Shown here: piece by piece, positions 1 through 46,731 of the stretch
Layout: every line of letters starts with the position of its first letter
How positions within the stretch are numbered: position 1 is the first letter of the stretch
NCBI GenBank assembly: GCA_030649165.1
Contig: JAUSGG010000153.1
Span: 1-46,731, forward strand
DNA: 46,731 nt
Origin: Armatimonadota bacterium
GTDB lineage: Bacteria > Armatimonadota > UBA5829 > JAUSEB01
Direction: 5' to 3'
Notes under the pieces: generated by a model
Told to the model about the DNA's origin: nothing
What the model saw: only the letters and a program-made list of their open reading frames with translations
The model's database searches: none
Translations under genes and position numbers: made by a program

Positions 1-792
1 GACATTCCGTCAAAAGAAGACTACGGCTACGCGTTCGAGTACAACTACGAGGGCCGGCTCTTCAAAGGCAAGAAAGGTCCGGTGATGCCGCACGTCGACC
101 CTAAGAACGCGCCGAATTGGGACGAAGACTCGGGGGCGCTCGACAGGGGCGAGAACTATTACTTTTACGTTCCACGGATATGCAACCACTGCACTCATCC
201 GGCGTGCCTGGCGGCCTGTCCGAGACAGGCCGTCTATAAGCGTGAGGAGGACGGGATAGTCCTTGTCGACCAGGACCGGTGTGAGGGCTATCGCTACTGC
301 GTGCGAGCGTGCCCGTACAAGAAGATTTACTTTAACGAGGTGACGGGCAAGGCGCAGAAGTGCATATTCTGTTACCCCAGGCTGGAAAATGGCGAGGTCA
401 ACGCTTGCGCCACGCAGTGCTCCGGCCGGATACGCTTCGTGGGATTGCTCGACGACCCCGAATCACCGGTTCATAAGATAGTGATACAGCACAAGGCGGC
501 GCTGCCGCTGTTACCCGAAAAAGGGACCAGGCCGAACGTCTATTACGTGCCGCCGTTTAACCCACCCAGACGCGGGAGATATGGGAAAGACATCCTGGAC
601 GATCCGAGAATACCCGTAGACTATCTGGTCTACCTTTTCGGCGAAGAGGTCGTCCCGTTGATTCGCCGGCTGGCGGACGAATTGAAGAACGCGCAGAACG
701 GAAAGCGCAGCGAATTGCTCCAACTCCTGATCGGCCGAGACGCGCAAACGCGGTTCAAGGTGGCGACCCGGGAGCAGATTGCGAGGAAGTAG
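1..792 (+). CDS. Type II DMSO-reductase-family iron-sulfur (beta) subunit, 5'-truncated by window edge
   Basis: The frame is open from base 1, so the gene begins outside the window; internal GTG/ATG codons at 82/85 are not the true start. The protein resembles the beta subunits of ethylbenzene dehydrogenase, selenate/chlorate reductase and nitrate reductase (NarH). Seen: a ferredoxin cluster C-x2-C-x4-C-x3-CP at visible residues ~61-73, then RCEGYRYC with a Tyr where a [4Fe-4S] site has its second Cys (NarH has Trp there, giving a [3Fe-4S] cluster), ACPYKKIYF, and a further Cys set CIFC...CATQC. The C-terminal part carries the family landmarks NVYYVPP and IRRLADELK. Its role is to pass electrons between the molybdopterin alpha subunit and the haem subunit encoded 3 bp downstream. 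The substrate cannot be told without the alpha subunit. Confidence 0.93.
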   Translation, partial: DIPSKEDYGYAFEYNYEGRLFKGKKGPVMPHVDPKNAPNWDEDSGALDRGENYYFYVPRICNHCTHPACLAACPRQAVYKREEDGIVLVDQDRCEGYRYCVRACPYKKIYFNEVTGKAQKCIFCYPRLENGEVNACATQCSGRIRFVGLLDDPESPVHKIVIQHKAALPLLPEKGTRPNVYYVPPFNPPRRGRYGKDILDDPRIPVDYLVYLFGEEVVPLIRRLADELKNAQNGKRSELLQLLIGRDAQTRFKVATREQIARK

Positions 793-795
793 CGG

Positions 796-1611
796 ATGAC
801 GCCGGAGAAGAGGTTCACCATATCAAGAGGATTCGTCATACGCGCGGCGCTGGCGGCCGTGGTGGTTGTAATCACGATGCACGCGGCCCGATTCTTGCCC
901 GGCGCTGGAGGCGCGGAGACCCCGGCGGACGACCGAGGTCGACCTGGTGATGCTCTGAGAGCAGGCGCATCGGCCCTTCGAATACAGCGCGCGCGTTGTA
1001 ACGATAAGGCCGCGGCTTTGGCGGATCCGGCCAACGGCGTTTGGAAAGCCGCTAAGCCACTATCCATCCTGCTCAACACGACGCCGCGTATCTACGTCAC
1101 GGACAAAGTCAGCCAATCGGCGCCGCCGGCGCTTGTCAGATGCGCGGATGCGTCCGACGGCACGGCTTTCCTTCTGACGTGGAAGGACGCCACTAAGGAT
1201 CAACCGGTCGTCAGCAGGTCGAGTCCCGCGGGACGCGGGGCGCGCCTCCGGGTAGTCCACAGCGACGCGACTGACCGGTTCTACGACACGGCGGCCGTAA
1301 TGGTTCCGATCGACAGAAATTCGGCGGCGAATCCGTGCATTCAGATGGGCGAGAAGGGCGGGCCGGTGAATATCTACTTTTGGAACGCCGTGCGCGGCCC
1401 AGCCGTGATGAGCGCCTCCGGGCGCGGCACAACCGCCCGAACCGGCAAGTCGTTTCCCGCCAGGGCGACGTACACCAACGGTGAATGGAAGGTGACCTTC
1501 GTCCTGCCAAAGCTGCCAAACGGGTCTCCCGTCGCATTCGCGGTCTGGGATGGGAGCAAAGGCCAAAGGGGCGGGCTTAAGTACTTTTCATTGTGGCACA
1601 CTTTGAGGTAG
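796..1611 (+). CDS. Haem b-binding gamma subunit of type II DMSO-reductase-family enzyme (EB_dh-like)
   Basis: Starts 3 bp after the beta-subunit stop, so it is translated from the same mRNA. Residues ~14-35 form one hydrophobic export or anchor segment, consistent with a periplasmic protein. The rest resembles the ethylbenzene-dehydrogenase/DMS-dehydrogenase gamma subunit: NPCIQMGEKGG contains a candidate Met haem ligand, followed by NIYFWNA, a WKVTFVLP strand and the closing block AVWDGSKGQRGGLKYFSLW with a candidate Lys ligand. EbdC-type subunits bind a single haem b through Met and Lys and give the enzyme its link to soluble cytochromes. The family is assigned from order, length (271 aa) and these motifs; the exact ligands are inference. 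Confidence 0.85.
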   Translation: MTPEKRFTISRGFVIRAALAAVVVVITMHAARFLPGAGGAETPADDRGRPGDALRAGASALRIQRARCNDKAAALADPANGVWKAAKPLSILLNTTPRIYVTDKVSQSAPPALVRCADASDGTAFLLTWKDATKDQPVVSRSSPAGRGARLRVVHSDATDRFYDTAAVMVPIDRNSAANPCIQMGEKGGPVNIYFWNAVRGPAVMSASGRGTTARTGKSFPARATYTNGEWKVTFVLPKLPNGSPVAFAVWDGSKGQRGGLKYFSLWHTLR

Positions 1612-1648
1612 CGATTTGACTGCAAGTCACGAAACGCCGGGGACGACT

Positions 1649-2272
1649 ATGCCCAGCATCCGGGCCGAAGACCTGGACCTTTACACGCTTTTCCTCCACT
1701 TGCTGGCGAAGCCGGGACCCGGTCCGACGCCGCTCGTTATGGATGAAAGAACGGCCGATATCCTGGCCGGCGTAGCGGACTGCCTGGGTGTCGATGACTT
1801 CGCCGGAATTAACGCGCCGGACTCCATTCAGGAAGCCGAATCAACGTACATCAGCTTATTTGAGGTCGGCATGCCGGCTCCCCCGTGCCCTCTCAATGAG
1901 TCCCCTTACAACCGTTCCGAGCCGCCGACCAGGATAATCCACGAAAACCTTCTGTTCTACCGTGCGTTCGGCCTCGAATTGAAGCCCGGGAACCGCGAAC
2001 TGCCGGACCACATAAGCAATCAGCTCGAGTTCCTATCCTACCTGACTCGGCTGCTGGAGCAAGCCCCGGACGCGAAATCGCGTATGCCGATTCTCGCCGC
2101 GAAGCGCGATTTCATCGAGCGCCATGCGCTTGCCTGGATTCCCAAGGCAAGCAACAAGCTCGCCGAACTCGGCGACCCGTTATTCGGCCCCATTTTCATT
2201 CTTCTTGAAGCCCACTTGAGAAGAGACCTCGATTTAGCAGGACACTTGTTTGGTGTTCCTGCTGTTCAATGA
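1649..2272 (+). CDS. TorD/DmsD-family molybdoenzyme maturation chaperone (delta subunit)
   Basis: A 207-residue, mostly helical protein. The diagnostic TorD-family segment is PPCPLNESPYNR near residue 83, followed by a helix-rich C-terminal half. Such chaperones bind the alpha-subunit precursor while the Mo-cofactor is inserted before Tat export; they are not part of the mature enzyme. It is the third gene of the operon, matching the alpha-beta-gamma-delta order of related operons. I chose ATG 1649; an in-frame TTG at 1616, only 5 bp after the gamma stop, would add 11 residues and cannot be excluded. After the stop at 2272 the operon appears to end, since the next bases hold an unrelated promoter. 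Confidence 0.85.
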   Translation: MPSIRAEDLDLYTLFLHLLAKPGPGPTPLVMDERTADILAGVADCLGVDDFAGINAPDSIQEAESTYISLFEVGMPAPPCPLNESPYNRSEPPTRIIHENLLFYRAFGLELKPGNRELPDHISNQLEFLSYLTRLLEQAPDAKSRMPILAAKRDFIERHALAWIPKASNKLAELGDPLFGPIFILLEAHLRRDLDLAGHLFGVPAVQ

Positions 2273-2340
2273 ATGCCTCACATCAGCACATTCGGAAGCG
2301 TTGGTTAAGGCCGCGCCGGTCACCCGCTACTTCCGAAAAC

Positions 2341-2553
2341 CCAGTAATATTACCGGTTGACAGCTATATCACGGCGTGATATGCTGCCAGATAATACTTT
2401 TCTGAGGCTGAACGCCAATGCGTCCGCCACTTCTCGTTGTAAAGACAATCAGGGCGGAACTGGGGACTCAGCCAGTCGGCGCTCGCGGCTCTTGCCGGCG
2501 TAAGCACGAGGGCCATCCAAAGCTGCGAGCAGAGCTGGAGGCGGCCTTCGGAC
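2341..2553 (+). pseudogene. Frameshifted, truncated copy of the HTH/two-CW regulator and its promoter
   Basis: From the promoter through ATG 2418 to about 2553 this stretch matches 8757-8968 almost base for base. One extra G in the run at 2462-2465 shifts the frame straight after the first helix, so the reading frame then runs through nonsense. Similarity stops abruptly at ~2553, before the helical C-terminal part and the two-CW domain, so only the 5' third survives. It is a dead duplicate of the gene at 8829. The intact promoter and operator could still titrate the repressor or make a short RNA; that is inference. Confidence 0.8.
2357..2385 (+). promoter_or_regulatory. Promoter with 15-bp palindromic operator (left copy)
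   Basis: TTGACA (2357-2362), a 17-bp spacer and TATGCT (2380-2385) form a good sigma70 promoter. The spacer and first -10 bases contain TATCACGGCGTGATA (2367-2381), 7-bp arms around one base, ideally placed for repression. The same operator is found at 8778-8792 in front of the intact HTH gene. Confidence 0.75.
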
Positions 2554-2834
2554 TCGAGGGCGTCGCAACAGGCCGGGCGGCGGAATCGCTATGGTGATAC
2601 GTATACCAACGTCAAGGACGTAGTTTGCTTCTAATAGCCGTCGCCATTCGGAGTGCGCCGGCGCCGCAGTGTCGTGAGGAGGTGAGACGACCAGTCGGGG
2701 ACCTGTTCGACATGCCCGCCTCTGGCCGCGGAGGCGTTCTCATAACGTAAAAACAGTGGCCGGAAAAACGAAAGAGTCTCGCGGACGGCGGCGGGCTGAC
2801 TATCACTTCAAAGGACGGGAAGGAGTTACAGGTA
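2554..2834. other. Non-coding leader region upstream of the giant secreted protein gene
   Basis: No convincing gene. The stretch ends in a good ribosome binding site (GGAAGGAG, 2817-2824) for the ATG at 2835. I see no clear promoter nearer than the operator promoter at 2357, so that promoter may read through the dead HTH copy into the giant gene; this is inference. Confidence 0.5.
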
Positions 2835-5800
2835 ATGATTACAATTGAACAAGAACGGCGCATTTGGCTTTCAGCGCTGTTATTCCTGGCCATGACACTT
2901 GTCCTGGCAACGGGAGCTTTCGGGCGACCGTACTTCTTGATCGACTCCGAACAACAATGGGGGGAGGCGCTAGGCCAGCTGAAGGTCATCCCCATGACGG
3001 AGTCCGAATGGAACGACCCACAGAACGGCTACATGAAGCAGTGGAACGATCCATCCAACGAGCGCGAAGGTCCCCCATATCCGCCAAACCGCTTCAGTCC
3101 ACCTGAGCTTTACGTGTACGGAGGAGGAGGAGGCGGCGGTTATCCCGAGGACGCTGGGCTTGTGATGGTATGGCAGCCCCAACTGCCGGGCGATTACTCC
3201 AGCGCCTGGAAGTACAACTACGGAACCGATCCGAACCTCAACAATTGCACCATCAACATCACAGTCACGGCCCCGCAGTTCGACATGTTCGGCAACCAGA
3301 TGAACGTAGTGTCATTCGGGATTCAGGACGCGGCCGGGTTTATCCGAGCCTGGTACTGGAACTGCGGGGGGGCTAACCCAATCCCGTGGAACACGCCCAC
3401 CACGATCAGCATCAACACGGCCCTGATCGGTGTAGCGGCGGCCACACCCGTCGCTTCAGCCTATGTGAACAACCCAGGTTTCAACCTGGCGAATTCCCTG
3501 TTTTTCATCGTGGATGAGAACGCCCAGTGGGTCGGCGGGCCGACGCCGGTTCCTCCGCCGGGCTTTATGCTGCCCGGCATCTGGAACTACTGGCACAACC
3601 TGATAGTTACCCAGAACATAGCGGCGAAGTGTAACACCCCGACCAAGTGGAGCCAGCCTGTGGTCGAGGTCGTTCCCAGCACGACACCACCCACCTTCAA
3701 CGGCTGGGACGAGAAGTCGCTCTACTACCAGCAGCCGATCTGCGCGGACGATTGGAAGTGCATCGACGAACGCCCGGTGACCGACATCCACTGGTGGGGA
3801 TCGTTCGTCGGTTGGGACCAGCCGTTCCCAGCGCAACTGCCGCAGCAGTTCCACATCGGATTCTGGGATGACGTGCCGGACCCAGACGGTCCGGGACCGC
3901 TGTTCAGCCACCCCGGAAAGCTTATACATGAGATCTGGTGCTCCAACTACGTGTGGAACTTCGCGGGTTTCGACAGAGATCCTCGAGGTCTATATCAGAA
4001 CGAGGCCTGCTTCCAGTTCAACCAGTGGCTGCAGCCCAGCGAATACTTCTACCAGCGGCCGAACCCGGCAACAGGGTACAATATCTACTGGCTGAGCATC
4101 GCGGCCGTCTACCCGACGACGCCCCAGTACCCTTGGGGCTGGAAGACGCGGCCGCATTTCTATAACGATGACGCGGTCCGCATCACGCAGGTCAACGATC
4201 CCACGGGTCTGCCCGGATGGCCGCCCACGCTGAATTGGACATGGGCGGCAGGCCAGCCAATCGAGTACCCGGCAGACACAAGCTGGGACCTCGCGTTCGA
4301 GCTGACCACCCAGGATCCGCTACCCAAGTGGCGTCAGCAGCCGGATTTGACCACAACGGGCATCGACGTCAAGGCGACAAGGGATCTGATACTGGCCGAC
4401 GATTTCCAGTGCACGAAGCAGACCAAGGTTACGGACATCACGGTATGGGGATCCTGGCTTGATGACCTACTCCCACAGAACGATCCCGGCCAGGTGACGT
4501 TTACGCTCAGCATACACGACGACATCCCTGACCCGGACGGCCCCGGCCCCGATTACAGCAAGCCGGGCAACATGCTGTGGTCCGGGAACTTCGGCCCGGG
4601 GCAGTTCACCGTTAGTCAACACGCCATGAACCTGACGGAAGGTTGGTGGGACCCCTCCATTCCGACGTCGTATGACCCCAGCGGGGATACCGTCTGCTGG
4701 ATGTACGACTTCGACATCCTGCCGGCCGACGCGTTCTGCCAGCAGGGCAGCACGGCCAATCCCAAAGTCTACTGGCTGGACGTGCAGGCCACGCCCATTG
4801 GAAGCACGACGGCTCAGTTCGGGTGGAAGACATCGTCAAGTCCACACTGGAACGACGACGCGGTCTGGGGTATGGGCAATGAGCCATATTTCGGCTCCTG
4901 GAGCGAACTGCACTACCCGCCGGGTCACCCGATGAGCCCGCAGTCCATCGATCTTGCTTTTGAGATCGACGGCAACCAGCCGTGCGACGTCGTCACGGAG
5001 ATCGACTGGGGCGATGCGCCGGACACGGCTGCCGCGCCCGGGTACCCCACGCTTGCGGCGAACGCCGGCGCGAACCACGTGATCGTTCCGGGAATGATGC
5101 TGGGTTCGCTCATAGACGCCGAAGCTGACGGCCAGCCGAACGCGACGGCAACCGGGGATGACATCAACGGCCTTGACGACGAAGACGGCGTCGTGTTCAC
5201 CTCACCCTTATGCGTTGACGCGGCAGCGACCGTAGACGTAACTGCTTCCATAGCCGGTAAGCTGGAAGCGTGGATCGACTTTAACGGGGACGGCGACTGG
5301 GCCGACTCAGGCGAGCAGATCTTCACCGGCCAAGCTTTGGCGGCGGGGATCAACTCTTTGTCGTTCACCGTGCCCGCGAGCGCAGTGGTCGGGCCGACTT
5401 TTTCGCGCTTCCGCTACAGCAGCACGGGCGGCCTGCCGTATACCGGCCCGGCTTCCGACGGTGAGGTGGAGGACTACCAGATCGACATCACCTCCTGCGG
5501 CAAGTGGCTGCAGCCGCCGGATCTGACTACAATGGGCATTGACGTCAAAGCGACCAAGCTTTTGATCCTGGCCGATGATTTCCAGTGCACTCAGCAGACC
5601 AAGGTCACGGACATCACGGTCTGGGGGTCCTGGCTTGGTGACCTTCTCCCGCAGAATGCCGCCGGCGTGGGCGACGCCGGACAGGTGTCCTTCACGTTGA
5701 GCTTGCACAGCGACATTCCCGCCGGCCCTCAAGGTTACAGCCAGCCCGGCAACGCGCTGTGGACCAGGACGTTCGCGCCGGGTCAGTTCACCGTGAGCCA

Positions 5801-8588
5801 GTACGCGACCGGCCCGGAAGGCTGGTGGGACCCCTCCGTTGTGGGCTCCTATCTTCCCGTTGGGGACAACGTTTGCTGGAGGTACGACTTCAACATCCCG
5901 GCGGCGGAAGCGTTCTGCCAGCAGGGCAGCGCGGCGAACCCCGTAGTCTACTGGCTGGACGTGCAGGCGGCAGTCCAGGGGACGGCCTCCGCGTGTATCC
6001 TGCCGGACAATGGCGCCGGGACGGCCGATCTGCCCCCGGTGGGCTGTGAGTATCGCACGCCGGACGACGACATGAACATTATCGACGGTCTGCTGACCGG
6101 CGATACAATCGAGATCGACGCGACCCACGGGAACTTCGTCTGCTCGGGCGACGGCGGCGTGTGCTCGTTCACGCCAGGTTGCCGTCAGCCAGGCGGAACG
6201 CTCGGCGGCGAGAAGGAGTGCTTCGACTCCCAACTTCTGATGCCCATGGTGGGCACAGGTTCGCTGGCCGGGTTCAGCCGGTCGATCTCGCTGCCCGTCC
6301 AATTCGAGGTTCACACGGCCCCACGGACACTGGGCGCTCCCGTCCAGTCGTTCGATACCGACATGTTCCGACTGTTCGGACAGGTGAACATCGGCGACCC
6401 GGACTTTGACCTGCTGCGAGTCGTGGCCGGCACGGATTTCGGCTTGCCCAGCCCGGGCCACACTACGCTCACGCGGCAACCGAGCGGTAACTGGGCGGTG
6501 GACAGCTTCTTCGACATCACCTACCGCATCGACTTCGTGGGCGCGCCGGGCGGCCCTCTGGCCGGCAGGTCCGGCTCGACCACCGGCACAGTCCGGTTCC
6601 AGATCCCCAGCGGTGCGGCGGAGACCGCCCAGTTCGGCTGGAAGACATCCAGTCAGCACTGGAACGACGACGCGGTCTGGGGCACGGGCATCGAGCCAAA
6701 TCCCGGCTCCGGGACGGTGACTCTGCCTCCGCCGTGCCCCTACGATGATGTGGATGGGGGTATGCGAATCATCGCCGGCCTGGAGCCGGACACTATCGAG
6801 ATAAACACCGAGCTTGGAGAGTACTCGGGCGCATCCGAAGTCCCGGGCGGCTCGCTCGGCGGAAACATGCAGACGTACAACGCGGTGATGCCGTTGGATA
6901 TGAGGGGAACCGGGTCTTTGAACGGATTCAACCGGCTCATCCCCCTGACGGTCCAAGTGGAGACGCACTCCCGGCCGCGCATGCCCGGCGATCCCGTCCA
7001 GAGCTTCGATACGGACATGTTCCGGCTACAGGGTCAGTGGCCGGCAGGAGACCCGGACTTCGACCTTCTGCGAATCACCGCCGGGACGGGCTTCGGAATG
7101 CCCAGCCCGGGCCACACTACGCTTACACAGCAACCGGGCGGTAACTGGTCGGTGGACAGTTTCTTCGATATAACCTATCGGATTGACTTCGTCGGCGCTC
7201 CGGGCGGCCCCCTGGCCGGGCATTCCGGATCCACTACCGCCACATTCAGGGTGCAGACTGTCGCATGCACGGCTCCCGGCCCCTGGAGCGAACTGATCTA
7301 CCCGCCGGGTCACCCGATGAACCCGCAGTCCATCGACCTGGCTTTTGAGATCGATGGCGACCAGCCATGCGACTTGCTCGACTTCGGCGACGCGCCCGAT
7401 CCGACCTATCCCACGCTTCTGGCAAGCGACGGCGCCCGGCACGGCCCGTCCGGAATCTTCATGGGCGCGCTGATAGACTATGAGCCCGATGGCCAGCCTA
7501 ATGCTGCCGCCACCGGTGACGACATCAACACTACGGACGACGAAGACGGCGTGGTGTTCAACACCGCGATGTCGCAGGGTAACCTGACCACCGTCACTGT
7601 TACCTCCTCCGTAGGCGGGACGTTCCTAAGCGCTTGGGTGGACTTCAACGGTGATGGAAGCTGGGCCACCCCCGGCGATCAGATCTTTGTGGCCGCGCCG
7701 ATGGCCGCCGGCCCCAATGTGCTGACGTTCCTGACACCGGCCGGCGCTACGGCGAACATCGCGACATACGCCCGTTTCCGGTTGCACACCAATCCGGCGG
7801 GTGAAGCGTACACGGGATACCTGCCTTATGGCGAGGTCGAGGACTACAGGGTCAAGATCTACAAAAAGGTCAACAAAGGCAAGGCCAAGCTCCTTTCCGT
7901 GGGATCCTATGTCCTCATCGAGAAGAACGTAGTCACCGCCAATTTCGGCTCGGTGGGTTGGTACTTTGAGGAGCCCGACCGCGGCCCTAACGCGCCGGGA
8001 GAGCGCGGCCGTTCGGCCGGATTGGGGGTCCTTCCCGTTCCCGGTGCGGCGTCGCCGTGGGCGGTAGGACGGGTAGTTAGCTGCTATGGAGAGACCGTCC
8101 TCAACGGCTGCGAGTTGATGCTCCAGGAGGAAAGCTCCTGGCTGGAATCCGACCAGCTTGCAGTCGCGACGATGGCTCAGAACAACCGCGACTCCGGCGG
8201 TGGTCTCTTCGGCAACCAGCCGGGCATGACGAACATGGTTGGTATCACGCCTGATCCGGATATTCCCGCGTTCGGCCTCAACAGCGTGGCCTCTCTGGTC
8301 ATCCTGCTGGGCCGCTGCACGTGTGTCGAGGAGATCGGCGGCGTGCAGACCAACTTCTGGATCGACGACGGGAGCAATCTGTGGGACGGCAACACCTGCG
8401 GCGGACCCGCCCCGGCATCAGGCGTAAAAGTGCGACTGCCGGCCGGATACACCGGCCCGTCGATATCGACTCAGAGCTACTACGCCGTTACCGGCATTAT
8501 GCGCACCGACTCCGCATCAGGCGGCGAGTGCGTGCGCTGGCTGTGGCCGCGGAACGACAGCGACATCGTAGTGTTTACGATGCCGTAG
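2835..8588 (+). CDS. Giant secreted modular protein with DUF7901-like and GEVED domains (1917 aa)
   Basis: Starts with a signal peptide (residues 1-31, ending ATGAFG). Modules in order, approximate residues: unique region with a Gly run near 96-102; DUF7901-like module 269-492; second 497-719 (starts KWRQQPDLTTTGIDVKAT, has WGSWL and FGWKT..HWNDDAVWG); GEVED domain 724-886 (DWGDAPD...DEDGVVF...GEVEDY); third DUF7901-like module 890-1514; second GEVED 1514-1674; C-terminal OB-fold-like module ~1680-1917 (FEEPDR, FWIDDGS). The third DUF7901-like module is split by two homologous ~190-residue inserts (about 1051-1262 and 1294-1481) that share SFDTDMFRL, GDPDFDLLR, SPGHTTLT and VDSFFDITYRIDFVG. 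No membrane anchor or sorting motif is visible at the C terminus. Probably a released or surface-bound structural or adhesive protein; exact function unknown. Family names are from memory of the motifs. Confidence 0.9.
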   Translation: MITIEQERRIWLSALLFLAMTLVLATGAFGRPYFLIDSEQQWGEALGQLKVIPMTESEWNDPQNGYMKQWNDPSNEREGPPYPPNRFSPPELYVYGGGGGGGYPEDAGLVMVWQPQLPGDYSSAWKYNYGTDPNLNNCTINITVTAPQFDMFGNQMNVVSFGIQDAAGFIRAWYWNCGGANPIPWNTPTTISINTALIGVAAATPVASAYVNNPGFNLANSLFFIVDENAQWVGGPTPVPPPGFMLPGIWNYWHNLIVTQNIAAKCNTPTKWSQPVVEVVPSTTPPTFNGWDEKSLYYQQPICADDWKCIDERPVTDIHWWGSFVGWDQPFPAQLPQQFHIGFWDDVPDPDGPGPLFSHPGKLIHEIWCSNYVWNFAGFDRDPRGLYQNEACFQFNQWLQPSEYFYQRPNPATGYNIYWLSIAAVYPTTPQYPWGWKTRPHFYNDDAVRITQVNDPTGLPGWPPTLNWTWAAGQPIEYPADTSWDLAFELTTQDPLPKWRQQPDLTTTGIDVKATRDLILADDFQCTKQTKVTDITVWGSWLDDLLPQNDPGQVTFTLSIHDDIPDPDGPGPDYSKPGNMLWSGNFGPGQFTVSQHAMNLTEGWWDPSIPTSYDPSGDTVCWMYDFDILPADAFCQQGSTANPKVYWLDVQATPIGSTTAQFGWKTSSSPHWNDDAVWGMGNEPYFGSWSELHYPPGHPMSPQSIDLAFEIDGNQPCDVVTEIDWGDAPDTAAAPGYPTLAANAGANHVIVPGMMLGSLIDAEADGQPNATATGDDINGLDDEDGVVFTSPLCVDAAATVDVTASIAGKLEAWIDFNGDGDWADSGEQIFTGQALAAGINSLSFTVPASAVVGPTFSRFRYSSTGGLPYTGPASDGEVEDYQIDITSCGKWLQPPDLTTMGIDVKATKLLILADDFQCTQQTKVTDITVWGSWLGDLLPQNAAGVGDAGQVSFTLSLHSDIPAGPQGYSQPGNALWTRTFAPGQFTVSQYATGPEGWWDPSVVGSYLPVGDNVCWRYDFNIPAAEAFCQQGSAANPVVYWLDVQAAVQGTASACILPDNGAGTADLPPVGCEYRTPDDDMNIIDGLLTGDTIEIDATHGNFVCSGDGGVCSFTPGCRQPGGTLGGEKECFDSQLLMPMVGTGSLAGFSRSISLPVQFEVHTAPRTLGAPVQSFDTDMFRLFGQVNIGDPDFDLLRVVAGTDFGLPSPGHTTLTRQPSGNWAVDSFFDITYRIDFVGAPGGPLAGRSGSTTGTVRFQIPSGAAETAQFGWKTSSQHWNDDAVWGTGIEPNPGSGTVTLPPPCPYDDVDGGMRIIAGLEPDTIEINTELGEYSGASEVPGGSLGGNMQTYNAVMPLDMRGTGSLNGFNRLIPLTVQVETHSRPRMPGDPVQSFDTDMFRLQGQWPAGDPDFDLLRITAGTGFGMPSPGHTTLTQQPGGNWSVDSFFDITYRIDFVGAPGGPLAGHSGSTTATFRVQTVACTAPGPWSELIYPPGHPMNPQSIDLAFEIDGDQPCDLLDFGDAPDPTYPTLLASDGARHGPSGIFMGALIDYEPDGQPNAAATGDDINTTDDEDGVVFNTAMSQGNLTTVTVTSSVGGTFLSAWVDFNGDGSWATPGDQIFVAAPMAAGPNVLTFLTPAGATANIATYARFRLHTNPAGEAYTGYLPYGEVEDYRVKIYKKVNKGKAKLLSVGSYVLIEKNVVTANFGSVGWYFEEPDRGPNAPGERGRSAGLGVLPVPGAASPWAVGRVVSCYGETVLNGCELMLQEESSWLESDQLAVATMAQNNRDSGGGLFGNQPGMTNMVGITPDPDIPAFGLNSVASLVILLGRCTCVEEIGGVQTNFWIDDGSNLWDGNTCGGPAPASGVKVRLPAGYTGPSISTQSYYAVTGIMRTDSASGGECVRWLWPRNDSDIVVFTMP

Positions 8589-8617
8589 CGCTTCTCGGCG
8601 CTTCCGACTGAACGACC

Positions 8618-8647
8618 GGAGAGCCGGGGCCGAAGCCCCGGCTCTCC
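8618..8647 (+). terminator. Strong GC hairpin after the giant gene
   Basis: A 13-bp perfect stem GGAGAGCCGGGGC / GCCCCGGCTCTCC with a CGAA tetraloop, 30 bp after the stop codon. Only a weak T tract follows (CATTTAG), so it may be a processing or pause hairpin as much as an intrinsic terminator. Confidence 0.65.
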
Positions 8648-8767
8648 CATTTAGCCCTCCCCTTGGCAGGAGGCCGGCCCAGTCTACCCTCGCCGCCGTT
8701 GCATTCTCCCCTCTCTGAGCGCTGGATTTACCGCGCGCCATATCTCAAGATCCAGCAATATTATGTG

Positions 8768-8796
8768 TTGACGACCATATCACGGCGTGATACCCT
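8768..8796 (+). promoter_or_regulatory. Autoregulatory-type promoter with palindromic operator (right copy)
   Basis: TTGACG (8768-8773), 17-bp spacer, TACCCT (8791-8796). The palindrome TATCACGGCGTGATA lies at 8778-8792, between the boxes, and is identical to that at 2367. Position and symmetry fit binding of the HTH protein encoded 32 bp downstream. Confidence 0.7.
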
Positions 8797-8828
8797 ACTT
8801 GTAACTACTTTTTCTGAGGCTGAACGTT

Positions 8829-9269
8829 ATGCATCCCTCACTTCTCGATGTAAAGACAATCAGGGCGGAACTGGGACTCAGCCAGTCGGCGCTCGCGGCG
8901 CTTGCCGGCGTAAGCATGAGGGCCATCCAAAGCTACGAGCAGGGCTGGAGGCAGCCTTCGGAGATGGTGGAACGGCAACTGCTGCTTCTTCTGGTCGCGC
9001 ATCGCAACGGCGACCAACTGGCGCGGGCCCGCTGCTGGGAGGCCAAGGAGTGCCCGCCTGGGGTCCGAGACCACTGCATCGCCTACCTCACACGTCAAGG
9101 CCATCTCTGCTGGTTCCTCACCGGGACCATGTGCCAGGTGGGGAAACTCCAGCGCTGGGACCAGAAGCTCCAGATGTGTCTTGCATGTAGCTTCATGCAG
9201 AGCATGCTTGAGCCGCCGGACGGAGTAGTAGGGATGGATAGCGCGAACCTCCGCATCGGGACCGGGTAG
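8829..9269 (+). CDS. XRE-type HTH regulator fused to a two-CW domain
   Basis: 146 residues. Residues ~8-45 are a helix-turn-helix of the MqsA/HigA/XRE kind (IRAELGLSQSALAALAGVS then RAIQSYEQGWRQPS), starting almost at the N terminus. The second half has the spacing of the two-CW domain: CWEAKECPPGVRDHC, CWFLTGTMC and a closing C-x2-C (CLAC), plausibly a metal or Fe-S binding unit. The gene has its own promoter with a palindrome between the boxes, so autoregulation is likely. A decayed paralogue with the same operator lies upstream of the giant secreted protein gene, so that gene is the obvious candidate target. The sensing role of the CW part is inference. Confidence 0.82.
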   Translation: MHPSLLDVKTIRAELGLSQSALAALAGVSMRAIQSYEQGWRQPSEMVERQLLLLLVAHRNGDQLARARCWEAKECPPGVRDHCIAYLTRQGHLCWFLTGTMCQVGKLQRWDQKLQMCLACSFMQSMLEPPDGVVGMDSANLRIGTG

Positions 9270-9375
9270 GCGCTCCCTCGGGCGGCAGCGCCGAGGTCGT
9301 CTCCAAGCGCCGTGTAGGGGGCTCAGCCAAACGTGACCTGTTCGGGGGACGTCCGGGTATAGGCCACGAACGCAG

Positions 9376-9423
9376 AAAGCGGAAAACCACCACAGAGATG
9401 GTTTTCCGCTTTACACTTGGTAG
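9376..9423. repeat. Dispersed hairpin carrying a tRNA 3'-end scrap (copy 1)
   Basis: AAAGCGGAAAACCA (9376-9389) pairs with TGGTTTTCCGCTTT (9399-9412), followed by ACACTTGGTAG. Near-identical copies lie at 24170 and 26691. At 26691 the tail is the 3' end (CCA plus discriminator) of a tRNA-Glu on the minus strand; here no tRNA follows, so this is a detached copy. Confidence 0.8.
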
Positions 9424-9574
9424 GGCAAGGAATCGCCGGCAAGACCGAGCTGCTTTCCCCAGTGCGGAAGCTCATGCCCCGCTGATGGGCTCGACACGGA
9501 GGTAGATGACGGCGCGCGGACGAAGAGATTCATCATAGGTGAGATAAAGGCTGCTGGGGTATCTGGAGGCAAAA

Positions 9575-11182
9575 ATGGTAACTGTTCCGGCATGGTTGAA
9601 CTGCGCTGTTGTGATAGCCGGGTGCGCGGCGATTGTCTTCTCGGTGAGCCCGGCCGCCCTGGCAGGCGACAAGGAGAAGCTGCGCCGGAACGTGAGGACT
9701 GAGGACCCGAAGCTGAACCTGCTGGTGGAGAAGCTGTACAACGACTGCGTGTTCAGCAAGCTGTTCGACCCAAAGCCGCCTGCCCTGCCGAACAAGTGGT
9801 TCTCCCCCGGCGGAGGGTACGTCGGACAGTGGATTTGGGACACCATGTTCGTTCTGAATGCTTATGCGCCGGCCGGGGACGACGAGGTCATCCGCGGGGT
9901 GTTCGACAACTACTGGCACACCATCGACAATAACCCCAATGCGCCCAAGGGCTCGCCTTCGTATGGAATGGTTCCGAACTTCCTCAGGCCGTGGCCGCCG
10001 CTTGGCTATTCGCAGATTCCCATCCTCGCCTGGGGCTGTGAGATGGTATACCGTCAGACCAACGACCGGAAGCTCATCGAACGCTGCCTGCCTTACCTGG
10101 TCATCTTCGATGAATGGTACTCGACGGAACGGGACGTGGACGGCGATGGGTTGATCGAGTACGGCGCCTACTTCGCGATTGGGGGCTCGGACATAGTGCA
10201 GACTGCCAGGTATGAAACATTCGACTTCGAGCCGACTCTGGACGGCATGAAGATGACGAAACACCCGAAGCGGGATTCGGGCGGCGAGTGGTATGGGAAC
10301 ATCGACGGCGTCGACCAGACCTGCTTCCTCCTGATGAGCGAGAGGGCGATTGTCAGAATGGCGAGGGAATTGGGAAAGACAAAGCTTGCCGGGCGATACG
10401 AGAAGATCATCACGCGGCGAGTGAAGGCTATCCGGGACAAGATGTGGGACCCCAAAACGAAGTTCTTCTACAGCCTGGACCGGGACACCGACGTACAGAT
10501 CCCGGTGAAGACCATCCAGGGGTTCCTGACGCTCACCTGTGGCGCGGCGACCAAAGAGCAGGCATCCGCGCTCGTGGAACAACTGCGGGACCCAAAGCAG
10601 TGGTGGTGCGCCTACCCCGTGCCGACCGTAGCAATTGACGCCCCGAAGTTCAGCGCCCAGGGGTTCTGGCGAGGGGATATGTGGCCGCCAACGACCTACC
10701 TGGTGCTGCTCGGGCTCAACCGATACGGTTACAACGATGAGGCGCAAGAACTGACCGGCCGCATGCGCAAGCTGATCGGCGAGAAAGGAATCAACGAGCG
10801 CTACGACGCCACGACCGGCCAACCACTCGGTGTGGAAGGGCTGGGCATGTCCTGCTCCGCTTGGCTGATGATGGTGAACAGTCTCTACGGGGTCCAGGAG
10901 GACTTCCGGACCATCCGAGCGCCAACAAACCCCTCAGGCCGCCGTCTCACCCTGGGCAAACTGGAGGTAGAGTACCCGTCCAACGACTCCGTAGAACTAC
11001 GAACCGGCTTCAAGCGGCAGTTCAGGGTAGAGTTCCCGGCGGCAAAAAGCAAGCTGAAGCCCACAATAACCCGCAACGGCCAGCCATTGGCCAGGGACCA
11101 GGTGACAGTCTCCGGGAGAGCCGTCGTGTTTACGGCCGAGCCGGGCAGGATCTATCGGGTGAGAAGGGGCGTGGGGCGATAG
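9575..11182 (+). CDS. Exported GH63/trehalase-like glycoside hydrolase
   Basis: 535 residues with a signal peptide (about 1-30, ending AALAG). The ATG at 9575 follows GGAGG at 9565. The catalytic part is an (alpha/alpha)6-barrel glycosidase of the GH63/MGH1 type: PGGGYVGQWIWDTMF (D89 is the likely general acid), RDVDGDGLIEYG, GNIDGVDQTCFL, GFWRGDMWPPTTYLVL near residue 364, and NERYDATTGQPLG, where E408 is the likely catalytic base. A short beta-rich C-terminal domain (~450-535) follows. GH37 trehalases share the fold, but the WRGDMWP and NERYDATTG blocks fit GH63-type glucosidases or mannosylglycerate hydrolases better. Substrate is unknown; the protein should act in the periplasm or outside the cell. 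Confidence 0.83.
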   Translation: MVTVPAWLNCAVVIAGCAAIVFSVSPAALAGDKEKLRRNVRTEDPKLNLLVEKLYNDCVFSKLFDPKPPALPNKWFSPGGGYVGQWIWDTMFVLNAYAPAGDDEVIRGVFDNYWHTIDNNPNAPKGSPSYGMVPNFLRPWPPLGYSQIPILAWGCEMVYRQTNDRKLIERCLPYLVIFDEWYSTERDVDGDGLIEYGAYFAIGGSDIVQTARYETFDFEPTLDGMKMTKHPKRDSGGEWYGNIDGVDQTCFLLMSERAIVRMARELGKTKLAGRYEKIITRRVKAIRDKMWDPKTKFFYSLDRDTDVQIPVKTIQGFLTLTCGAATKEQASALVEQLRDPKQWWCAYPVPTVAIDAPKFSAQGFWRGDMWPPTTYLVLLGLNRYGYNDEAQELTGRMRKLIGEKGINERYDATTGQPLGVEGLGMSCSAWLMMVNSLYGVQEDFRTIRAPTNPSGRRLTLGKLEVEYPSNDSVELRTGFKRQFRVEFPAAKSKLKPTITRNGQPLARDQVTVSGRAVVFTAEPGRIYRVRRGVGR

Positions 11183-11205
11183 AATCCGAGCTAGAGCCTG
11201 CGTGA

Positions 11206-11231
11206 CCTGCAGCCACGGCTTCGGCTGCAGG
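11206..11231 (+). terminator. Hairpin after the GH63-like gene
   Basis: CCTGCAGCC (11206-11214) pairs with GGCTGCAGG (11223-11231), 24 bp after the stop codon. No T tract follows, so termination strength is uncertain. Confidence 0.45.
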
Positions 11232-11260
11232 CAACCGAAGCAGCGAAACTGAAGGAGCGT

Positions 11261-11305
11261 GAAGTTTGTTCGGAGGTGAAAACGGGCTGTTTCCGAACAA
11301 ACTTC
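11261..11305. repeat. 13-bp inverted repeat
   Basis: GAAGTTTGTTCGG (11261-11273) and CCGAACAAACTTC (11293-11305) are perfectly complementary across 19 bases. No gene is attached. The rest of 11306-11770 holds no gene I can support. Confidence 0.6.
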
Positions 11306-11772
11306 CTCGTGGGCTGAGCGTGGCGAAGTTCGTTTGGTCGATTTAAGTCCCTTATGCATTTCCCTCTTGCGTTGGCTCTCAATCCTCGACTTTGAACTGT
11401 ATTAGCTTGTCAATGTGCGGTGGAAGCTACCAGCTATCAGGTATCAGCCGTCAGCCGCTCCGGACTCAGTCCTTAGTCCTGAGCGCCACGAGCCAAGCGC
11501 CAAGCCGGCATGGGTATAGACGCTGGCTGGCGAACATTTGTTCCCTTATTGTAGCTTAAGTTTTCTGGGTGGTTTGGTGACGAGGGGGTGGTGGTGGGGA
11601 GGACGGGACCTGGCATCCGCAGGTCAAGATCGATCGATGGCAGAGAACTCGCACACTCGCACACGCTGCAATGCATCGTGATTCCTTTCCGGGGGATTGG
11701 TCGAAGGCGCGGTAGGGGAGAGGGAGGGAGGTGTCTGTGTGCGGGAGAGTACGTCAACGTGTGGGAGATGAA

Positions 11773-11910
11773 AACCGGGCTCTGTCCCCAATACCGTTTA
11801 CTTAAGCACAACACCGGAGCGGACAAGCGTGGTATCACGCTCAGTCCAAAGCTTCAGCGAACGCCGAAAACACCTAAGTCAACAGTATTGGCTCTGTCCC
11901 CGGTTTCCCC
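11773..11910. mobile_element. Small palindromic (MITE/REP-like) element
   Basis: Nested inverted repeats. The outer pair is AAACCGGG at 11773 and CCCCGGTTT at ~11898; the inner pair is CCAATACCGTTTACTTAAG (11788-11806) and CCTAAGTCAACAGTATTGG (11873-11891), 16 of 19 pairing. Both ends carry GGCTCTGTCCCC. A shorter relative with the same outer ends lies at 23751-23790. The right end directly abuts the broken 5' end of the ankyrin pseudogene. Confidence 0.6.
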
Positions 11911-12458
11911 GACAAGGCAACGCCACTTCACCTGGCGGCACTGAAGGATAACCTTGACGTCGCTCGGACTCTTGTCGAGAACGGGGCGGGCATCGAGGCG
12001 AAGGCTTACGTTGACGCGAAAGGGAACGCTCATGAAACGCCGTTGTACTGGGCTGCCCGTGGTGGCAGCCGCGGCGTGGCCGGGTTGCTCATCGCAAGAG
12101 GCGCGAAGATCGACGCACGGGATGAACTGGGCTGTACCGCGCTGCACAGGGCTGCTCTAGAGGGCTGCGCCGAAGTCGCCAAGTTGCTCATCGCAAAGGG
12201 TGCCGATGTCAACGCCAAGGCTGCCAATGGCCGGACTCCACTGCATGAAGCCGCAGAGCAAGGCTATCCTCAACTGGTGGAGTTACTGATAGCAAACGGG
12301 GCCAGAGTCAATGTCCGCGACTGCAACGGTGCTACCCCATTGCGGCTTGCGTCACGGATGTGTTAGGATATGGCGTTACCATTATGGTAACGAGAAATGG
12401 CGTAGACTACAAGGCAAAGGTTGCCAGCATACTCCGCAAGCACGGCGCCGTAAGGTAG
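11911..12458 (+). pseudogene. Ankyrin-repeat gene, 5'-truncated and frameshifted
   Basis: From 11911 the frame reads typical ankyrin repeats (TPLHLAALKDNLDVARTLVE, TPLYWAARGG, TALHRAALEGCAEVAKLL, TPLHEAAEQGYPQLVELL). There is no start codon between the in-frame stop at 11875 and the first repeat; the palindromic element at 11773-11910 occupies that place. The frame stops at 12364, but from about 12360 a neighbouring frame continues with VTRNGVDYKAK and VASILRKHGAVR, a normal ankyrin C terminus, ending at the stop 12456. So the gene has lost its 5' end and carries a frameshift near 12360. A sequencing error could explain the frameshift but not the missing start. Confidence 0.75.
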
Positions 12459-12469
12459 ACACGGTCGGG

Positions 12470-12498
12470 TTGGCTGACTGGCACAAAGGTTGTAGAAT
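12470..12498 (+). promoter_or_regulatory. Sigma70 promoter of the HEAT-repeat gene
   Basis: TTGGCT (12470-12475), 17-bp spacer, TAGAAT (12493-12498), about 50 bp before the ATG at 12551. Confidence 0.6.
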
Positions 12499-12550
12499 CT
12501 TTGCGTCTGAGAGGGAACCGATTGGAACAGACACACACGGGGAGGGATCG

Positions 12551-15500
12551 ATGAGAAACAGGGCTTTACCCGCAATTGTTATGTGCGGACTTCTCCTGCT
12601 GTGCGGAGGCCTTGCCTTCTGCACGGAGTCGCCAACCGCTGTGGCTGGCAATGGTAACGGGGATAACTCCAAGGTAACCAATGGCGTTTATGAACTGGTC
12701 ATGAGAGCAGGAGTGATCGGCAAGAACATAAACCTTACTCCTGTAGCTCTATTCTCGACGAAACGTCCCCCGCTTTCGGAATCCGAAAAGGCCGTAATGG
12801 ATCGTGCCATCTCGCGACTTCTGGAGGCCTGCAAAGACAGTCCAGAGGCAGTTGAGGCGGCGCTGGAGGCTTCTCCGTCCCTGGCTCTGAAGCAATTCGG
12901 AGACGTGTTCGACAAAGCGAAACAGCAAAGCAAGGTGAGGATTGCCGTGCTGGCTGCTCGACGCGGAGAGCCCATCGCTGCGGAGCTTGTGATCCGCGCC
13001 TTGCTTGATCCAAATGATGCAGTCAATGGAGCCGCAAGAACAGCGCTCGAAGCGGCCGGCAAACCTGTCCCGGCGGCTGCGGCGCTTGCAGCAGCGAAAA
13101 ACGGGAAGTCGGACCGTAAGATACTTGCGCTATCGTATGTGGCGGAGAAGGCGGATGCGGCAACAATCTCGCTGCTGCGAGATTACCTGCAAGACAGGGA
13201 TGAAGCCGTTCGCGCAAAAGCGCTAGGGGCGATTATCCTGGCCAGAGGGGTCGCTGCTGAACAGGGTGTCCGATCTGCGGTGAGCGACGGTTCGCCCAAA
13301 GTGCGTCAACAGGCGCTGCGCCAGTTGGATGGCATGAAAAAGCTTTCGACAGATGACCTTCTGCTGGCTTTGAAAGGCGCAGACGAGCAGGTGACACGGA
13401 CTGTTTTGGAGTTGACGCCACGGACAGACAATGCCGTTATCCGCACCCTGGCCCTGGACGCGATCCGAGCAAAATCCGCCGAGACACGGTCCGCCGGAGT
13501 CACCGCTCTTGGACGAATGGGGAACACCTCGGACATAGAAGTCATCACAGGCATGCTCAATGATGACAAATCGGTTGAGGTGCGCGCCGCCGCGGCGAGA
13601 GCATTGGGAACGCACCCCGGACTGTCGTCATTCGCGGAACTCTTAGCCAAAGCGAACAATGACAAGGAGAGCGAGGCGTCTGTGAGACGCGCGGCCGGTG
13701 AAGGGCTGGCAGCCGCAGGCGATGAAGGGGTCAGGGCCGCACTACAAGGGCTAGCGCCCGCCAATACCGCCGCATGGGGCGGGTTGGTGGAGGCTCTCTC
13801 TGCGAAAGGCACGCCGGATGGGGATCTTCTGGTCGAGGTAGTGAAGATGGTCGGCGCAGAATCTACGATGTGGGAGAAGCTGGCCGACGCTGGCGCTTCG
13901 CTGACTCCCGCCGATCGGAGATCTCTGCTGGCAGTGGTTCTCGAACGCGGGAGCGGAGAGGGACAGGCAAAGGCCATCGATTCGCTTGCTAAAGACGCGA
14001 CCCCGGAGTCCAGACGTGTCCTACTGGACGCATGCGCTTACCCCAACGTTCTTCCCAAAAAGAAAGTGGGCACTGACCAATCCGGCCCACAACTCGCGCA
14101 GCCTGGCGACGCTCCGGGAACACTGACTATACAGATCCCGACCGGAGGAGCGCCGACAGTAATGAAGCTGAACCTGTCCGTGAATGGCAAGACGTATAGC
14201 ATTCTGCTCACTGACAAGCTTGCGGGGGTGTGGGAGTTGCTGTTGACCGCACTTGCCGGCGGCGGAGAAGCCGATTCCGATACTGCAAAGGCGTCTCTCG
14301 TCAGGACAGCGACGGATTGCCTGGCGAACCCGACCCCGGAGATTCGCGGTGGAGCGGTGAGGCTGCTCGCACGGCTTGCTTCCCCGACGAGTCTCGATGC
14401 GATTGTGACAGCATCAAACGATACGGAACGCTCCGTGCGTCTTGCGAGTGCCGAGGCCTTGCGGTCGCTGCCGACGACTGATGCCGTGAAGATACTGGAT
14501 CGAATGAGTGCCTCCTCGGATTCCAGTGTGCGTGAGGCAGTTGCGCAGACCGCGTCGGCGATTGGCGGTCAGGATGCTCTTCCCGTTCTAGATAAGCTTG
14601 CGGCCGCCGGATCGGACGCGCGCCTCGTGGCCAATGGAGGCCTGGTGCGGTACCCGGAAAGACGAGCGGAAGCAGTCAGAGTAATGGCTGAGTACCCCTC
14701 GCACGAAGACGGCAATAAGTGCGTGGACATGCTGTCAACACTCCCGCCCGCTGATGCGGCGGGCATGCTGGGAGACTTGGCTGCGAAAGCGGTCAGCGAT
14801 GACCTGGCGTCCAAAGCGATCACCAAGCTGTGGGAGCTTGCGGTTGCCGGTTCCATCGACACTCCTGCCCTCGAAACCGCCTTGGGCGGCGTCCTCCGTG
14901 ATGGCAATGGAACTCGCAAGACGCTGACGGGTTGGGCGCTTTCGGCCAACGGCAGCACGCTGGGTCTGGAGCAGCTGGTCGTTCCGCGCAGTACCGACAT
15001 CGGGCTGTCAAACTGTGCACTGAGCTCGTCCCTTGCATTAGCTGTGCAAGACGGAAAGGGAATCCTTCCCTCCAGCGTCCAGATCAGAGCGGCAGTGGGA
15101 TTCCGGACCGGATCTTCCACGAGCTTTGGCTACCTCACCACATACCGCACCACACATTACACGTCTGGCGTGATTCCGGCTCCCCGCAAAGCCGAGAGGT
15201 TCGCCGACGGCGACCGCTGGCCCCTCGACCGCAGCGTCGATCTGGGTCAGGCGGTTCCCGAATCATCACTGCTGGCGATAGCCCGCTTCGATGACCCCAG
15301 AGTGGAAACCATTATCCGAGACTACATCAGTGGGCGCAACCGAAACCGTCGGCTCATAGCTTTGTGGGCAATGGCGATCAGGGATGATAGGCAGGGCCTC
15401 GAGAATCTGCTCAATAGTCGAGATAGTGAAGTCGCAAAGGCCGCCATCAACGCGCTGCGGTTGCTGGGCCATCGAGCGTCCGTTATCGCATTGGGACCGA

Positions 15501-15592
15501 AAGTAGAGGGATCGACCGAAGCGGCCCTTGCTGTGGTTGAGGTAGGGCTTGGCTTGGGTCGCCCTTCAGGAGAAGGACAGGCGGGCAAGTAG
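12551..15592 (+). CDS. Large exported HEAT-repeat protein (1013 aa)
   Basis: The start is ATG 12551, behind GGGGAGGGATCG and starting a clear signal peptide (MRNRALPAIVMCGLLLLCGG, cleavage near FCTES). The open frame extends further upstream, but that part overlaps the ankyrin remnant and lacks a ribosome site. Almost the whole mature protein consists of HEAT/PBS-lyase-type repeats (for example DAVNGAARTALEAAGKP, EVRAAAARALGTHPG, SVRLASAEALRSLP), broken near residues 520-570 by a short beta-rich segment (GTLTIQIPTGGAPTVMKLN, VNGKTYSILL). Such proteins are protein-binding scaffolds. No catalytic motif is visible. It shares the repeat type with the minus-strand protein at 18869-20191, so the region may encode partner envelope scaffolds. 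Confidence 0.85.
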   Translation: MRNRALPAIVMCGLLLLCGGLAFCTESPTAVAGNGNGDNSKVTNGVYELVMRAGVIGKNINLTPVALFSTKRPPLSESEKAVMDRAISRLLEACKDSPEAVEAALEASPSLALKQFGDVFDKAKQQSKVRIAVLAARRGEPIAAELVIRALLDPNDAVNGAARTALEAAGKPVPAAAALAAAKNGKSDRKILALSYVAEKADAATISLLRDYLQDRDEAVRAKALGAIILARGVAAEQGVRSAVSDGSPKVRQQALRQLDGMKKLSTDDLLLALKGADEQVTRTVLELTPRTDNAVIRTLALDAIRAKSAETRSAGVTALGRMGNTSDIEVITGMLNDDKSVEVRAAAARALGTHPGLSSFAELLAKANNDKESEASVRRAAGEGLAAAGDEGVRAALQGLAPANTAAWGGLVEALSAKGTPDGDLLVEVVKMVGAESTMWEKLADAGASLTPADRRSLLAVVLERGSGEGQAKAIDSLAKDATPESRRVLLDACAYPNVLPKKKVGTDQSGPQLAQPGDAPGTLTIQIPTGGAPTVMKLNLSVNGKTYSILLTDKLAGVWELLLTALAGGGEADSDTAKASLVRTATDCLANPTPEIRGGAVRLLARLASPTSLDAIVTASNDTERSVRLASAEALRSLPTTDAVKILDRMSASSDSSVREAVAQTASAIGGQDALPVLDKLAAAGSDARLVANGGLVRYPERRAEAVRVMAEYPSHEDGNKCVDMLSTLPPADAAGMLGDLAAKAVSDDLASKAITKLWELAVAGSIDTPALETALGGVLRDGNGTRKTLTGWALSANGSTLGLEQLVVPRSTDIGLSNCALSSSLALAVQDGKGILPSSVQIRAAVGFRTGSSTSFGYLTTYRTTHYTSGVIPAPRKAERFADGDRWPLDRSVDLGQAVPESSLLAIARFDDPRVETIIRDYISGRNRNRRLIALWAMAIRDDRQGLENLLNSRDSEVAKAAINALRLLGHRASVIALGPKVEGSTEAALAVVEVGLGLGRPSGEGQAGK

Positions 15593-15688
15593 ACGGCGGA
15601 GCGGCGACAATCTGAAGCCGACAAACCACGGTATAGCCATATTCGTTCTCGGCGTGTAGGATCGAAGCGATGTAATAGGAGGGGACTC

Positions 15689-16585
15689 ATGAGGAGAACA
15701 GTTTGGTTGTTAGCTGCAGCAATTCTGATAGCAGGGCTGCTGCCGGGTTACGCAGCGGATGGGGTGAAGAAAGACATTCCGACATACGATGGGAGAGCAG
15801 GATCGAAAAAGGGTGACCTCTGCGCCAATCCCAAAGATGGCGCTGAGATGGTATGGATCCCGGCGGGACAATTCACAATGGGTAGCCGCAGTGAGCAGGT
15901 CGCCGCGTTTCTGAAGGAGCATCCGGAGTGGAAGGCCGAGTGGTTCGCTGGCGAGAAGCCCCAGAGGAAGGTCTACCTGGATGGCTGCTGGATATACAAG
16001 CATGAGGTGACGGTGGCGCAGTATCGAAGGTTCTGCGAAGAAACTGGCAGGCAGATGCCTCCGGAGCAGACCTGGGGTTGGCGGAACGAGCATCCCGTAG
16101 TGAGCGTTGGGTGGGATGACGCTGCAGCGTATGCCAAGTGGGCTGGTGTGTCGCTGCCCACAGAAGCGCAGTGGGAGAAGGCCGCTAGGGGGACCGATGG
16201 GCGTGTCTACCCCTGGGGCAACAAGTGGGACGCGTCGAACTCTGCCAACCCATCATCCACCAGCATGTCGAGCCCTCAGCCAGTGGGCAGCTACCCAAGT
16301 GGGGTCAGTCCCTACGGTGTGATGGACATGGCGGGCAACGCCTGGGAGTGGTGTGCAGACTGGTACGATCCGGACTATTACAAGACCGCTCCCTTGCGGA
16401 ACCCACAGGGACCGTCGAAAGGGAAAGAGTCTGCTTTCTTCGGTGCCTCTCATGTCTTGCGTGGGGGATCGTTCTTTGATGTGTATTGCGTCGATGACTT
16501 TCGGTGCGCCAGTCGTGGCGGCAACGTCCAGCCACGCTCGCTCTTCGTTGCGGGCTGCGGATTTCGTTGCGCCAAGACTCCGTGA
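15689..16585 (+). CDS. Exported SUMF1/FGE-sulfatase-fold protein lacking the usual active-site cysteines
   Basis: 298 residues. ATG 15689 follows TAGGAGGGG. A signal peptide ends near LPGYAADG. The fold signature runs from MVWIPAGQFTMGSRSEQ through HEVTVAQYRRFC, HPVVSVGWDDAAAYAKWAG, LPTEAQWEKAARG, YPWGN, MDMAGNAWEWCADWY and HVLRGGSFFDVYCVDDF to the final GFRCAK. Genuine formylglycine-generating enzymes have GGS-x2-C-x4-C in the segment after RGGS; here it reads GGSFFDVYCVDDFRC, so at least the first catalytic Cys is absent. It is therefore probably a binding or structural member of the family rather than a sulfatase activator. It lies 90 bp before a lipoprotein gene with a similar leader. Confidence 0.85.
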   Translation: MRRTVWLLAAAILIAGLLPGYAADGVKKDIPTYDGRAGSKKGDLCANPKDGAEMVWIPAGQFTMGSRSEQVAAFLKEHPEWKAEWFAGEKPQRKVYLDGCWIYKHEVTVAQYRRFCEETGRQMPPEQTWGWRNEHPVVSVGWDDAAAYAKWAGVSLPTEAQWEKAARGTDGRVYPWGNKWDASNSANPSSTSMSSPQPVGSYPSGVSPYGVMDMAGNAWEWCADWYDPDYYKTAPLRNPQGPSKGKESAFFGASHVLRGGSFFDVYCVDDFRCASRGGNVQPRSLFVAGCGFRCAKTP

Positions 16586-16674
16586 TCGCGGCTTGTAATC
16601 GTCCGTTTGCCAATTGCCGTCCGCATCGAGCGGTACGGAGCGGATCGTAAACATGGGATAGGAGGGGAAGCAAG

Positions 16675-17277
16675 ATGAGAATGATCTGGTTGCTAGTTCT
16701 AGCCGTTCTGATGGCAGTGTGCATGGTTTCGGGTTGTGGCTACAAGGAGTCAACGCCAAAGACCAGGGCTGTGCCGCCCAAGGCGGCCGCCCCCTCACCC
16801 AAACCGGCGAAGGGCAAGCCAGGGCCAGTTGTTGGTATAAAGAGCGCCGACCTGTTCTCAAGTCCGGATATGGTGGATTCCAAGTCATCCGTATCGGCGG
16901 GCGCCAAGCTGCTTGTGTTCACCGTGCAGGGGGACAAGATCGAGGTGTCCACTCCGCGCGGCGAGCGTGGATGGCTTCGGAGGTGCGTGACGTGCTCTCC
17001 ATCGGAGTACAAGAGGCGCAAGACCGCTCGCCAGGTGCCTGAGTCTCTCGTCTGCATCGGGGCGGAAGGCGAGCAGCTCTTCATGTACGGCGGGGCTATG
17101 TCCATCGGCGGTAACGAGCCCGTAGCCAAGGTAGGGCAGGCGTTTTGGATGGACCCCACAGCCAAGGGCAAACGCTTTACCATAGGCTCGACGCCGAATA
17201 TCGGCAATCCGGAGGTTCTGTTGTTGCTCAGATCGGGAGGTCGCGTCGCCCGGCTGCCGATATGGAGAGGAAGTTAG
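16675..17277 (+). CDS. Lipoprotein of unknown function (200 aa)
   Basis: ATG 16675 has GGAGGGG upstream. The N terminus MRMIWLLVLAVLMAVCMVSG ends in the lipobox VSGC, so the mature protein starts at Cys21 with a lipid anchor. A Pro/Ala/Lys-rich linker (about 25-47) leads to a beta-rich domain (GIKSADLFSSP...KLLVFTVQGDKIEVSTPRG) that looks like a bacterial SH3-type fold, then a second small beta region. The ribosome site, start and signal-peptide coding bases resemble those of the gene at 15689. No family recognised. Confidence 0.75.
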   Translation: MRMIWLLVLAVLMAVCMVSGCGYKESTPKTRAVPPKAAAPSPKPAKGKPGPVVGIKSADLFSSPDMVDSKSSVSAGAKLLVFTVQGDKIEVSTPRGERGWLRRCVTCSPSEYKRRKTARQVPESLVCIGAEGEQLFMYGGAMSIGGNEPVAKVGQAFWMDPTAKGKRFTIGSTPNIGNPEVLLLLRSGGRVARLPIWRGS

Positions 17278-17453
17278 AGCGATGTTTGCGAAGCTCGTAG
17301 TCAGTGGGCGGTTGCTAGCTCGGTTGATCCCGGTATCCAGGCTAGCGCCGGTGCTTATTCTGGCGGTACTTGGTGGTGCCCCAGCGTCTTCCAGTATGGC
17401 TCTGGGCTGGTAGATCCAGCACTCTAGCATCGCTGACGCTCAGCCGGAACCTC
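17278..17453. other. Intergenic stretch without a gene
   Basis: Nothing supportable as coding; it leads into the promoter at 17454. Confidence 0.4.
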
Positions 17454-17482
17454 TTGGCAAGATCGCCGCATCGTGTTACAAT
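17454..17482 (+). promoter_or_regulatory. Sigma70 promoter of the exported ankyrin gene
   Basis: TTGGCA (17454-17459), 17-bp spacer, TACAAT (17477-17482), 67 bp before the ATG at 17550. Confidence 0.65.
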
Positions 17483-17549
17483 ACACGCGTGATCGAGAGC
17501 ACGCAGCCACACAGATAGCTGTGCGCCGCAACAATAGGGGGAGGCACAC

Positions 17550-18290
17550 ATGACACACGTCCGACGGTTCTTGGTGCTACTTGTTACACTGGCCGTGGCA
17601 GCGGCTCTGCAGGACGCGTTGGCTGGCCCGATCCACGACACCGCAACAAAAGGAGACTTGAAGAAGGTCGCTGCTCTGCTGAGGAAGAAGCCCAAGCTCG
17701 TCAACAGCAGGGACACGCTCCGCTGGACTCCGCTTCACTTTGCATCTCGATATGGAAGATACGACGTTGCAAGGCTCCTCATAAGCAAGGGGGCCGATGT
17801 AAACGCAAAGGCCAAGGGCGGCGTAACTCCGCTGCACCTGGCGGATTCCGAGCAGGTTGCTAAGCTACTCATTGACAAGGGCGCCAACGTCAACGCAGAC
17901 GAACCCATGGGCATGACGCCGCTTCATTGGGAGGCCATGTCCGGAAAGGTCAATGTCGCCAAGCTGCTAATAGACAAGGGCGCCGATGTTAATGCAAAGG
18001 ACAGCATGGGCAGAACGCCGCTGTCCCATTCGGGTTCCGAGCAGGTTGCCAGGCTACTCATAGACAAGGGTGCCAATGTCAACGCAAGCGGCATGTCGGG
18101 CTGGACACCGCTACACTGGGCGGCTATGTCCGGAAGAGCCAATGTCGCCAAGCTGCTCATAGACAAGGGCGCAGATGTGAACGCAAAGGACGAAATGGGC
18201 AGCACGCCGCTGGATCTAGCCACTACCTTTGGGAAGAAGCCGGTGATGAAGCTGCTCACAAAGAAGGCCGCTGAGCGTAGCACAGAATAG
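17550..18290 (+). CDS. Exported ankyrin-repeat protein (246 aa)
   Basis: A signal peptide (about 1-26, MTHVRRFLVLLVTLAVAAAL then DALAG) is followed by six or so ankyrin repeats. The repeats are very alike (TPLHFASRYGRYDVARLLIS, KLLIDKGADVNAKD, TPLHWAAMSGRANVAKLLID), including on DNA level, which points to recent internal duplication. Two units are short (starting HLADSEQVAKLL and SHSGSEQVARLL) and lack the first helix, so the array alternates full and half repeats. GGGGGAGG lies 10 bp before the start. The protein should act in the periplasm as a binding scaffold. It is an intact relative of the pseudogene at 11911. Confidence 0.88.
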   Translation: MTHVRRFLVLLVTLAVAAALQDALAGPIHDTATKGDLKKVAALLRKKPKLVNSRDTLRWTPLHFASRYGRYDVARLLISKGADVNAKAKGGVTPLHLADSEQVAKLLIDKGANVNADEPMGMTPLHWEAMSGKVNVAKLLIDKGADVNAKDSMGRTPLSHSGSEQVARLLIDKGANVNASGMSGWTPLHWAAMSGRANVAKLLIDKGADVNAKDEMGSTPLDLATTFGKKPVMKLLTKKAAERSTE

Positions 18291-18317
18291 ACCGACGGCC
18301 GCACGCCACCGCAAGAC

Positions 18318-18739
18318 TCAGATGTGGGATTCCTGTCGACAAAGTGGGATCACACTAGCCTGTTTTTTTGCGTCCGACCCGTCCGCTTTGGCGTCCACCT
18401 CCGCGTCGCCGTCACAGACAACTGCGACCACACGGGTCCCTCCCATCGCGACCTCGCTGTGCTCTTGCCTTCGAGTCCCCGACAGATTCTTAACCGTGCG
18501 GAGACAGCCCCTGTCATCTTGGCTATACCAACTGCGTGCTCTGCCTGTTTGCTGACACCAGTAGGTACAACAATCCGGTCCAACTCGCGACACGCCGCAC
18601 CGCGCAGATGTACGGTCGGGATATGGGGAGGCGGCAATGCCGTCGGACTCGCGGGCTTAGAAACATGCCTGTTCCTGCACCCGAGCAAAATCAAAGGGAG
18701 CACGAGTGCGGCGAATACGAACCGATCTGTTCGAATCAC
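18318..18739 (-). pseudogene. Possible frameshifted lipoprotein gene
   Basis: Read on the minus strand from GTG 18739, the start looks like a lipoprotein (MIRTDRFVFAALVLPLILLG then Cys). After about residue 85 this frame turns Arg/Trp-rich, while the neighbouring frame continues with plausible protein (EVAMGGTRVVAVVCDGDAEV, KADGSDAKKQ) to a stop at 18318. A frameshift around 18470-18510 would join them. There is no good ribosome site, so this is tentative; the stretch could also be non-coding. Confidence 0.35.
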
Positions 18740-18868
18740 ACGGAGGTGCTTCGAAGCCCCTTCCTTGCTGTGCTAAGTTCCCCGCGTCTGAGATATTGGC
18801 TTGCCGCCCCTCTTTCGTCCATATTGCGCCTCATCTCGCCACACGCTTACCGGAGTGTCTTTGTTGCA

Positions 18869-20191
18869 CTAGCGCTGACTCGAACCCCACGCTACCGACG
18901 CCTGCGCATGACTACTGCGGCTGACGACGAAACCGTTATTGGCTGCCCATCTGCGAGCAGCGTGGACCAGCGTGGCGTTTCCGGTGTTGAGCAAGTACCC
19001 TGCCGTGAACATGCCGCCTTCACGGTTCATGGCTTCGATGAGCACTGGCTCGCTTCCAGGTGTTCCTTTGCCTATATAGTATGCTGGCACCATTGCAATA
19101 ATGTCATAACGTCGCGCTGTCAGCGCGGCATCTAACGCGGTGTTCGCTTCCGGCGTGTCCATCACTTCCAGACCCATCGCACAGCTTTCGCGAACTCTTC
19201 GGTTACCGTCCTCGATGCCCTTCACCAGACGCGCATTGACACCGGCATCATCCATCCCTTTCAGAGCGTAGGCGATGGCCTGCCGGGTTAGGGCGAATTC
19301 CTCTTCCCCCATTACCTTGAACAACGTGTCTGTGGCTCCGGGTCCATAGCGGATAAGCGCCGTTTCAACGGCTTGCCGGCGGTCGGCATCCTCAGTCGAC
19401 TTCAACAGACTGATAAGGATCTCCAGCCCTCGCGGATTGCGCGTGGCCCCCAGGGCGAACAGGGCGCCTTTGCGAACCTGGGCGTCTTTGTCCTTTAGCG
19501 CGGTTCGAAGCGCGTCCACGGCATCAGCACTGGTCGTTGTCGCTAGTCCCTGCACAGCCAGTCGTCGGAGGCGGACATTGCTCCCCCGAAGCGCGACCAA
19601 CAGGTGCGGAACCGCGCGCGGGTCGGCCGACTGACCTAGCAAGGTGAGAGCCTCGGCTTGCATACCCAGATCCGTGTCGCCAAGCACAGCAGCCAGCGCA
19701 TCAATGGCCGCGGGATCGTCTATTCTCGACAGGGTGTGTAACACCGCCAGCCGGTAGGCATAGTCGGGCTTGAGCAACGCCTGTCGCAGCGGCGCCACGG
19801 CTGGCTTCCCTAACGCGGCCAGCAAGGCCGATATCTCTGTGCAGCGTCGTTCATTGCGCAACTCCTCACCGGGCGTTGGCGTCTTGAGAAGCACGTAGTG
19901 CTGTTGTGCCGCTACTAGCGCCGCGAGGAGCCGAGCACCCGAGGCGCGAAGGGCTTGCCGTGCGGCTCCATTGACCGGCTGTTCGGAGTCGCCGAGCGTT
20001 TTGATCAGTGCCTGCACGGCCACTGGGTTGTCCTGGCGGGTCAGGTTCCTTACCGCGTGCAGACGGACCTCTGGTTGTGGACTCACCACGTCGACCAGTG
20101 GCCGTTCCTGATATTCACGGTACCCGACATAGGCAGCTCCTATCACCAACGCCGCTACCAGCAGCAGCCCTCCCGAGCGTCGCATGGTCAT
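18869..20191 (-). CDS. Membrane-anchored HEAT-repeat protein (440 aa)
   Basis: On the minus strand, ATG 20191 follows GGGAGGAG. Residues 5-23 (RSGGLLLVAALVIGAAYVG) form one transmembrane or uncleaved signal segment. The rest is a solenoid of PBS-lyase/HEAT repeats (PEVRLHAVRNLTRQ, PVNGAARQALRASGARLL, KDAQVRKGALFALGATRNP, RVRESCAMGLEVMD). It points the opposite way to its neighbours and forms its own transcription unit. A helical scaffold facing the periplasm is the simplest reading; no enzyme motif is seen. Confidence 0.83.
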   Translation of the reverse strand: MTMRRSGGLLLVAALVIGAAYVGYREYQERPLVDVVSPQPEVRLHAVRNLTRQDNPVAVQALIKTLGDSEQPVNGAARQALRASGARLLAALVAAQQHYVLLKTPTPGEELRNERRCTEISALLAALGKPAVAPLRQALLKPDYAYRLAVLHTLSRIDDPAAIDALAAVLGDTDLGMQAEALTLLGQSADPRAVPHLLVALRGSNVRLRRLAVQGLATTTSADAVDALRTALKDKDAQVRKGALFALGATRNPRGLEILISLLKSTEDADRRQAVETALIRYGPGATDTLFKVMGEEEFALTRQAIAYALKGMDDAGVNARLVKGIEDGNRRVRESCAMGLEVMDTPEANTALDAALTARRYDIIAMVPAYYIGKGTPGSEPVLIEAMNREGGMFTAGYLLNTGNATLVHAARRWAANNGFVVSRSSHAQASVAWGSSQR

Positions 20192-20733
20192 AGACTCCTC
20201 CCTCGTCAGTTTCGCATCTGGCGCGTGTCCATGGTAGTTCTACGAGTGGCTCTGGGCGCAGACCGGATGCGCCATCAGAGGCCCGAAGGATCACATTGAT
20301 TGGTCCGCGAACCCTGGGGTCTCTGTTCAAAGCAACACAGATCATCTTCGACAACATAAGAGTGGGTATCCTCCCTCTGACCAACTCCGCAACGCAAGGC
20401 TCCCGCACAGAGGCTAGGCCAGCACCTGGACGGTGGAACATGATCACTCCAAGAGGTACCGCGAGCACTGCTCGATCGTCGGATTCCGTGACGGATTGCA
20501 GGGAATGGCCTAAGAGCCGGTCGCCCTCACCTGGTTTTCGCCGGTGAACTCTTGCTCCGCCAAGAGTTCGCGTCGCAGAACACGAGAACGGGGTTGCAGT
20601 TGAACGCGTGGGGTTAGCCAGAGAATTCGAGCCCTGAGACAACCCCGGTTCCAAAATTCGTGCTCAGCGCGGCGGCCGTCAAAGTGTTTTGCGAAGGGTT
20701 ACTTGCTCACCAAGAATCGCGAAAAACAATCTT
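20192..20733. other. Gene-poor stretch
   Basis: No ORF here has family features or a ribosome site. It contains scraps of the GAACGGGGT repeat family (for example near 20577-20590) and a short hairpin CTCTTG-CTCCGC-CAAGAG near 20551. Confidence 0.4.
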
Positions 20734-20757
20734 GAGAACGGGCTCTGCCCCGTTCTC
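20734..20757. repeat. REP-like hairpin GAGAACGGG / CCCGTTCTC
   Basis: A perfect 9-bp stem with a 6-base loop, preceded by CAAGAATCGCGAAAAACAAT. Related sequence occurs at 23960-24095, in both orientations. Confidence 0.65.
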
Positions 20758-20949
20758 GTGTTTCAGAGAAAATCTGCCAAACAGAGAGAGCATGTCCGAA
20801 AATGTGGTGCTTCGGGACAAATCTCGGTCTCAGGTTCGGCGGCGATGACATCCGGCTGAAAGCCGGCTTCACGCTCGCAAGAACGCGAAAACCCCGCCGG
20901 AAGCACCGACAGGGTCATTTCGCGACAAGAGCACTTTACTCTTAATGCT

Positions 20950-21027
20950 TGGTAGCCCGTAGGGGATTCGAACCCCTGATCCCCTGGCTGAGAACCAGGT
21001 GTCGTAACCGCCAAGAACAAACGGGCC
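20950..21027 (-). tRNA. tRNA-Glu (CTC), diverged D arm
   Basis: On the minus strand, acceptor GGCCCGT/ACGGGCT, discriminator A and encoded CCA, T arm GGGGTTCGAATCCCC, anticodon loop TTCTCAG with anticodon CTC. From the anticodon stem to CCA it is identical to the gene at 26733. The D arm differs: two bases longer and with a mismatch in the stem, so it may be a pseudo-tRNA or a variant. A promoter lies at 21054-21082. Confidence 0.75.
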
Positions 21028-21053
21028 GTGTATCGGTCTTGCTTTCGACAAAC

Positions 21054-21082
21054 AGACTACCATAAAGCCGCAAAGGCGTCAA
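21054..21082 (-). promoter_or_regulatory. Promoter of tRNA-Glu copy 1
   Basis: Read on the minus strand: TTGACG (21082-21077), 17-bp spacer, TAGTCT (21059-21054), then GTTTGTCG as in the second tRNA promoter. Confidence 0.7.
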
Positions 21083-21260
21083 CGGGAAGTCAGGCATGAG
21101 GCCGTTGCGATAGACGGTATACCGGGATCAGCGCTGCCGTATGTAGTATGGAATCGGGCTGGACCATACTACATATCGTATGCCCGGCTGCTATCTGAGG
21201 TAGATTTGCTTCTATCGCAACAACCTCAGGCATTAAAGCTCAGGAGTGGGAATTCTATCA

Positions 21261-21297
21261 CCCTCACCCCAGCCCTCTCCCGTCAAGGGAGAGGGGG
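21261..21297. repeat. Common intergenic hairpin CCCTCTCCC / GGGAGAGGG
   Basis: Stem 21273-21281 with 21287-21295, preceded by CCCTCACCCCAG. Related C-rich hairpins lie at 34788 and 41822. Confidence 0.6.
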
Positions 21298-21414
21298 TTA
21301 TGTCTGCTGCTGCCGAAAGAGAGGCCGGTAGACAGATTAGCCCTACCTATTCCTGGGCTGTCACGTCGGGCACCAGTTCGCCCTCCCCGCTTCCGTATGT
21401 GATATAATCGCCGC

Positions 21415-23694
21415 ATGGCTGCGTCCGTCAGCAGAACCCAAATCCGACAGAAAGCGATAAGCGTGAAAACTTCGATGGGATATCTTGTTCGTGCCGTTCT
21501 ATCTATCATTTTGTCTGTGCTTGTAGTATCACCGGCGTGCGCTGTGGAGTTCGATCCCAGTATGGCGCCGCTGCTACATCGGTCGTTCCTGACCGGCAGG
21601 GAATACTTTGTTCTACGCAGCGAAAGAGCCCAGATGGTCCTTCAGGCGGATCAGGCAGATCTATCTCCAGCGTTCATGTACGTGCTATTTGACGCAAGAA
21701 ACAGCGTTCAGAGCTATGCCAAAGCTTCTGCGTTCAATTACGGACAAGGAGAAGGATTCGTCCGGAGCGCTCTTGAGGTCCTGCTTGGCGGTTACCCGTT
21801 TACCGCTGTCGGGCACGAGACACAGACAAGATGGATGGTTGAAGACGGCATCCCGGCGGCAGAGGCTGTCTGGTGGGCCGGCGGGTTGAAAGTGACTGAG
21901 AAGATCCTCGCGTTGGATGGAAAGAACGCTTTCCTGCGCCGAATTGAGCTGAAATCGGCCGATCTTGCAGGCGCTGAGAATGTGAAACTGCGTTTGTCAC
22001 TCCCGCCTGGGGAGTCTCACGCCGCGCGAGGTATGCTCATACAGCGAAATGAGATCTGCATCCTCGGTCTTGGCGCCGGCGGTTCGTATCCGGTCCGTGC
22101 GATCCCGCAGAAGAGTGAGTTGGAGATAGGTCCGGTACCAGTGAGACCGGGACAGACCGTCGTTGTGAACACCATTCTGCTTGCGCATATCGGAAAGGAT
22201 AATGTTGACAAGCTGTGGGAGCCCGCCCTGTCACCTCATGCCGGAGCAACCGAGGCGCCTGACTTTGAACTTGCGAACATCGACCTCGGCGACGCAATAC
22301 CACGCACGCGAGCCGCGTGGACGAACAGTTCAAGAGTAGAAACGCAAGACAAAACCGTACAGGAGATATATGACAAGGCCAGGTTTGGGCTCCGCAGCAT
22401 GGTCGCGGATAACGGCGAAATGAATGCCGGCATATTTGAATACGGCGCTCAATGGGTGAGAGACACCTCGAACACATTGCTTGGCGTAATCCACGCAGGA
22501 GAGTTTGAGCTGGCGCGAAGAGGACTGGAGCATGTTCTCAAAGATATGGTTGAGGAAGGCGGAAATACCTTGATCGGCGGAGCATTCGCTCCCTCTGAAT
22601 ACGAGCAGTTCGATCAGATGGGCGAGCTAATGCATGCTTTGAAGGCCTACCGCGACTGGACCGGCGATGATTCCTTGATCCGCGAGCATCGTGCAAAGCT
22701 GCTGGCGATGATAGAACGATATCTGCAACCCCAATTCAGGGGCAGCAACGGCATGATGCATAACAAGCGGGAATTCTGGGAGCGAACCCTTGTTGACGGC
22801 TATGAACTCGCATATCAGACCTACCTGATACTGGGCCTGCGTGAAGCCGCCGCGCTGGCGGTACCATTGAAGGCCGAAGACCGTGCCAATCGTTGGCTGC
22901 AAGTGGCTGATGAGATACTGAAAGGAATGCTTCATCATCCGACACACTCACTGGTTGAGGAAGGCCGCTTGATAAAACGCCGGGGCGTAGATGGCTCATG
23001 GGTGAAGTATATCGATTTCCCCAGCTTTAGACCGGAGGCCCCACGGGCAACCGAGTCCGTGAATCTGGCTGAGCCGGATGCCACTATGGCGCTTCCGATT
23101 GCATTCAGAATAGTCGATCCCAAATCCAAGCTCTCCCGGAAAACACTCGACCATCTGGAGAAGATCTGGTCAGCAAGATGGTTCGGCGGCGGGTATGAGC
23201 GCTACCACTCAAGTGGACAATGCGACCAGCCGGGGCCATGGCCCTTCGCAAGCTGCTTCATCATGAGAGGACAGCATGAAGCCGGATTGTATGGCAGAAG
23301 CCGTCGCACACTTGAATGGCTGAACAGAGTGCAAGGCGGTAGAACGGGATCGTGGTTTGAGGAGATACCGCTAAACCAGGCTCAGATAGCATGCTCAGGA
23401 GTCCTTCCGTGGACTTCCGGCGAAGTAAGCCTCTTTGTGATCCGCCATCTTCTTGGCATAAGCTTCGAAGGAGACAGGCTGACAATCAAACCCGCATTGT
23501 ATCCCGGCAGTCCCGCAGTAAAGGCCGATCTTCGCTTCCGGCACAGCCGGCTGAAACTAACTGTAAACGGCAGCGGTCCTATGAAGTACGCAGAGGTTAA
23601 TGGTAAACGGATGAAACCCGGCGCCGATGGAGTCCTGCGCCTGCCGAAAGACTTCAGAGGTGGAACCGTAACGATACATACGGCAAAGTTGTAA
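21415..23694 (+). CDS. Exported six-hairpin (alpha/alpha)6-barrel glycosidase (up to 759 aa)
   Basis: A signal peptide is clear (GYLVRAVLSIILSVLVVSPACA, split as VSPACA then VEF). The start is uncertain: ATG 21415, GTG 21463 or ATG 21475. A TATAAT at 21403-21408 would start RNA at about 21415, which would make ATG 21415 leaderless. The N-terminal ~300 residues are beta-rich. The C-terminal part is a helical barrel as in glucoamylase-like (GH15-type) and related families: EYGAQWVRDTSNTLLGVIHA, RGLEHVLKDMVEEGG, DGYELAYQTYLILGL, WFGGGYERYH, and PWTSGEVSLFVIRHLLGI with a Glu in the usual base position, then a small beta domain. Substrate unknown. It is the second exported glycosidase in the window, with a different layout from the GH63-like one. 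Confidence 0.8.
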   Translation: MAASVSRTQIRQKAISVKTSMGYLVRAVLSIILSVLVVSPACAVEFDPSMAPLLHRSFLTGREYFVLRSERAQMVLQADQADLSPAFMYVLFDARNSVQSYAKASAFNYGQGEGFVRSALEVLLGGYPFTAVGHETQTRWMVEDGIPAAEAVWWAGGLKVTEKILALDGKNAFLRRIELKSADLAGAENVKLRLSLPPGESHAARGMLIQRNEICILGLGAGGSYPVRAIPQKSELEIGPVPVRPGQTVVVNTILLAHIGKDNVDKLWEPALSPHAGATEAPDFELANIDLGDAIPRTRAAWTNSSRVETQDKTVQEIYDKARFGLRSMVADNGEMNAGIFEYGAQWVRDTSNTLLGVIHAGEFELARRGLEHVLKDMVEEGGNTLIGGAFAPSEYEQFDQMGELMHALKAYRDWTGDDSLIREHRAKLLAMIERYLQPQFRGSNGMMHNKREFWERTLVDGYELAYQTYLILGLREAAALAVPLKAEDRANRWLQVADEILKGMLHHPTHSLVEEGRLIKRRGVDGSWVKYIDFPSFRPEAPRATESVNLAEPDATMALPIAFRIVDPKSKLSRKTLDHLEKIWSARWFGGGYERYHSSGQCDQPGPWPFASCFIMRGQHEAGLYGRSRRTLEWLNRVQGGRTGSWFEEIPLNQAQIACSGVLPWTSGEVSLFVIRHLLGISFEGDRLTIKPALYPGSPAVKADLRFRHSRLKLTVNGSGPMKYAEVNGKRMKPGADGVLRLPKDFRGGTVTIHTAKL

Positions 23695-23750
23695 GCTGGA
23701 TGGATCCTCTAGCTTCTAATATCCAAACTGGTGGGGCGATGATCGCTAAC

Positions 23751-23790
23751 AAAACCGGGCTCTGTCCCAGCTCAGTCCCCGGTTTCCCCG
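23751..23790. repeat. Short relative of the palindromic element at 11773
   Basis: AAAACCGGGCTCTGTCCC and CAGTCCCCGGTTTCCCCG form an AAACCGGG/CCCGGTTT stem; the long interior of the 11773 copy is missing. Confidence 0.6.
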
Positions 23791-23959
23791 AAAGGGCGGG
23801 GTATAGTCATTTGACGACCAAGCTAAGTTCGCCACACCGATTATATCAGTTCAGCTTGTAGATGCCAATCTTATGACCTCCCCTGGCGAAACCGACTCAA
23901 TACGACTGTTGCCTGCCCTTTCTGATGTAAGCGGTTTTGCTCACGACCGCATGCTCCCC

Positions 23960-24095
23960 CAAGAATTTGCGCAAATCATCTTGAGAACGGGCTTTGACCC
24001 CGTTTCCGAGATTCAGAGAGAACCGGCGAGAAGAGAGATAAACGGGGTCAAATGTGGGGTCTGAAGCGGCAACCCCGTTCTCAAGATTCCGCGGG
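23960..24095. repeat. Inverted pair of REP-like units
   Basis: CAAGAATTTGCGCAAATCAT then CTTGAGAACGGG on one side, and CCCCGTTCTCAAGATTCCGC on the other in reverse. Between them are further GACCCCGTTT and ACGGGGTCAA palindromic parts. This is the doublet layout of REP elements; no transposase gene is in the window. Confidence 0.6.
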
Positions 24096-24169
24096 CTCTA
24101 TGTCTGGCGGAATGGCAGATTCGCGCTCAGATTCACGCGTGGAACATCTGAGCGGGGCCGTAAAGTAGG

Positions 24170-24217
24170 AAAGCGGAAAACCCTAACAGAGAAGGTTTTC
24201 CGCTTTGCACTTGGTAG
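24170..24217. repeat. Dispersed hairpin with tRNA 3'-end scrap (copy 2)
   Basis: AAAGCGGAAAACC (24170-24182) pairs with GGTTTTCCGCTTT (24194-24206), followed by GCACTTGGTAGG. As at 9376, no tRNA follows. Confidence 0.8.
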
Positions 24218-24354
24218 GCCAAGAGTCAAGAATACGAACCGCTCTACGTTTTTGGGCCGATGATCGGTGCTTTTGCAGGTCGATCTGGCTCTCGGTACGG
24301 GCGCGATCCTCCATACGTCGCCCAGATATCTAGTCTTAGGATTCCCCAAGAAAA

Positions 24355-24397
24355 GTGTACACAACATGTTGACAACAGTCTGTGTGACTGGTATAAT
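24355..24397 (+). promoter_or_regulatory. Perfect consensus sigma70 promoter with overlapping palindromes
   Basis: TTGACA (24369-24374), exactly 17 bp, TATAAT (24392-24397). Two palindromes abut and overlap the -35 box: GTGTACAC (24355-24362) and CAACATGTTG (24362-24371). A consensus promoter with an operator on the -35 suggests tight repression with high induced expression. The regulator is unknown. Confidence 0.8.
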
Positions 24398-24476
24398 CGA
24401 ACAGATGTTTGCATAGCGCGCATTGCAGACACAGTATTCCAGGCGCATGGAACAAAACCACAAGGAGGATCGAACT

Positions 24477-25613
24477 ATGGAGAAACACCCAGTAGTACAC
24501 AGCCTGCTTGAGAGACTGGCCCCGCCCGGCGGTGAAGCCTCAAGCGAACGAATCTGGCGCTTCAGCGAGCGTATGGCGACTGTCTACCAGGAACAGATGC
24601 GACAGTTCGACGAGGACGCGGAAGCCAGACAGTGGCGGCAACTGTATTCCGCCGGGAATATGCCCCCGCCAAGCGACACACAGAACATGGCCGATATCGC
24701 GGCCATGCTGGCGTTCTACTCGCCCACAAACTTCTGCAAGTTCCAGAAGCTGGTCATCCAGCAGTTGCTGGAATGGGAGTCCAGGCAGGCACAGATCAAC
24801 CCTTACCCATTCGGCGCACCCAGTATCACTCTGGTAGACATCGGCGCTGGCCTCGGCATAGCGTCACTGGCTGCCATTGACGTATTGGCCACCTGGTCAG
24901 ACGTAGTCTCCGGGCTCGGGTACAAGCAGTTGGGCGTCTCGGTAAAGGTCATTGCCGTAGAGCCAGACGCCAACAAGCAGGAACCCCGGCGGAAGATGCT
25001 GAACAATATGGCGCGGTCGTTGGATGCGCATTCGATCAACATTGAGCGCGTGACTGACGTAATATCGCCGTATCCCGAGCCGGACTGCATCCGGCAAGTC
25101 GTGGACGCGGTGGAAGGCGGGTCGCTTGCCATGTGCTGCATGTCCAACTTCCTGTCCAGCCCGTCCGCAGGCGAAGATCGGGCGTCGGAGTCATTTTCTC
25201 TGCAACCCGGAGACCAGCCAGTCGACCCTTCGTACTTCGAGGCAGGGTGCGCTGAGTTCAGCCAGTCCGCGGAACTCGTGGAGAACGCGGCGCGATATGC
25301 CGAGGCAACCGCGCAGTTGCTGACGGATATTCCTTTTCGCAACAAGCTCCTTCTCGCATCCGAGCTGAAGGAGCGCGGGGTGGCTATGCGTATGTTTGCC
25401 AGCGCACTGTCCCCCGCGCTGGAGTTGTCAGTCCACTGGAACCGCGTGAGGTTCTACAGCCCCGAAGGCTCTTACTGGCATTCGTTGCGCAGCGGTGATC
25501 AGGTGAAGAACCCAGACTGGGCAACAGGGTTCTGGTCGCTTGCATACTGGGGAGTAGGTAACGCCAGCCAGCCAATGGTAGCTGCGGACGCCCTGTCATT
25601 GGGCCGCATCTAG
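24477..25613 (+). CDS. Putative SAM-dependent methyltransferase (378 aa)
   Basis: The start is ATG 24477, 8 bases behind AAGGAGG; the frame extends to 24423 without a ribosome site. Residues ~105-165 hold a class I methyltransferase core: VDIGAGLGIASLAAIDVLA (motif I) and VKVIAVEPD (motif II acidic residue after beta2). Around it are helical N- and C-terminal parts that I cannot place in a named family; an Rsm22-like or other RNA/protein methyltransferase is possible. The AMCCMSNFLSSP segment lies where motif IV should be, without a DPPY signature, so a DNA adenine methylase is unlikely. It is driven by the consensus promoter at 24369. The DUF1848 gene 96 bp downstream has its own promoter. 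Confidence 0.65.
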   Translation: MEKHPVVHSLLERLAPPGGEASSERIWRFSERMATVYQEQMRQFDEDAEARQWRQLYSAGNMPPPSDTQNMADIAAMLAFYSPTNFCKFQKLVIQQLLEWESRQAQINPYPFGAPSITLVDIGAGLGIASLAAIDVLATWSDVVSGLGYKQLGVSVKVIAVEPDANKQEPRRKMLNNMARSLDAHSINIERVTDVISPYPEPDCIRQVVDAVEGGSLAMCCMSNFLSSPSAGEDRASESFSLQPGDQPVDPSYFEAGCAEFSQSAELVENAARYAEATAQLLTDIPFRNKLLLASELKERGVAMRMFASALSPALELSVHWNRVRFYSPEGSYWHSLRSGDQVKNPDWATGFWSLAYWGVGNASQPMVAADALSLGRI

Positions 25614-25645
25614 GCCTTCGCGAGTTGGGATTGCTCGCATTAGGA

Positions 25646-25674
25646 TTGACGCTCCGGCACTCGAACACTACAAT
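25646..25674 (+). promoter_or_regulatory. Promoter of the DUF1848 gene
   Basis: TTGACG (25646-25651), 17-bp spacer, TACAAT (25669-25674), 35 bp before the GTG start. Confidence 0.65.
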
Positions 25675-25709
25675 CACAACAGCGATCTACGAGCAACAGG
25701 ACTTGAGCA

Positions 25710-26672
25710 GTGAAGGTTATCTCGGTTAGCAGAAGAACTGACATACCGGCGTTCTATTCGGAATGGTTCATGAACCGCATCCGGGATGGCTATGTACGCT
25801 GGGTCAATCCATTCTCAAGACTTGTCCACAGAATCTCACTTCGACCAGAGGACGTGATGGCATTTGTCCTCTGGTCGAAGAACTACGCGCCGCTTCTGGC
25901 GCATACGGACGAACTGGACAGTCGCGGATACCGGATGCTCTTCCACTTTACTATCAACGGCTTGCCTAAGGTGTTCGAGCCTCGCGTTCCCGATACAGCA
26001 GACCTGGTAACGTGCGCGCATGCTCTCTCGAAAAGGTATGGAGCAGACGCCGTGCTCTGGCGGTATGACCCGGTGTTGATCTCAAGCATCACTGACCGGC
26101 AGTATCACATGCGTCGCTTTGCGGAGCTGTGTGCGGCTCTCGAAGGAACTGTGAAACGCTGCTACTTCAGTTTCGTGGTCTTTCACCGCAAGGTGCAGAG
26201 AAACACGGAGGCCCTGTGGAGGGATACAGGCGTCGTGTGCCACGATCTGCCAATTGCTGACCGGGTCGAAATCGCCAGCGCTTTGGCCGATGTGGCGTCT
26301 GCTCACGGCATTGAAATGGTTTCATGCTGCGGTGACTATCTCGTTGGGGGCAAGATCAAGAAGGCGCACTGTACGGACGCCGAGCTTTTGCGAAGGCTTT
26401 ACCCGGACAAGACGCGCCGCCTGGTCGAGGCGCCAACGCGGGACGGCTGCGGATGCTGCGAGTGCACCGACATTGGCATGTACGACACGTGCCCGCATGG
26501 TTGTGTGTACTGCTACGCGAACTCAAGGGCACAGGTTGCTCTGCGGAGTTACGAGAAGCATGATCCAAGGTCGGACATGCTCGGCCGGAGTATTCCCGTG
26601 TGTAGCATGGGGAGTTCGACTGGGCACGAGGAGCGCAACCACAATCACGAGCTTACACTGGATCTGCTCTAG
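25710..26672 (+). CDS. DUF1848 family protein with C-terminal Fe-S-type cysteine cluster
   Basis: 320 residues from a GTG start; the opening MKVISVSRRTDIPAFYSEWF is the family's normal N terminus, which fixes the start. Further family blocks are RVNP-type WVNPFSRL, FVLWSKNYAPLL, FHFTINGLP and DAVLWRYDPVL. The C terminus has a dense Cys set, DGCGCCECTDIGMYDTCPHG then CVYCYAN, which in this family probably holds an iron-sulfur cluster; the fold is thought to be related to radical SAM/TIM-barrel enzymes. The biochemical role is unknown. It is a single gene with its own promoter, followed by the hairpin at 26691 and a convergent tRNA. Confidence 0.88.
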   Translation: MKVISVSRRTDIPAFYSEWFMNRIRDGYVRWVNPFSRLVHRISLRPEDVMAFVLWSKNYAPLLAHTDELDSRGYRMLFHFTINGLPKVFEPRVPDTADLVTCAHALSKRYGADAVLWRYDPVLISSITDRQYHMRRFAELCAALEGTVKRCYFSFVVFHRKVQRNTEALWRDTGVVCHDLPIADRVEIASALADVASAHGIEMVSCCGDYLVGGKIKKAHCTDAELLRRLYPDKTRRLVEAPTRDGCGCCECTDIGMYDTCPHGCVYCYANSRAQVALRSYEKHDPRSDMLGRSIPVCSMGSSTGHEERNHNHELTLDLL

Positions 26673-26690
26673 CCCGTCGCTAGGTAAGCA

Positions 26691-26727
26691 AAAGCGGAAA
26701 ACCATCACAGAGATGGTTTTCCGCTTT
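26691..26727 (-). terminator. Hairpin directly 3' of tRNA-Glu; parent of the dispersed hairpins
   Basis: On the minus strand the tRNA CCA is followed by AGTGT and then the stem AAAGCGGAAAACCATC / GATGGTTTTCCGCTTT and TGCTT. It sits where a tRNA terminator belongs and also lies between the converging DUF1848 gene and tRNA. Copies at 9376 and 24170 keep this hairpin plus the last tRNA bases. Confidence 0.7.
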
Positions 26728-26732
26728 ACACT

Positions 26733-26808
26733 TGGTAGCCCGTAGGGGATTCGAACCCCTGATCCCCTGGCTGAGAACCAGGTATCCTAACCGCTAGACG
26801 AACGGGCC
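26733..26808 (-). tRNA. tRNA-Glu (CTC)
   Basis: Minus-strand cloverleaf of 76 bases including CCA: acceptor GGCCCGT/ACGGGCT (first pair G-U), D arm GTCTAGCGGTTAGGAT, anticodon stem CCTGG/CCAGG with loop TTCTCAG (anticodon CTC, reads GAG), T arm AGGGGTTCGAATCCCCT. Well-formed and probably the functional copy. Confidence 0.95.
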
Positions 26809-26848
26809 ACGATATGGGCGCCAGGAGCAATCACTCCTGACGACAAAC

Positions 26849-26877
26849 AGACTACCAAAAACCAGAGGGCTTGTCAA
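26849..26877 (-). promoter_or_regulatory. Promoter of tRNA-Glu copy 2
   Basis: Read on the minus strand: TTGACA (26877-26872), 17-bp spacer, TAGTCT (26854-26849), then GTTTGTCG. It has the same design as the promoter at 21054. Confidence 0.75.
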
Positions 26878-27244
26878 TCTGGATTTCTGGTAGTCTGTTG
26901 ATATTGCCGCCCCGCTAATGCCGTGTGTCTACCGAGTTTTGACCCCTATATTACTAGGGCGGGTGACCCCGATGGGCGCATGGTGAACTTCCGATTGCTC
27001 GGAGACTCGACGTACAACCCAATATATCAGAAGGCCCCCTAAAGTTGTGAGTGTCGGCTCAAAACTTCCTCGACGAATCACGCGCACGGCAGGGCAACAT
27101 TTTACGTCTCTTGACCACCCGTATCTTAGCATAATAATACCCGGTTTGCAAGCTGGAAAACGTACGGGGGAGCGAGGTTCATGGGGTTTATGAGGTTTAC
27201 GAGGGTTGTGAGGGTTATGGGGGCCGCCCTCCGCACACGAACCA
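26878..27244. other. Gene-free stretch with low-complexity tract
   Basis: No gene seen. About 27176-27235 is a degenerate G/T-rich short tandem tract (GGGTTTATGAGGTTTACGAG and similar), of the kind also found between the arg genes. Confidence 0.5.
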
Positions 27245-28171
27245 CTAACCACTTCTGCTTCCGCGCTTGCCAACTGCGCGCTTGATCATGTTGAGCGCGA
27301 TGAAACAACTCATCCTCGCAGTCAGCCCCAGGAGCACGATCAGTCTCGTATGCAGCGGCCAGCCGGAGGAGTAGTGTTTTTGGAAAAACAGCCGCATGCT
27401 TCTGTGGAATTGGTAGATCATCCGTATCTGCGCGAGGTCGCTTGAGGCGGCGATGCGGTGGATGACCGTGGAGCGCGGGAAGTAGCAGACCCGCCAGCCT
27501 TTTCCGTGCGCGCGGTGGCAGAAATCTACGTCTTCGCAATACATGAAGAACCTCTCGTCCAGCGAGCCGATATCTTCGAGCGCCTCCCGCCTGACGGTCA
27601 GGGCGGCCCCGGACACCCAATCAACGTCGCGGACTTCATCGTGCTTCCAGTCCGTCATAAGGTACTCCTTGACGTACCTGTTTTTCGGGAAAAGCCGGCC
27701 AAGGAACGTGTTGCGGAACACCCCCGCGCCGAGCGTCGGAAACCGCCTGGCCGAGAACTGGAGCGATCCGTCTACGTTCAGTATCCGAACGCCGATTACG
27801 CCGATTTGCGGCTCCGAGTCACCGAACGCGACGAGCTTGGCAAGCGAGTCGGACTCGACAATCCGGGCGTCCGGGTTGAGCATCATGACATAACGCCCGC
27901 GCGAGGCGGCGAGCGCCTGGTTTTGCGCGCGGGAGAAACCGCGGTTGTCTTTGTTGGCGATCAGCCGGACCTGAGGGAAACGTGAGGCGACCATGTCGGC
28001 GCTGCCGTCGCGGGAGCCGTTGTCCACCACGATTACCTCGTAATCCGCGCCTTCCTGAGCGAAAACCGACTCCAGGCAGTTCGCCAGCTCGTCCCTGGTA
28101 TTCCAGTTCACGATGCTGACGGTAATATCTGGTGAATCTTTGCCGGCGTTCTGTTGCGGGCGCGATGGCAT
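27245..28171 (-). CDS. GT2-family glycosyltransferase (308 aa)
   Basis: A typical rhamnosyltransferase/WbbL-like GT2. The N terminus VSIVNWNTRDELANCLESVF leads to EVIVVDNGSRDGS, NRGFSRAQNQALAASRG, the metal-binding LNPDARI (DxD-type), VDWVSGAALTVRREAL and ERFFMYCEDVDFCHRAHGKG with the acceptor-side acidic residues. A hydrophobic C-terminal stretch (LIVLLGLTARMSCFIALNMI) may touch the membrane. Such enzymes add sugars from nucleotide donors to surface polysaccharide on the cytoplasmic side. It is the last gene of a three-gene minus-strand set with a second GT2 and a HAD phosphatase; donor and acceptor are unknown. Confidence 0.9.
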   Translation of the reverse strand: MPSRPQQNAGKDSPDITVSIVNWNTRDELANCLESVFAQEGADYEVIVVDNGSRDGSADMVASRFPQVRLIANKDNRGFSRAQNQALAASRGRYVMMLNPDARIVESDSLAKLVAFGDSEPQIGVIGVRILNVDGSLQFSARRFPTLGAGVFRNTFLGRLFPKNRYVKEYLMTDWKHDEVRDVDWVSGAALTVRREALEDIGSLDERFFMYCEDVDFCHRAHGKGWRVCYFPRSTVIHRIAASSDLAQIRMIYQFHRSMRLFFQKHYSSGWPLHTRLIVLLGLTARMSCFIALNMIKRAVGKRGSRSG

Positions 28172-28235
28172 ATCGCGCCCGATCGGGGTATCCTCGCTTG
28201 GGTTCTGTTCCGGATTGTTGTCGCCGCTCGCCGCG

Positions 28236-29096
28236 TTAATCTCGAAGCTCCCTTCCCTGCCGGCGAATGAGGCGCATATTGAGCCAAATTCCCGCCAAAG
28301 CCAGCAGGTACATCGGAGACGGGATTCGTCCCCTGTAGTGTTTACGGTAGAACTTGATGAGAGAGCGCTGCGATTCCAGCCTCATTTCGTTCTTAACCTG
28401 CTTGGTACTTTGTCCTCCCAGGTGCAAAACCTCCGCGTCAGGCAGAAAATATATCTTAAAACCTGCTTGTTTTGCTCTAAAACACCAGTCAACCTCATTG
28501 AAAAAGATGCGAAATTGCTCGTCAAACGCTCCGATATTTTCCAAAACCCTCCGAGAAATCACCATACATGATCCCATAACCTGGTCTACCTCGGCGACCC
28601 GGTCGAACCCGAACCAGGTCATGCGATATGCGCCGAGCAATCTGCAGCGCGGGAATATTCCGGACAGTCCGAAGTACTCGCCGGCCAGGGCGAGCGGCGA
28701 TGGGAAGCCCCGGCAGCACTGATCGGTGCTCCCGTCCGGGCGGACCAGCTTTGCTCCTGCCGCGGCGGCGTCGGGATGGGTCTGCATGAAGTCCACAAGC
28801 GCCTGCAGCGCGCCGGGTCGGACCTCGGTGTCGGGGTTCAGGAGCAGAACGTAGTCGCCGGAGGATGCTTCGATCGCCTGGTTATTGCCGCGCGCGTAGC
28901 CGGTATTCTCGGTATTGGCGATGGTGTGGACCTGGGGAAACTCCGCTCTGAGGGCCGCCTCGTCGAAATCGGAGGAAGCGTTGTCGACCACTATGACTTC
29001 GAGGTCGGCCTCCGGCGGGTTGGCATAGATCGACCGCAGGCAGCGGCGGAGCAGCTCGGTTGTGTTCCAGTTAACTATCGAGATCGACAAACGCAT
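28236..29096 (-). CDS. GT2-family glycosyltransferase (286 aa)
   Basis: A paralogue of the downstream GT2 with the same motif chain: LSISIVNWNTTELLRRCLRS, EVIVVDNASSD, NTGYARGNNQAIEASSGDYV, LLLNPDTEVRPG (DxD-type), VDQVMGSCMVISRRVL and FFNEVDWCFRAKQAG. The start at 29096 overlaps the 3' end of the HAD gene by 26 bp, so the two are translationally coupled. A 64-bp gap separates it from the next GT2. Probably both act on the same surface glycan, adding successive sugars; that is inference from pairing. Confidence 0.9.
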   Translation of the reverse strand: MRLSISIVNWNTTELLRRCLRSIYANPPEADLEVIVVDNASSDFDEAALRAEFPQVHTIANTENTGYARGNNQAIEASSGDYVLLLNPDTEVRPGALQALVDFMQTHPDAAAAGAKLVRPDGSTDQCCRGFPSPLALAGEYFGLSGIFPRCRLLGAYRMTWFGFDRVAEVDQVMGSCMVISRRVLENIGAFDEQFRIFFNEVDWCFRAKQAGFKIYFLPDAEVLHLGGQSTKQVKNEMRLESQRSLIKFYRKHYRGRIPSPMYLLALAGIWLNMRLIRRQGRELRD

Positions 29097-29757
29097 CGAC
29101 GATTTCCCGCAGGCTTTCGACTACCTCGTCCGGTTCTACCTTCCTAAAAAAGTCGCGAGGCCGCTCGGGCGCGAGCAAGCCAATGGTGCGCATCCCCGCC
29201 GCCTTGCCGGCTTCGACGTCCATGGTGTGATCGCCGACCATCAGCGACCTGTCCGGCCTGGCGTCCAGGATTTCCAGCGCGCGCATAAGATGGTCGGGGT
29301 GGGGCTTCGTGTTCCGCACGTCTTCGCGGGAGAGCATGAGGAACCCGACGCCGAGCCCGGAGGCTTCGAGCGAAATCTCGCTAGCGCGGCGGCAGTTCCT
29401 GGTGACGATGCCGACTTTGACGCCGCGGTCGCGCAACGCGGCAATGAGCGCCTGGGCGGACTCCACTTCGCGCGCGGTCTCGCTGTGGAAAAGCTCTATG
29501 CGCTCAAGCCTGCGCATAGCCTCGCGCCGCGCCTCATCCGCGCGTTCGGGCAGTCCGCGGGCGTTGAGAGTGTCACAGACGTATTCGACTATGGCCAGAA
29601 TGTCCATCGCGCGCGCGGACTCGGGGGCCACGCCGAACTCGCCGGCCACGCCCAGCATCTCTTCCCGCATAAGGGCAAAGTCGATATTCGTCTCCACGAG
29701 CGTGCCGTCAAGGTCGAACAGGACGGCGTCGAGGTCGCGCAATACGTTGTTCATCAT
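29071..29757 (-). CDS. HAD-superfamily phosphatase, phosphoglycolate phosphatase-like
   Basis: Motif I is AVLFDLDGTLVETNIDF (nucleophile Asp in DxDGT), motif II lies in GIVTRNCRRASE, motif III is the Lys of NTKPHPDHLMRALEI and motif IV is MVGDHTMDVEAGKAAGMR. A helical cap lies between motifs I and II (about 20-90). About 228 residues, normal for the Gph-like group. I start it at ATG 29757 (a second ATG follows at once). TATAAT on the minus strand ends 5 bp before it, which suggests a leaderless mRNA. It leads the glycosyltransferase operon and may dephosphorylate a sugar-phosphate intermediate; phosphoglycolate is the textbook substrate but cannot be shown here. Confidence 0.85.
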   Translation of the reverse strand: MMNNVLRDLDAVLFDLDGTLVETNIDFALMREEMLGVAGEFGVAPESARAMDILAIVEYVCDTLNARGLPERADEARREAMRRLERIELFHSETAREVESAQALIAALRDRGVKVGIVTRNCRRASEISLEASGLGVGFLMLSREDVRNTKPHPDHLMRALEILDARPDRSLMVGDHTMDVEAGKAAGMRTIGLLAPERPRDFFRKVEPDEVVESLREIVDAFVDLDS

Positions 29758-29762
29758 GAGCA

Positions 29763-29768
29763 ATTATA
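29763..29768 (-). promoter_or_regulatory. -10 element (TATAAT) of the HAD/glycosyltransferase operon
   Basis: TATAAT read on the minus strand from 29768 to 29763, 5 bp before the ATG. No good -35 box is seen at the usual distance, so confidence is limited. Confidence 0.4.
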
Positions 29769-29809
29769 GCAGAGTGGAGAGGGGAGAGTGGAGCGTAACA
29801 ATTACGGTC

Positions 29810-29839
29810 TTGCCAATGCTCGTGCCGCGCTGCTATAAT
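29810..29839 (+). promoter_or_regulatory. Promoter of the arginine cluster
   Basis: TTGCCA (29810-29815), 18-bp spacer, TATAAT (29834-29839), 37 bp before argC. No clear ArgR box pair is visible around it. Confidence 0.7.
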
Positions 29840-29876
29840 ACTTTTTTGTTGACCATTTGGAAAAGAGGCGAGCGGT

Positions 29877-30920
29877 ATGCTGCGAATCGGCGTCGTGGGC
29901 GCGTCCGGCTATGCCGGAGGAGAACTGATCCGGATACTTTTGGGGCATCCGGAAGCGCGTCTCACGTACGTCGGGTCCGAGACCTACAAGGGCCAGTCGA
30001 TCGCCAAAGCCTTCCCCAGTCTTCACGGCTCCGACGCGCCTGTGTGCGAGTCCCCGGACGCCGGCGCCGCGGCTGAGAAAGCCGACTTAGTTTTCCTCGC
30101 GCAGCGCAACGGCTGGGCGACGCAGTTCGCGCCGAAGCTCCTGTCGGCGGGCAAGAGCGTGGTGGACTTCAGCGCGGATTTCCGGTTCCGGGACGGGGCG
30201 GTTTTCCAGAAGTGGTATAAGCTGGACAGCCCATCCGCGGAGATCCTGAAGAGCGCCGTCTACGGCCTGCCCGAAACGAGGGCGGATGAGATCAAATGTT
30301 CCTCGCTTGTCGCAAATCCCGGGTGCTATCCGACGGGGGCAATTCTCGCGTTGACGCCGCTACTGGCGAACCGGCTGATCGACCCATCGACCATAATAGT
30401 CGATTCCAAGTCAGGGGTTTCGGGGGCCGGGCGGTCGAAATTCGAGCTTGGCTATCTGTTTTCCGAGTTGGAAGGCAATCTCAAGCCTTACAACATCGGC
30501 GTTCACCGGCACACGCCGGAGATAGAGCAGGAGCTGAGCGCGGTCGCCGGGTCGCCGGTCACGGTGTCGTTTACTCCGCATCTCGTGCCGATGGTTCGAG
30601 GCATACTGACCACCACTTATGCGTCGCTGGCCGGGCAGGCGGAGACGGCGTCGCTGATCGATCTCTACCGCGACTTCTACGCAAAAGCGCCGTTTGTGGT
30701 CGTGTTTGGCGAGGGCGAATATCCGGCGACCAAGAACACCCAGGGATCAAACTATTGCCATATCGGGCTGAAGGTTGACGACCGGACCGGACGAGTCGTG
30801 GTTGTTTCCGCGATAGACAACCTGGTGAAAGGCGCCGCGGGCCAGGCCGTGCAGAATATGAACATCATGTGCGGGCTCGACGAGCGCGCGGGGCTGGGTT
30901 CTGCCGCGCTTTATCCGTAG
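29877..30920 (+). CDS. argC: N-acetyl-gamma-glutamyl-phosphate reductase
   Basis: 347 residues with the family's full length. The NADP-binding opening is RIGVVGASGYAGGELIRILL; the catalytic Cys is in VANPGCYPTGAILAL (GCYP motif); later landmarks are VDSKSGVSGAGR, GVHRHTPEIEQEL, FTPHLVPMVRGILTT and KGAAGQAVQNMN. It catalyses the NADPH-dependent reduction of N-acetylglutamyl-phosphate in the third step of arginine synthesis, in the cytoplasm. It is the first gene of the arg cluster, behind its own promoter, with a GAGGCG ribosome site. Nothing unusual seen. Confidence 0.97.
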   Translation: MLRIGVVGASGYAGGELIRILLGHPEARLTYVGSETYKGQSIAKAFPSLHGSDAPVCESPDAGAAAEKADLVFLAQRNGWATQFAPKLLSAGKSVVDFSADFRFRDGAVFQKWYKLDSPSAEILKSAVYGLPETRADEIKCSSLVANPGCYPTGAILALTPLLANRLIDPSTIIVDSKSGVSGAGRSKFELGYLFSELEGNLKPYNIGVHRHTPEIEQELSAVAGSPVTVSFTPHLVPMVRGILTTTYASLAGQAETASLIDLYRDFYAKAPFVVVFGEGEYPATKNTQGSNYCHIGLKVDDRTGRVVVVSAIDNLVKGAAGQAVQNMNIMCGLDERAGLGSAALYP

Positions 30921-30976
30921 TCGAGAGGTGGGGTTCAGGGAAGAACGCAGGGGATCTAATTGGAGGACGGGTTTTC

Positions 30977-31150
30977 ATGGCTTTCGAATACAAGGTATTG
31001 CTGGTTGAGCCATCGTGGAGCGCGGCGGCGGGCCGGGAGAATATCGAAAACGAACTGAATGAGCTGGGCAAGGAGGGCTGGGAGCTTATACCAATCACCC
31101 TCGACGGCTATTTGCTGCTGCAGCGGGCGAAGTCGGATGCAAAGGGTTGA
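30977..31150 (+). CDS. Small DUF4177-like protein (57 aa) between argC and argJ
   Basis: ATG 30977 is preceded by TTGGAGG (30960-30966). The sequence has the pattern of small DUF4177-type proteins: MAFEYKVLLVE at the start, then NELNELGKEGWELIPI and a final strand YLLLQRAK. Its stop overlaps the argJ start by 14 bp, so the two are probably translationally coupled. Function is unknown; its place inside the arginine operon suggests a minor regulatory or structural role there, but that is only inference. Confidence 0.7.
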   Translation: MAFEYKVLLVEPSWSAAAGRENIENELNELGKEGWELIPITLDGYLLLQRAKSDAKG

Positions 31151-32336
31151 CGGCGGCGTAACCGCGCCGAAGGGCTTCAGGGCGGCGGGCGTGCGGTGCG
31201 GGATCAAGCAGGCAGGGCCCGACCTGATGCTTTTGGCTTCGGACGTTCCGGCGACGGCGGCAGGCGTTTTTACAACGAACGCGGTAAAGGCAGCGCCGGT
31301 TCTGCTTTCGCGGGAACGGATCGATGGGGGCACGGCGCAGGTTGTTATCGCCAACAGCGGCAATGCAAATGCCTGCACGGGAGCGCAGGGAATGGCAGAC
31401 GCCGACCGGATGACGGAGCTTGTCGCGTCGGCCCTGCGGCTGAACAAGGACGAGGTCCTGGTCGCGTCTACTGGGATAATCGGCCAGCATTTGCCGATGG
31501 AAAAGATCGAGACCGGCATCGCCGTCGCCGTCGCCGCGCTGTCGTTCGACGGCGGAGACGCTGCCGCTCGGGCGATAATGACGACTGACACGCGGCCAAA
31601 GTCGATCGCCGTTGAGTTCGAGACCGGCGGCAAATCGGTCCGCATCGGCGGGATGTGCAAGGGCGTCGGAATGCTGGCTCCGAATATGGCGACGATGCTG
31701 GCGTTCATCACGACCGACGCGAAAATCACGCCGAGGGCGCTGCGGAAATGCCTGGCGCGATCGGCTGAGATTTCATTCAACTGCGTGACCGTGGATGGCG
31801 ATATGAGCACCAACGATTCGGCGTTCATACTTGCCAACGGGATGGCCGAGAACCCGGTCATAGACGGCGAGGGGCCGGATACGGATGAGTTTCAGGCCGC
31901 GCTCGACACGGTGACGGTGCATCTGGCGCGAGAGATCGCAAGAGACGGTGAAGGCGCGACCAAGCTGGTGGAGATTTGCGTGAATGGCGCCGCGACTGCC
32001 GATGACGCCAGAAGCGTGGCCATAACGATAGCCAATTCGCCGTTGGTGAAGACCGCCATATTCGGGCGGGATCCGAACTGGGGCCGCGTATTGGCGGCCG
32101 CGGGGCGCGCCGGCGCGCAGATGGACCCGGATAAGACGGACCTTTACTTCGGCGACGTCAGGGTTTTCGAGCAGGGCGAGCCGACGCGCGTCGATGCGGA
32201 AGAAGCCAGGCGACCGATGCTCGCGGACGAGTTGGTGATTACGGTCGAGTTGAACATCGGCGAGGCGTCGGCCAAAGTCTGGACCTGCGACTTCTCTTAT
32301 GATTACGTGAAGATCAACGCAGAGTACCATACGTGA
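31137..32336 (+). CDS. argJ: Glutamate N-acetyltransferase / amino-acid acetyltransferase (ArgJ)
   Basis: I start it at ATG 31137 (MQRVDGGVTAPKGFRAAGV), which matches the family N terminus; the open frame runs 26 codons further up, through the small gene. Key features: GVFTTNAVKAAPV, IANSGNANACTGAQG, and the self-cleavage site in CKGVGMLAPNMATMLAFITT, where the chain breaks between Ala and Thr and Thr becomes the nucleophile; then NCVTVDGDMSTNDSAF and GRDPNWGRVLAAAGR. 399 residues. It recycles the acetyl group from N-acetylornithine to glutamate and, if bifunctional, also makes N-acetylglutamate from acetyl-CoA, which would explain the lack of argA here. Confidence 0.96.
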   Translation: MQRVDGGVTAPKGFRAAGVRCGIKQAGPDLMLLASDVPATAAGVFTTNAVKAAPVLLSRERIDGGTAQVVIANSGNANACTGAQGMADADRMTELVASALRLNKDEVLVASTGIIGQHLPMEKIETGIAVAVAALSFDGGDAAARAIMTTDTRPKSIAVEFETGGKSVRIGGMCKGVGMLAPNMATMLAFITTDAKITPRALRKCLARSAEISFNCVTVDGDMSTNDSAFILANGMAENPVIDGEGPDTDEFQAALDTVTVHLAREIARDGEGATKLVEICVNGAATADDARSVAITIANSPLVKTAIFGRDPNWGRVLAAAGRAGAQMDPDKTDLYFGDVRVFEQGEPTRVDAEEARRPMLADELVITVELNIGEASAKVWTCDFSYDYVKINAEYHT

Positions 32337-32395
32337 GGAGTCGGCGGAGTCGAGGGAGCGGAGACCTTCGGTCCGGCCAGGTGCGGGGAATGGGA

Positions 32396-32475
32396 CGGAT
32401 CGGACCGATTGGACCGATCTGACGGATCGCCACAACCGACAACCGATAACCGACAACTGATAACCGATAACCGGG
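32396..32475. repeat. Degenerate short tandem repeats upstream of argB
   Basis: A run of GGACCGATT/GGACCGATCT units, then CGACAACCGATAAC units repeated about four times. Low-complexity and not coding; directly followed by the argB start. Confidence 0.65.
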
Positions 32476-32482
32476 TGAAAGA

Positions 32483-33361
32483 ATGCCATATTCTTCCGAA
32501 CAAGCACAAATACTGACTCAGGCTTTGCCTTATATTCAGCGGTACTCCGGCAAGACCATCGTTATCAAGTACGGCGGGCACGCGATGGTGGACGAGGAGC
32601 TGAAGCGGTCCGTCATGCGGGACATCGTGCTCTTGCGGTGCGTCGGCATGAATCCGATACTTGTGCACGGCGGCGGCCCCGAGATCACCGAGGTAATGAA
32701 GAAGATCGGCAAGGAGCCGAAATTCGTCAACGGTCTGCGCTTCACCGATTTGGAGACGATGGAGATCGTGGAGATGGTCCTTTCCGGCAAGACCAATAAG
32801 AGCCTTGTTTCTCTGATCAACCAGCAGGGCGGGCGCGCGGTCGGTCTGAGCGGCAAGGACGCCAATCTGATCGTGGCGGAGAAGGCTGAGTCTGATGGTG
32901 ATGACCTTGGTTTTGTCGGGCGAGTCAAGCAGATCAACCCCCAGATATTGGAGATATTGGCTCGTGAGGAGTATATCCCTGTGATTTCTTCCGTAGCTAT
33001 TGGCCCGAACGGCGAGAGCTTCAATATGAACGCGGATGATGTTGCTAGCGCGCTTAGTGTTGCAGTTAAGGCCGTCAAGCTGATTATGATGACTGACGTT
33101 AAGGGCATTTACGATGACAGGAACGACGAGTCAACTCTGTACTCATTGCTAAAAATCGAGGAAGTCGGGAATATGATGCGATCAGGCAAGATAGACAAGG
33201 GCATGATTCCCAAAGTCAAGGCCTGCACAGATGCAATCATAGAGAGCCACAAAGCTGGCAGACACATAGAGACGCATATAATAAACGGCTCCGAGCCGCA
33301 CGCGCTGTTGATGGAGATTTTCACGGATACGGGTATTGGGACGATGATCGAGGCCGGTTAG
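32483..33361 (+). CDS. argB: Acetylglutamate kinase
   Basis: 292 residues. Amino-acid-kinase fold with the phosphate-binding KTIVIKYGGHAM, the substrate loop LVHGGGPEITEVMKK, VGLSGKDANLI, NMNADDVASALSVAVKAVKL and MTDVKGIYDD. The N-terminal helix before the core (SEQAQILTQALPYIQRY) is the type found in hexameric, arginine-inhibited enzymes, so feedback control is likely. It phosphorylates N-acetylglutamate with ATP, the second step of the pathway. It lies about 145 bp after argJ, separated by repeat sequence. Confidence 0.97.
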   Translation: MPYSSEQAQILTQALPYIQRYSGKTIVIKYGGHAMVDEELKRSVMRDIVLLRCVGMNPILVHGGGPEITEVMKKIGKEPKFVNGLRFTDLETMEIVEMVLSGKTNKSLVSLINQQGGRAVGLSGKDANLIVAEKAESDGDDLGFVGRVKQINPQILEILAREEYIPVISSVAIGPNGESFNMNADDVASALSVAVKAVKLIMMTDVKGIYDDRNDESTLYSLLKIEEVGNMMRSGKIDKGMIPKVKACTDAIIESHKAGRHIETHIINGSEPHALLMEIFTDTGIGTMIEAG

Positions 33362-33368
33362 TCGGGGG

Positions 33369-33416
33369 TTCAGGGGAGAACGCCGATGAACACGGATGAA
33401 CACAGATAAACGCAGA
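33369..33416. repeat. GAACxCxGATGAACACGGAT-type dispersed intergenic repeat
   Basis: AGAACGCCGATGAACACGGA followed by TGAACACAGATAAACGCAG. Related tracts are at 36395-36437 and 42654-42676, and a scrap near 30940. Confidence 0.65.
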
Positions 33417-33457
33417 TGGGGGAGTCGAGGGACCGGTAGACGAAAGGACGTAGGACA

Positions 33458-34684
33458 ATGGCAGTGGCGCGGGAGACCAAGAGCGGCATAGACTACGATA
33501 AGATCGTGGGGACGTACAGGCAGTACGTTATGGATACGTACGGCGGTCGCCAGCCGATCTCTTTGGCGCGCGGCGCGGGGGTCGAGGTGTGGGACACTAC
33601 CGGCAAGCGTTATCTTGATTTCCTCGCGGGTATCGCCGTAAACGGTCTGGGTCACTGCCATCCGGGCGTGGTCAACGCCATTCGGGAACAGGCCGGAATC
33701 CTGATGCACGTCTCGAACCTCTACTACACAGAGTCTCAAGCCAGGCTGGCGAAGATGCTCGTGGAATGGTCTGAAATGGACAAGGCTTTTTTCTGCAACA
33801 GCGGGGCGGAGGCAAACGAGGCCGCCATCAAGCTGGCGCGAAAGTGGGGCAAGTCCAAGGGATCCGATCAGAAGTTCGAGATTGTCACGGCCCTGGAGTC
33901 GTTCCACGGCAGGACTATGGGCGCTATTACGGCGACGGGCCAGCCCAAGTATCAGAAGTCGTTTGAGCCTCTAGTTCCGGGATTCAAGTACGTTCCCTAC
34001 AATGACGTTGAAGCGCTGCGCTCCACCGTCACCGACGCCACGTGCGCGGTCTTGCTCGAACCGATTCAGGGCGAGAGTGGGGTCCACCCCGCCAGCAAGG
34101 AGTACCTGGCCGCGGCTAGGAAAGCCTGCGACGAGGTCGGCGCGCTTTTGATCTTTGACGAAGTGCAGACGGGGTTGGGAAGGACGGGCCGGATGTTCGC
34201 GTATGAGCACTATGGCGTCGCGCCCGACGTGATGACGCTCGCCAAGACTCTGGGCGGCGGCTTTCCCATCGGCGCGTGCCTTGCCAGGGATGCCGCGGCT
34301 GAGGTGTTCCAGCCGGGAGACCACGCCTCGACATTTGGCGGAAATCCGCTCGCCTGCGCGGCCGGCATCGCGGCGATGACCGCGTTGCACGAGGAGGCTC
34401 TTGTCGAGAACGCGCGGGACGTGGGCGAATATTTCGCGAGTAAGCTCAGGACGTTCAAGAGTAAGCGAGATGATGTAATCGAAGTGCGGGGGATGGGCCT
34501 GCTGTTGGGAATCGAGTTTGCCACGCCGGTGGCGAGGACCATTGCCGGACAATGCCTGGAACTGGGGCTGATTGTGAACGCGATAGGGGACCGGATCATC
34601 CGCTTCCTGCCGCCGCTTGTAGTGACCAGAAAGCATGTGGACGAGGCGATGTCGATTCTCGCGGAGGCCGCGGGGGCGTTGTAG
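33458..34684 (+). CDS. argD: Acetylornithine aminotransferase
   Basis: 408 residues, class III PLP-dependent aminotransferase. Landmarks: GVEVWDTTGKRYLDFLAGIA, FFCNSGAEANEAAIKLARKW, SFHGRTMGAITATGQPKYQ, VLLEPIQGESGV, LLIFDEVQTGLGRTG, the PLP lysine in VMTLAKTLGGGFPIGA, and HASTFGGNPLACAAG. It makes N-acetylornithine from the semialdehyde and glutamate. ATG 33458 follows a GGACGTAGGAC ribosome region. Gene order argB-argD is standard. It could also serve lysine synthesis, as ArgD enzymes often do. Confidence 0.96.
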   Translation: MAVARETKSGIDYDKIVGTYRQYVMDTYGGRQPISLARGAGVEVWDTTGKRYLDFLAGIAVNGLGHCHPGVVNAIREQAGILMHVSNLYYTESQARLAKMLVEWSEMDKAFFCNSGAEANEAAIKLARKWGKSKGSDQKFEIVTALESFHGRTMGAITATGQPKYQKSFEPLVPGFKYVPYNDVEALRSTVTDATCAVLLEPIQGESGVHPASKEYLAAARKACDEVGALLIFDEVQTGLGRTGRMFAYEHYGVAPDVMTLAKTLGGGFPIGACLARDAAAEVFQPGDHASTFGGNPLACAAGIAAMTALHEEALVENARDVGEYFASKLRTFKSKRDDVIEVRGMGLLLGIEFATPVARTIAGQCLELGLIVNAIGDRIIRFLPPLVVTRKHVDEAMSILAEAAGAL

Positions 34685-34787
34685 GGAAGTGGTTAGTGGT
34701 TAGTTATGCGGCCTCTGCGGGAACTGACTTCGACGATATTCGATGACTTGGCTGCACAAGGCCGTTCCGCAGGATAGATATTGAAGG

Positions 34788-34820
34788 ACCTCCCCCTAGC
34801 CCTCTCCTGGGAGGAGGGGG
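34788..34820. repeat. C-rich intergenic hairpin before argF
   Basis: CCTCCCCCTAGCCCTCTCCT opposite GGGAGGAGGGGG. It is of the same family as 21261 and 41822; it may act as a pause or attenuator between argD and argF, which is inference. Confidence 0.5.
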
Positions 34821-34845
34821 AACTTGAAAAGGTGTTGATGCAATC

Positions 34846-36387
34846 ATGTGGCAGCGGTTTACGGAAAGGGCAAGACGGGCAGTGTTTTTCGCCCAGGAAG
34901 AGGCGGGACGACTCGGTGACAATTACGTCAGCGTCGAACACCTGCTGCTGGGACTAATCACAGACAGCGAGAGCGCTTCCGCCAGGATTCTTCGGGGAAT
35001 GGGCGCGAGCTTGAACGAGATTCGAACGCAGGTCGAACAGCAGGTCCCGAGGCGGGACGCAAGACTCGGTCAGGACATGCAGCTTACGCCGCGAGCGAAG
35101 AGAGTGATCGATCTCGCATACGACGAAGCGAGGCAGCTACGTCACGACCACATAGGAAGCGAGCATCTGCTTCTCGGGGTGATCCGAGAGGGCGACAGCG
35201 CGGCGGGCCGCGTGCTCGCCAATATGGGTGTTGATATAGAGCGAGCAAGAGAGATAGCCACTGGATCGGACAAGGTTCAGCAACACGCAGGAGGGACAGC
35301 CGAGGAGGCCGAAGCCGTCTCCGATCTGCTTTCGGTAGCGGGCATGTCGGAAGACGACAAACGCCGGGCAAGGGACCTGATAGCTCGCTTACGCAGCGGA
35401 GGGGTCGCGAAAGTATCGACAAGCGGAGAGACGGTCAGTTGCCTCCGGACGACGCAGCTAAGGGGCCGCGACTTGCTTTCAATTGCCGATCTGAACGCTG
35501 AGGAGATCGACCTTGTTTTCTCCACCGCCGCGCTCCTCAAGCAGGGCGTGAAGGAGAAGCGGTCGCAGTCGTCGCTGCTGGAAGACAAGACGCTGGCGAT
35601 GATCTTCGAGAAGCCGTCGCTACGGACCAGGGTCACATTCGAAGTCGCGATGACGCAGCTCGGCGGACATGCGATCTACCTGCAGCCGTCGGATATAAGT
35701 CTCGGCGTCCGGGAGAGCATAGCAGACGCCGCCCGAAACCTGGAGCGGTGGGTGGACGTGATAATGGCCCGGGTTTTCTCGCATAACACTGTGGCGGAAT
35801 TGGCCGAACACGCCCGAATTCCGGTAATAAACGCGCTGAGCGACCTGGAGCACCCGTGCCAGGCGCTGGCGGACGTCTACACCATTCGGGAGCACAAGGG
35901 CGAGCTGAAAGGTCTGAAGCTGGCTTACGTAGGCGACGGCAACAACTGCTGCAACAGTTTGCTGCTGCTCGCGGCGAAGGTCGGGACCAGCATGTCGGTC
36001 GGCTGCCCGAAGGGATTCGAGCCTAATCCCGACATAGTTGCCGCGGCGAAGAAACTGGTCGAGGAGACCGGCGCCGTTATCGAGATAACGGATGACCCGG
36101 CTGCCGCCGTCAAGGACGCCGACGCGGTATACACGGACGTTTGGGCGAGCATGGGGCAGGAGTCGGAGAAAGCCGAGCGAGAGAAGATATTCCCGCCTTA
36201 CCAGGTCAACGACGAGCTTCTAAAGCATGCGAAGGAGGACGCCATATTCCTGCACTGCCTGCCGGCTCATCGCGGCGAAGAGGTGACCGATGAGGTAATG
36301 GACGGACCGCATTCAGTGGTGTTCGACGAGGCCGAGAACCGGCTGCACGTGCAGAAGGCGTTGCTTGTGCTTCTCGTGGAGGGGTAG
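34846..36387 (+). CDS. argF: Double Clp_N domain fused to ornithine carbamoyltransferase (513 aa)
   Basis: One uninterrupted frame. Residues 1-~145 are two ClpA/ClpC-type N-terminal repeats (FTERARRAVFFAQEEAGRLG then EHLLLGLI; LTPRAKRVIDLAYDEARQLR then EHLLLGVIREGD). A linker (about 145-195) follows, and ~197-513 is a complete ornithine carbamoyltransferase: carbamoyl-phosphate loop SLRTR (S258), DISLGVRESIADAARNL, HPCQALAD (H336), VGDGNN, DVWASMGQE and the ornithine-side HCLPAHRGEE (C471). Normal ArgF is ~300-340 residues, so about 195 are extra. No AAA ATPase part is present. ATG 35344 (residue 167) could be an internal start, but no clear ribosome site precedes it. The enzyme converts ornithine to citrulline; the Clp_N part normally binds substrates or adaptors for Clp proteases. 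The meaning of the fusion is unknown. Confidence 0.93.
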   Translation: MWQRFTERARRAVFFAQEEAGRLGDNYVSVEHLLLGLITDSESASARILRGMGASLNEIRTQVEQQVPRRDARLGQDMQLTPRAKRVIDLAYDEARQLRHDHIGSEHLLLGVIREGDSAAGRVLANMGVDIERAREIATGSDKVQQHAGGTAEEAEAVSDLLSVAGMSEDDKRRARDLIARLRSGGVAKVSTSGETVSCLRTTQLRGRDLLSIADLNAEEIDLVFSTAALLKQGVKEKRSQSSLLEDKTLAMIFEKPSLRTRVTFEVAMTQLGGHAIYLQPSDISLGVRESIADAARNLERWVDVIMARVFSHNTVAELAEHARIPVINALSDLEHPCQALADVYTIREHKGELKGLKLAYVGDGNNCCNSLLLLAAKVGTSMSVGCPKGFEPNPDIVAAAKKLVEETGAVIEITDDPAAAVKDADAVYTDVWASMGQESEKAEREKIFPPYQVNDELLKHAKEDAIFLHCLPAHRGEEVTDEVMDGPHSVVFDEAENRLHVQKALLVLLVEG

Positions 36388-36394
36388 GCTCAGG

Positions 36395-36468
36395 GAAGAA
36401 CGCAGATGAACGCGGATAAATGCGGATAAACGCGGATCAGGAGAGGGAGTTAGTCAGACACGTCTGAC
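36395..36468. repeat. Dispersed GAACGCAGATGAACGCGGAT repeat and GTCAGAC palindrome
   Basis: GAACGCAGATGAACGCGGAT, then AAATGCGGATAAACGCGGAT, then a palindrome GTCAGAC-AC-GTCTGAC (36453-36468). It lies between argF and argG. Confidence 0.6.
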
Positions 36469-36511
36469 ATGTCGGGCTAGTCGGACGGCTTTGAGACAGA
36501 GAGGAGAAACA

Positions 36512-37699
36512 ATGAAAACTGTTGTTCTTGTCTATTCCGGGGGGCTGGATACCTCCGTTTGTATTCCGATGATGCGGGAAGACTATGGCTTTGAGCGCGT
36601 GGTGACAGTTACCATCGACGTGGGCCAGCCGGAAGAGGACATCAAGGTCGCCGCCGAGAAGGCGAAGGCGCTGGGGACCGAGCACTATACGGTTGACGCC
36701 AAGGACGAGTTCGCCCGCGAGTACATCTTCCCTGCTGTCAAGGCAAACGGCGACTATCAGGGCTATCCGCTCAGCACGGCAATAGCCAGGCCGCTAATCT
36801 CCCTGAAGGCCGTGGACGTGGCGAAGAAGGTCGGCGGCGACGCCTTTTGCCACGGCTGCACGGGCAAGGGCAACGACCAGTTCCGCATCGAGTTTGTTAT
36901 GATGGCGCTCGCCCCAGACCTGGCGATCATCGCCCCGATGCGCGAGAAGAACCTCACTCGAATAGAGGAGATTGAATACGCAAAGGCGCACAACGTTCCG
37001 ATTGCGCAGAGTATAGATAAGATTTGGAGCGTGGACGAGAACATGTGGGGCCGGTCAATCGAAGGCGGGCGGCTGGAAGAGCCTGACTACTTCCCGCCGG
37101 AGGAGATATACGAATGGACCGTAAGCCCGCGGGAGGCGCCGGACAAGGTCGAAGAGCTGGCGGTCGGCTTCGAGAACGGCGTTCCGGTCAGTCTCAACGG
37201 GCAGATTATGCCTCCCGTCGAGCTGATCATGAAGGTGAAGGAAATCGCGGGGCGCAACGGCGTCGGGCGGATCGACGTTATGGAAGACCGCATGCTCGGC
37301 CTGAAGGTCCGGGAGAACTACGAATGCCCCGCCGCCGTCACGCTCATCACGGCGCACAAGGCCCTGGAAGCCCTCGTCTGCACCAAGGACGAGCTTTTCT
37401 TCAAGTCGATGGTCGACCGCAAGTGGGGCGAGTTGGCCTACGCCGGACTGTGGTTCGACCCGCTGAAGGAAGACCTCGAAGCCTTCATTAACAAGATTCA
37501 GGAGCGGGTGACCGGCGTTGTGCATTTGAGGCTGTACAAGGGCAGCGTGACGGTCGCCGGCCGGTCGAGCAAGTTCGCGCTGTATTCCGAGGATTTGGCG
37601 TCGTTTGACAGCAAGACCTTCGTGCAGTCGGAGATGACGGGGGCGGTGAAGGTGCATGGCCTGCAGGCGAGGATGTATCGGGGGTTGAAGAGGAAGTAG
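36512..37699 (+). CDS. argG: Argininosuccinate synthase
   Basis: The start is ATG 36512 behind GAGAGGAG, giving 395 residues; the frame continues to 36491 without need. The ATP-binding P-loop is VVLVYSGGLDTSVCIPMM, followed by IDVGQPEEDIKVAAEKAKAL, the FCHGCTGKGNDQFRIEF block with the GCTGKGND citrulline/aspartate loop, IDKIWSVDENMWGRSIEGG, and a C-terminal MYRGLKRK tail. It joins citrulline and aspartate using ATP. The cluster then breaks: five non-arg genes and toxin-antitoxin sequence lie between argG and argH. Confidence 0.97.
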   Translation: MKTVVLVYSGGLDTSVCIPMMREDYGFERVVTVTIDVGQPEEDIKVAAEKAKALGTEHYTVDAKDEFAREYIFPAVKANGDYQGYPLSTAIARPLISLKAVDVAKKVGGDAFCHGCTGKGNDQFRIEFVMMALAPDLAIIAPMREKNLTRIEEIEYAKAHNVPIAQSIDKIWSVDENMWGRSIEGGRLEEPDYFPPEEIYEWTVSPREAPDKVEELAVGFENGVPVSLNGQIMPPVELIMKVKEIAGRNGVGRIDVMEDRMLGLKVRENYECPAAVTLITAHKALEALVCTKDELFFKSMVDRKWGELAYAGLWFDPLKEDLEAFINKIQERVTGVVHLRLYKGSVTVAGRSSKFALYSEDLASFDSKTFVQSEMTGAVKVHGLQARMYRGLKRK

Positions 37700-37767
37700 G
37701 GATTGGAGTAACGACGATTGGCGGCATGTAGAAATACCGTCAGCCAAATGGAAGGAGATCACGAGCC

Positions 37768-38634
37768 ATGGCTAAGTGTCCGAAATGCGGCGCTGAGAAC
37801 AAGCCGGACAGCGCAGCCTGTGTGAATTGCTACACCCCCCTGGAATCCGGGCCGGTAGATAGGTCGTCCGGACCGCAGCCGAACCCGGCGTCTAAGACGC
37901 TTGGTCGGCCGCCTCGCGCCAGACCTGCCAAGCCCCGCCGCAGCCCTGGGAGTGTCGTCGGCATCGTTGTGTTGATTCTGATCTTGCTCGCTGGCGGTGG
38001 CTGTGCGTACTGGAAGCTCGTCTATCTGCCCAACAATCCGACCCCGATCGAGGTCGTGCGCGCACTCATCAGGGCGTCGGAAACTGGTGACAAGGAATCC
38101 ATGAAGAAATATGTGGCCACTTGGTCACCCGTCCATTATAACGGGCTCATTGCCATAGGCGGCATCGTGACGGTGATACGTGGCATGGCAGGCCAAGGCA
38201 GGGTCGCCAATGCCGAGGGGCCTGTCTTGGGGAGGGTTGCGAGTCTGAAGGAAGGCCGGGACTTCACTCTTGACCCTGCATCGTCGGACGAGATGACGGC
38301 AAAGGTGAGATACAGGATTCTACCAACAACTGTTGACAAGGTGCTCGCGCGGACCGAGGATGTCCTGCACTTGCCCGTGTACGATTTTCGCCTCAGACCA
38401 GTGGAGGTCGGGGAGAGCCTGAGGGAGCGAATGAAGGGAATCATCACGAACGAGCTCAATAGGGGATTCGAGATCACCCTGACGAAGCAATCGGGGAAAT
38501 GGAGAATTGTCGATACAAAGACATACGCAGCCTCCGGCCGGCTGGCTCTCAGCCTTGATAGGGAGCTGCAGAGCCTTCCCGATGCACGGTGCCGCATGAT
38601 GGGCGTTATGGTGGCCGTACAGCTCCTGCCCTAG
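37768..38634 (+). CDS. Zinc-ribbon membrane protein of unknown function (288 aa)
   Basis: The N terminus is a zinc ribbon (CPKCGAENKPDSAACVNC, C-x2-C...C-x2-C). A Pro/Arg-rich linker follows, then one transmembrane helix (about residues 65-86, VVGIVVLILILLAGGG). The remainder (about 90-288) is a soluble domain outside the membrane, with TPIEVVRALIRASETGDKES and VDTKTYAASGRLALS near the ends, resembling DUF4878/NTF2-like lumazine-type stress domains in layout but not clearly any one. A good ribosome site (GGAAGGAG) precedes ATG 37768. It is unrelated to arginine synthesis. Confidence 0.75.
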   Translation: MAKCPKCGAENKPDSAACVNCYTPLESGPVDRSSGPQPNPASKTLGRPPRARPAKPRRSPGSVVGIVVLILILLAGGGCAYWKLVYLPNNPTPIEVVRALIRASETGDKESMKKYVATWSPVHYNGLIAIGGIVTVIRGMAGQGRVANAEGPVLGRVASLKEGRDFTLDPASSDEMTAKVRYRILPTTVDKVLARTEDVLHLPVYDFRLRPVEVGESLRERMKGIITNELNRGFEITLTKQSGKWRIVDTKTYAASGRLALSLDRELQSLPDARCRMMGVMVAVQLLP

Positions 38635-38708
38635 AAGCTCCCTGGGCGGAGATTTCCGAATCGCCACCTCAAAGCCAAAACGGGATCTCCGAATCCCAGA
38701 GGGAAACG

Positions 38709-38873
38709 ATGAAACTCAAAGTCGTAATCCACGAAGAAGAAACCGGCGGCTACTGGGCCGAGGTTCCTGCGATACCCGGCTGCGCCACACAAGGTGAGAC
38801 CCTTGAGGAGTTGCTGCGAAACGTTCATGAAGCGGTTCAAGGGTGCCTTTCGGTTGAGGTCGCGGCGGCTTGA
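38709..38873 (+). CDS. Orphan HicB-type antitoxin (54 aa)
   Basis: A short protein consisting only of the HicB partial RNase-H-like fold: MKLKVVIHEEETGGYWAEVP, AIPGCATQGETLEELLRN and VHEAVQGCLS. No HicA lies next to it on either side and it lacks the C-terminal DNA-binding part of full HicB proteins, so it is an orphan or regulatory remnant. ATG 38709 follows AGAGGGAAACG. The HigBA module begins just after it. Confidence 0.8.
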   Translation: MKLKVVIHEEETGGYWAEVPAIPGCATQGETLEELLRNVHEAVQGCLSVEVAAA

Positions 38874-38900
38874 CGCCTCGCAGCCCCATCACGGCTGCAG

Positions 38901-38933
38901 CCATTCTATTAACCCTTAGGGTGAATAGAATGG
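38901..38933. promoter_or_regulatory. 33-bp near-perfect inverted repeat, likely HigA operator
   Basis: CCATTCTATTAACCC - TTA - GGGTGAATAGAATGG, one mismatch in 15 pairs. It ends exactly where the -35 box at 38934 begins. The core AACCCTTAGGGT resembles operators of HigA-type antitoxins. Confidence 0.75.
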
Positions 38934-38962
38934 TTGACAAGTCGCGTTAATATGGATATAAT
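38934..38962 (+). promoter_or_regulatory. Perfect consensus promoter overlapping the higB start
   Basis: TTGACA (38934-38939), 17-bp spacer, TATAAT (38957-38962). The -10 box lies inside the toxin gene, 5 bases after its ATG at 38952, so RNA started here would lack the toxin start codon. Confidence 0.75.
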
Positions 38963-39290
38963 ATTCAGGACGAGTAAACTGGAGAAGCTGTGCAACAACA
39001 AATCCTACCGGGAACGCGAATGCGGTCCTGTGCGGGCCAAACTACTTGGGCGACGTATGGATGATCTTAGGGCGTCGACTTGCCTTGCGGACATAGCGAG
39101 ACTTCCGCAGACGCGATGTCACGAACTTGTGAAAGATCGAGACGGGCAGATATCACTCGATCTAGACCACCCGTATCGGCTAATTTTTACTGTTGCCAAT
39201 GAACCTGTTCCGGTCAAGCCCGATGGCGGCTTGGACTGGAGCAGAGTGACAGCCATCAAGATTATGGGAGTGGAGGATACCCATGGTTAG
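38952..39290 (+). CDS. higB: HigB-type toxin (RelE/ParE superfamily, 112 aa)
   Basis: The opening MDIIFRTSKLEKLCN is the usual N terminus of this HigB-like group, which fixes ATG 38952; then RRMDDLRAS, LPQTRCHELVKDRDGQISLD and LDHPYRLIFTV, as in RelE-fold killer proteins that cut mRNA on the ribosome. At 112 residues it has the standard length. It overlaps the antitoxin gene by 8 bp. There is no obvious ribosome site, and the strong promoter box lies just after the start codon, so the toxin must be made from an upstream transcript or weakly. Sited between argG and argH. Confidence 0.85.
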   Translation: MDIIFRTSKLEKLCNNKSYRERECGPVRAKLLGRRMDDLRASTCLADIARLPQTRCHELVKDRDGQISLDLDHPYRLIFTVANEPVPVKPDGGLDWSRVTAIKIMGVEDTHG

Positions 39291-40383
39291 CGCTATCGAG
39301 AACCGGTACGTACCAGACTATGTTTCCCCACCTGGCGAGACTCTGCTCGATACCATCGAAGCGCTTGGTATGTCTCAAGCGGAGCTTGCGGAGCGCACAG
39401 GCAGACCGCCAAAGACGATCAGTGAGATCATCAAAGGCAAGTCCGCCATTACTTCGGAGACGGCGCTGCAACTCGAGAAGGTTCTTGGAGCGCCCGCTTC
39501 GTTCTGGACGAGCCGCGAACGGCACTATCGTGAATCGCTTGCAAGGCAGAAGGATCAATCTCGGCTTCAAGAACAGATCGACTGGCTGAAGAACCTTCCT
39601 GTCAAAGCGATGTGCGCCGAGCGTTGGATTCGCCGCTTTGACGACAAGGTTCAGCAATTGCGGGAGGTGCTGCGCTTCTTTGGGGTTGCCTCTCCCGCAG
39701 CCTGGCACGAAGTATGGCGCGGTCCTCAGGTTGCATTTAGGCAGTCAAAGGCCTTCGAAAGCGACCCGGGCGCTGTTGCAGCTTGGTTAAGAAAGGGAGA
39801 GATCAAGGCTCAGTCTATACAGTGCAATCCGTATGATCCGGTCTCGTTCAGGAAAGTCCTCAACCGCGCCAGAGGACTCACCGTTGAGCCTCCAGAAGTC
39901 TTTCAGCCGCAGCTTGTTCAGATGTGCGCGGACGTCGGAGTCGCTGTGGTTTTTGTGCCGGAACTCCCGAAGACCAGGCTATTCGGCGCCACGCGTTGGC
40001 TGTCCCCAAACAAAGCGCTCATCCAGCTTAGTCTCAGATACAAGACGAACGACCATCTCTGGTTCACTTTCTTCCATGAAGCCGGGCACATACTCTTGCA
40101 CGGTAAGCGCGATGTGTTCATTGAATCCGAGAGCGACAAGGGAGCTAAGGAGTCTAAGGCAGATCGGTTCTCTGAGGATTGCCTTATCCCGCGGGCCGAG
40201 TATCACGCCTTTGTTAGGTCACGCGCAAGGAGCAAGATAAAAGTAAGGAGTTTCGCTGACGAGATCGGCATAGCTCCTGGTATAGTAGTTGGCCGGCTTC
40301 AGCACGACGGCAAACTGCTCCAGAGCCATCTGAACAGCCTCAAAAGACACTATCACTGGGTTCGTAACGCAGAAGCTGCCTGA
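39283..40383 (+). CDS. higA: HigA-type antitoxin fused to ImmA/IrrE metallopeptidase (366 aa)
   Basis: Residues ~16-75 are the HigA helix-turn-helix (PGETLLDTIEALGMSQAELA, TGRPPKTISEIIKG, ITSETALQLEKVLG). The remainder is a COG2856-like domain with the zinc-protease motif HEAGH (H265, E266, H269) in LWFTFFHEAGHILLHGK and the following Glu-rich helix KESKADRFSEDCLIP. It should repress through the inverted repeat at 38901 and neutralise HigB. The peptidase part could allow self-cleavage or stress-triggered release, as in ImmA/ImmR systems; whether it does is unknown. The coding overlap of 8 bp with higB indicates translational coupling. Its stop is 5 bp before argH, so argH may be expressed from this unit. 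Confidence 0.88.
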   Translation: MVSAIENRYVPDYVSPPGETLLDTIEALGMSQAELAERTGRPPKTISEIIKGKSAITSETALQLEKVLGAPASFWTSRERHYRESLARQKDQSRLQEQIDWLKNLPVKAMCAERWIRRFDDKVQQLREVLRFFGVASPAAWHEVWRGPQVAFRQSKAFESDPGAVAAWLRKGEIKAQSIQCNPYDPVSFRKVLNRARGLTVEPPEVFQPQLVQMCADVGVAVVFVPELPKTRLFGATRWLSPNKALIQLSLRYKTNDHLWFTFFHEAGHILLHGKRDVFIESESDKGAKESKADRFSEDCLIPRAEYHAFVRSRARSKIKVRSFADEIGIAPGIVVGRLQHDGKLLQSHLNSLKRHYHWVRNAEAA

Positions 40384-40387
40384 TAAC

Positions 40388-41767
40388 ATGAAAAAACCCT
40401 GGTCCGGCAGATTTACAAAACCAACTGACGAGACGGTCGAAGCATTCACTGCGTCGATACACTTCGACGCCCGGCTGCTTGAGTACGACATCCTCGGCAG
40501 CATCGCGCACGCCAGGATGCTGGGCAAGACGGAGATCATACCGGCGGCAGATTCGGAGCAGATAGTTTCGGGGCTGGAGCAGGTTTTGGTCGGCCTCAAG
40601 AGCGGGAATGCGCGGCTTGACCCGTCCCTCGAAGACGTCCACATGAACGTGGAAGCGCTGTTGGCGGAACGGATCGGCGAGGTGGCCGGCAAGCTGCATA
40701 CGGCGCGGAGCCGGAACGATCAGGTCGCGACGGACGTGCGGATGTACCTCAAGGACGAGATCGACGCCGTTTCGGGCCTGATCAAGGCGCTGCAGCGGAC
40801 TATCGTCGGGCAGGCGCAGGAGAACTTGGACATCGTGATGCCGGGCTACACACATCTGCAGCACGCACAACCCGTGCTGTTGTCGCATCATCTAATGGCT
40901 TACTTCTGGATGCTTCAGCGCGACGCGGAGAGGCTGGCGGATTGCCGGAAGCGGGTGGACGTGCTGCCGCTTGGCTCCGGCGCGCTGGCGGGAACGCCGT
41001 TTCCCATCGACCGGGAATTCGTCGCCAAAGAATTGGGCTTTTCGACCATATCGCAAAACAGTATGGATGCCGTCGCCGACCGGGATTTCATCGCGGAATT
41101 TCTCGCGGCCTGCTCCATCATAATGGCGCACCTGTCGCGGTTCTCGGAGGACATTATTCTGTGGAACTCGCATGAGTTCAAGTTCATCGAGCTTGACGAT
41201 TCCGTCACCACCGGCAGCAGCATTATGCCGCAGAAGAAGAATCCGGATGTTGCCGAATTGGTCCGGGGGAAGACAGGCCGGGTGTACGGCGATCTGATCA
41301 GTCTTTTGACGGTCATCAAAGGCTTACCGATGACCTACAATCGGGATTTGCAGGAGGACAAGGAGCCGCTGTTCGATGCTGTGGATACGGTGAAGGGCTC
41401 GCTTGAGGTGTTCGAGGTGATGCTGCGGTCCGCTAAGTTCGATGCGAAACGGATGGCGGAAGATCTGCGGGGCGACTTCTCCACGGCTACCGACCTTGCC
41501 GATGCCACAGTCATATACGGGAAGCCTTTCCGGGTGTCGCATGAGATGACGGGCAAACAGGTGCGGAAACTCATCGAATCCGGCAAAGGGCTTGAGGATT
41601 TGACCGCTGAGGACGTACAGGAAATGGCTGTGGACCCTGCTTTCCTGCTGAAACGAATTGACCCTAAGGGCAGCGCCGCCGCGAAGAACGTTCCCGGCGG
41701 CACGGCGCGGGAACGGGTCGAGGAGCAGATCGCAGCAGCGTTGGAGATTCTGGGGGCGCAGCCATAA
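40388..41767 (+). CDS. argH: Argininosuccinate lyase
   Basis: 459 residues. Signature block GSSIMPQKKNPDVAELVRGK with the catalytic Ser in its flexible loop, plus MKKPWSGRFTKPTDETVEAF, HMNVEALLAERIGEVAGKLH, TARSRNDQVATDVRM and GYTHLQHAQPVLLSHHL. It splits argininosuccinate into arginine and fumarate, the last step. The start lies 5 bp after higA, so its expression now seems tied to the toxin-antitoxin unit and no longer to argG. A C-rich hairpin follows at 41822. Confidence 0.97.
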   Translation: MKKPWSGRFTKPTDETVEAFTASIHFDARLLEYDILGSIAHARMLGKTEIIPAADSEQIVSGLEQVLVGLKSGNARLDPSLEDVHMNVEALLAERIGEVAGKLHTARSRNDQVATDVRMYLKDEIDAVSGLIKALQRTIVGQAQENLDIVMPGYTHLQHAQPVLLSHHLMAYFWMLQRDAERLADCRKRVDVLPLGSGALAGTPFPIDREFVAKELGFSTISQNSMDAVADRDFIAEFLAACSIIMAHLSRFSEDIILWNSHEFKFIELDDSVTTGSSIMPQKKNPDVAELVRGKTGRVYGDLISLLTVIKGLPMTYNRDLQEDKEPLFDAVDTVKGSLEVFEVMLRSAKFDAKRMAEDLRGDFSTATDLADATVIYGKPFRVSHEMTGKQVRKLIESGKGLEDLTAEDVQEMAVDPAFLLKRIDPKGSAAAKNVPGGTARERVEEQIAAALEILGAQP

Positions 41768-41821
41768 GGTCCGCGAGACCTCCGACTACCTAGTCAAGGT
41801 CGAGAGAGGACCGCCCCCTAA

Positions 41822-41842
41822 CCCCCTCCTAAAAGGAGGGGG
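41822..41842 (+). terminator. Hairpin after argH
   Basis: CCCCCTCCT / AGGAGGGGG, 9 bp stem, 3-base loop, followed by AATTTCG. Terminator-like, and also part of the C-rich intergenic hairpin family. Confidence 0.55.
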
Positions 41843-41919
41843 AATTTCGTGGCGCTTGCTACGCAGACAGCGCTCCGATTGAGGTCCGGTCTTTCGGCTT
41901 TCAACATTCAACTAATCCG

Positions 41920-42633
41920 ATGGAACTCAACCGAAACCAACAGCTTGCCGCGATAGCGCTTTTGGGGCTGGGTCTGATAGGGCTGAGCTTCGGGCTATTC
42001 AGGCCCAGAGGCGTATCGGGGCACGACGGCGGTGACATCAAGATTACCGAACCCGGCAAATCCCCGGCGCGGGACGTGGACATCTCCGTGGAGGAGGCGC
42101 CCGCGCGCCGCTCGCCGGCCAATCCCGACGTATCGATCCTGGTCCACGTGGCGGGGAGGGTCAAGTTTCCGAACGTCTACCGCGTCCCGCCGGGCAGCCG
42201 CGTGATTGACGCGGTCAAGGCGGCAGGGGGATCGCTCTCCGACGCCAATCTCGATGCGGTCAATCTGGCTGCCAGGATCAAGGATGGCGACAAGATTCTG
42301 ATACCGTCCCGCAACGTTCCGCGCGCGCCTGTTTTGCCGATGGCTTCGGGCAGGGCGCTATCCTTCGGCCCAAGCGCCGCGCCCACTGCCGCCGGCTCAG
42401 TGGAATCCGCCTCATCCGGCAAGCTGGCCGTTCCCGGCCAGGGCTTTGTCAACATCAACACTGCCGACAGTTCCGAGCTGCAGCGGCTGCCGGGCGTGGG
42501 GCCATCGACCGCGCAGAAGATCATCGACTACAGAACGCAGATCGGCAGCTTCAGTTCCATCGATCAGCTTCTTGAGGTCAAAGGAATTGGGTCGAAGAAA
42601 ATCGAGAAGATCAGGCCGTTTGTGGGGTTGTAG
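41920..42633 (+). CDS. comEA: ComEA-like protein: membrane anchor, SLBB, helix-hairpin-helix
   Basis: An N-terminal transmembrane helix (about 7-25, AAIALLGLGLIGLSFGLF) is followed by a low-complexity linker, an SLBB domain (about 67-126, VHVAGRVKFPNVYRVPPGSR, VIDAVKAAGG, KDGDKILIPS), a Ser/Ala-rich linker and a C-terminal double helix-hairpin-helix (about 176-237, NINTADSSELQRLPGVGPST, IDQLLEVKGIGSKKIEKI). This is the layout of ComEA, the receptor that binds double-stranded DNA outside the membrane for uptake. No other competence gene is adjacent in the window. Confidence 0.88.
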   Translation: MELNRNQQLAAIALLGLGLIGLSFGLFRPRGVSGHDGGDIKITEPGKSPARDVDISVEEAPARRSPANPDVSILVHVAGRVKFPNVYRVPPGSRVIDAVKAAGGSLSDANLDAVNLAARIKDGDKILIPSRNVPRAPVLPMASGRALSFGPSAAPTAAGSVESASSGKLAVPGQGFVNINTADSSELQRLPGVGPSTAQKIIDYRTQIGSFSSIDQLLEVKGIGSKKIEKIRPFVGL

Positions 42634-42878
42634 CAAGCGGTTCGCTCTGTTCAGGGAAGAACGCAGATGAACGCGGCGGCCGCCCCAGCGTTCGTCTCTT
42701 GCCCAAGGTTCAGGTTAGAAGGCTCCTCGTCACCGGCTTAAGAAAGTTTGACAACGCTCGCAAGGAGACCTTATTACCTTAAAGATTGTTTAGCAGCCTG
42801 ACGACGGCATGGATGGCGAGGGCTGTCAGGGATCCCGGGTCCGGCGGTACCTATGGCAGGAAAAGTAGTCCGATCGTC
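42634..42878. other. Intergenic region with dispersed-repeat scrap
   Basis: Contains AGGGAAGAACGCAGATGAAC (about 42653-42672), a copy of the repeat seen at 33369 and 36395. Otherwise nothing seen. Confidence 0.45.
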
Positions 42879-43490
42879 GTGCGATACATACTTGCTGTCA
42901 CGTTCGCGCTTGGCGCTATCCTCACTTTCGGGGCGAGCGACCTCAAAGCTGACATGCCCGACCTTCACCGTGTCATGGACAATGGCTGCCCGCGGCCGAA
43001 TCCAGCGGCCTTGGCCCGTCTCCCCAAGACGGTGCTCTCGAAAGCCAAGATTCTTGAGCAGGTGAAGATAATCAAGGAGCAGGCCGCCAAGTCCGAAAAG
43101 CCCAAAGGGCTGGGCATTCTGAAAAACAAGATTGCGAATTTGTCCTCAGCAAACCTCACAACATTTGGAGCAGCCCTGTGTATACAGAGTTTGGACAATG
43201 CCTCTTCCTATGTGCTGGCGGAAGCGGCGCTAAAAAATCCCTCGAATGTGCTGGCTTTCGTTAACTTGGGAGCCGCCCTTAACAGTCTGCGCAAGTATGA
43301 GCAGGCCGTGCCTATTCTTGCCTACGCCGGTTCAATCGCCCCAAAGCGCCCTATTGCCTGTCGAACCACGATAATGGCCTGGTACACCAGCGCAGCCTTC
43401 GCCGGGAACGACAAGCTTTATCTCACATTCAGGTACACTCAGAAAAGCAACGCCTTCGGACCTGGGGTTGTTCTCTGGCGAGAGCCGTGA
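42879..43490 (+). CDS. Small exported helical-repeat (TPR-like) protein, about 203 aa
   Basis: The frame is open from 42786, but a signal peptide begins at GTG 42879 (MRYILAVTFALGAILTFGAS, then DLKA), which I take as the start. The mature part has helical repeats of TPR spacing (YVLAEAALKNPSNVLAFVNL, GAALNSLRKYEQAVPILAYA) after a Lys-rich helix region (KILEQVKIIKEQAAKSEKPK). No family can be named. It is preceded by repeat scraps and followed by a strong hairpin terminator. Confidence 0.55.
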   Translation: MRYILAVTFALGAILTFGASDLKADMPDLHRVMDNGCPRPNPAALARLPKTVLSKAKILEQVKIIKEQAAKSEKPKGLGILKNKIANLSSANLTTFGAALCIQSLDNASSYVLAEAALKNPSNVLAFVNLGAALNSLRKYEQAVPILAYAGSIAPKRPIACRTTIMAWYTSAAFAGNDKLYLTFRYTQKSNAFGPGVVLWREP

Positions 43491-43652
43491 TGCCGGCATA
43501 TGCCTGGCGGCCAGAAGTTAGAAGTTAGAAGTTAGGAATCCCGACATGAGCCTTTGGCTCGTCACTAAGAACGAAAACGGCCGCCAGTTGGCTGATAGCT
43601 AATAGCTGAGAGCTATTTTCGGGGGAGTTAGAGGTTGTAGGTCAGAGGTTAG

Positions 43653-43689
43653 AAGGCCCCGGCTGTCACGCCGGGGCCTTCGGCTTTTT
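43653..43689 (+). terminator. Strong GC hairpin with T tract
   Basis: AAGGCCCCGGC / GCCGGGGCCTT, 11 bp stem with loop TGTCAC (43653-43680), followed by CGGCTTTTT. It also lies at the 3' side of the minus-strand ORF at 43695, so it may serve both strands. Confidence 0.75.
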
Positions 43690-43694
43690 GCGCG

Positions 43695-44075
43695 TCACTC
43701 CTCAGTCCGGTAGAACTCGTAGGTGACTTTCTGCGTGATGTGCGCGGGGCCCTGGCGGTCGCGTTCCCAGGCTCCCCATCCATCATTGCCGAATACGTGC
43801 GGGCTGACGAGGGACTCATATTCCAGAGTCCACGGTTCCTCGTCTAACACGACGCGCAGGCCGGGCGTCCCGGTTTCGCCGCGCGATGATACCCGGTGCT
43901 CGTAGTAGTTCCGGACCTGACCGTACTGCCAATACGTTTTGAATCTCTCCGCTTTGATCTCGCCTACAAGCGCGCCATTGGCCGGAGCCACACGACGGAT
44001 GTTGCCGATTCTGCCGGATGCGAGAGGGAGCTGCATTGCAACGCCCTGGGGAGATCGATCATAATCGAAAGCCAC
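43695..44075 (-). CDS. Hypothetical protein, 3' end duplicated at the window end (possible gene fragment)
   Basis: A 126-residue frame from a GTG with no ribosome site. The part LEYESLVSPHVFGNDGWGAW through to HITQKVTYEFYRTE looks like real protein and its coding bases are repeated exactly at 46603-46731, which also suggests a genuine gene. The upstream end runs without a clear start into the plus-strand membrane gene, so this copy may be a 5'-deleted fragment of the gene that enters at the window's right edge. No family recognised; perhaps a beta-rich surface protein. Confidence 0.5.
   Translation of the reverse strand: MAFDYDRSPQGVAMQLPLASGRIGNIRRVAPANGALVGEIKAERFKTYWQYGQVRNYYEHRVSSRGETGTPGLRVVLDEEPWTLEYESLVSPHVFGNDGWGAWERDRQGPAHITQKVTYEFYRTEE
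43701..43829. repeat. Left copy of an identical 129-bp direct repeat
   Basis: Identical to 46603-46731, which is where the window stops; true length is therefore at least 129 bp. The copies differ just outside on the left (CACTCCTCAG versus CACCGCTCAG). Confidence 0.95.
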
Positions 44076-44120
44076 CGAGCCAAGACCACGAGCCGTCCGC
44101 GTAGGAGCGAATCTGAAATC

Positions 44121-44426
44121 ATGAGAAGCGCTGGGAACATACCCGCCGCGAGGTTTGCCGTGGGGTTCGGGATTTCGCAGGCGATCGCCGTGTTGCTTAA
44201 CTCGCTGCTTGTGATATTGAAGGAATCAAACGCTGGGATCAAGACCTGGATGAAGGGCCTTACCGGCCACCACTGGATGACTCACGCGGTCATCCTGCTC
44301 GCCACATACTGCGCTCTAGGAGTCATTCTTTCCAATTCGAGGGCTGCTCGAAAAATCAGCGGTGGAACGCTGTTGGCCGTATACGTAGCTTCCGTAATAA
44401 CGGGCTGCTTGGCAATAGTGGCGTAA
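44121..44426 (+). CDS. Small membrane protein with three transmembrane segments (101 aa)
   Basis: ATG 44121, with GGAG 14 bases upstream. Hydrophobic stretches at about residues 11-32 (FAVGFGISQAIAVLLNSLLV), 51-68 (MTHAVILLATYCALGVIL) and 78-98 (GTLLAVYVASVITGCLAIV). The few charged residues sit at the loop ends. No family recognised. It lies inside the interval bracketed by the 129-bp repeats. Confidence 0.6.
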   Translation: MRSAGNIPAARFAVGFGISQAIAVLLNSLLVILKESNAGIKTWMKGLTGHHWMTHAVILLATYCALGVILSNSRAARKISGGTLLAVYVASVITGCLAIVA

Positions 44427-44474
44427 TACGTCATACACTCGTTCGGCTAGACACAGCAGTTTAGATGTTGGAAG

Positions 44475-44580
44475 TTAGAGGTTAGTTGTTAAGATTGAAC
44501 CGAACTTGCCATCGTCGAGTAGCTTCTTCCATCTGTGCGTCCGGGCCAGGGCGATCACCAGGGCCTCTTGATGGTTAGCC
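44475..44580 (-). pseudogene. Fragment of a site-specific recombinase C-terminal segment
   Basis: The minus strand reads NHQEALVIALARTHRWKKLL and DDGKFGSI. The pattern of ALVxALARAxRWxxLLxxG is characteristic of the C-terminal part of large serine recombinase-type proteins of mobile elements. Only about 30 residues are recognisable; the rest of the gene is gone. Assignment is from memory of the motif. Confidence 0.45.
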
Positions 44581-44652
44581 CGCGATACCGTCTCAGCACA
44601 GAGCGCTCCTGGAACGATGAGAGAGTTTGGTGCAGGTATATGATTATGCGCA

Positions 44653-44681
44653 TTGACGCGCATTGTGGTTTCGGGTATATT
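44653..44681 (+). promoter_or_regulatory. hicAB promoter
   Basis: TTGACG (44653-44658), 17-bp spacer, TATATT (44676-44681), 35 bp before hicA. Confidence 0.7.
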
Positions 44682-44716
44682 ATAGGCGTGGGTTGGAAAG
44701 GAGAAACCGGAAAGCG

Positions 44717-44893
44717 ATGACGTCCAAAGAGCTTATCCGATTGCTCAAGCAAAACGGCTGGAGCGAGACTCATCGCAGAGGAAGTCATATCAAGTTCTCC
44801 AAAGGTGGGAAAAGCGTGTCTGTGCCGTACCACAACAGGGATATGGCAATCGGCACAGTTGAGCGAATCCTAAAACAGGCGGGGTTGAAATGA
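44717..44893 (+). CDS. hicA: HicA-type mRNA interferase toxin (58 aa)
   Basis: Double-stranded-RNA-binding-like fold with the family signature: MTSKELIRLLKQNGWSETHR, then RGSHIKFSKGG with the catalytic His, SVPYHNRDMAIGTVERILKQ and AGLK. ATG 44717 follows AAAGGAGAAACC. It lies 18 bp before hicB. HicA toxins cut mRNAs when the antitoxin is lost. Complete length, no visible damage. Confidence 0.93.
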   Translation: MTSKELIRLLKQNGWSETHRRGSHIKFSKGGKSVSVPYHNRDMAIGTVERILKQAGLK

Positions 44894-44911
44894 GCTGCAT
44901 CGGAGGTCACC

Positions 44912-45313
44912 ATGGATAGATCGACTTACACCTTCCCGGCTGTCTTCAGCTACGCGGATGATGGCATCACCATAACGTTCCCGGACCTGCCCGGCTGCAT
45001 ATCCGAGGCGGAATCCGACGACGAGGCAATTAAGAATGCTACGGAGGTCCTGGAACTCTGGCTTGCTTCCAATGAACTCGATGGAAGTCCTATACCTGAA
45101 TCCACACATCTGTTGGACGTAAAGACCGAACGAGATGAGCGCGCAGTCCTGGTGGTCGCGGATATGATACGCGCCAGGCGCGAGATCCGCCCCAGGCACG
45201 TCAGGAAGAACCTTACTATCCCTGAATGGCTGGACAAGAGAGCCTCAGAGGCCGGAATTAACTTCAGCCAGGTTTTGCAAGAAGCGCTAAAAGACCGGCT
45301 CGGGGCGGCTTGA
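44912..45313 (+). CDS. hicB: HicB-type antitoxin with C-terminal DNA-binding region (133 aa)
   Basis: The N-terminal HicB fold is FPAVFSYADDGITITFPDLP, GCISEAESDDEAIKNATE and VLELWL. The C-terminal ~35 residues (NLTIPEWLDKRASEAGINFS, QVLQEALKDRLG) are a ribbon-helix-helix for autoregulation. A GGAGG site precedes ATG 44912. It partners with HicA immediately upstream. Unlike the orphan HicB at 38709 this is a full-length antitoxin. Confidence 0.93.
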   Translation: MDRSTYTFPAVFSYADDGITITFPDLPGCISEAESDDEAIKNATEVLELWLASNELDGSPIPESTHLLDVKTERDERAVLVVADMIRARREIRPRHVRKNLTIPEWLDKRASEAGINFSQVLQEALKDRLGAA

Positions 45314-45358
45314 GTTTCCACCGGTACGGGAACGGAACGAATAGGTTTTTCAGATTGA

Positions 45359-45466
45359 GCCCAGCCTTTGAACCTGAGAGAAGACCGCTGTCACTTTTTC
45401 CGGTGTTCCGGGAAGCTTGTTCCCGAAACGAACCCAACCTTTGGACTCTTAGAGAAAACCGCCGTC
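45359..45466. repeat. Dispersed repeat with hairpin, left cluster (two partial copies)
   Basis: 45402-45466 matches 46523-46586 (CGGGAAGCTTGTTCCCGAAA, then CGAACCCAACCTTTGGAC and AGAGAAAACCGCCGTC); 45359-45392 is a further copy of the second half (CAGCCTTTGAACCTGAGAGA). Confidence 0.85.
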
Positions 45467-45623
45467 GACTTTTGCGGAGGTAGCATCTCCTCCACCAGCC
45501 TTTACTAAAGCTACGGCTGGCAAGCCGTGGTCATGCTTTGTACAAATCCCTCGCACTACTAGGAATCCTCGCACGCCAGATCATAGGTTCAAGCTGAACT
45601 ATCGCAGTTCCCTACCATCTGCA
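45467..45623. other. Non-coding spacer
   Basis: Nothing supportable as coding; a short hairpin-like CCAGCCTTTACTAAAG...CTGGCAAGCC tract lies near 45496-45525. Confidence 0.4.
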
Positions 45624-46400
45624 TCATCCCGGGTTGTACGGAACGATATGGGCACCCAAATTCGGCTTGCCACGCTTATCACTGACCAGCTTCAGCGAAT
45701 TCAGCAAGGCAGCGAACGGCATCAATACTTCGTGGTATGGATAAGGGTCAGGCGGGTACTGGGTGTTGCCGCCCTTTTCTTGTTCTTGGAACATCCACGA
45801 AGCCTTACCGGGCACGACTATCAATTGTAGATAGTCCCAGAGGTTAGTGAGACCTTTTTCGCTTACGACCTCCAGGGCTCGCTTTTCCTCTGATCCAATC
45901 ACGTCGCTCCGAAATCCGAAGAGAATATTGAGGGGTAGGACACCCGGCTCTGCGTCCCAGGAGTTATTTGGGTGCTTTTTCGTTTGAGGTCGCTGGATCC
46001 GCATATTTTTGAAATCACATGCTCTTTGGATCGTTTGGCGGACCGAATCACGACGCACGGTTGACTTAACCTCCATTACTGCAACTACGGATTCAATCAA
46101 ATATATCCCCGCACCTCGAGCGCTGTACAGGGGACGAAAGATGCTGTCATCCCAGATGACGATATCGCACTGCCCGCTCTGATAGCCTTTCGAGTCGGTG
46201 ACAATACCAGTGCCTGCTTTGTATGGAGGCATCAACATAGGCTCAAGGAATGATTCGATAAGCGACTCGCGAAGGACACCCATCACGCCCTCGTCCTTGA
46301 CAGAGCCGAAGCTATTTGACATAGCTGTGAGTCTATCGAGTGAGCATCGAAGGAATTCCAAAACCAAGGGGTTAGGTAGACCGCCTCCAGATGACAACAT
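45624..46400 (-). CDS. DUF6602 protein, predicted PD-(D/E)XK nuclease-like (258 aa)
   Basis: On the minus strand from ATG 46400. The first half follows the DUF6602 pattern: GVLRESLIESFLEPMLMPPY, GTGIVTDSKGYQSGQCDIVI (acidic residue after the Gln), IESVVAVMEVKSTV with the E-x-K of restriction-endonuclease-like folds. The C-terminal half (KGLTNLWDYLQLIVVPGKA, HEVLMPFAALLNSLKLVSD) is family-like too. DUF6602 genes are often near defence and mobile genes, and this one sits with HicAB between repeat copies. A nuclease role is predicted from the motif, not shown. It has its own promoter at 46444. Confidence 0.75.
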   Translation of the reverse strand: MLSSGGGLPNPLVLEFLRCSLDRLTAMSNSFGSVKDEGVMGVLRESLIESFLEPMLMPPYKAGTGIVTDSKGYQSGQCDIVIWDDSIFRPLYSARGAGIYLIESVVAVMEVKSTVRRDSVRQTIQRACDFKNMRIQRPQTKKHPNNSWDAEPGVLPLNILFGFRSDVIGSEEKRALEVVSEKGLTNLWDYLQLIVVPGKASWMFQEQEKGGNTQYPPDPYPYHEVLMPFAALLNSLKLVSDKRGKPNLGAHIVPYNPG

Positions 46401-46443
46401 GTTGGACTAACCTCTACTCCTATCGCACGACATCACACACAAA

Positions 46444-46472
46444 ACTGTAGCAGTCGGTAATCTGTCTGTCAA
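46444..46472 (-). promoter_or_regulatory. Promoter of the DUF6602 gene
   Basis: Read on the minus strand: TTGACA (46472-46467), 17-bp spacer, TACAGT (46449-46444), 43 bp before the ATG. Confidence 0.7.
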
Positions 46473-46522
46473 TATACGAACCGCCTGGAGTAGTGTATGA
46501 GGAGTGGGGTATCCTTTGAATT

Positions 46523-46586
46523 GGTGTTTCGGGAAGCTTGTTCCCGAAACGAACCCAACCTTTGGACCTGAGAGAAAACCGCCGTC
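46523..46586. repeat. Dispersed repeat with hairpin, right copy
   Basis: A perfect 10-bp stem GTTTCGGGAA / TTCCCGAAAC with loop GCTTG (46526-46550), then the GAACCCAACCTTTGGACCTG segment. With 45402-45466 it brackets the DUF6602 gene. Confidence 0.85.
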
Positions 46587-46596
46587 ATCTCGCGCG

Positions 46597-46731
46597 TCAC
46601 CGCTCAGTCCGGTAGAACTCGTAGGTGACTTTCTGCGTGATGTGCGCGGGGCCCTGGCGGTCGCGTTCCCAGGCTCCCCATCCATCATTGCCGAATACGT
46701 GCGGGCTGACGAGGGACTCATATTCCAGAGT
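46597..46731 (-). CDS. 3' end of a protein gene entering from the right window edge
   Basis: Reads LEYESLVSPHVFGNDGWGAW ... YEFYRTER then stop at 46597. It repeats the end of the ORF at 43695 except for the last residue (R for E). The rest lies beyond the window, so its family cannot be judged. Confidence 0.6.
   Translation of the reverse strand, partial: TLEYESLVSPHVFGNDGWGAWERDRQGPAHITQKVTYEFYRTER
46603..46731. repeat. Right copy of the 129-bp direct repeat
   Basis: Identical to 43701-43829; cut by the window end. Confidence 0.95.

Follow-up and report, generated by a model that had tools for sequence, protein, structure and literature searches.

A ClpC-type Clp_N module fused to ornithine carbamoyltransferase in the arginine operon of Armatimonadota

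Introduction

Clp_N domains are the port through which Hsp100 unfoldases receive substrates and adaptors. In one Armatimonadota bacterium (assembly GCA_030649165.1; 5.48 Mb, 266 contigs) a pair of these domains is encoded in a single frame with the ornithine carbamoyltransferase (OTC) ArgF, which raises the question of what a receptor of this kind does at the front of an enzyme of arginine synthesis. The window analysed here is the entire contig JAUSGG010000153.1 (46,731 nucleotides). Clp_N and OTC are each already known, and the novelty of the protein lies in the kind of accessory domain that the OTC carries. The open-access literature yielded no description of the Clp_N-OTC combination or its operon-level conservation, and none of an Armatimonadota OTC or of an OTC together with a Clp N-terminal domain.

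Domain architecture of the fusion gene

The gene and its parts have the following positions in the window.

34846..36387, + strand: Clp_N::ArgF fusion gene, ATG start, one open frame, 513 aa
34846..35265, + strand: ClpC-type double Clp_N domain, residues 1-140 (Pfam PF02861; match to structure 5hbn; AlphaFold2 pLDDT mostly 85-96)
34891..35043, + strand: Clp_N repeat 1 (PF02861)
35116..35253, + strand: Clp_N repeat 2 (PF02861)
35266..35454, + strand: linker, residues 141-203, in-frame and fast-evolving (AlphaFold2 model)
35467..35892, + strand: OTC carbamoyl-phosphate-binding domain (PF02729)
35617..35631, + strand: SLRTR motif, carbamoyl-phosphate loop (from the sequence)
35851..35862, + strand: HPCQ motif (from the sequence)
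35908..36375, + strand: OTC ornithine-binding domain (PF00185)
36253..36282, + strand: HCLPAHRGEE motif (from the sequence)

The 513-aa protein has two Clp_N repeats, each a Pfam domain match above the cut-off, followed by OTCace_N at residues 208-349 (E 7.5e-51) and OTCace at residues 355-510 (E 1.2e-64). The NCBIfam equivalog for ornithine carbamoyltransferase, TIGR00658, matches with 435.8 bits against a cut-off of 280.85. These matches and the presence of all three motifs bear out the first-pass annotation of the locus, which had recognized a Clp_N pair, a linker and an OTC from the letters alone. Judged by profile and motifs, the fused OTC is a complete ornithine carbamoyltransferase. Pfam finds only Clp_N and OTC domains in the protein, with no AAA+ domains, no M-domain and no match to the PyrI regulatory domain. 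Stand-alone ArgF (TIGR00658; P. furiosus OTC, 1a1s) shares the whole catalytic domain and all motifs with the fusion, and the OTC part is 57% identical to 1a1s with a TM-score of 0.94. The fusion differs by the 140-aa double Clp_N and linker in front, which are found in none of the other-phylum OTCs examined.

The AlphaFold2 model of the protein has a mean pLDDT of 85.6, and the Clp_N and OTC parts are both confident. The linker has low-confidence ends (residues 141-151 and 185-203) with two predicted helices between them. A fixed mutual orientation of Clp_N and OTC is not seen in this model (pTM 0.62) or in that of a homologue whose linker measures about 20 aa (pTM 0.67). Rigid docking of Clp_N on OTC was rejected as a reading on the basis of these two models.

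Operon and genome context

The fusion gene is located between argD and argG, and the neighboring arg genes are as follows.

29877..30920, + strand: argC, operon context
31059..32336, + strand: argJ, operon context
32483..33361, + strand: argB (AA_kinase), operon context
33458..34684, + strand: argD, directly upstream of the fusion
36491..37699, + strand: argG, directly downstream of the fusion
40388..41767, + strand: argH, operon context

The gene order is argC-argJ-argB-argD-Clp_N::argF-argG, then small genes and an HTH/IrrE gene, then argH. One further carbamoyltransferase-type gene (319 aa) is present in the genome; since it is presumably pyrB, the fusion appears to be the only OTC of the genome and its sole anabolic one. 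No match to ArgR (PF01316) was found in the whole genome, despite the complete arg operon. The clpC gene is on contig C36 of the same genome, and a McsB (ATP:guanido phosphotransferase) gene is just upstream of it.

Several other features of the operon were observed. The gap between argG and argH (38589-40383, + strand) contains a small HicB-like ORF and a HigB/RelE-like ORF, both labelled by eye, and a gene for an HTH and IrrE-type peptidase protein (PF01381, PF06114). These genes may be a toxin-antitoxin-like element inserted into the arg operon. A GC-rich palindrome, CTAGCCCTCTCCTGGGAGGAGGGG, is located at 34796-34819 (+ strand) and ends 26 bases ahead of the fusion start codon. It has 64 genome matches at up to 3 mismatches, compared to 0 for a reversed control, and represents a REP-like repeat family. 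The gap between the fusion and argG has a run of degenerate 10-base repeats of the ACGCGGATAA type at 36400-36439 (+ strand).

Integrity of the reading frame

A frameshift or assembly join at 35200-35450, which the first-pass annotation had considered, is contradicted by the same single-frame Clp_N-OTC architecture in the nearest relative (G001, JAUSEB010000337.1, of another genus) and in independent assemblies. Among the latter are G084, which consists of 1 contig, and G068, with 7 contigs. The linker has a dN/dS below 0.4 in all nine computable pairs (range 0.04-0.39); therefore, it is translated and the frame through it is maintained. An assembly or frameshift artefact is ruled out by the independent genomes and this purifying selection, and chance adjacency of Clp_N and argF is ruled out by their presence at the same site in distant families.

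The alternative of translation from a start near 35344 only, with Clp_N as a gene of its own, had also been considered. The relatives in the alignment have no conserved counterpart of this in-frame Met, and a separate internal start therefore finds no support. A broader form of this idea is that the two parts act separately, with linker cleavage or a second start giving a free Clp_N, similar to the ClpC2 sponge or a regulator, and a normal OTC. The flexible, poorly conserved linker and the occurrence of Clp_N as its own gene in some relatives would be compatible with separate action; however, there is no conserved internal start and most relatives have short linkers of about 20 aa, so that it is very unlikely.

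Distribution of the fusion

The single-frame combination of the two domains was found, by profile search and locus reading, in 36 of the 291 Armatimonadota genomes, spread over 12 families. Thirty-five are single-frame profile matches covering both parts among the 291 genomes. The other is G084, whose Clp_N is more divergent and which was found by reading OTC loci. Seven of the 36 (G032, G101, G107, G108, G112, G121, G134) are known from the profile-search table alone. Clp_N is in frame with OTC at 29 of the 82 Armatimonadota OTC loci read, and four loci (G028, G042, G055, G088) have it only as a separate upstream gene. An additional separate Clp_N gene is found in six of the 29 fused loci; a separate Clp_N gene precedes the fused one in G020, G022, G026 and G027. 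The fusion is absent among the matches listed for 301 Chloroflexota and 299 Bacillota genomes, where the top matches are OTC alone. Five genomes of other phyla gave profile matches to OTC alone or Clp_N alone only, and Clp_N is absent from the flanking DNA covered by the analysis at 78 of 78 other-phylum OTC loci.

The position of the module is constant where argD and argF are kept together. It lies between argD and argF, fused or separate, in all nine operons read that keep these two genes together (G020, G026, G028, G029, G039, G046, G055, G084, G088). Where it is a gene of its own, the module is likewise part of the arg operon. The size of the module varies, with two Clp_N repeats in most genomes, four in G029 and G056, and six in an 885-aa frame of G046. 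In G028 and G042 a separate four-repeat Clp_N gene abuts argF. Outside argF, the Clp_N domains of 17 genomes are in ClpC, ClpB, other Clp ATPases or ClpB-looking fragments; the sole exceptions are two extra non-ATPase Clp_N proteins in G084.

Some loci have further peculiarities. The G046 locus (L008) has another Clp_N ORF ahead of its six-repeat frame, and its proximal Clp_N pair closely resembles the ClpC N-domain of the same genome, which suggests recent capture or gene conversion. In the G084 fusion (L202:6700-8574, - strand), the segment that separates Clp_N from OTC matches T2SSE weakly (E 8.8e-5, below the cut-off). A Clp_N protein encoded elsewhere in G084 (L214, 300-aa frame) carries an additional C-terminal region, which is similar by eye to this inter-domain segment. 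A second unusual OTC architecture occurs in other Armatimonadota, where OTC is in frame with an upstream acetylornithine aminotransferase-like domain (ArgD::ArgF; L164 of G092, L165 of G074, L166 of G098, L168 of G038) in frames of 704-748 aa. The profile search of the 291 Armatimonadota genomes found similarly long OTC frames in many genomes of family f16.

Selection and origin of the module

In ten pairs, dN/dS is 0.02-0.30 for Clp_N (below 0.2 in most pairs) and 0.02-0.09 for OTC. The low values for Clp_N indicate that it is under purifying selection. This selection bears on the explanation that the fusion is passive, where Clp_N was captured beside argF and has since been a passenger that contributes nothing to arginine metabolism. 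The presence of linked Clp_N is patchy, requiring 10 or more changes of state on the OTC tree, and Clp_N evolves faster than OTC in family f8; both observations count for this explanation. Purifying selection argues against passive carriage, however, as do the fused association in 12 families and the persistence of Clp_N::argF in G068 even though its argF is away from the other arg genes; this explanation is given hardly any likelihood.

In a tree of N-domains, the Clp_N domains of the fusions are interleaved with those of ClpC, and the f8 fusion N-domains group with f8 ClpC (support 91). This grouping hints at repeated capture or gene conversion from ClpC. A single origin, with one clade for the fusion N-domains, is not rejected (AU p 0.158).

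Candidate ligand sites and phosphoarginine

The N-terminal 136 residues match the structure of the B. subtilis ClpC N-domain, 5hbn, with an E-value of 2.1e-36, and the Clp_N part shares 74% identity with the ClpC N-domain of this genome. The B. subtilis ClpC reference row used for residue numbering agrees with the 5hbn alignment. The ClpC N-terminal domain (5hbn, 2y1q; PF02861) has the same double Clp_N fold and phosphoarginine-site residues as the fusion, but ClpC has AAA+ domains and an M-domain where the fusion has a metabolic enzyme instead. E32 and E106 are key residues of the two phosphoarginine pockets of ClpC and T7 is part of pArg1; R9 and R122 lie in the pockets or close to them, and the N-domain is anchored to AAA1 through K85 (PMC12583610). 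T81 and R83 were added in the present analysis as the repeat-2 counterparts of T7 and R9. The two glutamates are encoded at the following positions.

34936..34938, + strand: codon for Glu31, equivalent to E32 of ClpC in the alignment (pArg2 site, from PMC12583610)
35161..35163, + strand: codon for Glu106, equivalent to E106 of ClpC (pArg1 site, from PMC12583610)

The window protein is identical to its own ClpC at all eight sites (T7, R9, E32, T81, R83, K85, E106, R122), and these retained residues fit a working pocket. Of the 28 argF-linked modules in the non-redundant set, 27 have E32, 26 have E106, and all 28 have T or S at position 7. Glu106 is invariant in 25 of 25 fusions of alignment A1. 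Retention of the two glutamates is 0.95, compared to a mean of 0.69 for 95 ClpC-invariant sites (P ~0.05). The six-residue pocket is not retained above random ClpC-invariant sites (P 0.19). The Glu-His motif is also present in the ClpB of the same genome, and therefore the motif is not specific for phosphoarginine. Pocket conservation as proof of a phosphoarginine ligand is ruled out by the ClpB motif and the P of 0.19.

The remaining sites are more variable, with R9, R83, K85 and R122 kept in approximately 54-75% of the 28 modules. The relaxation of ClpC-internal contact residues (R122 and R9, ~0.56) might indicate that Clp_N is a structural or interaction scaffold, which would hold OTC trimers or tether another arg enzyme without ligand control. 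The flexible linker, the expansion to four or six repeats and the neighboring argD and argG are in line with a scaffold. However, the two ligand glutamates are among the best-kept polar sites and a candidate partner was not identified, which makes a scaffold decidedly unlikely.

McsB was detected in 26 of the 29 fused genomes (the exceptions are G005, G046 and G093), in 18 of the 45 unfused ones and in none of the four where Clp_N is only a separate gene. The association of McsB with the fusion corresponds to about four independent contrasts and is not significant; it is suggestive only for this reason, and McsB co-occurrence as proof of a phosphoarginine link is ruled out. Free arginine at 1 mM does not activate S. 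aureus ClpC (PMC12583610), so that protein phosphoarginine or a changed specificity would be needed.

The interpretation in the first-pass annotation is partly supported, and its link to phosphoarginine has evidence on both sides. A ClpC-type Clp_N, intact residues at eight of eight sites and a McsB gene beside clpC favor it, whereas the ClpB motif, the pocket statistics and the genomes with undetected McsB do not. The case for phosphoarginine specifically as the signal is weak.

Turnover or regulation

The main rival to a regulatory role is Clp-dependent turnover, where Clp_N would make the OTC a regulated ClpCP client. Bound adaptors or phosphoarginine proteins would bring the OTC to ClpC and it would be removed on starvation or stress. 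Such delivery of ArgF to a Clp protease is possible from the sequence, where the ClpC-type groove and pocket residues are kept. The Clp_N domain is, however, the receptor domain of ClpC and to our knowledge is not known as a degron. On an OTC, its effect would be competition with ClpC for adaptors, not docking to ClpC. In B. subtilis starved of glucose, ClpCP degrades PyrB, a homologous transcarbamoylase (PMC5746743), but the precedent ClpC2 is a sponge and not a substrate (PMC10030653). Mycobacterial ClpC2 is, like the fusion, a ClpC N-domain copy outside the ATPase; it serves as a sponge for cyclomarin, binds DNA, is autoregulated and has an N-terminal dimer domain of its own (PMC10030653). 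It differs in being a stand-alone Clp_N protein with no described link to argF. Turnover is considered unlikely as the role of the module, and scaffolding, separate action and passive carriage are less likely than turnover.

A dedicated regulatory chain has a precedent in design on a homologous transcarbamoylase. PyrI exists on aspartate carbamoyltransferase as a separate chain. In PyrB-PyrI it follows the catalytic part, whereas Clp_N precedes the OTC in the fusion. The PyrB-PyrI fusion (NF009916) is the named precedent for a regulatory chain fused to such an enzyme; PyrI is known both separate and fused, and Clp_N is separate in G028, G042, G055 and G088 and fused elsewhere. PyrI is unrelated to Clp_N and the likeness is in design only.

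The Clp_N front end probably regulates the OTC. The evidence counted for a regulatory module includes the spread over 12 families, the fixed operon site, the repeat expansion, the purifying selection, the lack of ArgR in the genome, the retained glutamates, the McsB gene beside clpC and the near absence of other non-ATPase Clp_N proteins in the 17 genomes. Phylum-wide conservation and the form as a separate arg-operon gene shift the likelihood toward a dedicated regulatory chain. That Clp_N controls or tethers ArgF, as was suggested from the window alone, is the best available reading given this conservation and the place of the module in the arg operon. In a fuller form, where the pair is a ClpC-derived regulatory module coupled to arginine or to phosphoarginine/McsB-ClpC status, the chance is put a little short of even. 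The narrower version, in which the ClpC N-domain has become an allosteric sensor for arginine or for phosphoarginine on proteins and wires McsB/ClpC to arginine synthesis, is tentative and on balance doubtful.

According to the regulatory reading, the Clp_N pair would act on OTC as PyrI acts on aspartate carbamoyltransferase. Since OTC leads to arginine, the ligand of the ClpC N-domain, an arginine guanidinium with a phosphate, is the obvious candidate signal. The pockets may bind a guanidinium-type ClpC ligand, either protein phosphoarginine made by McsB or arginine and arginyl groups; alternatively, the ligand may be a ClpC adaptor. Binding would change the activity, assembly or availability of OTC, following the arginine or protein-stress state of the cell.

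Implications

The end product of the OTC pathway carries the chemical group that is recognised by the ClpC pockets, and the fusion may link arginine synthesis to the arginine-phosphate protein-control system. If this is true, a connection between arginine phosphorylation and arginine metabolism would be testable with one purified protein. The Clp_N domain would be a portable regulatory module, and it would represent a second design for transcarbamoylase regulation besides PyrI. The argD-argF junction of Armatimonadota would then hold a previously undescribed direct wire from McsB/ClpC quality control to arginine synthesis.
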